IMG/VR virus record: IMGVR_UViG_3300030451_002097
Span: 1-34,704 of that record
Strand: one strand, 5' to 3'
Origin: a virus
DNA length: 34,704 nucleotides
In this document: piece by piece, positions 1 to 34,704 of the stretch
Numbering within the stretch: the stretch's first letter is position 1
Layout of the letters: the number at the start of each line of letters is the position of its first letter
Made by a program: the position numbers and the translations under genes
Notes under the pieces: model-generated
Database searches by the model: none
What the model was told of the DNA's origin: nothing
The model's input: the letters and a program-made list of their open reading frames with translations, nothing else

Positions 1-91
1 TATGTTTAGTGGCAATACAGAAACAAGAGTAGCTGCTACTTATGATGATACTAATGGAAAAATTAATGTAGTTGTAGATGATATGACTGCT
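1..91 (+). repeat. 91-bp exact direct repeat shared with 34074-34164
   Basis: Bases 1-91 are identical to 34074-34164, and the sequences diverge at base 92 versus 34165. The repeat encodes the fiber module FSGNTETRVAATYDD. With the second shared block (441-517 = 34628-34704) it indicates that the two window ends overlap in one gene. Confidence 0.95.
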
Positions 92-2779
92 GATACTAAC
101 ACCAATCAATTAACTACTTTTCAAGTAAAAGACGGCGACGGAACAGAAGTACAAATATCTCAAGGAAAAGAGTGGAAGTTTAGAGAAACTGGCGGTATTA
201 ATATTAATTGGACTGACACAGATAATGGAACAGATGCAGACCCTTATGATTTAAGTTTCAATGTAAGCACAAGCGTAACTGCTGGAACTGGATTATCTGG
301 TGGTGGACAATTAAATGCAGATAGAACTATAAACATAGATTTTAAAGATGAAGATAATATGTCATCAAATAGTGCATCTCACGCAGCAACACAGCAAAGT
401 ATTAAAGCGTATGTAGACGCAGAAGTAGCTGGTGTAGTAAATTCAGCTCCAGCAGCTTTGAATACATTAGACGAATTAGCAGCAGCTTTAGGAGATGATG
501 CTAACTTCGCAACAACAACATCTACTTCATTAGGAAATAGACTAAGAGTAGATACTGCTTCACAAGGATTAACTGGCACACAACAAGCCAACGCAATAAC
601 TAACTTAGGTATTACTGCAACTAAAGCAGAATTAAATTATGTAGACGGAGTAACATCTGCTATACAAACACAATTAGACGCAAAGCTAACATCATCAAGT
701 TCTTTAAATGGTAGCAATATATCTTCTGGTACAGTAGCTGCAGCTCGTATAGCAAATCTTGCAGCAAGTAAGATTACTTCTGGAACATTTGATACAGCAA
801 GAATACCTTCAACAATTTTTAAAGAAAATCTTGGTACGATAACTGGTGGAACTGACACAGAAAATGCAAAAGCAACTGGACTATATAGAGTAAGTGAAAC
901 TGGGCATAGTACTATGTTGGTTTCTTTTACTGGAGTAAGTGGAAGTACACGAAGTTTAGAACTCTATGCACATTATAACGATGAATTATATTTTAGAGCT
1001 GGTAGAGATAGTGAAACTGAATTTGATAGTGTTGGTAGATATGACAATAAGATATGGCATAGTGGTAATGACGGAAGTAGTAGTGGATTAGACGCAGATA
1101 AACTTGACGGAGTTCAAGGTAGTTCATTTTTAAGAAGTGATGCTACAGATACAGCAAGTGGAGCAATAACATTGAGTAATTTTGTAAGTTTTACAATGGA
1201 CGGTAATACCATTACTGGCATTGACGATTCTGGAGAATTTACAAATGATGATGCTCACATTATGACTTCTGCAGCAGTAGAAGATAAAATTTTAGGTTAT
1301 GGATATACGACTAACACTGGAGATATAACTGCAGTTGTAGCTGGTACTGGTTTATCTGGTGGAAATACTTCTGGGAGTGCTACTTTAAATTTAGATGTAG
1401 GAGATTTAGGACTTGTAGGAAATGGTAGCATAGACAGTGCAACTAATACCGAAGCAGAATATAGTAATTTGCCAGTAGGCTATGCTAAAATGATGCACGC
1501 TAATTTAGGCACTGATGAGGGTATGCCAGAAGATAATCAGCATTTTTACTTTAACAAAATTGCTAACAGAGATACTAGTGGTGGTTGGGGTGGTATAGCT
1601 CTTGGATACAACAACAATGAACAATTTTATGTAGGGCATACTGAAACAAGCAGTTCTTTTGCTACTTGGAGTAGAGTAGTAGTAGAAGATTCTAATGGAC
1701 ACGCAACCATATCAGGAGATTTAAAAGTAGGAGCAACTGGTAAGATTTACTTAGACGGTGGTGGTAATAGTTATATACAAGAAGAATCAGCAGACAATCT
1801 TATTTTTAGAGCAGCTGGTGGTAATTACTTAAGAGTTACTGGTAGTAATATTGTATTGAATGACCCTGGAGCAAGTTATGATGTAAGAATTGAGGGAGAT
1901 ACAGATAGCAATTTATTTTTTGCAGACGGTAGTGCAGATAAGGTTGGAATTGGAACGAACTCTCCTGCTACAAAACTTCATGTAAACGCAAGCGGAGCTA
2001 ATGGTATTGTTTTAAAAGCGTCTGATAATGCAAGTAATTCAGCAAGATTATTTTTTGATGGAACTTCTACTTCTTGCATATTTCAAGAAGGAAGTGATTT
2101 GAGTTTTAGAACTGGTGGAACTACTGCAAGTTCAAGTGGTACAGAAAGGTTTTTTATTACTTCAAGTGGTCCAAAAGTTCCAACTGGCTCACAACTTTAT
2201 GTAGATGATATATATGGACAAAGTAATGGTACAAACAGATTAGTATTAGATGATGATACAAATTCATCTGTTGCTAACGGAGTATCATTAACTGGTGTAA
2301 ATCATGTTTATTTATGTCCAGATGAAACAAACAATGGTACTGGAGAAGTAAGAATAATTACTGGTACTGATAATGATTTAGATAGTGGCACAGCAGATGC
2401 AGTTGCAAAAATTACAAATGCTGGAGAAGCACATTTCAAAGGAGATGTTGTAGCATTTAGTAGTTCTCCGTCAGACAGAGAACTAAAAGAAAACATTTTT
2501 ACTATAGAAAATGGACTTGATAAAGTAATGAAATTAAGAGGTGTTGAGTTTGATTGGACTGCCACATCAAGAAAAGGACAACACGATATTGGATTGATTG
2601 CACAAGAAGTTGAAGAAGTATTACCAGAAGTAGTTTCTGTAAAAACTTTAAGAGTTGGAGAGTTTGGGCGTGACGGAGATGAAAAAGATTTTAAAACAGT
2701 AAACTATGAAAAAATGGTTGGTGTATTAGTAGAAGCTGTAAAAGAGCTTAAAGCAGAAATAGAGGAGTTAAAAAAATGA
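2..2779 (+). CDS. Tail fiber, C-terminal part with S74 intramolecular chaperone (5' end lies at the other window edge)
   Basis: Long Ser/Thr/Gly/Asn-rich fiber protein, 925 residues visible. It opens inside a repeat module (FSGNTETRVAATY) that also occurs near 34075, so the ATG at base 2 is internal and not the true start. The shaft carries typical phage-fiber words such as ATKAELNYVDGV and AGTGLSGG. From about residue 820 to the end it matches the peptidase S74 / intramolecular chaperone domain: the SDRELKENI self-cleavage motif, then EFDWTA, DIGLIAQEVEEVLPE and a terminal coiled coil. In this family the chaperone drives trimerisation of a beta-helical fiber and is then released by autocleavage. 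It would be the receptor-binding fiber. It overlaps the next gene by 4 bases (ATGA). Confidence 0.9.
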   Translation: MFSGNTETRVAATYDDTNGKINVVVDDMTADTNTNQLTTFQVKDGDGTEVQISQGKEWKFRETGGININWTDTDNGTDADPYDLSFNVSTSVTAGTGLSGGGQLNADRTINIDFKDEDNMSSNSASHAATQQSIKAYVDAEVAGVVNSAPAALNTLDELAAALGDDANFATTTSTSLGNRLRVDTASQGLTGTQQANAITNLGITATKAELNYVDGVTSAIQTQLDAKLTSSSSLNGSNISSGTVAAARIANLAASKITSGTFDTARIPSTIFKENLGTITGGTDTENAKATGLYRVSETGHSTMLVSFTGVSGSTRSLELYAHYNDELYFRAGRDSETEFDSVGRYDNKIWHSGNDGSSSGLDADKLDGVQGSSFLRSDATDTASGAITLSNFVSFTMDGNTITGIDDSGEFTNDDAHIMTSAAVEDKILGYGYTTNTGDITAVVAGTGLSGGNTSGSATLNLDVGDLGLVGNGSIDSATNTEAEYSNLPVGYAKMMHANLGTDEGMPEDNQHFYFNKIANRDTSGGWGGIALGYNNNEQFYVGHTETSSSFATWSRVVVEDSNGHATISGDLKVGATGKIYLDGGGNSYIQEESADNLIFRAAGGNYLRVTGSNIVLNDPGASYDVRIEGDTDSNLFFADGSADKVGIGTNSPATKLHVNASGANGIVLKASDNASNSARLFFDGTSTSCIFQEGSDLSFRTGGTTASSSGTERFFITSSGPKVPTGSQLYVDDIYGQSNGTNRLVLDDDTNSSVANGVSLTGVNHVYLCPDETNNGTGEVRIITGTDNDLDSGTADAVAKITNAGEAHFKGDVVAFSSSPSDRELKENIFTIENGLDKVMKLRGVEFDWTATSRKGQHDIGLIAQEVEEVLPEVVSVKTLRVGEFGRDGDEKDFKTVNYEKMVGVLVEAVKELKAEIEELKK
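441..517 (+). repeat. 77-bp exact repeat shared with the window end (34628-34704)
   Basis: Bases 441-517 match the final 77 bases of the window exactly; the bases just upstream (440 and 34627) differ. Joining 34704 to 518 keeps the fiber reading frame open, because 34704 completes a codon and 518 begins one. Confidence 0.95.
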
Positions 2780-3372
2780 CTCTAACTTCTTCTGGACAAA
2801 TTAAAATTAGCGATATTAATGGAGAGTTTGGTAGAAGTGGTACGACTGCTAATAGTTCATTAGAAGATTTATCTGACGGAACAGTAGCAACTATCAATAC
2901 TGCTAATGATAGTGCAGACAGACCAGACGGCTCTGCTCCACACGCTATGACAGAGTTTTATAGTTATGACCACGACTTAGCAAGTACATCTTGGAGTAGT
3001 CCACCAGCAGACTTTACAATGGGTGGTGGAAATGGAGCTACTGTTTTTTCTGCATTAAAAACTATTACTTTAACTGGTGGTAGTGGAAATACAACTATAA
3101 GCAGAACAACTACTGGTGGTCCAGTAATAACATTTCAGGGAGCTTTTTCAACTAGTGGAGACCCAGGAACAAGTGCAAATTTTTTTAACTTGCCAGAAAC
3201 TATAGCACATACATCTGGAGTTTTATATTGTAGATTTAAATGTATACACCAACCTAATAAAGACGGTACTGGTACTGTTACATTAACTTTTACAAACAAT
3301 AGTGTAACTAACAATGATTGTGATATAACAATCAACTTTTCATCTGGTGGTGGAGGAGGATTGCAACCATAA
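2776..3372 (+). CDS. Small Gly/Ser-rich virion protein, probably fiber-associated
   Basis: 198 residues, starting at an ATGA overlap with the fiber stop. It opens with GQIKISDINGEFGRSG, a beginning often seen in small structural proteins encoded next to tailed-phage fibers, and ends in a poly-glycine tail (SSGGGGGLQP). It is low in charge, rich in Ser/Thr/Gly and probably beta-structured, with no signal peptide or membrane segment. Its place between the fiber and the lysis region suggests a tail-tip or fiber accessory protein. That role is inferred from position and composition; no catalytic motif is visible. Confidence 0.7.
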   Translation: MTLTSSGQIKISDINGEFGRSGTTANSSLEDLSDGTVATINTANDSADRPDGSAPHAMTEFYSYDHDLASTSWSSPPADFTMGGGNGATVFSALKTITLTGGSGNTTISRTTTGGPVITFQGAFSTSGDPGTSANFFNLPETIAHTSGVLYCRFKCIHQPNKDGTGTVTLTFTNNSVTNNDCDITINFSSGGGGGLQP

Positions 3373-3420
3373 TGATTGCTTACTTAATTAGATTAATTAA
3401 TAAAATAAAAGGGAAATAAA

Positions 3421-3717
3421 ATGGAAATTGGTAAAGATAGCAAATTTACATTATCTATAGAAACAGCTATAAGCATTTTAGTTACTGTAGGTATGATTAT
3501 TGGTATGTGGTATTCCTTACAAGCAGAAATAGAACTTGCTAAAGAACTACCAGAGCCAGAAGTCTCACGAATGGAATATGACTTAAAAGACCAAATGATT
3601 CGTGATTCTATATTAAACACTGAGGGTAAAGTAGATAAGCTTGAAGAAAAAGTAGATGATATTAAAGAAGATACTAGAGCTATCACTGAAACTCTTATAG
3701 ATATGAATAATAAATAA
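3421..3717 (+). CDS. One-TM coiled-coil protein, possible holin or lysis accessory
   Basis: 98 residues. One hydrophobic helix (about residues 15-33, ISILVTVGMIIGMWYSL) is followed by a long charged helix with heptad character (LEEKVDDIKEDTRAITETLID). The N-terminus is short, so the charged tail would lie on one face of the membrane. Preceded by an AAAGGGAAATAAA leader. The location upstream of the endolysin fits a holin, antiholin or spanin-like component. Small single-TM proteins with coiled-coil tails are common beside phage lysins, but sequence alone does not prove the role. Confidence 0.65.
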   Translation: MEIGKDSKFTLSIETAISILVTVGMIIGMWYSLQAEIELAKELPEPEVSRMEYDLKDQMIRDSILNTEGKVDKLEEKVDDIKEDTRAITETLIDMNNK

Positions 3718-3729
3718 TGAGGTATAGAG

Positions 3730-4113
3730 ATGAATTATTACTATGGTATGGCATGGTTGCTTGGATTATTTTTATGGCAATCGCCCTTATATTCGCAGTC
3801 AGTTAATTTAGACAGCTTTCAAGATGTACAATTATTAAATGTACAGAACTGTGCAGTTGTTCAAGTAAACGCTTCTTGGAATTATAAAAATAGAGTTGAG
3901 ATTGAAAAATTAGCAAAACTTTGTTATGTTGCAGAAGTAGACTTGTCAAATAAGCAAATTGGAGCAGTCATTCAAAAAGAATGGAATATTAAAGTAGTTC
4001 CTACTATTATTATATTTGAAAATGGTAAAGAAACTATGAGGTATGAGCCTGGTATTAGCATGAGATTTGATGAGCAAGAAGTGTTTGAAAAAATTAAAAA
4101 GGAAATCAAATGA
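3730..4113 (+). CDS. Exported thioredoxin-fold protein without the CxxC active site
   Basis: 127 residues. Residues 1-23 look like a signal peptide (MNYYYG, then AWLLGLFLW, then SPLYSQS), so the product is probably periplasmic. The rest follows a thioredoxin fold: a beta strand VVQVNASW, a helix, the strand CYVAEVDL, then KVVPTIIIFENGKE, which matches the cis-proline loop and following strand. Where thioredoxins have W-C-G-P-C this protein reads W-N-Y-K-N, so it should lack dithiol redox activity. It overlaps the next tiny ORF by 4 bases. Position in the lysis region is compatible with a role at the cell envelope; function unknown. Confidence 0.7.
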   Translation: MNYYYGMAWLLGLFLWQSPLYSQSVNLDSFQDVQLLNVQNCAVVQVNASWNYKNRVEIEKLAKLCYVAEVDLSNKQIGAVIQKEWNIKVVPTIIIFENGKETMRYEPGISMRFDEQEVFEKIKKEIK

Positions 4114-4214
4114 AACATAAAATGAAAAAAAAGAAAAAAGGTTTATCAGCTAAACAAAAAAAACTACCAATGGCTTTACAAAAAGCAATATTAAAAAAGA
4201 AGCGTAAAAAATGA
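4110..4214 (+). CDS. Tiny Lys-rich protein
   Basis: 34 residues, about half lysine (MKHKMKKKKKGLSAKQKK at the start). It is joined by ATGA overlaps to both neighbours (stop of the thioredoxin-like gene and start of the next gene), which strongly suggests it is translated. The extreme basicity suggests nucleic-acid binding. Too short for family assignment. Confidence 0.65.
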   Translation: MKHKMKKKKKGLSAKQKKLPMALQKAILKKKRKK

Positions 4215-4396
4215 GACACAAAAAAAGAAAATCAAGAGTAAACGAAGCTGGTAATTATACTAAACCAGCTATGCGTAAAAGACTTTTTAATAAAATATTA
4301 GCTAGCAGTAAAGGCGGTAGACCTGGACAATGGTCTGCTCGTAAAGCACAAATGTTAGCAAAGCAGTATAAAGCTAAAGGCGGCGGATACAGATAA
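4211..4396 (+). CDS. Small basic phage protein with PGQWSARKAQ motif
   Basis: 61 residues, strongly basic. The second half contains GGRPGQWSARKAQMLAKQYKA followed by GGGYR, a conserved segment I recognise from small hypothetical proteins in marine phages and large DNA viruses, where it forms a short helical domain of unknown function. It is linked by a 4-base overlap upstream and a TAATG junction downstream. Probably a nucleic-acid-binding or virion-packed protein, by composition only. Confidence 0.75.
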   Translation: MRHKKRKSRVNEAGNYTKPAMRKRLFNKILASSKGGRPGQWSARKAQMLAKQYKAKGGGYR

Positions 4397-4635
4397 TGGC
4401 ACTCAAAAAATCTCAAAAAAGTTTAAAAAGGTGGACCAAGCAAAAATGGAGAACAAAGTCTGGTAAACCTTCGTCTAAAACTGGAGAAAGATACTTACCT
4501 TCAAGAGTTATAAAATCTATGTCAGCATCAGAGTATGCATATGAAACTAGAAAGAAAAGAAAAGCTACTAAAAAAGGTAAGCAATCTGCAAAATATTCTA
4601 AATCAACACTTAAAAAAATGAGAAGATATTATTAA
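4396..4635 (+). CDS. Small basic phage protein with SLKRWTKQKW motif
   Basis: 79 residues, about one third Lys/Arg. The N-terminal SLKRWTKQKWRTKSGK followed by GERYLPSRV and an ATRKKR-like run (YETRKKRKATKKGKQ) resembles a virus-associated domain of unknown function found in phages and nucleocytoplasmic viruses. In those relatives the motif is usually followed by Cys/Gly residues that are missing here. Starts at a TAATG junction with the preceding gene. Function unknown; possibly DNA-binding. Confidence 0.7.
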   Translation: MALKKSQKSLKRWTKQKWRTKSGKPSSKTGERYLPSRVIKSMSASEYAYETRKKRKATKKGKQSAKYSKSTLKKMRRYY

Positions 4636-4658
4636 CTTCTATAAAAAAAGGAGAAACA

Positions 4659-4835
4659 ATGTTAGAAGAAGCACAAAATAAACTAAAAGAACTTGTTGAA
4701 GAGTTTAATAAGACTAATCAAATGATTGTTGATGCGCAAGCAAGACAAGCAGATTTAAGATTATCTATTGCTGAACAACAAGGATTTGTTAAAGGCTTAG
4801 AAGCTGACGACAAAAAAACTAAAAAGGACAAGTAA
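4659..4835 (+). CDS. Small coiled-coil protein
   Basis: 58 residues, with a good ribosome binding site (AAAAAAAGGAG, 6 bases before ATG). Nearly the whole chain is a predicted amphipathic helix (LEEAQNKLKELVEEFN, then RQADLRLSIAEQQGFVKGLE), ending in a Lys-rich tail. It is followed by a TAATG junction. Small helical proteins of this kind are frequent near phage endolysins, often without known function. Confidence 0.7.
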   Translation: MLEEAQNKLKELVEEFNKTNQMIVDAQARQADLRLSIAEQQGFVKGLEADDKKTKKDK

Positions 4836-4897
4836 TGCCATATCATAAAGGAAAAAAGAAGAAAAAGAAAGTAATGAAAAAAGGAAAGAAGAAATGA
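4835..4897 (+). CDS. Tiny Lys-rich peptide
   Basis: 20 residues: MPYHKGKKKKKKVMKKGKKK. The start overlaps the previous stop (TAATG) and the stop overlaps the next start (ATGA), so it is embedded in a coupled translation chain. MPYHKGKK-type openings occur in other marine phage micro-proteins. Role unknown; nucleic-acid neutralisation is a guess. Confidence 0.55.
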   Translation: MPYHKGKKKKKKVMKKGKKK

Positions 4898-5040
4898 AAG
4901 TAAAAGCTCCTAAAGGTTATCATTTTATGAAAAAAGGTAAAAAAATATCTTTAATGAAAAATCCCAAAGGTGGCTATAAACCACATAAAGGAGCTTCTTT
5001 ATTCACTTCTTTTCCAATTCAGAAAAAACACAATGGATAA
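4894..5040 (+). CDS. Small basic protein of marine-phage type (MKxxAPKGYHxMKKGK)
   Basis: 48 residues. MKVKAPKGYHFMKKGKK, then HKGASLFTSFPIQKKH near the end, is a pattern I recognise from small hypothetical proteins in pelagiphage-like genomes. It overlaps both the upstream tiny ORF (4 bases) and the endolysin start (8 bases). Function unknown. Confidence 0.65.
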   Translation: MKVKAPKGYHFMKKGKKISLMKNPKGGYKPHKGASLFTSFPIQKKHNG

Positions 5041-5521
5041 AGAAACTAAGAAGATTATAGATAAAGTTATCTACAATGAAGGTGGTTACAATAATGACCA
5101 TGAAGACTTGGGGGGAGAAACAAAATATGGAATATCAAAAAGGTGGTATCCACATTTGCATATTCCAAGCCTAAGTTTAGAAGAAGCTATAAAAATTTAC
5201 CATGATGATTATTATAAGCCAGCAAAGGTAGATAAACTTCCATACAAACTTAGATACCCTTTCTTTGATTGTGTTATAAATACGGGTCAATCAAGAGCTG
5301 TAAAAATACTACAAGAAGCTATTAATGTTGGAAGTGTTATTCCTATCAAAGTAGACGGAAAAATTGGACCAAACACTATAAAGCATGCACAAGGCATTTC
5401 AGCAGAAAGATTTAGCGCGTATAGAATAAAATTTTATTGTAAATTAGTTGATGCAAAACCAGAGCAAAAAAAGTTTTATTATGGCTGGTTTAAAAGAACT
5501 TTAGAGACAATACATGGCTAA
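5033..5521 (+). CDS. Endolysin, GH108-type peptidoglycan hydrolase
   Basis: 162 residues from the ATG at 5033; the open frame extends upstream to 4970, but MDKETKK fits the family start. Residues 13-35 carry the GH108 signature: an E-G-G-Y with catalytic Glu16, followed by D-x-G-G-E-T-K-Y-G-I-S. The following FFDCVINTGQSRAVKILQ and VDGKIGPNT segments match the C-terminal peptidoglycan-binding part of this family. It cleaves murein during host lysis. There is no signal peptide, so export should depend on a holin, perhaps the 3421 product. It overlaps the next gene by 8 bases. Confidence 0.93.
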   Translation: MDKETKKIIDKVIYNEGGYNNDHEDLGGETKYGISKRWYPHLHIPSLSLEEAIKIYHDDYYKPAKVDKLPYKLRYPFFDCVINTGQSRAVKILQEAINVGSVIPIKVDGKIGPNTIKHAQGISAERFSAYRIKFYCKLVDAKPEQKKFYYGWFKRTLETIHG

Positions 5522-6485
5522 TTACATAACACAAAGAGACTTATATGATGTCTACCCTAACATTGGTGAATACGATTCCAAAAGCGTAGTTTACGGGTGG
5601 GTGGTAGACTCTGGTAGCAGATATAAAGCAGAAAACTCTGGATTGGTTACTGTTTTATTTGCAGACGGTCAGAACTTAGGGAATGCGCAATCAGCTAAAA
5701 CTGATGTAGACGCAAATGGGGAATGGTACTATGACGCTACAAATGATGTAGTTTATTATTATAATAGTTCTACGAATCCGCAAAACATTCTTATGGAAGC
5801 TGGAGAAGACAATAATACCTTCAAGACAAGAATGATTTCTAATGCTACCGCATATTTCAATTCAAAAGTAGACAGCACTTTGCCAAAAGAAATGTTTCTA
5901 CTAGCAGACGGCACTTATGATTACTTTATCAAAAGAACAGTAGCTTTGTTTGCTTGTGGATTCATGATTAAAGCTTACGAGCCAGATAGTGACATAGCTG
6001 AAGCTTTGTTAGAAGAAGCTGAAACAAATGTTGCTGATTTAAATAACGGAACTGTCAAACTTGGATTTCAAACATCTGGAGATATGTCTCAAGGTGTTGT
6101 TGAAAAAGTTTCTGTTAGCGGAGCATTAAATATAGTAGACACTAGAGGAGACTATATTGGCACTTATGATAAAATTAAAGTTATTGTAACCACTGCTGGA
6201 GCAATAGGAACTGCCAAATATTCTGTTTATGTAAAAGACGCTGACAACTTAAAAACAAAACAAGTCGTTACTGATAAAATTATTAATGGAGATTATCAAG
6301 ATTTATCTGGTGGATTACAAATTAGATTTTCTGGAGCAGCAGACAATTCAGCTGCCGTGCAAAATGACGAATGGCAAATAGAAGTTGCTGGACTTAAAGA
6401 GCATACAGACAACGCTTCAGTAAGAACAGTACAATTAACTAGAAACGCCAAAAAAAGAAAAAGATATAGCATCTTTAACGACTAA
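5514..6485 (+). CDS. Probable head-tail adaptor / connector protein
   Basis: 323 residues. The N-terminus (ANYITQRDLYDVYP) resembles gp36/DUF1320-like head-tail adaptors, which begin with a short 'YIT..DL' helix. A Tyr/Asn-rich stretch (DATNDVVYYYNSSTNPQN) and a helix-rich middle follow, then a C-terminal beta domain (about 190-310) ending in a basic NAKKRKRYSIFND. It is longer than simple adaptors (about 130-150 residues), so the C-terminal part is probably an added domain. It heads the tail gene series by overlap with the endolysin and a TAATG junction with 6485. The assignment rests on order and the N-terminal likeness. Confidence 0.55.
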   Translation: MANYITQRDLYDVYPNIGEYDSKSVVYGWVVDSGSRYKAENSGLVTVLFADGQNLGNAQSAKTDVDANGEWYYDATNDVVYYYNSSTNPQNILMEAGEDNNTFKTRMISNATAYFNSKVDSTLPKEMFLLADGTYDYFIKRTVALFACGFMIKAYEPDSDIAEALLEEAETNVADLNNGTVKLGFQTSGDMSQGVVEKVSVSGALNIVDTRGDYIGTYDKIKVIVTTAGAIGTAKYSVYVKDADNLKTKQVVTDKIINGDYQDLSGGLQIRFSGAADNSAAVQNDEWQIEVAGLKEHTDNASVRTVQLTRNAKKRKRYSIFND

Positions 6486-6919
6486 TGCCTACAAGCTTTG
6501 ACAAGATTTATACTACCAATGTTATTGACAATCTTGTTGAAACATTAAGAAGTGAATTTGCAAATACAATTCAAGTCTTTTATTCTGATAAATTTGAAAG
6601 AAAGTCTAATAAAAATCTAAGACTATCTGTTTTAAATCAAACTTTTAAAGAAATAAATAAAGATAAGTTTTTAAATAACTATACAGTGCAATTAAAACTT
6701 TCTTCTATTATGCACAGAACAAATAAAGAAACTTATAAATCTTTTTTTTATGATGTGCATAGAGTAGAGCAGTTATTACTTTCATTGCAAACTATATTAG
6801 ATTTGTTAGATTTTTCTATTGATAGTATATCTTTAAATGACTATGATGAAGATGAAGTAAATATTAATGGATTATATAATGCTACTTATATAATTACTTT
6901 TAGCTTATTAAAGGGATAA
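6485..6919 (+). CDS. Tail completion / terminator-like protein (copy 1)
   Basis: 144 residues with an alternating alpha/beta pattern: an N-terminal helix (IYTTNVIDNLVETLRSEF), strands NLRLSVLNQTF and YTVQLKLSS, a helix around RVEQLLLSLQTILD, and final strands YNATYIITFSLL. Size and pattern resemble minor tail or tail terminator proteins that sit just before the major tail protein in siphoviruses. The next gene has the same architecture, so the two may be paralogues. Starts at a TAATG junction. Confidence 0.5.
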   Translation: MPTSFDKIYTTNVIDNLVETLRSEFANTIQVFYSDKFERKSNKNLRLSVLNQTFKEINKDKFLNNYTVQLKLSSIMHRTNKETYKSFFYDVHRVEQLLLSLQTILDLLDFSIDSISLNDYDEDEVNINGLYNATYIITFSLLKG

Positions 6920-6920
6920 A

Positions 6921-7442
6921 ATGGCTTTTACACCAACTAATTATTTATATGAAAATGTTTTAAATAAGTTTGAAACTATATTGAGAACTGAATTTTCTGG
7001 CTCTTTTCCAATTTATATAGGAGAAGAATATAAGAAACAACGCAACAGTCATATAAGAATTTTTATAAATGATATTAATAATGTAGACAGCAAAGAAAAA
7101 AGTATCGTAAATGAAATTAATTTATCATTTAATATTTATTTGAATATCAAATCTAGTGACGCGCAAAGTAAGGCTAAAATTGCGGATACAACAAACAGAG
7201 TAGAGCAAGTGTTGTTTGAAAACAAATTAAACAACAATAATCTTTATTTTGACGGTAAAGTACAAGAAATAGAAATGGATATTAAAGAAGATGAAGAAGT
7301 ATTTGTTGATAATTTGCGTGTTTCAAGAATAAATTATAGTGTTAAAATACCGTTAAAGTATAACACATACGGATTTTTTACTACTAGCGACAGTAAAAAC
7401 TTTTTGACTAGTAGTAATGATAGATTTTTAGTATTAAATTAA
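6921..7442 (+). CDS. Tail completion / terminator-like protein (copy 2)
   Basis: 173 residues. It shares layout with the preceding product: LNKFETILRTEFSG resembles its opening helix, 'NSHIRIFINDIN' corresponds to its 'NKNLRLSVLNQ', and 'TTNRVEQVLFENKL' to its 'DVHRVEQLLLSLQ'. An extra C-terminal part (TYGFFTTSDSKNFLTSSNDRFLVLN) is added. This suggests an old gene duplication in the tail-connector region, with a structural role just upstream of the major tail protein. Preceded by AAAGGG seven bases before the ATG. Confidence 0.5.
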   Translation: MAFTPTNYLYENVLNKFETILRTEFSGSFPIYIGEEYKKQRNSHIRIFINDINNVDSKEKSIVNEINLSFNIYLNIKSSDAQSKAKIADTTNRVEQVLFENKLNNNNLYFDGKVQEIEMDIKEDEEVFVDNLRVSRINYSVKIPLKYNTYGFFTTSDSKNFLTSSNDRFLVLN

Positions 7443-7451
7443 GGACTAATT

Positions 7452-7631
7452 ATGAAATATATTTTAAAAGAAAACATCAACCCAGAGTCAGTTTCTGGCG
7501 TAGAAAGAAAAATTATGAAAGCAATAGAAGGCGGAAAACCTTTTTCTTGCGATAAGCTTCCAAGAAATCTTATTGGGAAAGTAGAGGAAGTTAAAGAAAA
7601 ACCTAAAAAAATTATGAAGGAGATAGATTAG
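7452..7631 (+). CDS. Small hypothetical protein in the tail cluster
   Basis: 59 residues, with an upstream AAGGACT box. MKYILKENINPESVSGVERK leads into a lysine-rich helical tail (VEEVKEKPKKIMKEID) with one Cys. It ends one base before the start of the major tail gene, so the two are probably co-translated. No recognised family; a small tail-assembly or structural accessory is possible. Confidence 0.65.
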   Translation: MKYILKENINPESVSGVERKIMKAIEGGKPFSCDKLPRNLIGKVEEVKEKPKKIMKEID

Positions 7632-7632
7632 A

Positions 7633-8658
7633 ATGGCTTTACAAACAGCAGCTATTAATCCAAAAGAATTTGGTGTATTTATAGCAGAAGAAACAACTGT
7701 AGGTACATTTGCTACAAGCGGCTTTCAAGGAGTGGAAGTTGAATCAATTAGCATGCCTACATTTAACGACTTAAGAGTTATGGAGCAAAGAAGTGGCTCA
7801 GACGGAAGAGTTGTTAATAGTGATGATTTATTACAACATGAGCCTGGAGCTGTACATGAAATAGCTATCTCTGGTGTTTTAACACATCAAAACGCAACAA
7901 TTTTATTAGAAAACGCATTAGGTAAAGAAGTTGCTACTAATTTTATTACACTGGCTTCTGGTTATGAGCATACAGATTTTGCTTTCGGAGCTGGCTCAAG
8001 TGGCGCTCACAATACTATCTCAGTATTAATACAAGGACATAGTTCTGTAGCTTCTACATATAAGATTCCTGGCGTAGTTATTTCAAGTTTAGTATTAAGC
8101 GCTAACTCTCAAGAAAACGGTGGTAGATTTAATTTTGAGATGACTGGACAAACAAGATGTACAGTATCTTCAAGTCCAGCGGCTAGAGTAAGTTCTGGAT
8201 TAACAGACTACTCTACTGGCTATGTTTATATGGGAGAGTTTACTGAAGACAAAGTAGTCATGGATGAAGAAGTTATCTTAGACCAGTTTTCATTAAACAT
8301 TGAAAATCCAATTCAGTTTTTAGGAAATAAGCTATCTGGCGGATTTGACGGAAATCCAGAAAAATATTTAAGAGGTGTACCTAACTTAAATATTACTGCA
8401 AACTGTGTTGTAAAATTTGACGCAAACACTAACGACTTTTTCAATCTATCAAGAAACTTAACCGTAGCTTCAAGTAATGGTTTGTTTTTAGCTAATAACT
8501 CTACTTTTGCTAGTTCAGATGATTTTGCTATTAATATTCCTAAAGCTATCATAGAAGAAGTTTCTTATGATGAAGGAGATTACTTAAAACTAAGCACTAC
8601 TCTTAAAATGGTAGACGGTGGTAGCGGTAATCTTATTTCTGTTAGAGTACCAGATTAA
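7633..8658 (+). CDS. Major tail (tube) protein
   Basis: 341 residues. It sits immediately before the chaperone pair and tape measure gene, where siphoviruses encode the tube protein. The sequence is beta-rich with no membrane segment: KEFGVFIAEETTVGTFA at the start (the 'phage tail tube' style of opening), then VESISMPTFNDLR, and an acidic C-terminus. Its length allows a tube domain plus an Ig-like or decoration domain. Located between a coupled small gene and an AGGAG-led chaperone gene. The family was identified mainly from synteny and style. Confidence 0.75.
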   Translation: MALQTAAINPKEFGVFIAEETTVGTFATSGFQGVEVESISMPTFNDLRVMEQRSGSDGRVVNSDDLLQHEPGAVHEIAISGVLTHQNATILLENALGKEVATNFITLASGYEHTDFAFGAGSSGAHNTISVLIQGHSSVASTYKIPGVVISSLVLSANSQENGGRFNFEMTGQTRCTVSSSPAARVSSGLTDYSTGYVYMGEFTEDKVVMDEEVILDQFSLNIENPIQFLGNKLSGGFDGNPEKYLRGVPNLNITANCVVKFDANTNDFFNLSRNLTVASSNGLFLANNSTFASSDDFAINIPKAIIEEVSYDEGDYLKLSTTLKMVDGGSGNLISVRVPD

Positions 8659-8674
8659 TAGATAAGGAGAAACA

Positions 8675-8941
8675 ATGAATAAGAAGTTTAAGCTTACTTC
8701 TGGTAAAGAAGTAACTCTACTAGAAATGTCTGTAGATGATATTGATTTTTGTAGTGATGTAACACAAATCGTCTTTGACAAAGAAGGAAATCAAATTATT
8801 AAAAACATGTCAGCTGCTAGAACTGCCTGGATTAGAAAGGGAGTTAAAGGAGCTAATGACAAGTTTATTAAAACTTTATCTGACACAGATAAGAATGAAT
8901 TATCCCTTAAAGTTCGTGAGTACCAAGAACTGGGGGAGTAG
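8675..8941 (+). CDS. Tail assembly chaperone, short (G-like) product
   Basis: 88 residues, with an AAGGAG ribosome binding site 6 bases upstream. Highly charged (MNKKFKLTSGKEVTLLEMSVDDIDF), matching the small tail assembly chaperones that precede tape measure genes. It ends LGE then TAG at 8939-8941. The last codons, CTG GGG GAG TAG, hold a five-G run. Immediately after the stop a long open frame continues in the -1 register with no start codon, so this gene is very likely the 0-frame half of a G/GT-type frameshift pair. The chaperones bind the tape measure protein during tail assembly. Confidence 0.85.
   Translation: MNKKFKLTSGKEVTLLEMSVDDIDFCSDVTQIVFDKEGNQIIKNMSAARTAWIRKGVKGANDKFIKTLSDTDKNELSLKVREYQELGE
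8930..8941 (+). promoter_or_regulatory. Predicted -1 ribosomal frameshift site
   Basis: CTGGGGGAGTAG. The P-site glycine tRNA on GGG (8933-8935) can re-pair fully with GGG at 8932-8934 after a one-base slip, and the 0-frame stop follows one codon later. The -1 frame opens only at 8920, so the shift must occur within 8920-8938, where this G5 run is the only obvious slippery stretch. GGGGGAG also resembles a Shine-Dalgarno sequence, which is known to stimulate frameshifting when correctly spaced. Confidence 0.75.
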
Positions 8942-9405
8942 AAGCCTATACACTTGAATATAATATCTTACTCGCTTTCAGAAGTCCAGAGTGTATAGGC
9001 GGCTGCGCTGGCTGTAAGTTTAAATCATATCCTTATGACGCGCAAATTCCACTATATTATCGCGGTAAAAAATATCCAACCTTAACATTCAATAGTGATG
9101 AAGATGTCTATGAAGTTATACACGGACTTAAAGAAGACATTAAAGAAACTAACAAAAAACATGGTAAAAACTTTTCATTAGGAGAAGGTATATTTGGACA
9201 ACTTCCTTTTTTTGCTTGTAAAAGATTTTTATATTCTAAAGTGTTTCAAGATGATATTCATAGATACACATATTGTAGTACCTTTAATGTTCCCGCATAC
9301 GAAGGACATTATGGTAAACATCCAAAAAAATGGATAGATAAAAGTTTTTATATAAAAAATACATTAGAAAAAGAGAATAACAAGAATGGCGACAGCAACA
9401 GATAG
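8935..9405 (+). CDS. Tail assembly chaperone extension (T-like), reached by -1 frameshift
   Basis: The -1 frame is open from 8920 (its last stop is at 8917-8919) to the TAG at 9403-9405. It contains no ATG, GTG or TTG before 9241. Slippage on the G run would add 156 residues from GGA at 8935, giving a fusion of about 243 residues (…QELG|GVEAYTLEYN…). The extension is Cys-containing: ECIGGCAGC near its start (C-x3-C-x2-C), then FFACKRF and TYCSTF. It overlaps the tape measure start by 20 bases. This is the arrangement known from lambda gpG/gpGT and many siphoviruses. A start-less, untranslated relic is the less likely alternative. Confidence 0.85.
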   Translation, partial: GVEAYTLEYNILLAFRSPECIGGCAGCKFKSYPYDAQIPLYYRGKKYPTLTFNSDEDVYEVIHGLKEDIKETNKKHGKNFSLGEGIFGQLPFFACKRFLYSKVFQDDIHRYTYCSTFNVPAYEGHYGKHPKKWIDKSFYIKNTLEKENNKNGDSNR

Positions 9406-11854
9406 TAATAATATACGGATTCATTTTAGAGCCGAAGGGGAACAAGAGTTAAAACGAGCTATTACTAGTTTGTCTGCTGCTACAGACCAACTTAAGAACT
9501 CTCAAATGCAATTAGCTAATAGTATTGGCTTAACTGACAAACAAAGAAAGAAAGCTATTGCTACTGGTCAGCTTGCTTTACGAAATCAGCGTAATATGAA
9601 TGACGCTGTAGCGCAAGGTAGTATGACCTTTTCTGTGTTTCGTTCAAAATTATTACTTGCTTCATTTGCTGTAGGACTTGTTGCTGGTACAGTAGGTAGA
9701 CTAGTTAGTGCATTCGCAGAACAAGAAGAATCAGAGCGAAGAGTTCAAGCAGCTTTAGAGTCTACTGGGTTTGCCGCTGGATTAACAGCCCAAGAAATAT
9801 TTGGTATGACAGAAAGACTTCAACAGATTGGAGTTGTAGGAGATGAAGTAAATAACAAGCTTGCTTCTTTTATCTTAACATTTACCAATATTCGTGGAGA
9901 AGCTTTTGAAAGAACTCTTATTGCCGCAAACAATATGGCTATTTCTATATCTGGTACTGTTCCTGGCTTTGAACAGCTTCGTGGAGCGGCTACCATGCTT
10001 GCTAAAGCATTACAAGACCCTAAAGGTCAATTAGGAGCATTAAGTAGAGCTGGGTTTACATTTAGTGACAGTCAAAAAGCTGTTGTGAAAGAATTAGCTG
10101 AAAATGGTAAAATCATGGAAGCTCAAAATATAATCTTAGATGCGGCTGATGTTCAATACGGAGAACTAGCAGAAAGACTTAGAGGAACTACAACTGGAGC
10201 TTTCCAAGCTTTAAACATGGCTGCTGGAGATGCTGCAGAAACATTTGGAGAAGTATTTGCGCCAAGCACAGTTAGTATGTTAAACGCAATGACTAGCTTA
10301 ATGGAATCTATTAAAGAAAATAAAACAACAATAGAAGCTCTAATAAACACTGGTAAGGTATTAGCTCCGCTATTGCTATTTGTTGGTGGACAAGCTTCTA
10401 TAGCGGCTAAAGCATTTGGACTTTTAAGTAGAGTTGGAGCATCCGCTGTTGCTTTCTTTGGAAGCGCAAAAGGAGCTTTAGCTACAATGGCTAGTATGGG
10501 ATTGTTTGCTGTATTTAAGAAATCTGCAGAAGCTAAAGAATCTATGGAAGAATTAAATAAAACTGTAGGAGACACTGTAGTTTTAACTGATGAAGAGTTA
10601 AAAACTCTTGGTAAGCTTTCTGAAGCAATGGATAAAAGAATTGCTGCTATTAAAGTTTCCAATGAAGACAAAAAGTTACAAGCAGATATAACAAATGCTA
10701 CAACAGAAGCAGAGTTTGAAGCAGCTCTTGAAACAAAAAGACAAATACTTATAAAAAGAGAGCTAGCAAAGGTTGATAAAAATCTTCAAGAAGACATGAA
10801 GCAACAAATAGAAGATTATGTAGAATTAACCTTAGTTACAGATAGAAATAATTTTACTAAAAAACAAAACGCTCAAGCAACAAGAGACCAAACTAAAGCA
10901 CAATTAGAATTAGAAAAGCTAAACGCAAAAACACTATCTCTTCAAGAAAAACAAGATGTTACGCTAGCGAAGTTTGCAAGACTTAAAGAGATAACTGACA
11001 AAAAATCATTTGATTCAGAAATACAAAGAATAGAAAATTTAGAAAGATTTGATAAGCTAACAGAATCTCTTGGAATTAAGAACTTTGATTTAGCTAAAGC
11101 TATTACTGACGGACAAACATTAGCTAATATAGAGTTTGATACTACTGATGAAAAAATAAGAAAAGTATTAGAGAGATTAGGTTTAGTTATAAATGCTGAA
11201 GGAAAGCTTGTAGAAATGACTGAAAAGTTTGGACAAGAAAGTGTTTCAGCTTTTGAACAATTTAGTCAAGGAGCTGACATCGCATTACAAGCCTTATCTG
11301 GTTTTAGCCAAGCTCAATCACAATTAGTAGAAGAAAGAATGGCTAGAGAGCTTGAAGCTTTAAAAGCTACAAAAGAATTTGAAGAAGCTTCTCAAGAAGA
11401 AAGAGAAGTAATGGAAAATAAAGTTGAGCAAAGATTTAAAAGCCAAAGAAAAAGAGCATTTGTGATACAAAAAGCTTCTAATGTTGCGGAAGCAAGTATG
11501 AACATAGCTACAGCTTATACTAAGGCATTAGGAGTTCCGCCCGTGCCTAATGTAGCATTAGCTGCTCTTGTTGCCGCTCTTGGAGCTGCGCAAGTTGCTG
11601 CTATCATGGCTCAGCCAGCTCCTAGATTTGCGACTGGTGGTAGTTTTATTACGACTGGACCACAAAACATGATAGTTGGAGAATCTGGTCCAGAAAGAGT
11701 TACTGTACAACCACTTAGTGGTCAAAATGCGCGTCAAGGTGGCGGCGCAATACAAAATATTAATATTAATGTATCTGCTCCTTTAGTAGATGAAACAATA
11801 CTAGATGTTATCATACCTAAGATTGAAGAAGCAGCAGAGTTAAATCTTGCATAA
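9386..11854 (+). CDS. Tail tape measure protein
   Basis: 822 residues. Long helical protein with hydrophobic segments (about residues 85-112, FRSKLLLASFAVGLVAGTVG; and about 330-380) and a central charged coiled-coil stretch (about 395-660). The C-terminal region is typical of tape measure proteins: AALVAALGAAQVAAIMAQ followed by FATGGSFITTGPQ and VGESGPERVTVQP. These proteins set tail length and are ejected with the DNA; the length suggests a tail of roughly 120 nm using the usual 1.5 Å per residue. It starts inside the end of the frameshifted chaperone frame and ends at a TAATG junction. Confidence 0.93.
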   Translation: MATATDSNNIRIHFRAEGEQELKRAITSLSAATDQLKNSQMQLANSIGLTDKQRKKAIATGQLALRNQRNMNDAVAQGSMTFSVFRSKLLLASFAVGLVAGTVGRLVSAFAEQEESERRVQAALESTGFAAGLTAQEIFGMTERLQQIGVVGDEVNNKLASFILTFTNIRGEAFERTLIAANNMAISISGTVPGFEQLRGAATMLAKALQDPKGQLGALSRAGFTFSDSQKAVVKELAENGKIMEAQNIILDAADVQYGELAERLRGTTTGAFQALNMAAGDAAETFGEVFAPSTVSMLNAMTSLMESIKENKTTIEALINTGKVLAPLLLFVGGQASIAAKAFGLLSRVGASAVAFFGSAKGALATMASMGLFAVFKKSAEAKESMEELNKTVGDTVVLTDEELKTLGKLSEAMDKRIAAIKVSNEDKKLQADITNATTEAEFEAALETKRQILIKRELAKVDKNLQEDMKQQIEDYVELTLVTDRNNFTKKQNAQATRDQTKAQLELEKLNAKTLSLQEKQDVTLAKFARLKEITDKKSFDSEIQRIENLERFDKLTESLGIKNFDLAKAITDGQTLANIEFDTTDEKIRKVLERLGLVINAEGKLVEMTEKFGQESVSAFEQFSQGADIALQALSGFSQAQSQLVEERMARELEALKATKEFEEASQEEREVMENKVEQRFKSQRKRAFVIQKASNVAEASMNIATAYTKALGVPPVPNVALAALVAALGAAQVAAIMAQPAPRFATGGSFITTGPQNMIVGESGPERVTVQPLSGQNARQGGGAIQNININVSAPLVDETILDVIIPKIEEAAELNLA

Positions 11855-14403
11855 TGCTTACTTTACCAAATACATATAGTTCAAATTTAGGACAACATAT
11901 AAAAGAAGACTATCTTGTTAGAATTTATAACGAAGACGGAAACTACCTTGCTGTTGGAACATCTGAACAAACCGTAGGTGGTGTTACTTATGTAGGAGCA
12001 ATAACAAATGCTCCTAGTATAAGAGAAGGAATTGATTTAATTAAAGGAACTGCGTCTTTATCAAACATCTCTATATCTTTTTCTAATTTTTCTTTTTCAT
12101 CTAACGGAACTGTATCTTTAGGCTCTACAACTCCAATAGAAGAGGAATTGTTTTTTGGTACAAACTATTATATAAACAGAAATGTAGAAGTTTATTCACA
12201 GTTAGAAAGCGACTCAAATGCTTCTAATCTTTTATTGTTATTTAAAGGTAGATTAAGAGCAGTACAGCTTTCAGAAAATAAAGTAACAATACAAGTAACT
12301 GCACATAATCCTTTGAAAGATATATCTATACCACAAACTATATCAGAAAGCGGGTTATATAAACCTATTGTATTTGGAGATTATGCTTCTGCTTATAATT
12401 CTGTTCCACTTTTTGCTTTACAGTCTTTAATAGGAGCAACCGCAAGAACATATCCAGTGCAAGTAGAAAAAATACAAAGTGGTAATGTTTTTTGTTTAAC
12501 TGCAAGCGCTGGAAATAACAGTAATAAAACTTTACATGTACACGAGTCTGGTTTAAGTCCAGAAGGAAGTGGCTCAATAATAGAAAATATGGCATTATGT
12601 AATGCTACAGAAACTGCGGTTTCATCTGCAGACGCCAGTCCTATTGTTACAAAACAAACTGGAAGTGATGATTTATTTGCAGTAGGAACAGATGTAGACC
12701 TAGCAAGAGATTTTAAATCTGAAATGATGATAGAAAGCTCTGATTATACCATAACTAATAAATATACGCCAAGCGCAAGTGCTACAATTAGTTCGTCTAC
12801 AACTGGCTCTCAAGAAGTTCAAGTAAGTAATACTTTTAGCATGATTAACTTAGGTAGTGTAAAACATACTCCTTCTTCTATGGTATTCACAATGGGCTTT
12901 GCTTATAACCTTACACTCACAAGAAGCGGTGGCAGTTCTGGTGGTTTTATAAATAGCGTATCTTTAGTGGCAAAAATATATCATAATGATGATGATACTG
13001 TAGACGAAACTACTACAATGTTTAATACAACACACAATAGCTTAACCGCTACAAGGTCAGACACTTTAGCAAATAAGATAACGATAAATTTACATCAATC
13101 AACTGATTCTGAGTATACTGGTAATTATCCACAAAAAATAGAATTTCAATTAAATATAAACTATGACGGGCTTGAGCCTGGAGATGTAGGTAGTGGAGCG
13201 TCAAATGTTTTATCTGGTACTGCTACTGTAGCAACTACTAACATTTCTACAACTACACAATTTGAAAGAGATAATTCATCTGTACAAACTGACACTGAAT
13301 TAAAAGAAAATATAAAGGAGCTTTATTCATCTCAAGACGGTTTATCATTAGACGGCAGTGTTATAAAAAAACCTATAGAAGCACATAGATATTTATGTGA
13401 AACATTTGCAGATAGTAATATTTTTCCAACATCAGTAGGAACAACCAATAACTACTCTAATATTTTAAGTATTTTTAATACAAGTCTTGTGCAAGGAGAT
13501 ATGCACTATTGGTTAAACAAATCAGAAAAACTTGAAAGCATATTAGAAAAATTACAACACTTTGGGTTTTTTATAGGTAGAATGAGAGCAGACGGAACAT
13601 ATCAATACATAAGCCCAAAGTATTTAACAACAAGCACTACAACATCAACAACTTTGCCTTATTTGGCAACCGCTGGAACTTTACACGCAGATAATTTAAT
13701 TACAAGCACAACTGACAATCAGTTTAAATTAACGCTTGCTACACAAGGTAGTGGTTATACTATTGGAGATTTATTAGCTCTTAGCCATGGCTCGCATTAT
13801 GAGTTTATGAAAATTACAGATGCAAGTCCAATGTCTGGCTCTTCTACTACACAAACCTTAACAGTAGAAAGAGGTGTTGCGCCTATAACTACTTCTACTG
13901 CGGGCAGTCAATCTGCGGGTACTACTATACGCAAAGTAGTTTTTCCTATGGGCGCTATAGATGAAGATGATTTTGCTAACTTGCAAATAATGCATACGCC
14001 AATAAATGAATTAAAAACAAAATACAAAATTCAATATTTAAGAAAACCAGAAAATAATAGCAAGTATGGTAAAGTAGCTGAATTTACAAACTCTACAACA
14101 AGGTCTAATTATAACATAGAAGATGAAAATGTAGTAGAGGTAAAAAACGATTTTGATAAAACGGGAACTCTTACAACTAATTATTATAGTTATTATAATC
14201 ATTTAATCGGAGAGCCAAGACTTAAAATAGCATTAGATTTAGTCAATCCAAGCTTTTATTCTTTAGAAGTAGGAGATATAATTAGAATTATAACGACTAA
14301 AAAAGCTCCTTTCGGAAAAAACTGGAGAAGCGTATATTTTATAGTAACACAAACTACAAGAACATTAGGAAAGTTAAGCATAAGTGCTTACGAAATTTAT
14401 TAA
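11854..14403 (+). CDS. Large tail protein, probable tail hub / baseplate component
   Basis: 849 residues, directly after the tape measure gene with a TAATG junction. Beta-rich. The N-terminal part (about 1-170) has the style of tail-hub proteins (YLVRIYNEDGNYLAVG, then TIQVTAHNPLKDISIPQ). A Ser/Thr-rich middle follows, and a C-terminal region near 700-849 contains HTPINELKTKYKIQYLRKP and LEVGDIIRI. The last motif, with 'NPSFYSLEVGDII', is similar to the end of gp27-like hub domains. Its role at the tail tip is inferred from position and size. Confidence 0.65.
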   Translation: MLTLPNTYSSNLGQHIKEDYLVRIYNEDGNYLAVGTSEQTVGGVTYVGAITNAPSIREGIDLIKGTASLSNISISFSNFSFSSNGTVSLGSTTPIEEELFFGTNYYINRNVEVYSQLESDSNASNLLLLFKGRLRAVQLSENKVTIQVTAHNPLKDISIPQTISESGLYKPIVFGDYASAYNSVPLFALQSLIGATARTYPVQVEKIQSGNVFCLTASAGNNSNKTLHVHESGLSPEGSGSIIENMALCNATETAVSSADASPIVTKQTGSDDLFAVGTDVDLARDFKSEMMIESSDYTITNKYTPSASATISSSTTGSQEVQVSNTFSMINLGSVKHTPSSMVFTMGFAYNLTLTRSGGSSGGFINSVSLVAKIYHNDDDTVDETTTMFNTTHNSLTATRSDTLANKITINLHQSTDSEYTGNYPQKIEFQLNINYDGLEPGDVGSGASNVLSGTATVATTNISTTTQFERDNSSVQTDTELKENIKELYSSQDGLSLDGSVIKKPIEAHRYLCETFADSNIFPTSVGTTNNYSNILSIFNTSLVQGDMHYWLNKSEKLESILEKLQHFGFFIGRMRADGTYQYISPKYLTTSTTTSTTLPYLATAGTLHADNLITSTTDNQFKLTLATQGSGYTIGDLLALSHGSHYEFMKITDASPMSGSSTTQTLTVERGVAPITTSTAGSQSAGTTIRKVVFPMGAIDEDDFANLQIMHTPINELKTKYKIQYLRKPENNSKYGKVAEFTNSTTRSNYNIEDENVVEVKNDFDKTGTLTTNYYSYYNHLIGEPRLKIALDLVNPSFYSLEVGDIIRIITTKKAPFGKNWRSVYFIVTQTTRTLGKLSISAYEIY

Positions 14404-14412
14404 GGATTAATT

Positions 14413-14805
14413 ATGGCAGTTATAACAGAAGTAAGATTTAGACCAGATAGTAGCACAAGTCATGCTAACTACTCTCCGTCAAGAAACCCAGACATGAATG
14501 TTGCAGAAACAACAAACTATAAAGGAATTACAGTATCTCAATCTTATGGTGGTAAAATTTATACCAACGAAAGATATGGCAAACAATTAGAGTATGAACT
14601 ATCATATACTAATCTATCAGAAGCAGATAAAGCCAAGCTTGAAGTTTTAGTAAATCAAGTCAAAGGTAGAAAACTTGCTTTTCAGTTTAGCGCAGACGGG
14701 GGTAGTAGTTATATTGATGTTAGGTTTGTTAGTGAAAACTTAAAATTTACACAAACAGCATATTCAATATATTCTACTAGCTTTAGTATAAGGCAAGAAA
14801 TATAA
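14413..14805 (+). CDS. Minor tail protein
   Basis: 130 residues and last gene of the rightward tail block. MAVITEVRFRPDSSTS, then GITVSQSYGGKIYTNERYGKQLEYELSY and LNFTQTAYSIYS-type strands are beta-rich and resemble small distal tail proteins encoded after tail hubs. An AAGGATTAATT box precedes the ATG. A 40-base convergent gap follows before the leftward genes. Confidence 0.6.
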   Translation: MAVITEVRFRPDSSTSHANYSPSRNPDMNVAETTNYKGITVSQSYGGKIYTNERYGKQLEYELSYTNLSEADKAKLEVLVNQVKGRKLAFQFSADGGSSYIDVRFVSENLKFTQTAYSIYSTSFSIRQEI

Positions 14806-14845
14806 TAAAACGCGCGAAAATAGCCCTAAAATCAATTATAATAGA

Positions 14846-15073
14846 TTAAAAGGGTAATTTATCGGGTGGATTATCTTTAGCTTCAAATTTCTTATATTTA
14901 TCGTGTAGCTCTAATACTGTCGCCGCCAAATAAACACATAGGTCTAATGTTTCATCTAAAGCTTCTTTTAAGTTATCTCTACTGCCGTCAAGAGGAACAT
15001 CTTGTTTATAATCTATTTGCCCTTGATTTATCTTCTCTTGCAACAACATCATTATTCTAGTATTGTTATTCAT
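14846..15073 (-). CDS. Small helical protein with MazG-like core and an SSB-like C-terminal tip
   Basis: 75 residues. QEKINQGQIDYKQDVPLDG and NLKEALDETLDLCVYLAATVLEL resemble the EExxD-type helix pair of all-alpha NTP pyrophosphatases (MazG/dUTPase superfamily), but it is about half their usual length, so catalytic capacity is doubtful. The C-terminus ends PPDKLPF, a weak version of the SSB acidic tip. Last gene of the leftward early block; its start overlaps the stop of 15073-15333 by one base. Nucleotide-related function is a guess. Confidence 0.6.
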   Translation of the reverse strand: MNNNTRIMMLLQEKINQGQIDYKQDVPLDGSRDNLKEALDETLDLCVYLAATVLELHDKYKKFEAKDNPPDKLPF

Positions 15074-15333
15074 TAGAACGGCAGCTCATCATCAGAAAGA
15101 GCTTCGTTAGTAGGCTTTGCTCCACCTTGTGGCTCATATATACTTAACTTCAACATAACATCTCCTTTTTTGGTTTTTGCCTTCCAAAGAGATAATTTAA
15201 TTATGTCTCCATTCACATTTAGATTACCAGTATAATCTGGTTTTTTTGCGTCTTCTTCGTTTGTTGGGTCTTTAAAACCATTCTTAAATAACCAACCACG
15301 ACCTTGTTCTAGCTTAAACTCTTTTTTACTCAT
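15073..15333 (-). CDS. DUF736/SSB-like single-strand DNA binding candidate
   Basis: 86 residues. The pattern GWLFKNG…PDYTGNLNVNGDIIKLSLWKAKTKKGD…LSIYEP matches small phage proteins of the DUF736 / ssDNA-binding-like kind: a compact beta barrel with a conserved Trp. The C-terminus reads EALSDDELPF, very close to the acidic tip of bacterial SSB (DDDIPF), which recruits repair and replication proteins. No other SSB is visible in the window, so this is the best candidate. AAAGGAG ribosome binding site 7 bases upstream. Confidence 0.7.
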   Translation of the reverse strand: MSKKEFKLEQGRGWLFKNGFKDPTNEEDAKKPDYTGNLNVNGDIIKLSLWKAKTKKGDVMLKLSIYEPQGGAKPTNEALSDDELPF

Positions 15334-15459
15334 TTTATTCTCCTTTTGTTATATAACGGGGGGGTAGTAGCCAACCGTTTATATTTGCAAATTATATTAA
15401 CTAAGGGTTACTCCTTTCGTAAATTTAATTTGTATTAATATAATCCCCCACCATTATAA
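15334..15459 (-). promoter_or_regulatory. Promoter/leader region with C7 tract
   Basis: 126 bases between two leftward genes. On the - strand it holds several TATAAT-like boxes and TTGGCT, then a run of seven C (G7 at 15358-15364), then TTATATAAC and the AAAGGAG of the 15333 gene. TTGGCT and TATAAC flank the C run with a 15-base spacer. An isolated GAAAGGAG further upstream has no start codon behind it. Probable promoter; exact boxes uncertain. Confidence 0.4.
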
Positions 15460-15660
15460 TTATAAGCCTTCCTTTTTTGCTTTTATTTTACTTTTCTTTT
15501 TGACCGCTGGAAGCGGGCAATCCTTCATAAATGCAATTCTATTTTCTCCAGATTTCATACCACATCTTGCCATATCTCTTGCTGGAACTTCGCCGCTGTT
15601 ATCAGAGAATGACGCGCAAAATGGACATCTTTTTTGCGCAATACTACAAAAATCAAACAT
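15460..15660 (-). CDS. Small Cys-rich (zinc-binding) protein
   Basis: 66 residues. MFDFCSIAQKRCPFC followed by RCGMKSGENR and KDCPLP gives at least five cysteines in a spacing suggestive of a zinc finger (CPFC knuckle plus two single Cys). The tail is Lys-rich (KKKSKIKAKKEG). It overlaps the upstream phosphoesterase gene by 8 bases. Likely nucleic-acid or protein-binding zinc finger; no named family recognised. Confidence 0.6.
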   Translation of the reverse strand: MFDFCSIAQKRCPFCASFSDNSGEVPARDMARCGMKSGENRIAFMKDCPLPAVKKKSKIKAKKEGL

Positions 15661-16888
15661 TAATAATTTTTAAGACCACCTTGCCACTTTTCAGTTTATC
15701 TTTAGATTTAGCATTATAGCTCTCAAGCTCTTCTGTAATATCATATCCTTTTTCGTCATAATATTGCAAGTCAATCTTAATCCCGTCTACTGTTTTATTG
15801 TCGTGAACTATATAAATGTTTTGACTAGCTCTACCTTCTAAGTTTAACGCTTTTTCTGAATAAGCGTTAGCTCCAACCAAAGATGAACTCCTACCGTAAG
15901 TATCTCCTATCCTAGCTGAATGTATGTGTCCACTCAGAACATAATCAATTTTTATATCATGCGAACTGTATCTACCTTTGATTTGCGTAATAGATGTCTC
16001 ATGTTTTGCTTTGATACTTCCGTGTCCGTGTAGTAATAAAACATTCATTCCCGCAATATTTACAACCAACTCACTTGCGTCTTTACTTTCAATAAAATCA
16101 ACATCTGTCTCTTTAAAAATGTATTTAAGAATATTAAATATGGTAAAGTCGTAGTTATCTGAAGCAACAATATCACTCCAACCTACTTCATCTTTAGCCC
16201 TACTTTCATTACCAGTAATACAACCAACGCTAACTTTATAGTCTTTTTGCAAGTCTTCTAACACTTGTTTCAAAATTTCTACTGACAAAAAGGTAGCTTG
16301 CGCTCTATTAGAAGCCATAGACAATAATTCGTCTAATCTTCTATCTGAGTTCATTAGGTCTCCAGTCATTCCTACAAATACTTTTTTAATCCCCATTGCG
16401 TTAAAATAAGTTTTTGCGCGCGTTATGAAGGTTTTCAGCCTTTTACTTGCAACCTTAAAATCATACTTATTATTGGGTAAATCTACTAATTCATTGAAAT
16501 GCGTGTCAGATATTTGAATAATGCCCACTGCTTTGCTCTTTGTGGTAATGGGTGTTTTTTTTGAGATACACTTAATCTTGTTGTCGTCTAAGAGTTTAAT
16601 TAAGTGTTTATTGTATTCGCAAAGGGCATTATCCAATCTAGCATGTTCTCTAAAACTTTTATTGGAAATTCTATTTTTATCTTGAAAGCGTTGCGCTCTT
16701 TTGCTGAGCTGAACATTCTCTATAATTACATCTTTATCTAAATAAAGCGGGTCAGAAAAACTATAATCACAAGAATTGCATTTCCACCTTTGTATTTTAT
16801 CTCCGCGATTATGTCTAAATCCTTTCTTTCTTACTTTACTGCTATTACATCTTGGACAACAAATTACTTGATTTCCAACTATGCTCAT
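15653..16888 (-). CDS. Zinc-ribbon / metallophosphoesterase fusion
   Basis: 411 residues. Residues 10-44 form a zinc ribbon of the InsA/transposase type (C11-P-R-C14 … W-K-C37-N-S-C40). After a linker, residues 121-330 carry all calcineurin-like phosphoesterase motifs: SDTHFNE (127-133), GDLMN (176-180), GNES (226-229), HGHG (287-290) and GHIHSA (320-325). The fourth-position Glu replaces the commoner His of GNH. By analogy with Mre11/SbcD-type enzymes and its place among recombination genes, it could be a DNA nuclease or phosphatase targeted by the ribbon; this is inference. Starts at an ATGA overlap with the upstream nuclease gene. Confidence 0.82.
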   Translation of the reverse strand: MSIVGNQVICCPRCNSSKVRKKGFRHNRGDKIQRWKCNSCDYSFSDPLYLDKDVIIENVQLSKRAQRFQDKNRISNKSFREHARLDNALCEYNKHLIKLLDDNKIKCISKKTPITTKSKAVGIIQISDTHFNELVDLPNNKYDFKVASKRLKTFITRAKTYFNAMGIKKVFVGMTGDLMNSDRRLDELLSMASNRAQATFLSVEILKQVLEDLQKDYKVSVGCITGNESRAKDEVGWSDIVASDNYDFTIFNILKYIFKETDVDFIESKDASELVVNIAGMNVLLLHGHGSIKAKHETSITQIKGRYSSHDIKIDYVLSGHIHSARIGDTYGRSSSLVGANAYSEKALNLEGRASQNIYIVHDNKTVDGIKIDLQYYDEKGYDITEELESYNAKSKDKLKSGKVVLKIINV

Positions 16889-17304
16889 CTATACATCTCT
16901 TTTTCTAATTCTGTTATTCTTTCTTCTAACGCTTTATTAGCTGTTTTTAGATTTCCTATTTCTTCTTTTAGTTCTTGCACTTCTGCCAAGTCTCCTAGCC
17001 AATCGTTTAGCTGTAGCGTTGCATAGAACTTAGCATTCATTTTAAATATATTCACTGGAATTTTTTTCCCACAATCATTATATATTTGTTTCCACCATAT
17101 TGGAATAGATAACTTTTTAGTGTTTTTAATTTCAAAATGATATTGATATGCAACACTATCTGGGTCAATATCTATAATATCGCCTTTAATACTTAATCCG
17201 CCACTCAACGGTGTTCTTCTACAATTAGTTCCTAAATATCTATTAATAGTTTTAGCAACTTCTCTTTCTGCTCTATTTCCCTTGTCTCTTGAGTTTATAG
17301 GCAT
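16885..17304 (-). CDS. Holliday-junction-resolvase-type nuclease (PD-(D/E)xK) with coiled-coil tail
   Basis: 139 residues. NSRDKGNRAEREVAKTINR with Glu14, then GGLSIKGDI (GD at 41-42), then YHFEIKNTKK (E58-x-K60) gives the E…D…ExK layout of Hjc/VRR-type nucleases. From about residue 105 a heptad-rich helix (QELKEEIGNLKTANKALEERI) probably mediates dimerisation. Clear AAGGAG ribosome binding site; overlaps the upstream ORF end by 32 bases. Expected to resolve branched replication or recombination intermediates before packaging, in line with the ERF recombinase nearby. Confidence 0.8.
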   Translation of the reverse strand: MPINSRDKGNRAEREVAKTINRYLGTNCRRTPLSGGLSIKGDIIDIDPDSVAYQYHFEIKNTKKLSIPIWWKQIYNDCGKKIPVNIFKMNAKFYATLQLNDWLGDLAEVQELKEEIGNLKTANKALEERITELEKEMYR

Positions 17305-17743
17305 TAGTTATCTCCTTCTTTTCTTTTTTTGACATTTTTATCCAGTCCGTCATATTTACATAATCGGGCGGTGTTGTTCCTTCTAATCTTTTTTGCTCTA
17401 AGTTTTCTGCACATTTCTTCCAATACTCTTGATTTCTTTGAAAAGCATAATCGTCTTTACAACCATAATATTTTAAAGATGTGCAAGGGCGTGTATAAGG
17501 GTCGTTTAAATCCACTCTTTTACTGAAGCAACTTTCTCTAAGATTAACTATTGAAGAACTATCTGGCATAATATGCTCAGAAGAATGTTCTCTTGTTAAG
17601 TTTCTAAACCTATTTAGACTTCTAGTGTTACTAAAATAAAACCTTCTTAATCCACCTTTCTTTTGCATTATTTCGTAAACCCAAAGTGTTTTCCATTTTG
17701 GTGTCCAATCTTTCTCATATACTCCGTGACTATCGTAACTCAT
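17273..17743 (-). CDS. Hypothetical protein in replication block
   Basis: 156 residues with a good AAGGAG 7 bases before ATG; the ribosome binding site is encoded in the last codons of the upstream initiator gene. Charged and aromatic, four Cys (SCFSKR, RPCTSL, YYGCKD, KKCAEN) spaced too widely for a standard ribbon, with a C-terminal helix rich in Lys (MSKKEKKEITNAYKLKRQGK). I do not recognise the family. Tight coupling to the initiator and resolvase genes suggests a DNA-metabolism role. Confidence 0.7.
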   Translation of the reverse strand: MSYDSHGVYEKDWTPKWKTLWVYEIMQKKGGLRRFYFSNTRSLNRFRNLTREHSSEHIMPDSSSIVNLRESCFSKRVDLNDPYTRPCTSLKYYGCKDDYAFQRNQEYWKKCAENLEQKRLEGTTPPDYVNMTDWIKMSKKEKKEITNAYKLKRQGK

Positions 17744-17744
17744 T

Positions 17745-18494
17745 TTAATTCTCCTTGTATGGTATCATTTTTGTATCGCAACATGTCATATATAAATCTT
17801 TAAACTTTTGCTTCTTTCTTTCTTTTCCACATTGCGGACATTTATAAGTGTAAAAAATTTGTTCATTTTCAGAATTTACATGATTTTCGTTTGCCTTGCG
17901 TAACCAATTATTAAAAAACGCTCCATAATTCTTATAACGCTTACCACTAGATAACAACCAATCTTGCATTTTATCAAACTCTAATTGAACATTAACGCTA
18001 GGGAACTTCTTCTTTAAGTCGCCTAAGTTTTCTTTTACTTTTAATAACTGCTCTTTTTGTGATAAAGATTTCTTTTCATTCTTATCATTCTTTATCATTC
18101 TTATATTGTTTTCGCTCGCGTTTCGTTCGCGTTTCGTAGGCGTTTCACTGCCGTTTCGCTTATCTTGGTAAGTCTCGTAGTTATTAATACTTAGGTGTGT
18201 CCATTTCTTTTCATCTTTTATACAAATCATGTTATCTTTTTCCAACTTAAATAAAAATCTTCTGACCTTACTTGGCGACCAACCTAACTCTTTACCTAAA
18301 TTTTTAAGACTTGTTACAACTTCTCCACGGTGTATTTCTACTATTTCTGGTATAACATCTGAGAACAGTGTTTTTCTGTATTGATGATTGGCGCGCAAAA
18401 GTAGGAATATCCACGCCTTAAAATAATCATCTCGCTGGAAAACCCAGTGTTCTTTTATGTCTCTATGAATTTTAATCCAACCATTACCATTCAT
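17745..18494 (-). CDS. Replication initiator / replisome organiser-like protein (winged helix plus zinc finger)
   Basis: 249 residues. The first 110 match the N-terminal domain of phage replisome organisers and DnaD-like initiators: GWIKIHRDIKEHWVFQ, then AWIFLLLRANH, then a winged helix around TSLKNLGKELGWSPSKVRRFLFKLE. Residues about 111-150 form a hydrophilic linker, and its DNA carries the iterons described separately. The C-terminal part has KCPQCGKERK and MTCCDTK, a four-Cys zinc finger. It would bind the origin and recruit the host helicase. It overlaps the upstream gene by 4 bases (ATGA). No phage helicase or polymerase is visible here. Confidence 0.78.
   Translation of the reverse strand: MNGNGWIKIHRDIKEHWVFQRDDYFKAWIFLLLRANHQYRKTLFSDVIPEIVEIHRGEVVTSLKNLGKELGWSPSKVRRFLFKLEKDNMICIKDEKKWTHLSINNYETYQDKRNGSETPTKRERNASENNIRMIKNDKNEKKSLSQKEQLLKVKENLGDLKKKFPSVNVQLEFDKMQDWLLSSGKRYKNYGAFFNNWLRKANENHVNSENEQIFYTYKCPQCGKERKKQKFKDLYMTCCDTKMIPYKEN
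18060..18163 (-). other. Predicted replication origin: iterons plus AT-rich unwinding element
   Basis: Five consecutive 11-bp units with a GTTTC core every 11 bases: TTTTCGCTCGC (18109), GTTTCGTTCGC (18120), GTTTCGTAGGC (18131), GTTTCACTGCC (18142), GTTTCGCTTAT (18153). Just beyond lie two tandem copies of TTATCATTCT (18082 and 18092) in a very AT-rich stretch. Eleven is not a multiple of three, so the repeat is not a protein repeat. Read along the initiator gene, the order is DNA-binding domain, iterons, AT-rich element, C-terminal domain, the same as the lambda O gene and its internal origin. Confidence 0.7.
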
Positions 18495-18808
18495 GCTTCG
18501 CCTTTTGCTCCAGTAAACATATTAAATAGTTCGCTTTCTGTTTCTTCTCTCAGCCTATAAAGCCAAGTTTCTTCAATCTTATTGTCTTGTTCTTCGCTTG
18601 TCGTGCAAAGAAAGGTAATAAAGAATATAAGATTAGCAACAACTGCCATACCGCTTTCGCTTTTTTGAAACTTGTCTAATCCTTCAAGCTGATTGATTAT
18701 TTGCATTAAAGCAACTATTGTATTTTTAAAATACTGGTAACGCTCGTTTTCGGGTTTTTTAAAAAACTCTTCCTTGTTTCCCCAGTCTACTACTTGTTGC
18801 TCTATCAT
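18491..18808 (-). CDS. Hypothetical small helical protein
   Basis: 105 residues from the ATG at 18808, which overlaps the upstream stop (ATGA); the longer open frame to 18841 is less likely. Mostly helical (NTIVALMQIINQLEGLDKFQ, then a hydrophobic stretch MAVVANLIFFITFLC that could be a membrane-associated helix) with an acidic C-terminal half. ATGA overlaps on both sides place it in one translation chain with the initiator. No family recognised. Confidence 0.65.
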   Translation of the reverse strand: MIEQQVVDWGNKEEFFKKPENERYQYFKNTIVALMQIINQLEGLDKFQKSESGMAVVANLIFFITFLCTTSEEQDNKIEETWLYRLREETESELFNMFTGAKGEA

Positions 18809-19068
18809 GTAACAACTCCTAACCATATTGCAACTATACACAACACAACTGTTACGGTTATGTAAATTGTCATTATAATTTGGTCTCTTCTATCCTTTTC
18901 CCAATACCAATAAAGGTTTTGAAAGTAAGCTTCTACTGGGTCAAATGTCATTCTTGACGGGTTTTCTCTTACTCTATTCTTGATTTCATTTAATTGCCAT
19001 GATGTATACACATCTTTATCTTTGTAACTATGAGTATAATCATTAACTTCTAATACCTTGAACTTCAT
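18805..19068 (-). CDS. C-tail-anchored membrane protein
   Basis: 87 residues: a charged N-terminal domain (MKFKVLEVNDYTHSYKDK, then ENPSRMTFDPVEAYFQNLYWYWE) and one C-terminal transmembrane helix (about residues 65-86, IIMTIYITVTVVLCIVAIWLGV). An AAAGGAGCGAACA ribosome binding site precedes the ATG. It could anchor replication proteins to the membrane or act on the host envelope; both are guesses. Confidence 0.65.
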   Translation of the reverse strand: MKFKVLEVNDYTHSYKDKDVYTSWQLNEIKNRVRENPSRMTFDPVEAYFQNLYWYWEKDRRDQIIMTIYITVTVVLCIVAIWLGVVT

Positions 19069-19086
19069 TGTTCGCTCCTTTCTTTG

Positions 19087-19110
19087 TAGCTTTCTCTTTT
19101 GGGAAAGCTA
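19087..19110 (-). promoter_or_regulatory. Hairpin between ERF gene and membrane-protein gene
   Basis: Perfect 8-bp inverted repeat TAGCTTTC / GAAAGCTA with an 8-base loop, just after the ERF stop and 8 bases before the AAAGGAG of the 19068 gene. No U-run follows, so it is more likely an RNA-processing or translation-modulating hairpin than a terminator. Confidence 0.5.
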
Positions 19111-19113
19111 TAT

Positions 19114-19560
19114 CTAAAAATCTAAATCGTCTGATTGTATTTTATATGTCTTTGTTTGCTCGCCTTGCGCGTCAGTGTCATCAACATCACATAATCCTAA
19201 CATAGAAGCCAACTGATACCTTCTAAAGTAAGTTATTGCGCTTCCTTGTGATTGATATAAATTTTGACCGCCCAATTCAGCAATAGGCGATAACATTTGT
19301 GTAGCTATCCATTCTCCACTTGTGTGATAAAATGTTGTTCTAACTCCCACTACATTGTTATTACCTATAGGCATTTGACTGAAAAAGATACCATTTTTAT
19401 TTAATGGAACTTTTACTGCGTCTACCAACTTATCTAACTTTACATACTTATACTTAAAAGCTTTTGTATCTTTAGTTAAGTTTTCAAGTTCAGACTGAAC
19501 TTTTATTAACGCTTTTATGATGTTTGTTTTTTCGTCACTCTCGTAATTACTTATTATCAT
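19114..19560 (-). CDS. erf: ERF-family single-strand annealing protein
   Basis: 148 residues from ATG at 19560 (GGAAGGA seven bases upstream; the frame is open to 19578). ALIKVQSELENLTKDTKAF leading into YKYVKLDKLVDAVKVPLNKNGI, then GGQNLYQSQGSAITYFRRYQLASMLGL matches the ERF domain. The protein anneals complementary single strands in phage recombination. It is shorter than P22 Erf (about 200 residues) and lacks a distinct C-terminal domain, ending in an acidic IQSDDLDF that may mimic the SSB tip. It overlaps the upstream regulator gene by 14 bases. Confidence 0.88.
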   Translation of the reverse strand: MIISNYESDEKTNIIKALIKVQSELENLTKDTKAFKYKYVKLDKLVDAVKVPLNKNGIFFSQMPIGNNNVVGVRTTFYHTSGEWIATQMLSPIAELGGQNLYQSQGSAITYFRRYQLASMLGLCDVDDTDAQGEQTKTYKIQSDDLDF

Positions 19561-19702
19561 TGTTGTATCCTTCCACATATTTACTGATTATCATTCTAAC
19601 TAAAGCTGATGTGCTTCTATATTCTTTTTTAGCAATGTCGCTTAGTTTATCCCACAATCCTTTTTCTATGTGAACGCCAACTTTCTTTTTGTCTTCTTTC
19701 AC
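19547..19702 (-). CDS. Ribbon-helix-helix (CopG/Arc-type) regulator
   Basis: 51 residues with a GTG start at 19702, six bases after AAAGGAG; the longer frame to 19753 runs through that ribosome binding site. The sequence KKVGVHIEKGLWDKLSDIAKKEY, then STSALVRMIISKYVEGY, has the strand-helix-helix pattern of MetJ/Arc/CopG repressors. It probably dimerises and binds DNA; a perfect inverted repeat lies 25-90 bases upstream of its start. It is coupled to ERF by overlap, so autoregulation of the recombination genes is plausible. Confidence 0.75.
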   Translation of the reverse strand: MKEDKKKVGVHIEKGLWDKLSDIAKKEYRSTSALVRMIISKYVEGYNNDNK

Positions 19703-19726
19703 GGTTTTCTCCTTTTTCTTTAAATG

Positions 19727-19789
19727 ATAGCGGTAGGCAATGATAACAAACAAACAAGGTAACTGATAAGAAAGGTAACCTACCGCTAT
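19727..19789. promoter_or_regulatory. 11-bp perfect inverted repeat upstream of RHH gene
   Basis: ATAGCGGTAGG (19727-19737) and CCTACCGCTAT (19779-19789) separated by 41 bases, with two AAGGTAAC words inside the loop. It lies between the stop of the 59-residue ORF and the ribosome binding site of the RHH gene. It may be a two-site operator for the RHH protein or the stem of a leader hairpin. Confidence 0.6.
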
Positions 19790-19968
19790 TAATAATCTTT
19801 TTGTAAACCCTTCTTAATAACTTCAACGCTTGCAATAAGTGTATTTAACTTATTCATATTTACATTTTGCGTAAAGCTAGGTAATTGTTGTAAGCTATAA
19901 ATGATATAGTTACAACTTTCCTTGTCATTTAATACCAATGGTATGTTGTCGCTTAACTTTTTGTCCAT
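19789..19968 (-). CDS. Small hypothetical protein
   Basis: 59 residues, ATG at 19968: MDKKLSDNIPLVLNDKES at the start, helical middle (YIIYSLQQLPSFTQNVN), ending IKKGLQKDY. The upstream ribosome binding site is weak, but the frame fills an otherwise empty gap in the block and ends exactly at the inverted repeat. No family recognised. Confidence 0.55.
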   Translation of the reverse strand: MDKKLSDNIPLVLNDKESCNYIIYSLQQLPSFTQNVNMNKLNTLIASVEVIKKGLQKDY

Positions 19969-20002
19969 AGTTTTTTGTCAAAGTTAATGCAAAAGTTTCC
20001 AT

Positions 20003-20323
20003 TTATGCAACAAGTTTGTATGTAGCATAATCTCTACCGCTCTTGGTATATGTAACAATTACATACCCTTGTTTCTTCAACTGCCAAATAATACCACTTA
20101 ATCTAGTAGCCCTATACAAAGTAATTGCTTCCCAACTAGTTATAGTGCCATGTTTTTTTAAATGATTAAGAATGTTTAAGGTTTTACTTGGTTTACCATT
20201 CATTGATGTAATTCTACTTCTACCCGTTTGTATAGTAAGAACATTTTCATGTCTCTTTCTACCAGTCGCGTATGTTTTAGTATTAACTGCCTTCTTTCTA
20301 CCTTCTGCTAGTGTTTTAGCCAT
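20003..20323 (-). CDS. Winged-helix DNA-binding protein
   Basis: 106 residues from the ATG at 20323 (AAAGGAG seven bases upstream; the frame runs on to 20356). The N-terminal half is basic and disordered (MAKTLAEGRKKAV and so on). Residues about 45-106 form a helix-turn-helix: KTLNILNHLKKHGTITSWEA, then RATRLSGIIWQLKKQGY, and a wing VIVTYTKSGRDYATYKL. Similar small HTH proteins are common in phage early regions. Likely a regulator or DNA-organising protein. Confidence 0.75.
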   Translation of the reverse strand: MAKTLAEGRKKAVNTKTYATGRKRHENVLTIQTGRSRITSMNGKPSKTLNILNHLKKHGTITSWEAITLYRATRLSGIIWQLKKQGYVIVTYTKSGRDYATYKLVA

Positions 20324-20336
20324 TGTATTCTCTCCT

Positions 20337-20417
20337 TTAAAATGTAAAGTCTGCACTACATAGCCATAAAACTACAGCCAATGCAAATGCGCCGTCTACG
20401 ATTGTCATTATATCCAT
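20337..20417 (-). CDS. 26-residue membrane micro-peptide
   Basis: MDIMTIVDGAFALAVVLWLC then SADFTF. The start lies in a TAATG junction with the 20417-20683 stop, preceded by GAAAGGTAAATA. The central stretch is a single hydrophobic helix. It is one of three similarly organised micro-peptides in this block (see 22364 and 23006). Short, so unproven. Confidence 0.5.
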   Translation of the reverse strand: MDIMTIVDGAFALAVVLWLCSADFTF

Positions 20418-20683
20418 TATTTACCTTTCGCCCACTTAGTCCAATGGTCAATAATGTCTTTTGAATTAATACCATTTTCAATTAACAAGCGAAATCCTTT
20501 AGATGAAGCATAGTCTTTCAATATCCAAACTGAACATGCAAGCAACATATTCTTATACATATCGCTTTTTTGCGCGTCATCTTTACTTTCAAAATTGTTC
20601 TGCAACTGAAGCATGAGCTTTTGAAACTCTTCGTTTATACCTTCTTCAGTCCAGTCTTTTTCTACTATTTTACCTTCAACCAT
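20417..20683 (-). CDS. Hypothetical small helical protein
   Basis: 88 residues: MVEGKIVEKDWTEEGINEEF, then LMLQLQNNFESKDDAQKSDMYKN, then a hydrophobic helix ACSVWILKDYASSKGFRLL, ending HWTKWAKGK. The last codons encode the AAAGGTAAA leader of the next micro-peptide. No family recognised; it encodes one of the GACGCGCAA words as D-A-Q. Confidence 0.65.
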   Translation of the reverse strand: MVEGKIVEKDWTEEGINEEFQKLMLQLQNNFESKDDAQKSDMYKNMLLACSVWILKDYASSKGFRLLIENGINSKDIIDHWTKWAKGK

Positions 20684-20687
20684 TTAT

Positions 20688-20993
20688 CTACTCTCCTTCT
20701 TTGTTTAAGTCGCTAAAGTTTGCTCCGTCAAAACATTTAGAGCATATTCCAGTTTCTTCTTCTTCTTGAAATTGATTTCCAAATGGCGGACTAGTACAAC
20801 AGTCACTTTGCCAGTCTTTCTCTTCCATGCCATATAGGTCACTTATTTGTTTTAACCTATCATCAATTTCCTTCATTTTTAAATATACCTTTAAAAACTT
20901 ATCGTCTTGAAAGATTATATTGTTTTTATTAAGCTTGCCTTCATGTTTTATTGACCAAGCTTTATCTATTTCCTTACTCACACTCCCACCCAC
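20688..20993 (-). CDS. Small protein with C-terminal zinc ribbon
   Basis: 101 residues with a GTG start at 20993 (GTG at 20981 is an alternative; neither has a good ribosome binding site). A helical N-terminal part (KVYLKMKEIDDRLKQISDLYG) is followed by SDCCTSPPFG and GICSKCFDGANF, a CC…CxxC zinc ribbon widely seen in small phage proteins of the 'SDCCGA…GICSKC' type. It overlaps the upstream gene by 20 bases. Function unknown; ribbons of this kind may bind nucleic acid. Confidence 0.7.
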   Translation of the reverse strand: MGGSVSKEIDKAWSIKHEGKLNKNNIIFQDDKFLKVYLKMKEIDDRLKQISDLYGMEEKDWQSDCCTSPPFGNQFQEEEETGICSKCFDGANFSDLNKEGE

Positions 20994-21186
20994 TTTCTAT
21001 TGCGCTACTGATAACTTCTTTGACGCTCACATGAGAACATGTTGCATGGTCATACATAATTCGTTCAGTTTCTTTAGCGCTTAAAAACTCTCTATGCAAA
21101 TAGATATACTCTATGTGCGCTATGTTCTTGGTCTTTAAAAACATAATAGCTGAGTTTATTTCCTTTACCGTATACTTATCTTTCAT
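20974..21186 (-). CDS. Hypothetical small protein
   Basis: 70 residues, led by AAAGGTAGGTT. Helical: MKDKYTVKEINSAIMFLKT, then HREFLSAKETERIMYDHATC, ending SSAIESGWECE. It is packed 3 bases after the 21190 gene stop. No family recognised. Confidence 0.6.
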   Translation of the reverse strand: MKDKYTVKEINSAIMFLKTKNIAHIEYIYLHREFLSAKETERIMYDHATCSHVSVKEVISSAIESGWECE

Positions 21187-21189
21187 AAC

Positions 21190-21474
21190 CTACCTTTCAT
21201 AAATGTTGTTTTGAAACTTTATGCGTTGTAGCGTATCGCAATTAATCACGCGATAACCCTTCTTTTGCAAGTCATATACTAACTGATAAGGATTGTCATC
21301 TTTCAATGCAAAGCTAGGTTTACCCGTGCCTTTAACATGTTTCTTCACATTAGTTCTGCAATGTATATCTCTCACTTCGCCATTCTTTTTTACAAAAGTA
21401 GCTTGAAAGATTTTACCATTAGTATCAGTTAATATTTGTGTTAATTTCTTTGTGTCAAGATTTCTGAAAACCAT
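21190..21474 (-). CDS. Phage SH3-barrel-type protein
   Basis: 94 residues. KIFQATFVKKNGEVRDIHCRTNVKKHVKG, then QLVYDLQKKGYRVINCDTLQRIKFQN matches a small phage family predicted to form an SH3-like beta barrel (the 'F.KKDG..R…R..V.K..KG' and 'YD…GYR.IN.DT' blocks). Function is unknown in the family. A short ORF with a strong ribosome binding site overlaps its start, so translation may be coupled. Confidence 0.7.
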   Translation of the reverse strand: MVFRNLDTKKLTQILTDTNGKIFQATFVKKNGEVRDIHCRTNVKKHVKGTGKPSFALKDDNPYQLVYDLQKKGYRVINCDTLQRIKFQNNIYER

Positions 21475-21512
21475 TCCACACCTACCCTTCTTCTTCTATT
21501 TGTATTACACAT
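21441..21512 (-). CDS. Possible 23-residue leader peptide
   Basis: MCNTNRRRRVGVEWFSEILT then QRN. It has a strong AAAAGGAGAGAACA ribosome binding site, better than that of the following 21474 gene, whose start it overlaps by 34 bases. The four consecutive Arg codons (AGA, AGA, AGA, AGG) could slow ribosomes. It may be a coupling leader, or the ribosome binding site may simply act at a distance. Confidence 0.35.
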   Translation of the reverse strand: MCNTNRRRRVGVEWFSEILTQRN

Positions 21513-21527
21513 TGTTCTCTCCTTTTG

Positions 21528-22355
21528 TTAAAACGGCAAATCTTCATCTCTTTCAGACTTGTCGTTGATTTCTGAAAACCATTCAGTATTCACATCTTCA
21601 TGATATGAAATTGCTTTTGAAATATTTTTTTGGTTGTCCATGTTGTTAAATAAAGCTGAACATGTCCACACTTCAGTCATGTTATTATGTATATAATAGT
21701 TTAACGGGCAATAACCGTTTTCGGGATAAGGAAATGTTGATAAAGTATCAATATCATACCCTAGTGCTATAAAGTTTATATAGTGAACTTGCCAATTAAT
21801 GTCTTCGTTAAATGTGTGACCTATACTATGAAACCCCCTACCAAATAAATGAGAAAGCTTAGCGTAATGAGAATTAAGCTTTTTATTTGCTATCATCAAT
21901 TCTTCGGTCGCAACTTCATTTGAGCGGAAATCTCTTTTCATTTCCATGATTATTGCTTTTAAAATGTTTTTATATGTTGTTATTGCGCCAAAAAGCTTAA
22001 TACCATATTGTTCTCTACGCTTAGCTTTTCTGCGACTATCGCGCGGAATACGCCTTTCTATAGAAGCAAATGAAGGCGCGCTTGAAGGCGCTAACCCAAG
22101 ATAAAGACTATGCGCTCTTAATATCTCCCAAATAAAGTTATTGAGTTCAACAGTAAAGAAATCTTTGTGCATAACGCTATTATCATAACAATAGCTTTCA
22201 GCTTTCTTTCGCATAACTTCCCAGTTTATACCCCAAGGTCGGATTGAACTTTCTCCTACATACCCCATGTTTCTTTCGTGAAACACTTCATTTATTATCA
22301 CAGCTGATACATCTATATGATTGTCTGCTTGTAAACCATTTTCAAGATTAGGCAT
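21528..22355 (-). CDS. Hypothetical protein with SSB-like acidic C-terminus
   Basis: 275 residues from the ATG at 22355 (TAGGAG eight bases upstream; the open frame runs five codons further to a TTG). Mixed helical protein with an Arg-rich stretch (RRIPRDSRRKAKRREQYGIK) and several aromatic and Cys/His residues (FGRGFHSIGHTF, ENGYCPLNYYIHNN, EVWTCSALF). The chain ends NDKSERDEDLPF, which strongly resembles the tip of bacterial SSB. I do not recognise the fold. Position and tail suggest a replication partner. First long gene after the putative early promoter. Confidence 0.65.
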   Translation of the reverse strand: MPNLENGLQADNHIDVSAVIINEVFHERNMGYVGESSIRPWGINWEVMRKKAESYCYDNSVMHKDFFTVELNNFIWEILRAHSLYLGLAPSSAPSFASIERRIPRDSRRKAKRREQYGIKLFGAITTYKNILKAIIMEMKRDFRSNEVATEELMIANKKLNSHYAKLSHLFGRGFHSIGHTFNEDINWQVHYINFIALGYDIDTLSTFPYPENGYCPLNYYIHNNMTEVWTCSALFNNMDNQKNISKAISYHEDVNTEWFSEINDKSERDEDLPF

Positions 22356-22363
22356 ATATACTC

Positions 22364-22453
22364 CTACCAAGTTTCCTTTACATTAAGTAGCCATAAGAAT
22401 AAAAAGAATACACCAGCATACCCAATTGTAAAGTTTATAATTTCCGTTACCAT
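22364..22453 (-). CDS. 29-residue membrane micro-peptide
   Basis: MVTEIINFTIGYAGVFFLFL then WLLNVKETW. One hydrophobic helix with a charged C-terminus. Its last codons form the TAGGAG ribosome binding site of the 22355 gene. The ATG lies so close to the predicted -10 region that the transcript could be leaderless. No ribosome binding site is seen. Confidence 0.45.
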   Translation of the reverse strand: MVTEIINFTIGYAGVFFLFLWLLNVKETW

Positions 22454-22456
22454 AAT

Positions 22457-22490
22457 GGTAAATTTAGATAGGGGGGGGGATACAAGTCAA
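22457..22490 (-). promoter_or_regulatory. Predicted early promoter with C9 tract in the spacer
   Basis: On the - strand: TTGACT (22490-22485), then TGTAT, nine C (G9 at 22471-22479 on the + strand), then TATCTAAAT. TTGACT matches a -35 box well. The -10 is ambiguous: TATCTA at 14 bases or CTAAAT at 17. It faces the 22453 and 22355 genes and so the whole early block. Confidence 0.45.
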
Positions 22491-22525
22491 TACTTTTTTA
22501 ATATATTTTTTTCCAAAGCCTATTA

Positions 22526-22560
22526 AGTATAGTCCTACAGTATAGATTTGACTATATACT
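22526..22560. promoter_or_regulatory. Operator-like cluster of AGTATAG half-sites
   Basis: AGTATAG at 22526-22532 and again at 22539-22545 (13-base period), then an inverted partner CTATATACT at 22552-22560. It sits about 40 bases upstream of the predicted early promoter. Candidate binding site for an RHH or HTH regulator. Confidence 0.4.
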
Positions 22561-22951
22561 TGTCGTCATAAATATAACTTTTTAAAAAAGGTAATTTTTT
22601 CGGATTGAATTTTGATTTTTTTGGGCACGATTTTGACGGGCAAAAAATTTTTTTTAAAATGTGTGTTAAGTTTTTGAAGATGAAAATTTGCAAAAAAAAA
22701 CTTGATTTAAAAGCAACTTAACGCGCATTTATGCTAATGCTTGAAAAATCAATTTTAAAGCCTTCAAGCGCTGATTTTGAGCCAAAAAAAGCCTATTTCT
22801 TATCGTCTAAAGATTTAATTTAAGCGCCAAAACCGCCAATTGACGGCATTTAATGCGTTTTATTAAATATTTACCTTAAGAATTATTTTTAATGCGTTTT
22901 TAATGCGTTTTAACGCTTCATTTGACGGGTCGCGGGTTTTAGTTTAGATAC

Positions 22952-22980
22952 AAAAAAAGACGCTATCAAATAGCGCCTTT
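22952..22980 (-). terminator. Rho-independent terminator of the amidoligase cassette
   Basis: Reading the - strand: GGCGCTA TTTGA TAGCGTC followed by seven T. Core stem CGCTA/TAGCG extended by an outer G-C pair with one mismatch. It lies 26 bases after the 23006 stop. A run of four T on the other strand means weak bidirectional action is possible. Confidence 0.75.
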
Positions 22981-23005
22981 TCTTGTCTTGTGATTTAGCT
23001 TTTAA

Positions 23006-23107
23006 TTAGCTTTTCTTTCTTCTATAGTATTCTTCCGCTATCATTGGAACGATAACGGGAACGAACACCGCCAAAAAAGCAAATACATTGATTAGTATTT
23101 TTTCCAT
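23006..23107 (-). CDS. 33-residue membrane micro-peptide, last gene of amidoligase cassette
   Basis: MEKILINVFAFLAVFVPVIV then PMIAEEYYRRKKS. One hydrophobic helix followed by a strongly basic C-terminal tail. It starts in a TAATG junction with the amidotransferase stop, led by AAGGAAGGTAAATA. This suggests real translation coupled to the upstream enzyme. It could be a membrane anchor, a toxin-like peptide or a target of the enzymes; none is proven. Confidence 0.6.
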   Translation of the reverse strand: MEKILINVFAFLAVFVPVIVPMIAEEYYRRKKS

Positions 23108-23718
23108 TATTTACCTTCCTTTTCTTCTAGGAAATTTTCCCATGTCATGCCGTTAAATCTAAACACGCCATGCGCGCCATAATTTGACGCGCTACAATGA
23201 TTAAGATTAGAAAACCACACGCCCGCTTTCCAACTTCCCAAGCGTTCATTGATGATGTTATATTTCCCTTTGTGATTAATGAAAGCAAGCTTTGAACTTC
23301 CTATCGCTGAAGCTATCATTTTATCATGTGTTTTGTTATTCATCTTATATGGCAATTGTTGCAAGATATCCATATTAAAAAATCTAGTGTCGCTGATGTC
23401 TTCATCATATGGCATGTTTGGAATTATGCCATTATGAATGAACGCTAGATTTTTATTTACAAAAAACGGGTGAGCATTTTCTAAATTAATTTCGCCTTGT
23501 GTTGCTATGCGAAAATGTATTAGAAAATTTTCATCATACGCTTTGACAAGCTTTAAACAAGTATCAATGAATTCTTTTTCATTCATTGATTTAAAAGCGT
23601 TGAGCTTGCCCTTGTGAGCGAAAACCAAGCCCGCGCCATGCGGGTTGGTTTCCCATGCTTCTTGAAGCGTTTTCTTGCTTATCTTTTTTCCTTTTGGTTT
23701 GACTATTGCTACACACAT
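23107..23718 (-). CDS. Class II glutamine amidotransferase (Ntn hydrolase)
   Basis: 203 residues, a stand-alone amidotransferase domain. Cys2 (MCVAIV) is the expected N-terminal nucleophile after Met removal. The other family motifs are in order: TNPHGAG (24-30), HFRIATQG (68-75), ENAHPF (80-85), FIHNGII (93-99) and the SDT at 109-111. It hydrolyses glutamine to release ammonia for a partner ligase. There is no synthetase domain; the partner is presumably the amidoligase encoded immediately upstream with a TAATG junction. Ala and Arg codons ending or starting in GCG/CGC are commoner than in the structural genes. Confidence 0.92.
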   Translation of the reverse strand: MCVAIVKPKGKKISKKTLQEAWETNPHGAGLVFAHKGKLNAFKSMNEKEFIDTCLKLVKAYDENFLIHFRIATQGEINLENAHPFFVNKNLAFIHNGIIPNMPYDEDISDTRFFNMDILQQLPYKMNNKTHDKMIASAIGSSKLAFINHKGKYNIINERLGSWKAGVWFSNLNHCSASNYGAHGVFRFNGMTWENFLEEKEGK

Positions 23719-25325
23719 TATACACCTTCCTTTAGTTTAAGTTTATTGTATTTTTCATTTACTATTATTTCTATTTCTTCTTCATCTCTTTCTTGAATGC
23801 TATCAAGCAAAGCTAGAACATTTTCGCGCGCTTGCTGAATGCCTTCAGCGCTTGTGTTATCAATAGAAATATTTTCTATTGAAGCGCCTTTTATTCTTCT
23901 TTCCGCGTTTGTATTGTTTCCAATAATCAAAGTTAAAACTTCCTTATTGCTTACTATACAATTATAGATGTTTTTATATTTGTCTGAAGCTTCAAGAAAA
24001 GCTAAAAAGCTTTCAAAAGAAACGCTTTCTAGTTCTAGTTCAGCTTGTGAAACATACGCGAACGCGCCAAGCATTAGTTCAATATGGCGGCAAAAATTAG
24101 AGTATGTCGCGCCCTTTTCATCAGTAGTACTAGCGGGCAAGCGGTATTCTATAGTTTTTGCATTGCTCAAGTTTAGGAATTTATAGCGGTTGTCAATGCT
24201 ATTATAGTTTCCATTTGAATTGTCTTTAGCTAATGCCATGAATTGCGCGTCAGTTTTGCTTGTTATTATTTTGTATTTGCTTTGAATTGTTTCTTGCAAT
24301 TCAGTATTCGGAATATTCCCTAGTTCAAGTTTTGCCCAACGATTTGAACGCCTTCCCGCTAGCTTTTCAATGATATTTGAATTGTTACCAAATAGCTTGA
24401 AAAATTTCGCTAGTGTTTCAGTAGTGAAAGCATTTCTTGAAATATGAATATGAATTCCGTTTCCGCTTCCGCGCAACTTTTGTTGCCTTGCATATTGCGC
24501 CATTAGTTCAAAGCTAGCTTGATTATCTTCATAGTATTTAGCGCTGAACGGGTTAGTTACCATTTCAAAGCCATTTGATACTGAACTATCATCTTTGACT
24601 GAATTAAACAAGTCAAGAAAATGTTTAGTTCCGCCGTTCTTTTTGAAGAATTTAAAGAACTGAATGGCGTTGTCTTGTCTACTTCTTCTATTGGTTGTTG
24701 TAACTTCCCATTCTACGCCAATAAAAGCCGTTTTTTGCGAAGGTCTAGCGTTTTGGTTGCCCGTTGTCGCTTTAACTTGTGTTTTGCCTTCTACACTATC
24801 AAAGAAGAACGCGTTATTAATTCCGCTTTGATAGCTTTGAATTCTTGCAACACTTAAGCAACGGCAAGCCTTGCGGTAATATTCATTACATTCTTTGCAA
24901 TAGTGATATTTTCTTTTCTTCATCATGTGAAAAGTCATAAAGCGTGAATGTTGAGCGTCAAAAAGTTTAATTAAGTCAGCTTTAGCAATTAATACTTTTT
25001 GAGTGTTTGCGGGTATGCTTCGCATTAGAGCATTATCACCGCCCATGTTATCAACATCAAAGCTTGGCAAGCCGTAATCATTGACATCATCAGCGCAAGC
25101 CAAAGAAACACCGCCATTAACGCTGAAAGCTTCAAAGCCTTTGTGAACGCTAGCCCATTCAACTATAGCGGGCAATACATTTTGAAGCTTATCGCCAAAC
25201 AAAAACACAACGCGTGTTGCGCCTTCCATGCTTGAGCGGTTTAGCTTTCTAACATCATTGCTTAACATGTAGCTTTGAAAAGCATTTATTCCCATTGAAT
25301 ATGTTTTATTTTTAGTATTTTTCAT
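23718..25325 (-). CDS. Amidoligase_2-type (glutamine-synthetase-like) ATP-dependent ligase
   Basis: 535 residues. An N-terminal region of unknown fold (1-135) is followed by a small zinc cluster (C143-x2-C146-x7-C154-x-C156). The catalytic part spans about 200-430: FIGVEWEV (201-208), DSSVSNGFEMVTNPF (246-260), GNGIHIHIS (288-296), GRRSNRW (324-330), YKFLNLSNAKTIEYRLPAST (381-400). This order matches GS-like amidoligases, which couple ATP hydrolysis to amide-bond formation between a carboxylate and an amine. The C-terminal 90 residues are acidic and helical. Leader AAAAAGGAAGGTAAATA with a TAATG junction to a 39-residue ORF. The substrate is unknown. Confidence 0.85.
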   Translation of the reverse strand: MKNTKNKTYSMGINAFQSYMLSNDVRKLNRSSMEGATRVVFLFGDKLQNVLPAIVEWASVHKGFEAFSVNGGVSLACADDVNDYGLPSFDVDNMGGDNALMRSIPANTQKVLIAKADLIKLFDAQHSRFMTFHMMKKRKYHYCKECNEYYRKACRCLSVARIQSYQSGINNAFFFDSVEGKTQVKATTGNQNARPSQKTAFIGVEWEVTTTNRRSRQDNAIQFFKFFKKNGGTKHFLDLFNSVKDDSSVSNGFEMVTNPFSAKYYEDNQASFELMAQYARQQKLRGSGNGIHIHISRNAFTTETLAKFFKLFGNNSNIIEKLAGRRSNRWAKLELGNIPNTELQETIQSKYKIITSKTDAQFMALAKDNSNGNYNSIDNRYKFLNLSNAKTIEYRLPASTTDEKGATYSNFCRHIELMLGAFAYVSQAELELESVSFESFLAFLEASDKYKNIYNCIVSNKEVLTLIIGNNTNAERRIKGASIENISIDNTSAEGIQQARENVLALLDSIQERDEEEIEIIVNEKYNKLKLKEGV

Positions 25326-25444
25326 TATTTACCTTCCTTTTTGTAAGGGTTAAAGACAAGAACGCCAATTCCCATAAACCTTGATATTGCTAGGCTTACA
25401 GCCTTTTTCTCTCTCGGTGTCTTGTCTGTTTTTGTTGTTATCAT
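25325..25444 (-). CDS. 39-residue peptide, first gene of the amidoligase cassette
   Basis: MITTKTDKTPREKKAVSLAI then a hydrophobic SRFMGIGVLVFNPY and KKEGK. It starts at ATG 25444 and ends in TAATG shared with the amidoligase start; its last codons encode the amidoligase ribosome binding site. Its own ribosome binding site is not visible. The basic N-terminus and hydrophobic C-terminal half resemble small leader or precursor peptides. It could be a coupling leader or, more speculatively, an enzyme substrate. Confidence 0.5.
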   Translation of the reverse strand: MITTKTDKTPREKKAVSLAISRFMGIGVLVFNPYKKEGK

Positions 25445-25953
25445 ATAGGAATTTAATATATTTTCAATTAAAAAGGGGAAATTATTTTATTTTAATTGTA
25501 CGGGCGCGTTACTATACTTTCGCCCGCGTTCGGTAAACGCTACAAAATCAAGCTATTTCAGCGCTATATTTTCGCGCCCTTTGTTTGCCTTGTTTCATGC
25601 TTTTGCATGCTTTCAAAATACCATTAAGAAGCTTTAAACAAGCTATACCAAAACCATTGTTAAAGTTTCATTTTGTTTAGCTTTTGAATTGTGAATTATT
25701 GGTTTTTTTGCGCTTGCTTACCGCCCGCCCGTTTTTGCAAATATTCGCGCCAAGATGTAGCCCGCGCAACTTTAGCCCATGTTTTGCGCGTCAGCGCTTA
25801 GCTATAATTTTTTTAGTCTAAAAATGCGCGTCAAAAAAAGCCCGTAGAGCGTATAGATTTTACGATTAGGCAGACATACCGCATTCCACAGAAAGGGAAA
25901 ATTAAAATTCGGAAGGTTGCACAAAACAATTCGCCTACCTAAATTTAGCCTAT
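25445..25953. other. Non-coding divergent region, GC-richer patch with inverted repeats
   Basis: About 510 bases between the leftward cassette and the rightward TerS block, with no credible ORF. It contains CGGGCG/CGCCCG (25501-25506 and 25521-25526), a CATGC-TTTT-GCATG hairpin (25596-25609), two GCGCGTCA words (25786, 25826) and a TATAAT at 25803. Many GCGC and CCCGC words contrast with the AT-rich flanks. Must hold promoters for both directions; a packaging site or structured RNA is possible because it lies next to the TerS-like block. Confidence 0.6.
25784..25793 (-). repeat. Over-represented decamer TGACGCGCAA (intergenic copy)
   Basis: Exact copies at 7157, 9036 and 15610 on the + strand and 19165, 20570, 24243 and 25784 on the - strand. 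The 8-mer TGACGCGC also occurs at 23185 (+), 25824 (-) and 26002 (-). My rough expectation at this base composition is far below one decamer copy. Six copies are inside genes, mostly encoding D-A-Q. Confidence 0.6.
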
Positions 25954-26277
25954 ATGGCACATTCAGAGAAAAAGAAGTCAATGCTTAAGCGACACGGTTT
26001 AAAGCGCGTCAATAGCCCAAAAATGACGCCTAACCACCCTAAGAAAAAAGCGGTGGTATTAGCATCAGAAGGGCATAAGCTAAAGCTGATTAGATTTGGA
26101 GCAAAAGGTTACGGACATAACTATAGTCCAGAAGCTAGAAAAAGCTTTAAGGCTAGACATGCTGCTAATATAAGAAAAGGCAGAATGTCCGCAGCATATT
26201 GGGCTGATAAGTTTCTTTGGGGTGGACCAAGTGCCAGAAAACGACAACCGCCTAAAGGGCAAAAGCGTAAAGGATAA
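25954..26277 (+). CDS. Basic phage protein with RHGLKR…LIRFG…YSPEARKSFKARH…SAAYWADK signature
   Basis: 107 residues, about one third Lys/Arg. LKLIRFGAKGYGHNYSPEAR, then KSFKARHAANIRKGRMSAAY, then WADKFLWGGPSARKR match a conserved small phage protein family of unknown function that also occurs in marine myoviruses and siphoviruses. Ends in a basic tail. It opens the rightward block upstream of the TerS-like gene. No clear ribosome binding site before 25954; an internal Met at 25981 is possible. A DNA-packaging or virion role is a guess. Confidence 0.75.
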   Translation: MAHSEKKKSMLKRHGLKRVNSPKMTPNHPKKKAVVLASEGHKLKLIRFGAKGYGHNYSPEARKSFKARHAANIRKGRMSAAYWADKFLWGGPSARKRQPPKGQKRKG

Positions 26278-26280
26278 ATC

Positions 26281-26436
26281 ATGAACATTATTATTAGCAA
26301 AATGCTTACTGGTGTATTGAGCGAAAAGGTTTTAATCGCTGTTTTACTAAAAGTAGGAGATTTCTTGGTAGCTAAATCTTCAAACAAACTAGATGATGAA
26401 GTTTGGGCTGAAGTTAGAAAAGCGTTAAAGAAATAA
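26281..26436 (+). CDS. Small helical protein
   Basis: 51 residues, three bases after the preceding stop. MNIIISKMLTGVLSEKVLIA, then LLKVGDFLVAKSSNKLDDEV, ending WAEVRKALKK. Two amphipathic helices; the first is hydrophobic enough for membrane association. Similar 'KxxDYLxKxTxNxLDDELxxxVKxAL' small proteins are frequent in phages without known function. Confidence 0.65.
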   Translation: MNIIISKMLTGVLSEKVLIAVLLKVGDFLVAKSSNKLDDEVWAEVRKALKK

Positions 26437-26455
26437 AAGGAAGGAAGGAGCGATA

Positions 26456-26674
26456 ATGCCAATATATGAATACATGATGAAGTGTGATTGTAAAAAGGTT
26501 GTTAGTTCAGTTGCTAGCGTTGAAAATAGAAATAAAGATATTGAACAAGACTGTAACGAATGCGAAAAGAAAGTAAAAGCCAAAAGAATCTTCAGTAAAC
26601 CATTGATTAAAGTATATGACGGGCATTTTTCTGATTTTAAAGATAGTGATGTGTTAGGAGAGACAGAAGATTGA
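26456..26674 (+). CDS. FmdB-like zinc-ribbon protein
   Basis: 72 residues with an AAGGAAGGAG leader. MPIYEYMMKCDCKK at the N-terminus followed by QDCNECEKKVKAKRIFS has the shape of FmdB-type zinc ribbons (MPIYEY…C…C…CxxC). Acidic C-terminal tail (SDVLGETED). A small regulatory or adaptor protein is likely; its target is unknown. Confidence 0.75.
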   Translation: MPIYEYMMKCDCKKVVSSVASVENRNKDIEQDCNECEKKVKAKRIFSKPLIKVYDGHFSDFKDSDVLGETED

Positions 26675-26808
26675 GAGGATTAGTCAAAAAACAATCTAGG
26701 CATACCAATGGAAAGAAGAAAACTAGACAAGGACAAAGCCATAGAACAAAATATGGAAATAAACTATCTAAAAAGTATTATAAAAAGCGTTATAGAGGTC
26801 AAGGATGA
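26671..26808 (+). CDS. Tiny basic protein ending KRYRGQG (TTG start)
   Basis: 45 residues read from TTG at 26671, which overlaps the previous stop; TTAGGAG lies about 10 bases upstream. Composition is over 40% Lys/Arg; the end KKYYKKRYRGQG is a tail I recognise from small marine-phage proteins. The stop overlaps the TerS-like start (ATGA). Start codon less certain than the frame. Confidence 0.6.
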   Translation: MRGLVKKQSRHTNGKKKTRQGQSHRTKYGNKLSKKYYKKRYRGQG

Positions 26809-27362
26809 ATCTTAATAGAAAACAAACAGAATTTGCTACCATTTATGTCAATAATCCCGAAATGAACTTAGGAGATATATCTAAAGAGATAGGTGTACAC
26901 AGAAATACGATTACTAATTGGTTAAATGATAAAGAATTTGTTGAATCACTGTATCAAGCGTACATGAAGTCCTTTGGAGCTAAGTTACCTTCTGTATTAC
27001 AGTCTATGTATAAAGAAGCAATTAATGGCAATGTTCAAGCGGGTAGATTGATATTAGAACACTCTGGTAAACTGATTAAAAATGTAGAAGTTAAGGTAGA
27101 AAGTCCTTTTGAAAGGTTTTTAGAAGGTAATAGAAAAATTGAAAATGCTATAGAAGTTGTTGAAGAGGATAAAGAATTACCTTTAATAGAAAATAAAGAA
27201 TCAACAAAAGAGAAGCTGAATAAGCAAAAATCAGACTCCAAAAAATTGCTCGCTCGGGCGAAAAAAGTCGGTTTAAAGCCTTTAGGCAAAGGGAGACACA
27301 CGAAAACAAAAAGAAAAGAGTGGTTATTAGAGCTTGAGAAGCTTGAAGCAGATAATTCTTAA
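26805..27362 (+). CDS. Terminase small subunit-like HTH protein
   Basis: 185 residues. MNLNRKQTEFATIYVNNPEM, then GDISKEIGVHRNTITNWLND is the N-terminal helix-turn-helix of phBC6A51-like and TerS-type proteins. It is followed by a helical oligomerisation part (LQSMYKEAINGNVQAGRLIL, then EHSGKL) and a basic C-terminal tail. It would recognise the packaging site and load DNA to the large terminase. It is encoded about 2 kb away from terL and facing it, which is unusual. Ends four bases inside the convergent 27359 gene. Confidence 0.7.
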   Translation: MNLNRKQTEFATIYVNNPEMNLGDISKEIGVHRNTITNWLNDKEFVESLYQAYMKSFGAKLPSVLQSMYKEAINGNVQAGRLILEHSGKLIKNVEVKVESPFERFLEGNRKIENAIEVVEEDKELPLIENKESTKEKLNKQKSDSKKLLARAKKVGLKPLGKGRHTKTKRKEWLLELEKLEADNS

Positions 27363-27577
27363 GCATCAGCTATAAAATCCATTGAAATATTATTATCTTT
27401 GATGTATTCAATAAATTCTCCAGTCAAATAGATAGACTTAAGCTCTTTATCGGTTATTTTGTTAGGTGTATTGCTAGAAATCATAAATCCAATCAAATTA
27501 TTGTTTTCAATAGCTATTTCTTCAACATTTTGTACTTTGTTAATAAGTTTTTGTAATAATTCAATAATTTTATCCAA
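27359..27577 (-). CDS. Hypothetical small protein after the head-completion gene
   Basis: 72 residues: MDKIIELLQKLINKVQNVEE, then NNNLIGFMISSNTPNKITDK, ending ISMDFIADA. N-terminal amphipathic helix, acidic overall. It overlaps the upstream 27570 gene by 8 bases and the convergent TerS-like gene by 4. Position after a head-completion gene suggests a structural accessory; no family recognised. Confidence 0.6.
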   Translation of the reverse strand: MDKIIELLQKLINKVQNVEEIAIENNNLIGFMISSNTPNKITDKELKSIYLTGEFIEYIKDNNISMDFIADA

Positions 27578-28208
27578 TGGTAATCCTTCCTAATGGTTGA
27601 TTTATGATAACTTTACCAGTCTTCAATTTAGTTTTAATTTGGCGCATAAACCTATTAAAATTTGTCTTTTGTTTATAGTTTTTTGGAATTCCAAACCAAA
27701 TTCTTGCTGGAACTTTTTTTCCTTTAACTTTGAAGAATATACCTTTTGGATTTTTAACATCTCCTTGTCTTCTTGTAGTTGTACCTTTTTTCTTGGTAGT
27801 AGTCGTTCTAGCTCTTCTTTCGCTTGATTTTACAGTAAAGTTAGTTGCAATAGTATAATCTTGTAAGTGATAACGCCCATAAGCAGCTCCCATTTCAATA
27901 TATCCGTAAAAAGCTGACTTTCCGCGTGTTTTTGCCTTCTTAACCTTAAGTTTTGACATTCTTCCAGTAGATAAAAGTGGTTTATCCTTAGATTTCCTTC
28001 CTTTTCTTCGTAAACGGCGTACTTCTTTTGTTACTTCCGTAATTGGTTGGAATTTTGCGCCAGTTACTGGACTTACTGACTTAGCTATACCTTCATCTAT
28101 CTCATTTTTGACAAAATCAATATCTCTATTGATTCTGGACTTCATCATATTAGGTAAATCCTTCTTTAGAGTGTCAAAAGTGAAATCAATCGTTAGATTC
28201 AGCTTCAT
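27570..28208 (-). CDS. Head-tail joining / virion morphogenesis protein (gp10/gpG-like)
   Basis: 212 residues, very basic. KSVSPVTGAKFQPITEVTKE, LLSTGRMSK, then AAYGRYHLQDYTI and KGKKVPARIWFGIPKNY follow the plan of Mu gpG / phage virion morphogenesis and HK97 gp10-like proteins ('L.STG.L' and 'R.W.G' near the end). A basic insertion (SSERRARTTTTKKKGTTTRR) is unusual. It overlaps the portal gene by 23 bases, matching a portal-to-connector order. Likely completes the head-tail interface. Confidence 0.7.
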   Translation of the reverse strand: MKLNLTIDFTFDTLKKDLPNMMKSRINRDIDFVKNEIDEGIAKSVSPVTGAKFQPITEVTKEVRRLRRKGRKSKDKPLLSTGRMSKLKVKKAKTRGKSAFYGYIEMGAAYGRYHLQDYTIATNFTVKSSERRARTTTTKKKGTTTRRQGDVKNPKGIFFKVKGKKVPARIWFGIPKNYKQKTNFNRFMRQIKTKLKTGKVIINQPLGRITIG

Positions 28209-29553
28209 TTTCTTCGTTTTCTTGATTTTGCTCTATATTTTCCGAATTTGGCGAGGTATCTTCTTCAAAATCCCCCATTAGAAGCATATTAATCTCTTTA
28301 TTTTGTGCTATTTGCTCTATAGCGTCTTCCATTGATAAATCTTTATTGTTTTTCATCATAATGTGCGCTTGAGTAGTCAAATTATTCTTAAGCTCAAAGT
28401 CATTTTGCAGAATTTGGTCTTGAATTGTCATTGGATACTCTACATCATAGAAATCTATCTTAAAATCGTCAGAATTAGGCAAGTTTATACCATTATAACG
28501 CGCAATACTCTCTTCAATCTTGTAAAGTTTATGCTCAAACATTCTAAACATCTCTTTATCGTCTTGATAGTCTTCCATTCTTTCAACATCTTTAATTTTT
28601 AATGCAATTCCAGAAGGAACTTCGCCACCAGTATCAGAAAATGTGATATAAAGGTGGTTATTTAGCGCTACAAGCTCTAATTGCAGCTTTATATTCTCAA
28701 TAACGGACTCAATGTTACCTTTAGGGCTAACAATGTCAAAATTTCCGTTTTCTCCAAGCATTAATATCTCATTAGAGCCAGCTCTTGCTATATTTTGGTC
28801 AGCAATAATACCAGAAGCTACTGGTTGTCCAAACATTTGATATCTTAAGCCTAATTGCATTTCAGTCATAGTGATATTAATATGTTCGTTGGCAGAAATA
28901 ATGTCATTTGCTCCTTCAACGAAAAAAGAATCAATTTGTTCTTCCCTATGAAAGAATGTAAACGGGAAAATGCCGCTTAGGTTAGGAATTTCTTCTAAAA
29001 TAACTCCGTCTTGGTCATATTTAATATATCTATCCTTATCATAATAAGAATAAGTCATTTTGCTTGTATTATAAGCATCATCTACTGGCATAAAATTAGG
29101 ATATGTAATTGCATAAGGGTTAAAAACATCATTATCTTCAAAAAATGGCATAAAATAATACACTGGAGAATATTCAAAATACTTTTTGCTTTCTTCTTCT
29201 TTGTAAAATACTCCAACCGCCACACTTCCTAATAATTTTGTCATTTTTTCTATATGTTTCATTTTGACATTTTTTTTCATAGTCATATCTTCATATACGC
29301 CTTTTGGGCTACGCTTTGCGCCTACTGTATACAGTCTTGACATTTTATTAATAAACTTTTTAGTTATATTAGCTGAATACTGCGGTATTTCTCTAAAGGC
29401 GTCTGTGTCAAAATAATTTTCAATATATTTACTGGTTTGAGTTCCAGTATAATAATCTAAATACTTGATTACTTCTTCTCTTTTGTTCGTTACTGTCTGT
29501 AGTTTAAATTCTTTTAATGATTTTTTTATAATCTCACTAGGTTTTAATATCAT
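28186..29553 (-). CDS. Portal protein
   Basis: 455 residues, immediately downstream of terL with a 4-base overlap. YLDYYTGTQTSKYIENYFDT, then QYSANITKKFINKMSRLY is the opening seen in SPP1/HK97-type portals, followed by a beta-rich wing and a long helical stem, and an acidic C-terminus (NIEQNQENEENEAESND). The dodecameric portal is the channel for DNA packaging. Order terL-portal-head completion is conserved, but here it runs on the opposite strand from scaffold and capsid. Confidence 0.85.
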   Translation of the reverse strand: MILKPSEIIKKSLKEFKLQTVTNKREEVIKYLDYYTGTQTSKYIENYFDTDAFREIPQYSANITKKFINKMSRLYTVGAKRSPKGVYEDMTMKKNVKMKHIEKMTKLLGSVAVGVFYKEEESKKYFEYSPVYYFMPFFEDNDVFNPYAITYPNFMPVDDAYNTSKMTYSYYDKDRYIKYDQDGVILEEIPNLSGIFPFTFFHREEQIDSFFVEGANDIISANEHINITMTEMQLGLRYQMFGQPVASGIIADQNIARAGSNEILMLGENGNFDIVSPKGNIESVIENIKLQLELVALNNHLYITFSDTGGEVPSGIALKIKDVERMEDYQDDKEMFRMFEHKLYKIEESIARYNGINLPNSDDFKIDFYDVEYPMTIQDQILQNDFELKNNLTTQAHIMMKNNKDLSMEDAIEQIAQNKEINMLLMGDFEEDTSPNSENIEQNQENEENEAESND

Positions 29554-30869
29554 CTTGCAATCCTTATTAATTCATTACTAACCATTGGGAAGCGATTTGT
29601 TATAAAATATCTAAACGCATCACATCCGTGTTCATAATACCCGTCTTTAACTGGGTCGTTTGATAAAATCTTTCCTTCAACTTCTTCTGGATACCTATAA
29701 TTTTCAAAGTCTTCCATAATACCTGGACAGCTTTTAGATACCGTAATTTTTCGTTCGCCAGAAGCAGATTCAAAGAATCCCCTTACATAACTAACTGAAG
29801 AAGCTATATTTCTACTAGCTTTATCAGTTCTAAATCTAACATTAATCCCGCACTTTTTAAAGATTTCTATGTCTCCCATTCCAGTTTGTCCTTGAACATT
29901 ATATCCAGCTGGGTCGCCATAGTAATGCACAACGGGGTAATTTTTCTCTAAAATCATATTAGCTAATTGTTCTGTTGGTACATTTTTCTTATGAATAATT
30001 TCATCTATTATATTAATATACCATACACCATTATTTCTATAAGTTTGTAAAAAAAGTACAGCGGGCATACGATAACCAAAGTCTACAGTGCAATAAGTAG
30101 GAAGATGTGATTGATAGCCAATGTTCTTTACATCAATATTTCTATCAAACGGATATACCTTACCTTGGAATGAAGCAAACTTAGCTCCATACTCTTGGTC
30201 AAAAATTTCTTTAGATAAATTTCTTTTTCTTTCAAGCAAAAATTCATCTTCTTCTCCATTTGGAAATGCAAAGTAATTATCCCAGCTAGGAGAAGATGTA
30301 GAAAACCATTTAGGGTCAGACTTACCTAACAAATATAAATCATAAATCCAGTTATAGCCGTTTGGTGTAGTAATAAAGATAGCTTTACCTTTTTTATCTG
30401 AAAGAGTAGGAGATAAATACATATCCCAAATTTTTCTTGGCATTCTTGAAGCTTCATCAATAATAACCAAATCTAATCCTTCTCCAAGCAAAGAAGACGG
30501 ATTATCAGCTGACATTCCTTCAACTGTGCTTCCCCATGCAAATCTTATATATTGTTCTTTTTCTGAAGCGGCTACAATGTCTTTTGGATTTCCTTTAACC
30601 ATGTTTTTATAGACTTCTCTAAACATTAATCTTGATTTCTTGTAAGACAAACCAACAAGCCAAATCTTTTTATTAGGTTGTGCCGCATAAAATTCTGCTT
30701 CACGATAGGCTGCAGTAGTTTTACCATATCTTCTACCACAGATATTAACAAAGAAAGAAGCATTGGGATTTGTAGGGTAGTGCATCTTCTCTTGTCCTGG
30801 ATGCGGCTTGTACCCCATATATTCAAACCACTTTCTTTTAAACTGATATTCCTTTGGAACTTTATTCAT
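29550..30869 (-). CDS. terL: Terminase large subunit
   Basis: 439 residues. ATPase: Walker A GRRYGKTT (45-52), Walker B LDLVIIDEA (132-140), coupling motif ITTPNG (166-171). Nuclease: VDFGYRMP with Asp263, YYGDPAG with Asp319, and an acidic-His cluster near EHGCDAFRYF at the C-terminus. These are the hallmarks of the packaging motor that cleaves and translocates phage DNA. The start at 30869 lies beside the divergent palindromic promoter. The motor is transcribed opposite to the capsid genes. Confidence 0.95.
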   Translation of the reverse strand: MNKVPKEYQFKRKWFEYMGYKPHPGQEKMHYPTNPNASFFVNICGRRYGKTTAAYREAEFYAAQPNKKIWLVGLSYKKSRLMFREVYKNMVKGNPKDIVAASEKEQYIRFAWGSTVEGMSADNPSSLLGEGLDLVIIDEASRMPRKIWDMYLSPTLSDKKGKAIFITTPNGYNWIYDLYLLGKSDPKWFSTSSPSWDNYFAFPNGEEDEFLLERKRNLSKEIFDQEYGAKFASFQGKVYPFDRNIDVKNIGYQSHLPTYCTVDFGYRMPAVLFLQTYRNNGVWYINIIDEIIHKKNVPTEQLANMILEKNYPVVHYYGDPAGYNVQGQTGMGDIEIFKKCGINVRFRTDKASRNIASSVSYVRGFFESASGERKITVSKSCPGIMEDFENYRYPEEVEGKILSNDPVKDGYYEHGCDAFRYFITNRFPMVSNELIRIAR

Positions 30870-30886
30870 TTACTTTGTAAAATTAC

Positions 30887-30910
30887 ACTATATAATTTAC
30901 ATTATATAGT
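30887..30910. promoter_or_regulatory. Palindromic divergent promoter between terL and scaffold genes
   Basis: Perfect inverted repeat ACTATATAAT / ATTATATAGT with a 4-base centre (TTAC). TATAAT sits on both strands (30891-30896 on +; the complement of 30901-30906 on -), giving overlapping -10 boxes for the rightward scaffold-capsid operon and the leftward terL-portal operon. A TTTACT 16 bases upstream of the + box is a possible -35. Confidence 0.6.
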
Positions 30911-30937
30911 TAAAAAATATCCACAAAAGGAGTTAAA

Positions 30938-31474
30938 ATGGAAGAAAATGTAAAAGTTGAAGCCCAAGAGCAAGGCGTTAAAGAAGCTCAAGACACTCAA
31001 GTCGTAGAAAAAGACAATAGCGTACCGTTTTCTCGCTTTAATGAGGTCATAGCAGAACGAAATGAACTTCGCTCAAGTATGGAAGCATTAAAAAAAGAGA
31101 AAGAAAAGGCAAGAGCAGAGAAACTTGAAAAAGACGGAGAATATCAAACTTTGCTTGCAGAGGAACGACAAAGAGCAAAAGATTTAGAAGAAAAATTTAA
31201 TTCTACTAATGAAACTCTTAATGCGTATGTGTCAGATGAGAAAGCTCGTCTGTTATCAAAGTTGCCAGAAGATAAGAGAGAAAAATACGAATCAGTTGAT
31301 ATAGGCACTCTTAGAAATCTGATAGAAGATTTTACCAGTAGTCCAAAACCGAATGTTCAACAAGCGGAAGCTGGGCTACAAAGAAAGAATCTATCAGAAA
31401 ATCCTTTTAGGGATTTATCTAAAGAAGAGCGCAAGAACAACTGGTCTGATGTTATCAACTCTTATAAAAAATAA
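30938..31474 (+). CDS. Capsid scaffold protein
   Basis: 178 residues with an AAAAGGAG ribosome binding site. Acidic N-terminus, then a long helix (about residues 35-90, RNELRSSMEALKKEKEKARA and following) and a basic C-terminal tail (SKEERKNNWSDVINSYKK). The composition, the PKPNVQQAEAGLQRKNL hinge and its place just before the capsid gene match phage scaffolds, which template prohead assembly and then leave. No protease is encoded next to it. Confidence 0.82.
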   Translation: MEENVKVEAQEQGVKEAQDTQVVEKDNSVPFSRFNEVIAERNELRSSMEALKKEKEKARAEKLEKDGEYQTLLAEERQRAKDLEEKFNSTNETLNAYVSDEKARLLSKLPEDKREKYESVDIGTLRNLIEDFTSSPKPNVQQAEAGLQRKNLSENPFRDLSKEERKNNWSDVINSYKK

Positions 31475-31500
31475 TATTTTAATTTTTAAGGAGACTTAAC

Positions 31501-32373
31501 ATGGCTAACGGAAATGTTACAACTTCAACAGCGGCAGTGTTTATCCCAGAAATGTGGAGAGACGCTATCCTAAATTATGCCGAAAGACAGTTCAGATTAA
31601 GAAATCAAGTTACTGATTTCTCTTCTATGCTATCTAGCGGCGGAGATATTTTACATATCCCACGCGTGACTGAAGAATCAGCGGTTGCAAAATCAGCTGG
31701 TGGAGCAGTTACTTACACTAACAACACAGATGTAGAAACTCAATTAACAGTAGACCAACACTGGTATAATGCTAAAAGAGTAGATGACATTGTTAGAGTA
31801 CAAGAGTCAGCAGACTTATTCAACCAATACACAAGAGCTATGGGTTATGCTTTAGCTAAAAAAGTAGAATCATACATTGCTGGTATTATTCAATCAGCAA
31901 CACAGAATGATGTTACTTTAGCTTCAGACAATGTATTTACTACAGCTCTTTTAAGAAGTGGATTACAAAAACTTCTTGACGCAAATCACGACTATACTGA
32001 CGGAGAACACTACTTATACGCTTCTCCAGCAGCATATATGTCTCTTTTAAGCTTAGGCGACTTCACAGAAGCTCAAAAGCGTGGAGATGACGAAAACCCA
32101 TTAGTTAGTGGTATGATTATGCAAGCATACGGCTTAAGCTTGTTTTCAAGCACAGACTGGGATGATGACGGTGATACTGGAGATGAAACAGCATCAATCT
32201 TCAATAGAGATTCAATTTATTACGCTCAACAGATTGCTCCGCGTGTGCAGTCCGAGTATGATATTGATTATCTCGCGACTTCAGTAGTTGCAGATACTCT
32301 ATTTGGAGCATGCTTAGCTAAAGCAGCTAATGATGCGTCAAACGGGATTGTAAACTTTAACAACCCTTCATAA
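31501..32373 (+). CDS. Major capsid protein (HK97 fold)
   Basis: 290 residues with AAGGAG 8 bases before the ATG. The N-terminal ATAAVFIPEMWRDAILNYAE-like opening (here STAAVFIPEMWRDAILNYAE), GDILHIPRVTEESAVAKSAG and VDQHWYNAKRVDDIVRVQES are the block pattern of phage coat proteins of the P22/N4-like marine group, with a DHYTDGEHYLYASPAA-type middle. Ends AANDASNGIVNFNNPS. Following a scaffold gene, it is very likely the main coat protein. A strong hairpin follows. Confidence 0.88.
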   Translation: MANGNVTTSTAAVFIPEMWRDAILNYAERQFRLRNQVTDFSSMLSSGGDILHIPRVTEESAVAKSAGGAVTYTNNTDVETQLTVDQHWYNAKRVDDIVRVQESADLFNQYTRAMGYALAKKVESYIAGIIQSATQNDVTLASDNVFTTALLRSGLQKLLDANHDYTDGEHYLYASPAAYMSLLSLGDFTEAQKRGDDENPLVSGMIMQAYGLSLFSSTDWDDDGDTGDETASIFNRDSIYYAQQIAPRVQSEYDIDYLATSVVADTLFGACLAKAANDASNGIVNFNNPS

Positions 32374-32382
32374 TAGTTAATT

Positions 32383-32404
32383 AGGGGAGCTGCATTGCTC
32401 CCCT
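32383..32404 (+). terminator. Hairpin after capsid gene (attenuator-like)
   Basis: Perfect 8-bp stem AGGGGAGC/GCTCCCCT with a 6-base loop, 10 bases after the capsid stop. It is followed by TAACTAAAA and the ribosome binding site of the next gene, not a U run, so it is more likely a partial terminator or mRNA-stabilising hairpin that keeps capsid mRNA more abundant than the fiber genes. Confidence 0.5.
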
Positions 32405-32422
32405 TAACTAAAAGGAGAAAGT

Positions 32423-32701
32423 ATGGCTAATTATATATCATCAAACACTGGAGCGGTAATAGATGCCGCAGTAGATAAAGTAGAAAACAGTAATGTTTCT
32501 GAAGCAGATTTAACAAAGCTAGCGGCTATTACATCAACCGCAAGCGAGATTAATATAACTGACGGACTTACAGCTACTACTGCTGAATTAAATCAGCTAG
32601 ATGATAAAACAGTTGGTGGAACGAATAGTGACGACATTGTAGATGTCGCATCAAGTCAATCATTAGACAATAAAACCCTTGAGGGTGGAACTTATACTTA
32701 A
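32423..32701 (+). CDS. Small fiber-like structural protein
   Basis: 92 residues with AAAAGGAG. The middle (LTKLAAITSTASEINITDGL then TATTAELNQLDDKT) is the coiled-coil/collar repeat of phage fibers ('ITSTAAELN-DG-TATTAEL'). It ends NKTLEGGTYT, similar to the FDGGTY end of the next product, so these genes look like members of one fiber-related family. Possible short trimeric spike or fiber accessory. Confidence 0.6.
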   Translation: MANYISSNTGAVIDAAVDKVENSNVSEADLTKLAAITSTASEINITDGLTATTAELNQLDDKTVGGTNSDDIVDVASSQSLDNKTLEGGTYT

Positions 32702-32714
32702 TTAGGAGAAAAAA

Positions 32715-33506
32715 ATGGCTAATACAGTCCAAATTAAAAGACATAGTAGCAATACTAACACATCTGCTCCAGGAAGTTTAGCGAGTGGAGAGTTAGCATT
32801 AAATCAAGCTGGTAAAAAACTGTATGTTGGTAGACACAACAATAGCAGTGTAGAAGTATTTCACTTACCTACATTACAAGATATAACCTATGGTAACGGA
32901 GTTAGCGGTACTGTAGCTTCTGGAACAGATGATAATTCTGTTACACTTGCTTTAGATGTAACCGACTCTAATGTTTTTGCTTCAACAAGTGCAAAAGGGC
33001 TTGCTTCTTTTTCAAGCGACAACTTTGCAGTAAGTAGTGGAGTGGTAACTATTAAAACTGGTGGTGTAGTAACTGCAGAAATAGCTGCAGACGCTATTAC
33101 TGGAGCTAAGATTGCAGATGACGCAGTTGATAGTGAACATTTAGCTGCTGGTGGTATTGACACAGAACACATTGCAGACGACCAAGTAACTGCTGCTAAA
33201 ATTGTAGATAACATTGCTTTAGCTGGTAATTGTAGTACAACTGGTAACTTTACCGTAGGTGGTAATTTAGTAGTACAAGGAGATACTACTACTTTAAACA
33301 CTGCTACATTAACAGTTGAAGATAAAGAGATTGTTATTGCAAGCGGAGCTGCAGATTCATCTGCTGCTGACGGAGCTGGTATTAGAGTAGACGGAGCAAG
33401 TGCTACGATACTTTATGACCACACTGGAACGCAATGGGAGTTTAACAAAGCGATTGAAGCACAACAAGGCTTTGTAGATACTACATTTGACGGCGGAACT
33501 TATTAA
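32715..33506 (+). CDS. Fiber-related protein, paralogue of the fiber N-terminus
   Basis: 263 residues, TTAGGAG ribosome binding site. The opening MANTVQIKRHSSNTNTSAPG, then GELALNQAGKKLYVGRHNN parallels the start of the large fiber (MANTIKIKAGSG, VDRELAFDRSANKLYIN), a common virion-attachment module in marine phages. A repeat zone ITGAKIADDAVDSEHLAAGG follows. It ends FVDTTFDGGTY. Likely a short fiber or adaptor that shares an attachment module with the main fiber. Confidence 0.7.
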   Translation: MANTVQIKRHSSNTNTSAPGSLASGELALNQAGKKLYVGRHNNSSVEVFHLPTLQDITYGNGVSGTVASGTDDNSVTLALDVTDSNVFASTSAKGLASFSSDNFAVSSGVVTIKTGGVVTAEIAADAITGAKIADDAVDSEHLAAGGIDTEHIADDQVTAAKIVDNIALAGNCSTTGNFTVGGNLVVQGDTTTLNTATLTVEDKEIVIASGAADSSAADGAGIRVDGASATILYDHTGTQWEFNKAIEAQQGFVDTTFDGGTY

Positions 33507-33522
33507 TAGTTAGGAGAACACT

Positions 33523-34704
33523 ATGGCTAATACTATTAAGATAAAAGCTGGTAGTGGTACACCTACTACCAGTAATATCGTTGATAGAGAACTTGCATTT
33601 GATAGAAGTGCAAACAAATTATATATTAATGACAGCGGTACTATCGTTGATTTAACTGGTAGTGCTTCTTCTGGAGATATTGAGGGTGTAACTGCTGGAG
33701 TTGGTTTATCTGGTGGTGGTAGTTCTGGAACAGTATCATTAGCAGTTGATTTATCAGAATTGACTGATATGACTGCTTCAGTAAATAGCTCTGAAGATGA
33801 ACTAATTATTTTAGATAATGGAGCAGATAGAAGAAAACTTATATCTGAAATACCTTTATCTGCTTTTAATAATGATTCTGGTTTTATTACATCTACGCTA
33901 ACTACTGAACAAGTACAAGATATAGTAGGAGCTATGTTCTCTTCTAATACTGAAACAAGAATATCAGCTACATACCAAGACGGCGACGGAACGATAGATT
34001 TGGTTGTAGACGATATGACTGCTGATACTAATACACAACTTTCTACTGAACAAGTACAAGACATTGTAGGTGGTATGTTTAGTGGCAATACAGAAACAAG
34101 AGTAGCTGCTACTTATGATGATACTAATGGAAAAATTAATGTAGTTGTAGATGATATGACTGCTAATACCACATACTCAGCTGGTACTGGATTAGATTTA
34201 TCTGGCACAACATTTAGTGTTGATGTATCAGATTTTATGTCTAATGGAGCAGATAACAGAGTATTAACTGCTACTGGAACTGACGGGATAAATGCTGAAA
34301 GTAGTTTATTATTTAGTGGCTCTACTCTTCAAATTAATAATTCTGGAGATTGGAGTTATGTACTTAATAATACTAATTCTGGTGGATTAAGATTAGGTAC
34401 TAAAGATTCTGGTGGTACATTAGCATATCAAATAGAATTATCAAATACTGGTAATTATGTAAAATTAAATGAAAATACTACAGTCACTGGCAGTTTAACA
34501 GTAAATGGAACAGTAGGTGGCACTGGAGTAAAAGATGAAGATAATATGTCATCAAATAGTGCAACACATTTAGCCACACAACAAAGTATTAAAGCGTATG
34601 TAGACGCAGAAGTAGCTGGTATTGTTGATTCAGCTCCAGCAGCTTTGAATACATTAGACGAATTAGCAGCAGCTTTAGGAGATGATGCTAACTTCGCAAC
34701 AACA
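33523..34704 (+). CDS. Tail fiber, N-terminal part (runs off the window end)
   Basis: 394 codons from ATG at 33523, TAGGAG eight bases upstream, open to the last base. N-terminal attachment module (MANTIKIKAGSG, ELAFDRSANKLYIN), then two tandem 'TEQVQDIVG-MFS-NTETR' modules (about 33904-34040 and 34047-34164), then the cassette unique to this end, and a segment homologous to 341-517. It should be the beginning of the fiber whose end is at 2..2779; joining 34704 to 518, or 34073 to 1, leaves the frame open. Confidence 0.85.
   Translation, partial: MANTIKIKAGSGTPTTSNIVDRELAFDRSANKLYINDSGTIVDLTGSASSGDIEGVTAGVGLSGGGSSGTVSLAVDLSELTDMTASVNSSEDELIILDNGADRRKLISEIPLSAFNNDSGFITSTLTTEQVQDIVGAMFSSNTETRISATYQDGDGTIDLVVDDMTADTNTQLSTEQVQDIVGGMFSGNTETRVAATYDDTNGKINVVVDDMTANTTYSAGTGLDLSGTTFSVDVSDFMSNGADNRVLTATGTDGINAESSLLFSGSTLQINNSGDWSYVLNNTNSGGLRLGTKDSGGTLAYQIELSNTGNYVKLNENTTVTGSLTVNGTVGGTGVKDEDNMSSNSATHLATQQSIKAYVDAEVAGIVDSAPAALNTLDELAAALGDDANFATT
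34074..34164 (+). repeat. 91-bp exact direct repeat shared with 1-91
   Basis: Partner of the repeat at the window start; the copies diverge at 34165 (A) versus 92 (G). It marks the left edge of the two alternative fiber segments. Confidence 0.95.
34628..34704 (+). repeat. 77-bp exact repeat shared with 441-517
   Basis: The last 77 bases equal 441-517. The preceding 97 bases (34531-34627) are similar but not identical to 344-440, so this is a homologous but diverged segment, not a plain end overlap. Confidence 0.95.

Follow-up and report, generated by a model that had tools for sequence, protein, structure and literature searches.

The locus raises the question of why a minus-strand gene of the window (the whole stretch of DNA analysed, 34,704 nucleotides) should carry, within its coding sequence, an array of regularly spaced repeats next to AT-rich DNA, and whether this is the place where the phage starts to replicate. 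We consider it very probable that the feature is a phage replication origin situated inside its own initiator gene, as with oriL in SPP1 gene 38 and with ORF20 of phage 80-alpha. The features of the locus are the following.

17745-18494, minus strand: initiator or replisome-organiser gene, 249 aa, of the SPP1 G38P type (PHROG 2514, phrog_186, phrog_345 and similarity to gp38)
18165-18482, minus strand: N-terminal winged-helix DNA-binding domain, residues 5-110 (AlphaFold2 pLDDT mostly 85-97)
18255-18278, minus strand: recognition helix codons, residues 73-80, whose sequence tracks the iterons across relatives (nearest-neighbour and per-column covariation tests)
18109-18163, minus strand: five 11-bp iterons with the coding-strand core GAAAC(G)C, predicted initiator-binding sites (direct reading, shuffles, relatives)
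18060-18108, minus strand: 10-bp repeats AGAATGATAA in AT-rich DNA, presumed to act as the unwinding element (AT content and repeats)
17868-18059, minus strand: C-terminal helical domain, residues 146-209, which may serve in oligomerisation or helicase recruitment (confident model helices)
17754-17855, minus strand: cysteine motif CPQC...CC at the C-terminal end (residues 214-247), probably a zinc ribbon (sequence; motif also in the relatives L017 and L019)

Read on the plus strand, the five units of the array are TTTTCGCTCGC at 18109, GTTTCGTTCGC at 18120, GTTTCGTAGGC at 18131, GTTTCACTGCC at 18142 and GTTTCGCTTAT at 18153, in steps of exactly 11 bases; on the coding strand, ∼330 nt into the gene, the units carry GAAAC. 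Two tandem copies of TTATCATTCT occupy 18082-18091 and 18092-18101 of the plus strand and are adjoined by TTTTCATTCT at 18073-18082. Direct reading places the units and the tandem copies where the preliminary description had them. Its further statement that TTATCATTCT copies in AT-rich DNA flank the array is loosely worded: the 10-bp repeats are found on one side only, downstream in the gene direction, where the 60 nt beyond the array are 80% AT compared with 68% across the gene. Two copies of TTATCATTCT are not by themselves an unusual count, and the weight that we give them comes from their position and from the recurrence of such repeats in relatives. The array has the top lag-match score in the 34.7-kb window (26/33 at lag 11, with the runner-up at 23/33, over lags of 8-25), GTTTCN6GTTTC occurs without mismatch in the whole window at this array only, and the window contains no second, oriR-like array, the next best 3-unit score being 10 as against 48.

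Because 11 is not a multiple of the codon length, the array is not a repeat of the protein. When the gene was shuffled synonymously, with the protein and the codon counts preserved, the array was equalled in 0/600 shuffles anywhere in the gene and in 0/2000 at the same place. The three near-identical records keep the array, and a more informative comparison is given by L017, whose protein is 61-63% identical to the window initiator. Here the GAAAC cores are identical to those of the window at 25/25 positions and the other array positions at 17/36 (Fisher p=3e-6), while in the protein 13/22 residues are identical and 9/22 have changed. The preliminary description had taken the repeat to be one of DNA rather than of protein and had expected the iterons to be conserved in DNA despite protein drift, and both expectations are borne out by these data. 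In the relative L019 (58%) the array is degenerate (p=0.03).

The same arrangement extends well beyond the close relatives. Relatives of the initiator are encoded in 157 records of named phages, the N-terminal half being the part aligned among the matches listed. Distant relatives in phages of Enterococcus, Anoxybacillus, Staphylococcus, Bacillus, Shewanella and Vibrio also have 11-bp repeats in the corresponding position, directly behind the winged helix with its NYxxYQ end, and AATAATGATAA-type repeats follow. Five scans of viral contigs gave 370 genes, of which 175 were left after removal at domain identity ≥80% and 174 were long enough for analysis; L005, a pattern match in which only the first 33 residues are alike, was excluded. 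Compared with synonymous shuffles, the linkers of these 174 relatives show periodicity with a mean z of 2.70 at lag 11, 2.29 at lag 22 and 1.03 at lag 33, every other lag being below 0.8 and the winged-helix control flat. Individually, 61.5% of the 174 dereplicated relatives are significant at lag 11 (p≤0.01), whereas the same test on other ORFs of the same loci is passed by 0.5% of 4625 windows (508 ORFs). The number of distinct phage genes in which the gene-internal 11-bp layout recurs is well above one hundred. The periodicity test is failed by 32/174 relatives, some of them visibly with 12-bp units or a displaced array. Apparent 12-bp units in place of 11-bp ones are seen in the linkers of L404, L094, L083 and L060; as 12 is a multiple of the codon, synonymous shuffling does not distinguish such units from a protein repeat. 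In the relatives the AT content is 56% over the last iterons, reaches 80% 20-40 nt beyond the array and then falls to 65-66%, and AATGAWAA is found in this region past the array in 82/138 relatives, compared with a mean of 57 and a maximum of 64 in synonymous shuffles.

The gene product matches PHROG 2514 ('DnaD-like helicase loader') with E=6.6e-32, and also phrog_186 (9e-15) and the O-like phrog_345 (8e-7). It is 39% identical to SPP1 gp38 over residues 1-110 (E=1e-21; E=3.6e-46 by profile comparison) and so has the homologous N-terminal winged-helix domain of the SPP1 G38P type. The AlphaFold2 model of this domain contains helices at 63-70 and 74-86 and strands at 90-94/99-103, and a match to HTH_24 is weak. 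The linker whose codons contain the iterons and AT-rich repeats is modelled with low confidence, pLDDT falling below 50 within residues 117-140. A search of the PDB by sequence returned no match, and by fold the PDB gave no more than winged-helix regulators of a generic kind (E about 0.02); a fold search of viral models gave many 'Replisome organizer' proteins among its matches. For the C-terminal half the family search produced nothing convincing. The CPQC...CC motif at the end of the protein, kept with drift in L017 and L019, may be a helicase-recruiting tail.

The iteron sequences differ strongly among phages, and we asked which residues of the domain vary with them. Iterons were registered to a shared motif and phages compared in pairs, with overall domain identity removed. 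With 45 relatives the signal was marginal, r for column 75 being 0.215 compared with a 95% null of 0.209, whereas the larger set gave a clear outcome. In it the best per-column predictors of iteron similarity are residues 75 and 79 in the recognition helix, 63 and 59 where helix 2 starts, and 98 of the wing. Among sliding windows the recognition helix ranks first, then the wing (92-100), with residues 58-65 also among the best at the 50% and 70% cut-offs. The recognition helix, the wing and the start of helix 2 are the parts of a winged helix that touch DNA. Choosing the nearest relative by residues 73-80 alone predicts the iterons better than random column sets (0/1000 do as well, at identity cut-offs of <50% and <60%). 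Averaged over all helix columns, the covariation is not significantly above that of other columns (p=0.14), so that the signal lies in specific positions and in the nearest-neighbour test. Since all columns share one phylogeny, covariation that is specific to particular residues points to the array being bound directly by the product of the surrounding gene, and this strong support from sequence makes it most likely that the initiator binds the array.

The array, its conservation as DNA, its fixed place in relatives and its covariation with the DNA-reading surface are thus in hand, and by analogy with the homologue gp38, for which others have demonstrated both binding to gene-internal repeats and origin function, a course of initiation can be proposed. 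Copies of the initiator would bind the five 11-bp iterons through their winged-helix domains, and as the spacing is about one helical turn the bound proteins would be aligned on one face of the DNA. The complex would then melt the adjoining downstream AT-rich 10-bp repeats, where the replicative helicase, presumably that of the host, could be loaded. This last step we infer, because no helicase or loader gene was recognised within the window and the C-terminal half of the initiator has no known family; the host helicase may be recruited by this C-terminal half or by a small protein without a recognised family. That an origin of iterons and an AT-rich unwinding region lies within the gene whose product, the initiator, binds it, as had been proposed from the letters, is well supported and matches SPP1 gp38/oriL (PMC6316719).

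The array could instead be an operator, through which the winged-helix protein mainly represses its own transcription, with the true origin elsewhere. The fold is also common to many repressors, and covariation speaks for binding, not for what binding does. We nevertheless hold this to be improbable: the homologue SPP1 gp38, with the same array, is a proven origin binder (PMC6316719), the 80-alpha data on ORF20 complementation and on autonomous replication of ORF20-21 DNA (PMC5499656) point to an origin, and the single array of the window lies well inside the gene with AT-rich repeats attached. The presence of one array only also weighs against a site of the second type like SPP1 oriR, bound by the initiator and serving to stall forks or to form concatemers, while the origin that fires would be absent from the record. 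There are two gp38-binding regions in SPP1, and the record lacks a clean terminal repeat, but the gene-internal site of SPP1 is oriL, from which theta replication proceeds in vitro (PMC6316719), and an oriR-like role here seems unlikely in the extreme.

A true origin of the lambda O family, which we judge very improbable, would account for iterons being followed by AT-rich DNA within the initiator gene, and the window protein does have the weak match to PHROG 345 'O-like'; lambda O in turn matches PHROG 2514, via residues 96-297, mostly its C-terminal half. Against this, lambda O and the window protein have no similarity by BLASTP, and profile comparison gives a probability of 0.15%, results that refute membership of the O family at the sequence level. 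The iterons also differ in being 11 bp, compared with 18 bp at 20-24-bp steps in lambda. Of the preliminary description's term lambda-like, therefore, the order of elements stands, but the protein belongs to the SPP1 G38P type and the units are not 18-bp ones. The chance that codon bias or a hydrophilic, low-complexity linker produced the repeat incidentally is practically negligible. The linker is indeed disordered and rich in N/K/R/E, but a period of 11 does not follow codons, and we reject this source on the synonymous shuffles, the control with other ORFs and the core conserved in L017 while the protein drifts.

The neighbourhood of the initiator gene encodes an ERF-type annealing protein, a PDDEXK/Holliday-type nuclease, an SbcD-like phosphoesterase and an SSB-like protein. 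The phosphoesterase gene (15653-16888, minus strand; phrog_284 'exonuclease') has an extra N-terminal zinc-ribbon-like segment, CPRCN...CNSC. Directly after the initiator lies a gene for 156 aa of no known family (17273-17743, minus strand), which is absent from the same place in L017. In relatives, the genes that follow the initiator frequently encode DnaC-like loaders or DnaB helicases, and neither was recognised directly after the initiator in L017 and L019. Cumulative GC skew, suggested earlier as a mark near 18.1 kb, gives none there; it peaks near 14-15 kb, and the sign of the skew follows gene orientation. Elsewhere, an amidoligase-2 gene adjoins a gene of the aminotransferase/amidotransferase family (23107-25325, minus strand), a pair unusual in a small phage. 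A tail-fibre-like gene is found at both ends of the record (1-517 and 34074-34704) with shared segments (1-96 and 34074-34169, 99%; 344-517 and the last 174 bases, 94%); apart from these repeated tail-fibre pieces, the record has no clean terminal direct repeat that would mark a complete genome. No named phage matched the 14.8-22.4 kb region at the DNA level, and a scan of GTDB genomes with the initiator protein gave no relative.

If our reading is right, the replication origin of an uncultured phage has been located from sequence alone. Beyond this locus the relatives show one rule for a large and diverse family of phage initiators, spanning Gram-positive and Gram-negative hosts, in which a winged-helix domain is followed by 11-bp iterons in the same gene and then by AATGATAA-like AT-rich DNA, the iterons tracking the DNA-reading residues. 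With this rule and tracking, the origins of many phages should be predictable and initiator specificity testable by helix/iteron swaps. We put forward tentatively, as a possibility that we doubt, the stronger proposal that across the family helix and iteron co-evolve as a readable code by which origin specificity is predictable from sequence, examples being WSNTKV with AAACGACA, WSRTKV with AAAAGCCAC and W(D/N)KSKVRR with GAAACGCA, and that the subgroup with the Cys motif and no recognisable loader or helicase hands over the host helicase itself; if true, a single gene of each phage would contain both the protein and its target. The gene-internal origin arrangement is already known from phage SPP1. 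Neither the 11-bp rule nor the helix-iteron covariation was stated in any paper that we found in the open-licence literature; older reviews of phage replication modules lie outside that scope, and priority is not established.

Among known systems, the lambda ori shares with the window iterons followed by AT-rich DNA, in the same order and within the initiator gene; it differs in its annotated 18-bp iterons at 20-24-bp steps, compared with 11 bp at an 11-bp step, and in the loader gene P that adjoins O. Iteron plasmids of the RepA/RepE type are alike in having a winged-helix initiator, direct repeats and an AT-rich element, but their origin is usually outside the gene and their repeats are usually about 17-22 bp. 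Closer are the PVL-type DnaD-like loaders, the PVL and phi879 relatives having 11-bp arrays at the same place, and ORF20 of 80-alpha, a G38P homologue whose gene carries the origin: it shows no complementation in trans, suggesting an ori embedded in ORF20, and ORF20-21 DNA replicates autonomously (PMC5499656). Both 80-alpha and PVL have other iteron sequences, and 80-alpha has the DnaC-like loader ORF21.

The closest counterpart is SPP1, whose gene 38 (our L396, 100% identical to X67865.1) has the units GAAACGACAGA, GAAACGACACG, AAAAAGACACG, AAAAAGACACA and GAAACGGATAA, then AACAATGATAACAATGA. Of the two gp38-binding regions in SPP1 the gene-internal one is oriL, which consists of direct repeats and an AT-rich unwinding element; gp38 binds these repeats within gene 38 with nanomolar affinity, and theta replication has been reconstituted from oriL in vitro (PMC6316719). 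The two systems differ in that the C-terminal half of gp38 has TIGR02220, whereas the window protein has a helical domain and Cys motif, in that the loader gp39 and helicase gp40 lie beside gene 38, with neither recognised in the window, and in the second, oriR-like array that the window lacks. Without a recognised loader or helicase, the membership that we assign is to the SPP1 type of origin and initiator, not to the full gp38-gp39-gp40 module. Both share the homologous winged-helix domain, five 11-bp units directly behind that domain at the same boundary, the adjoining AT-rich element with ATGATAA-type repeats and an origin placed within the initiator gene. Hence the homology, the same array and the published biochemistry of gp38 and oriL together place the feature of the window with the SPP1 kind.
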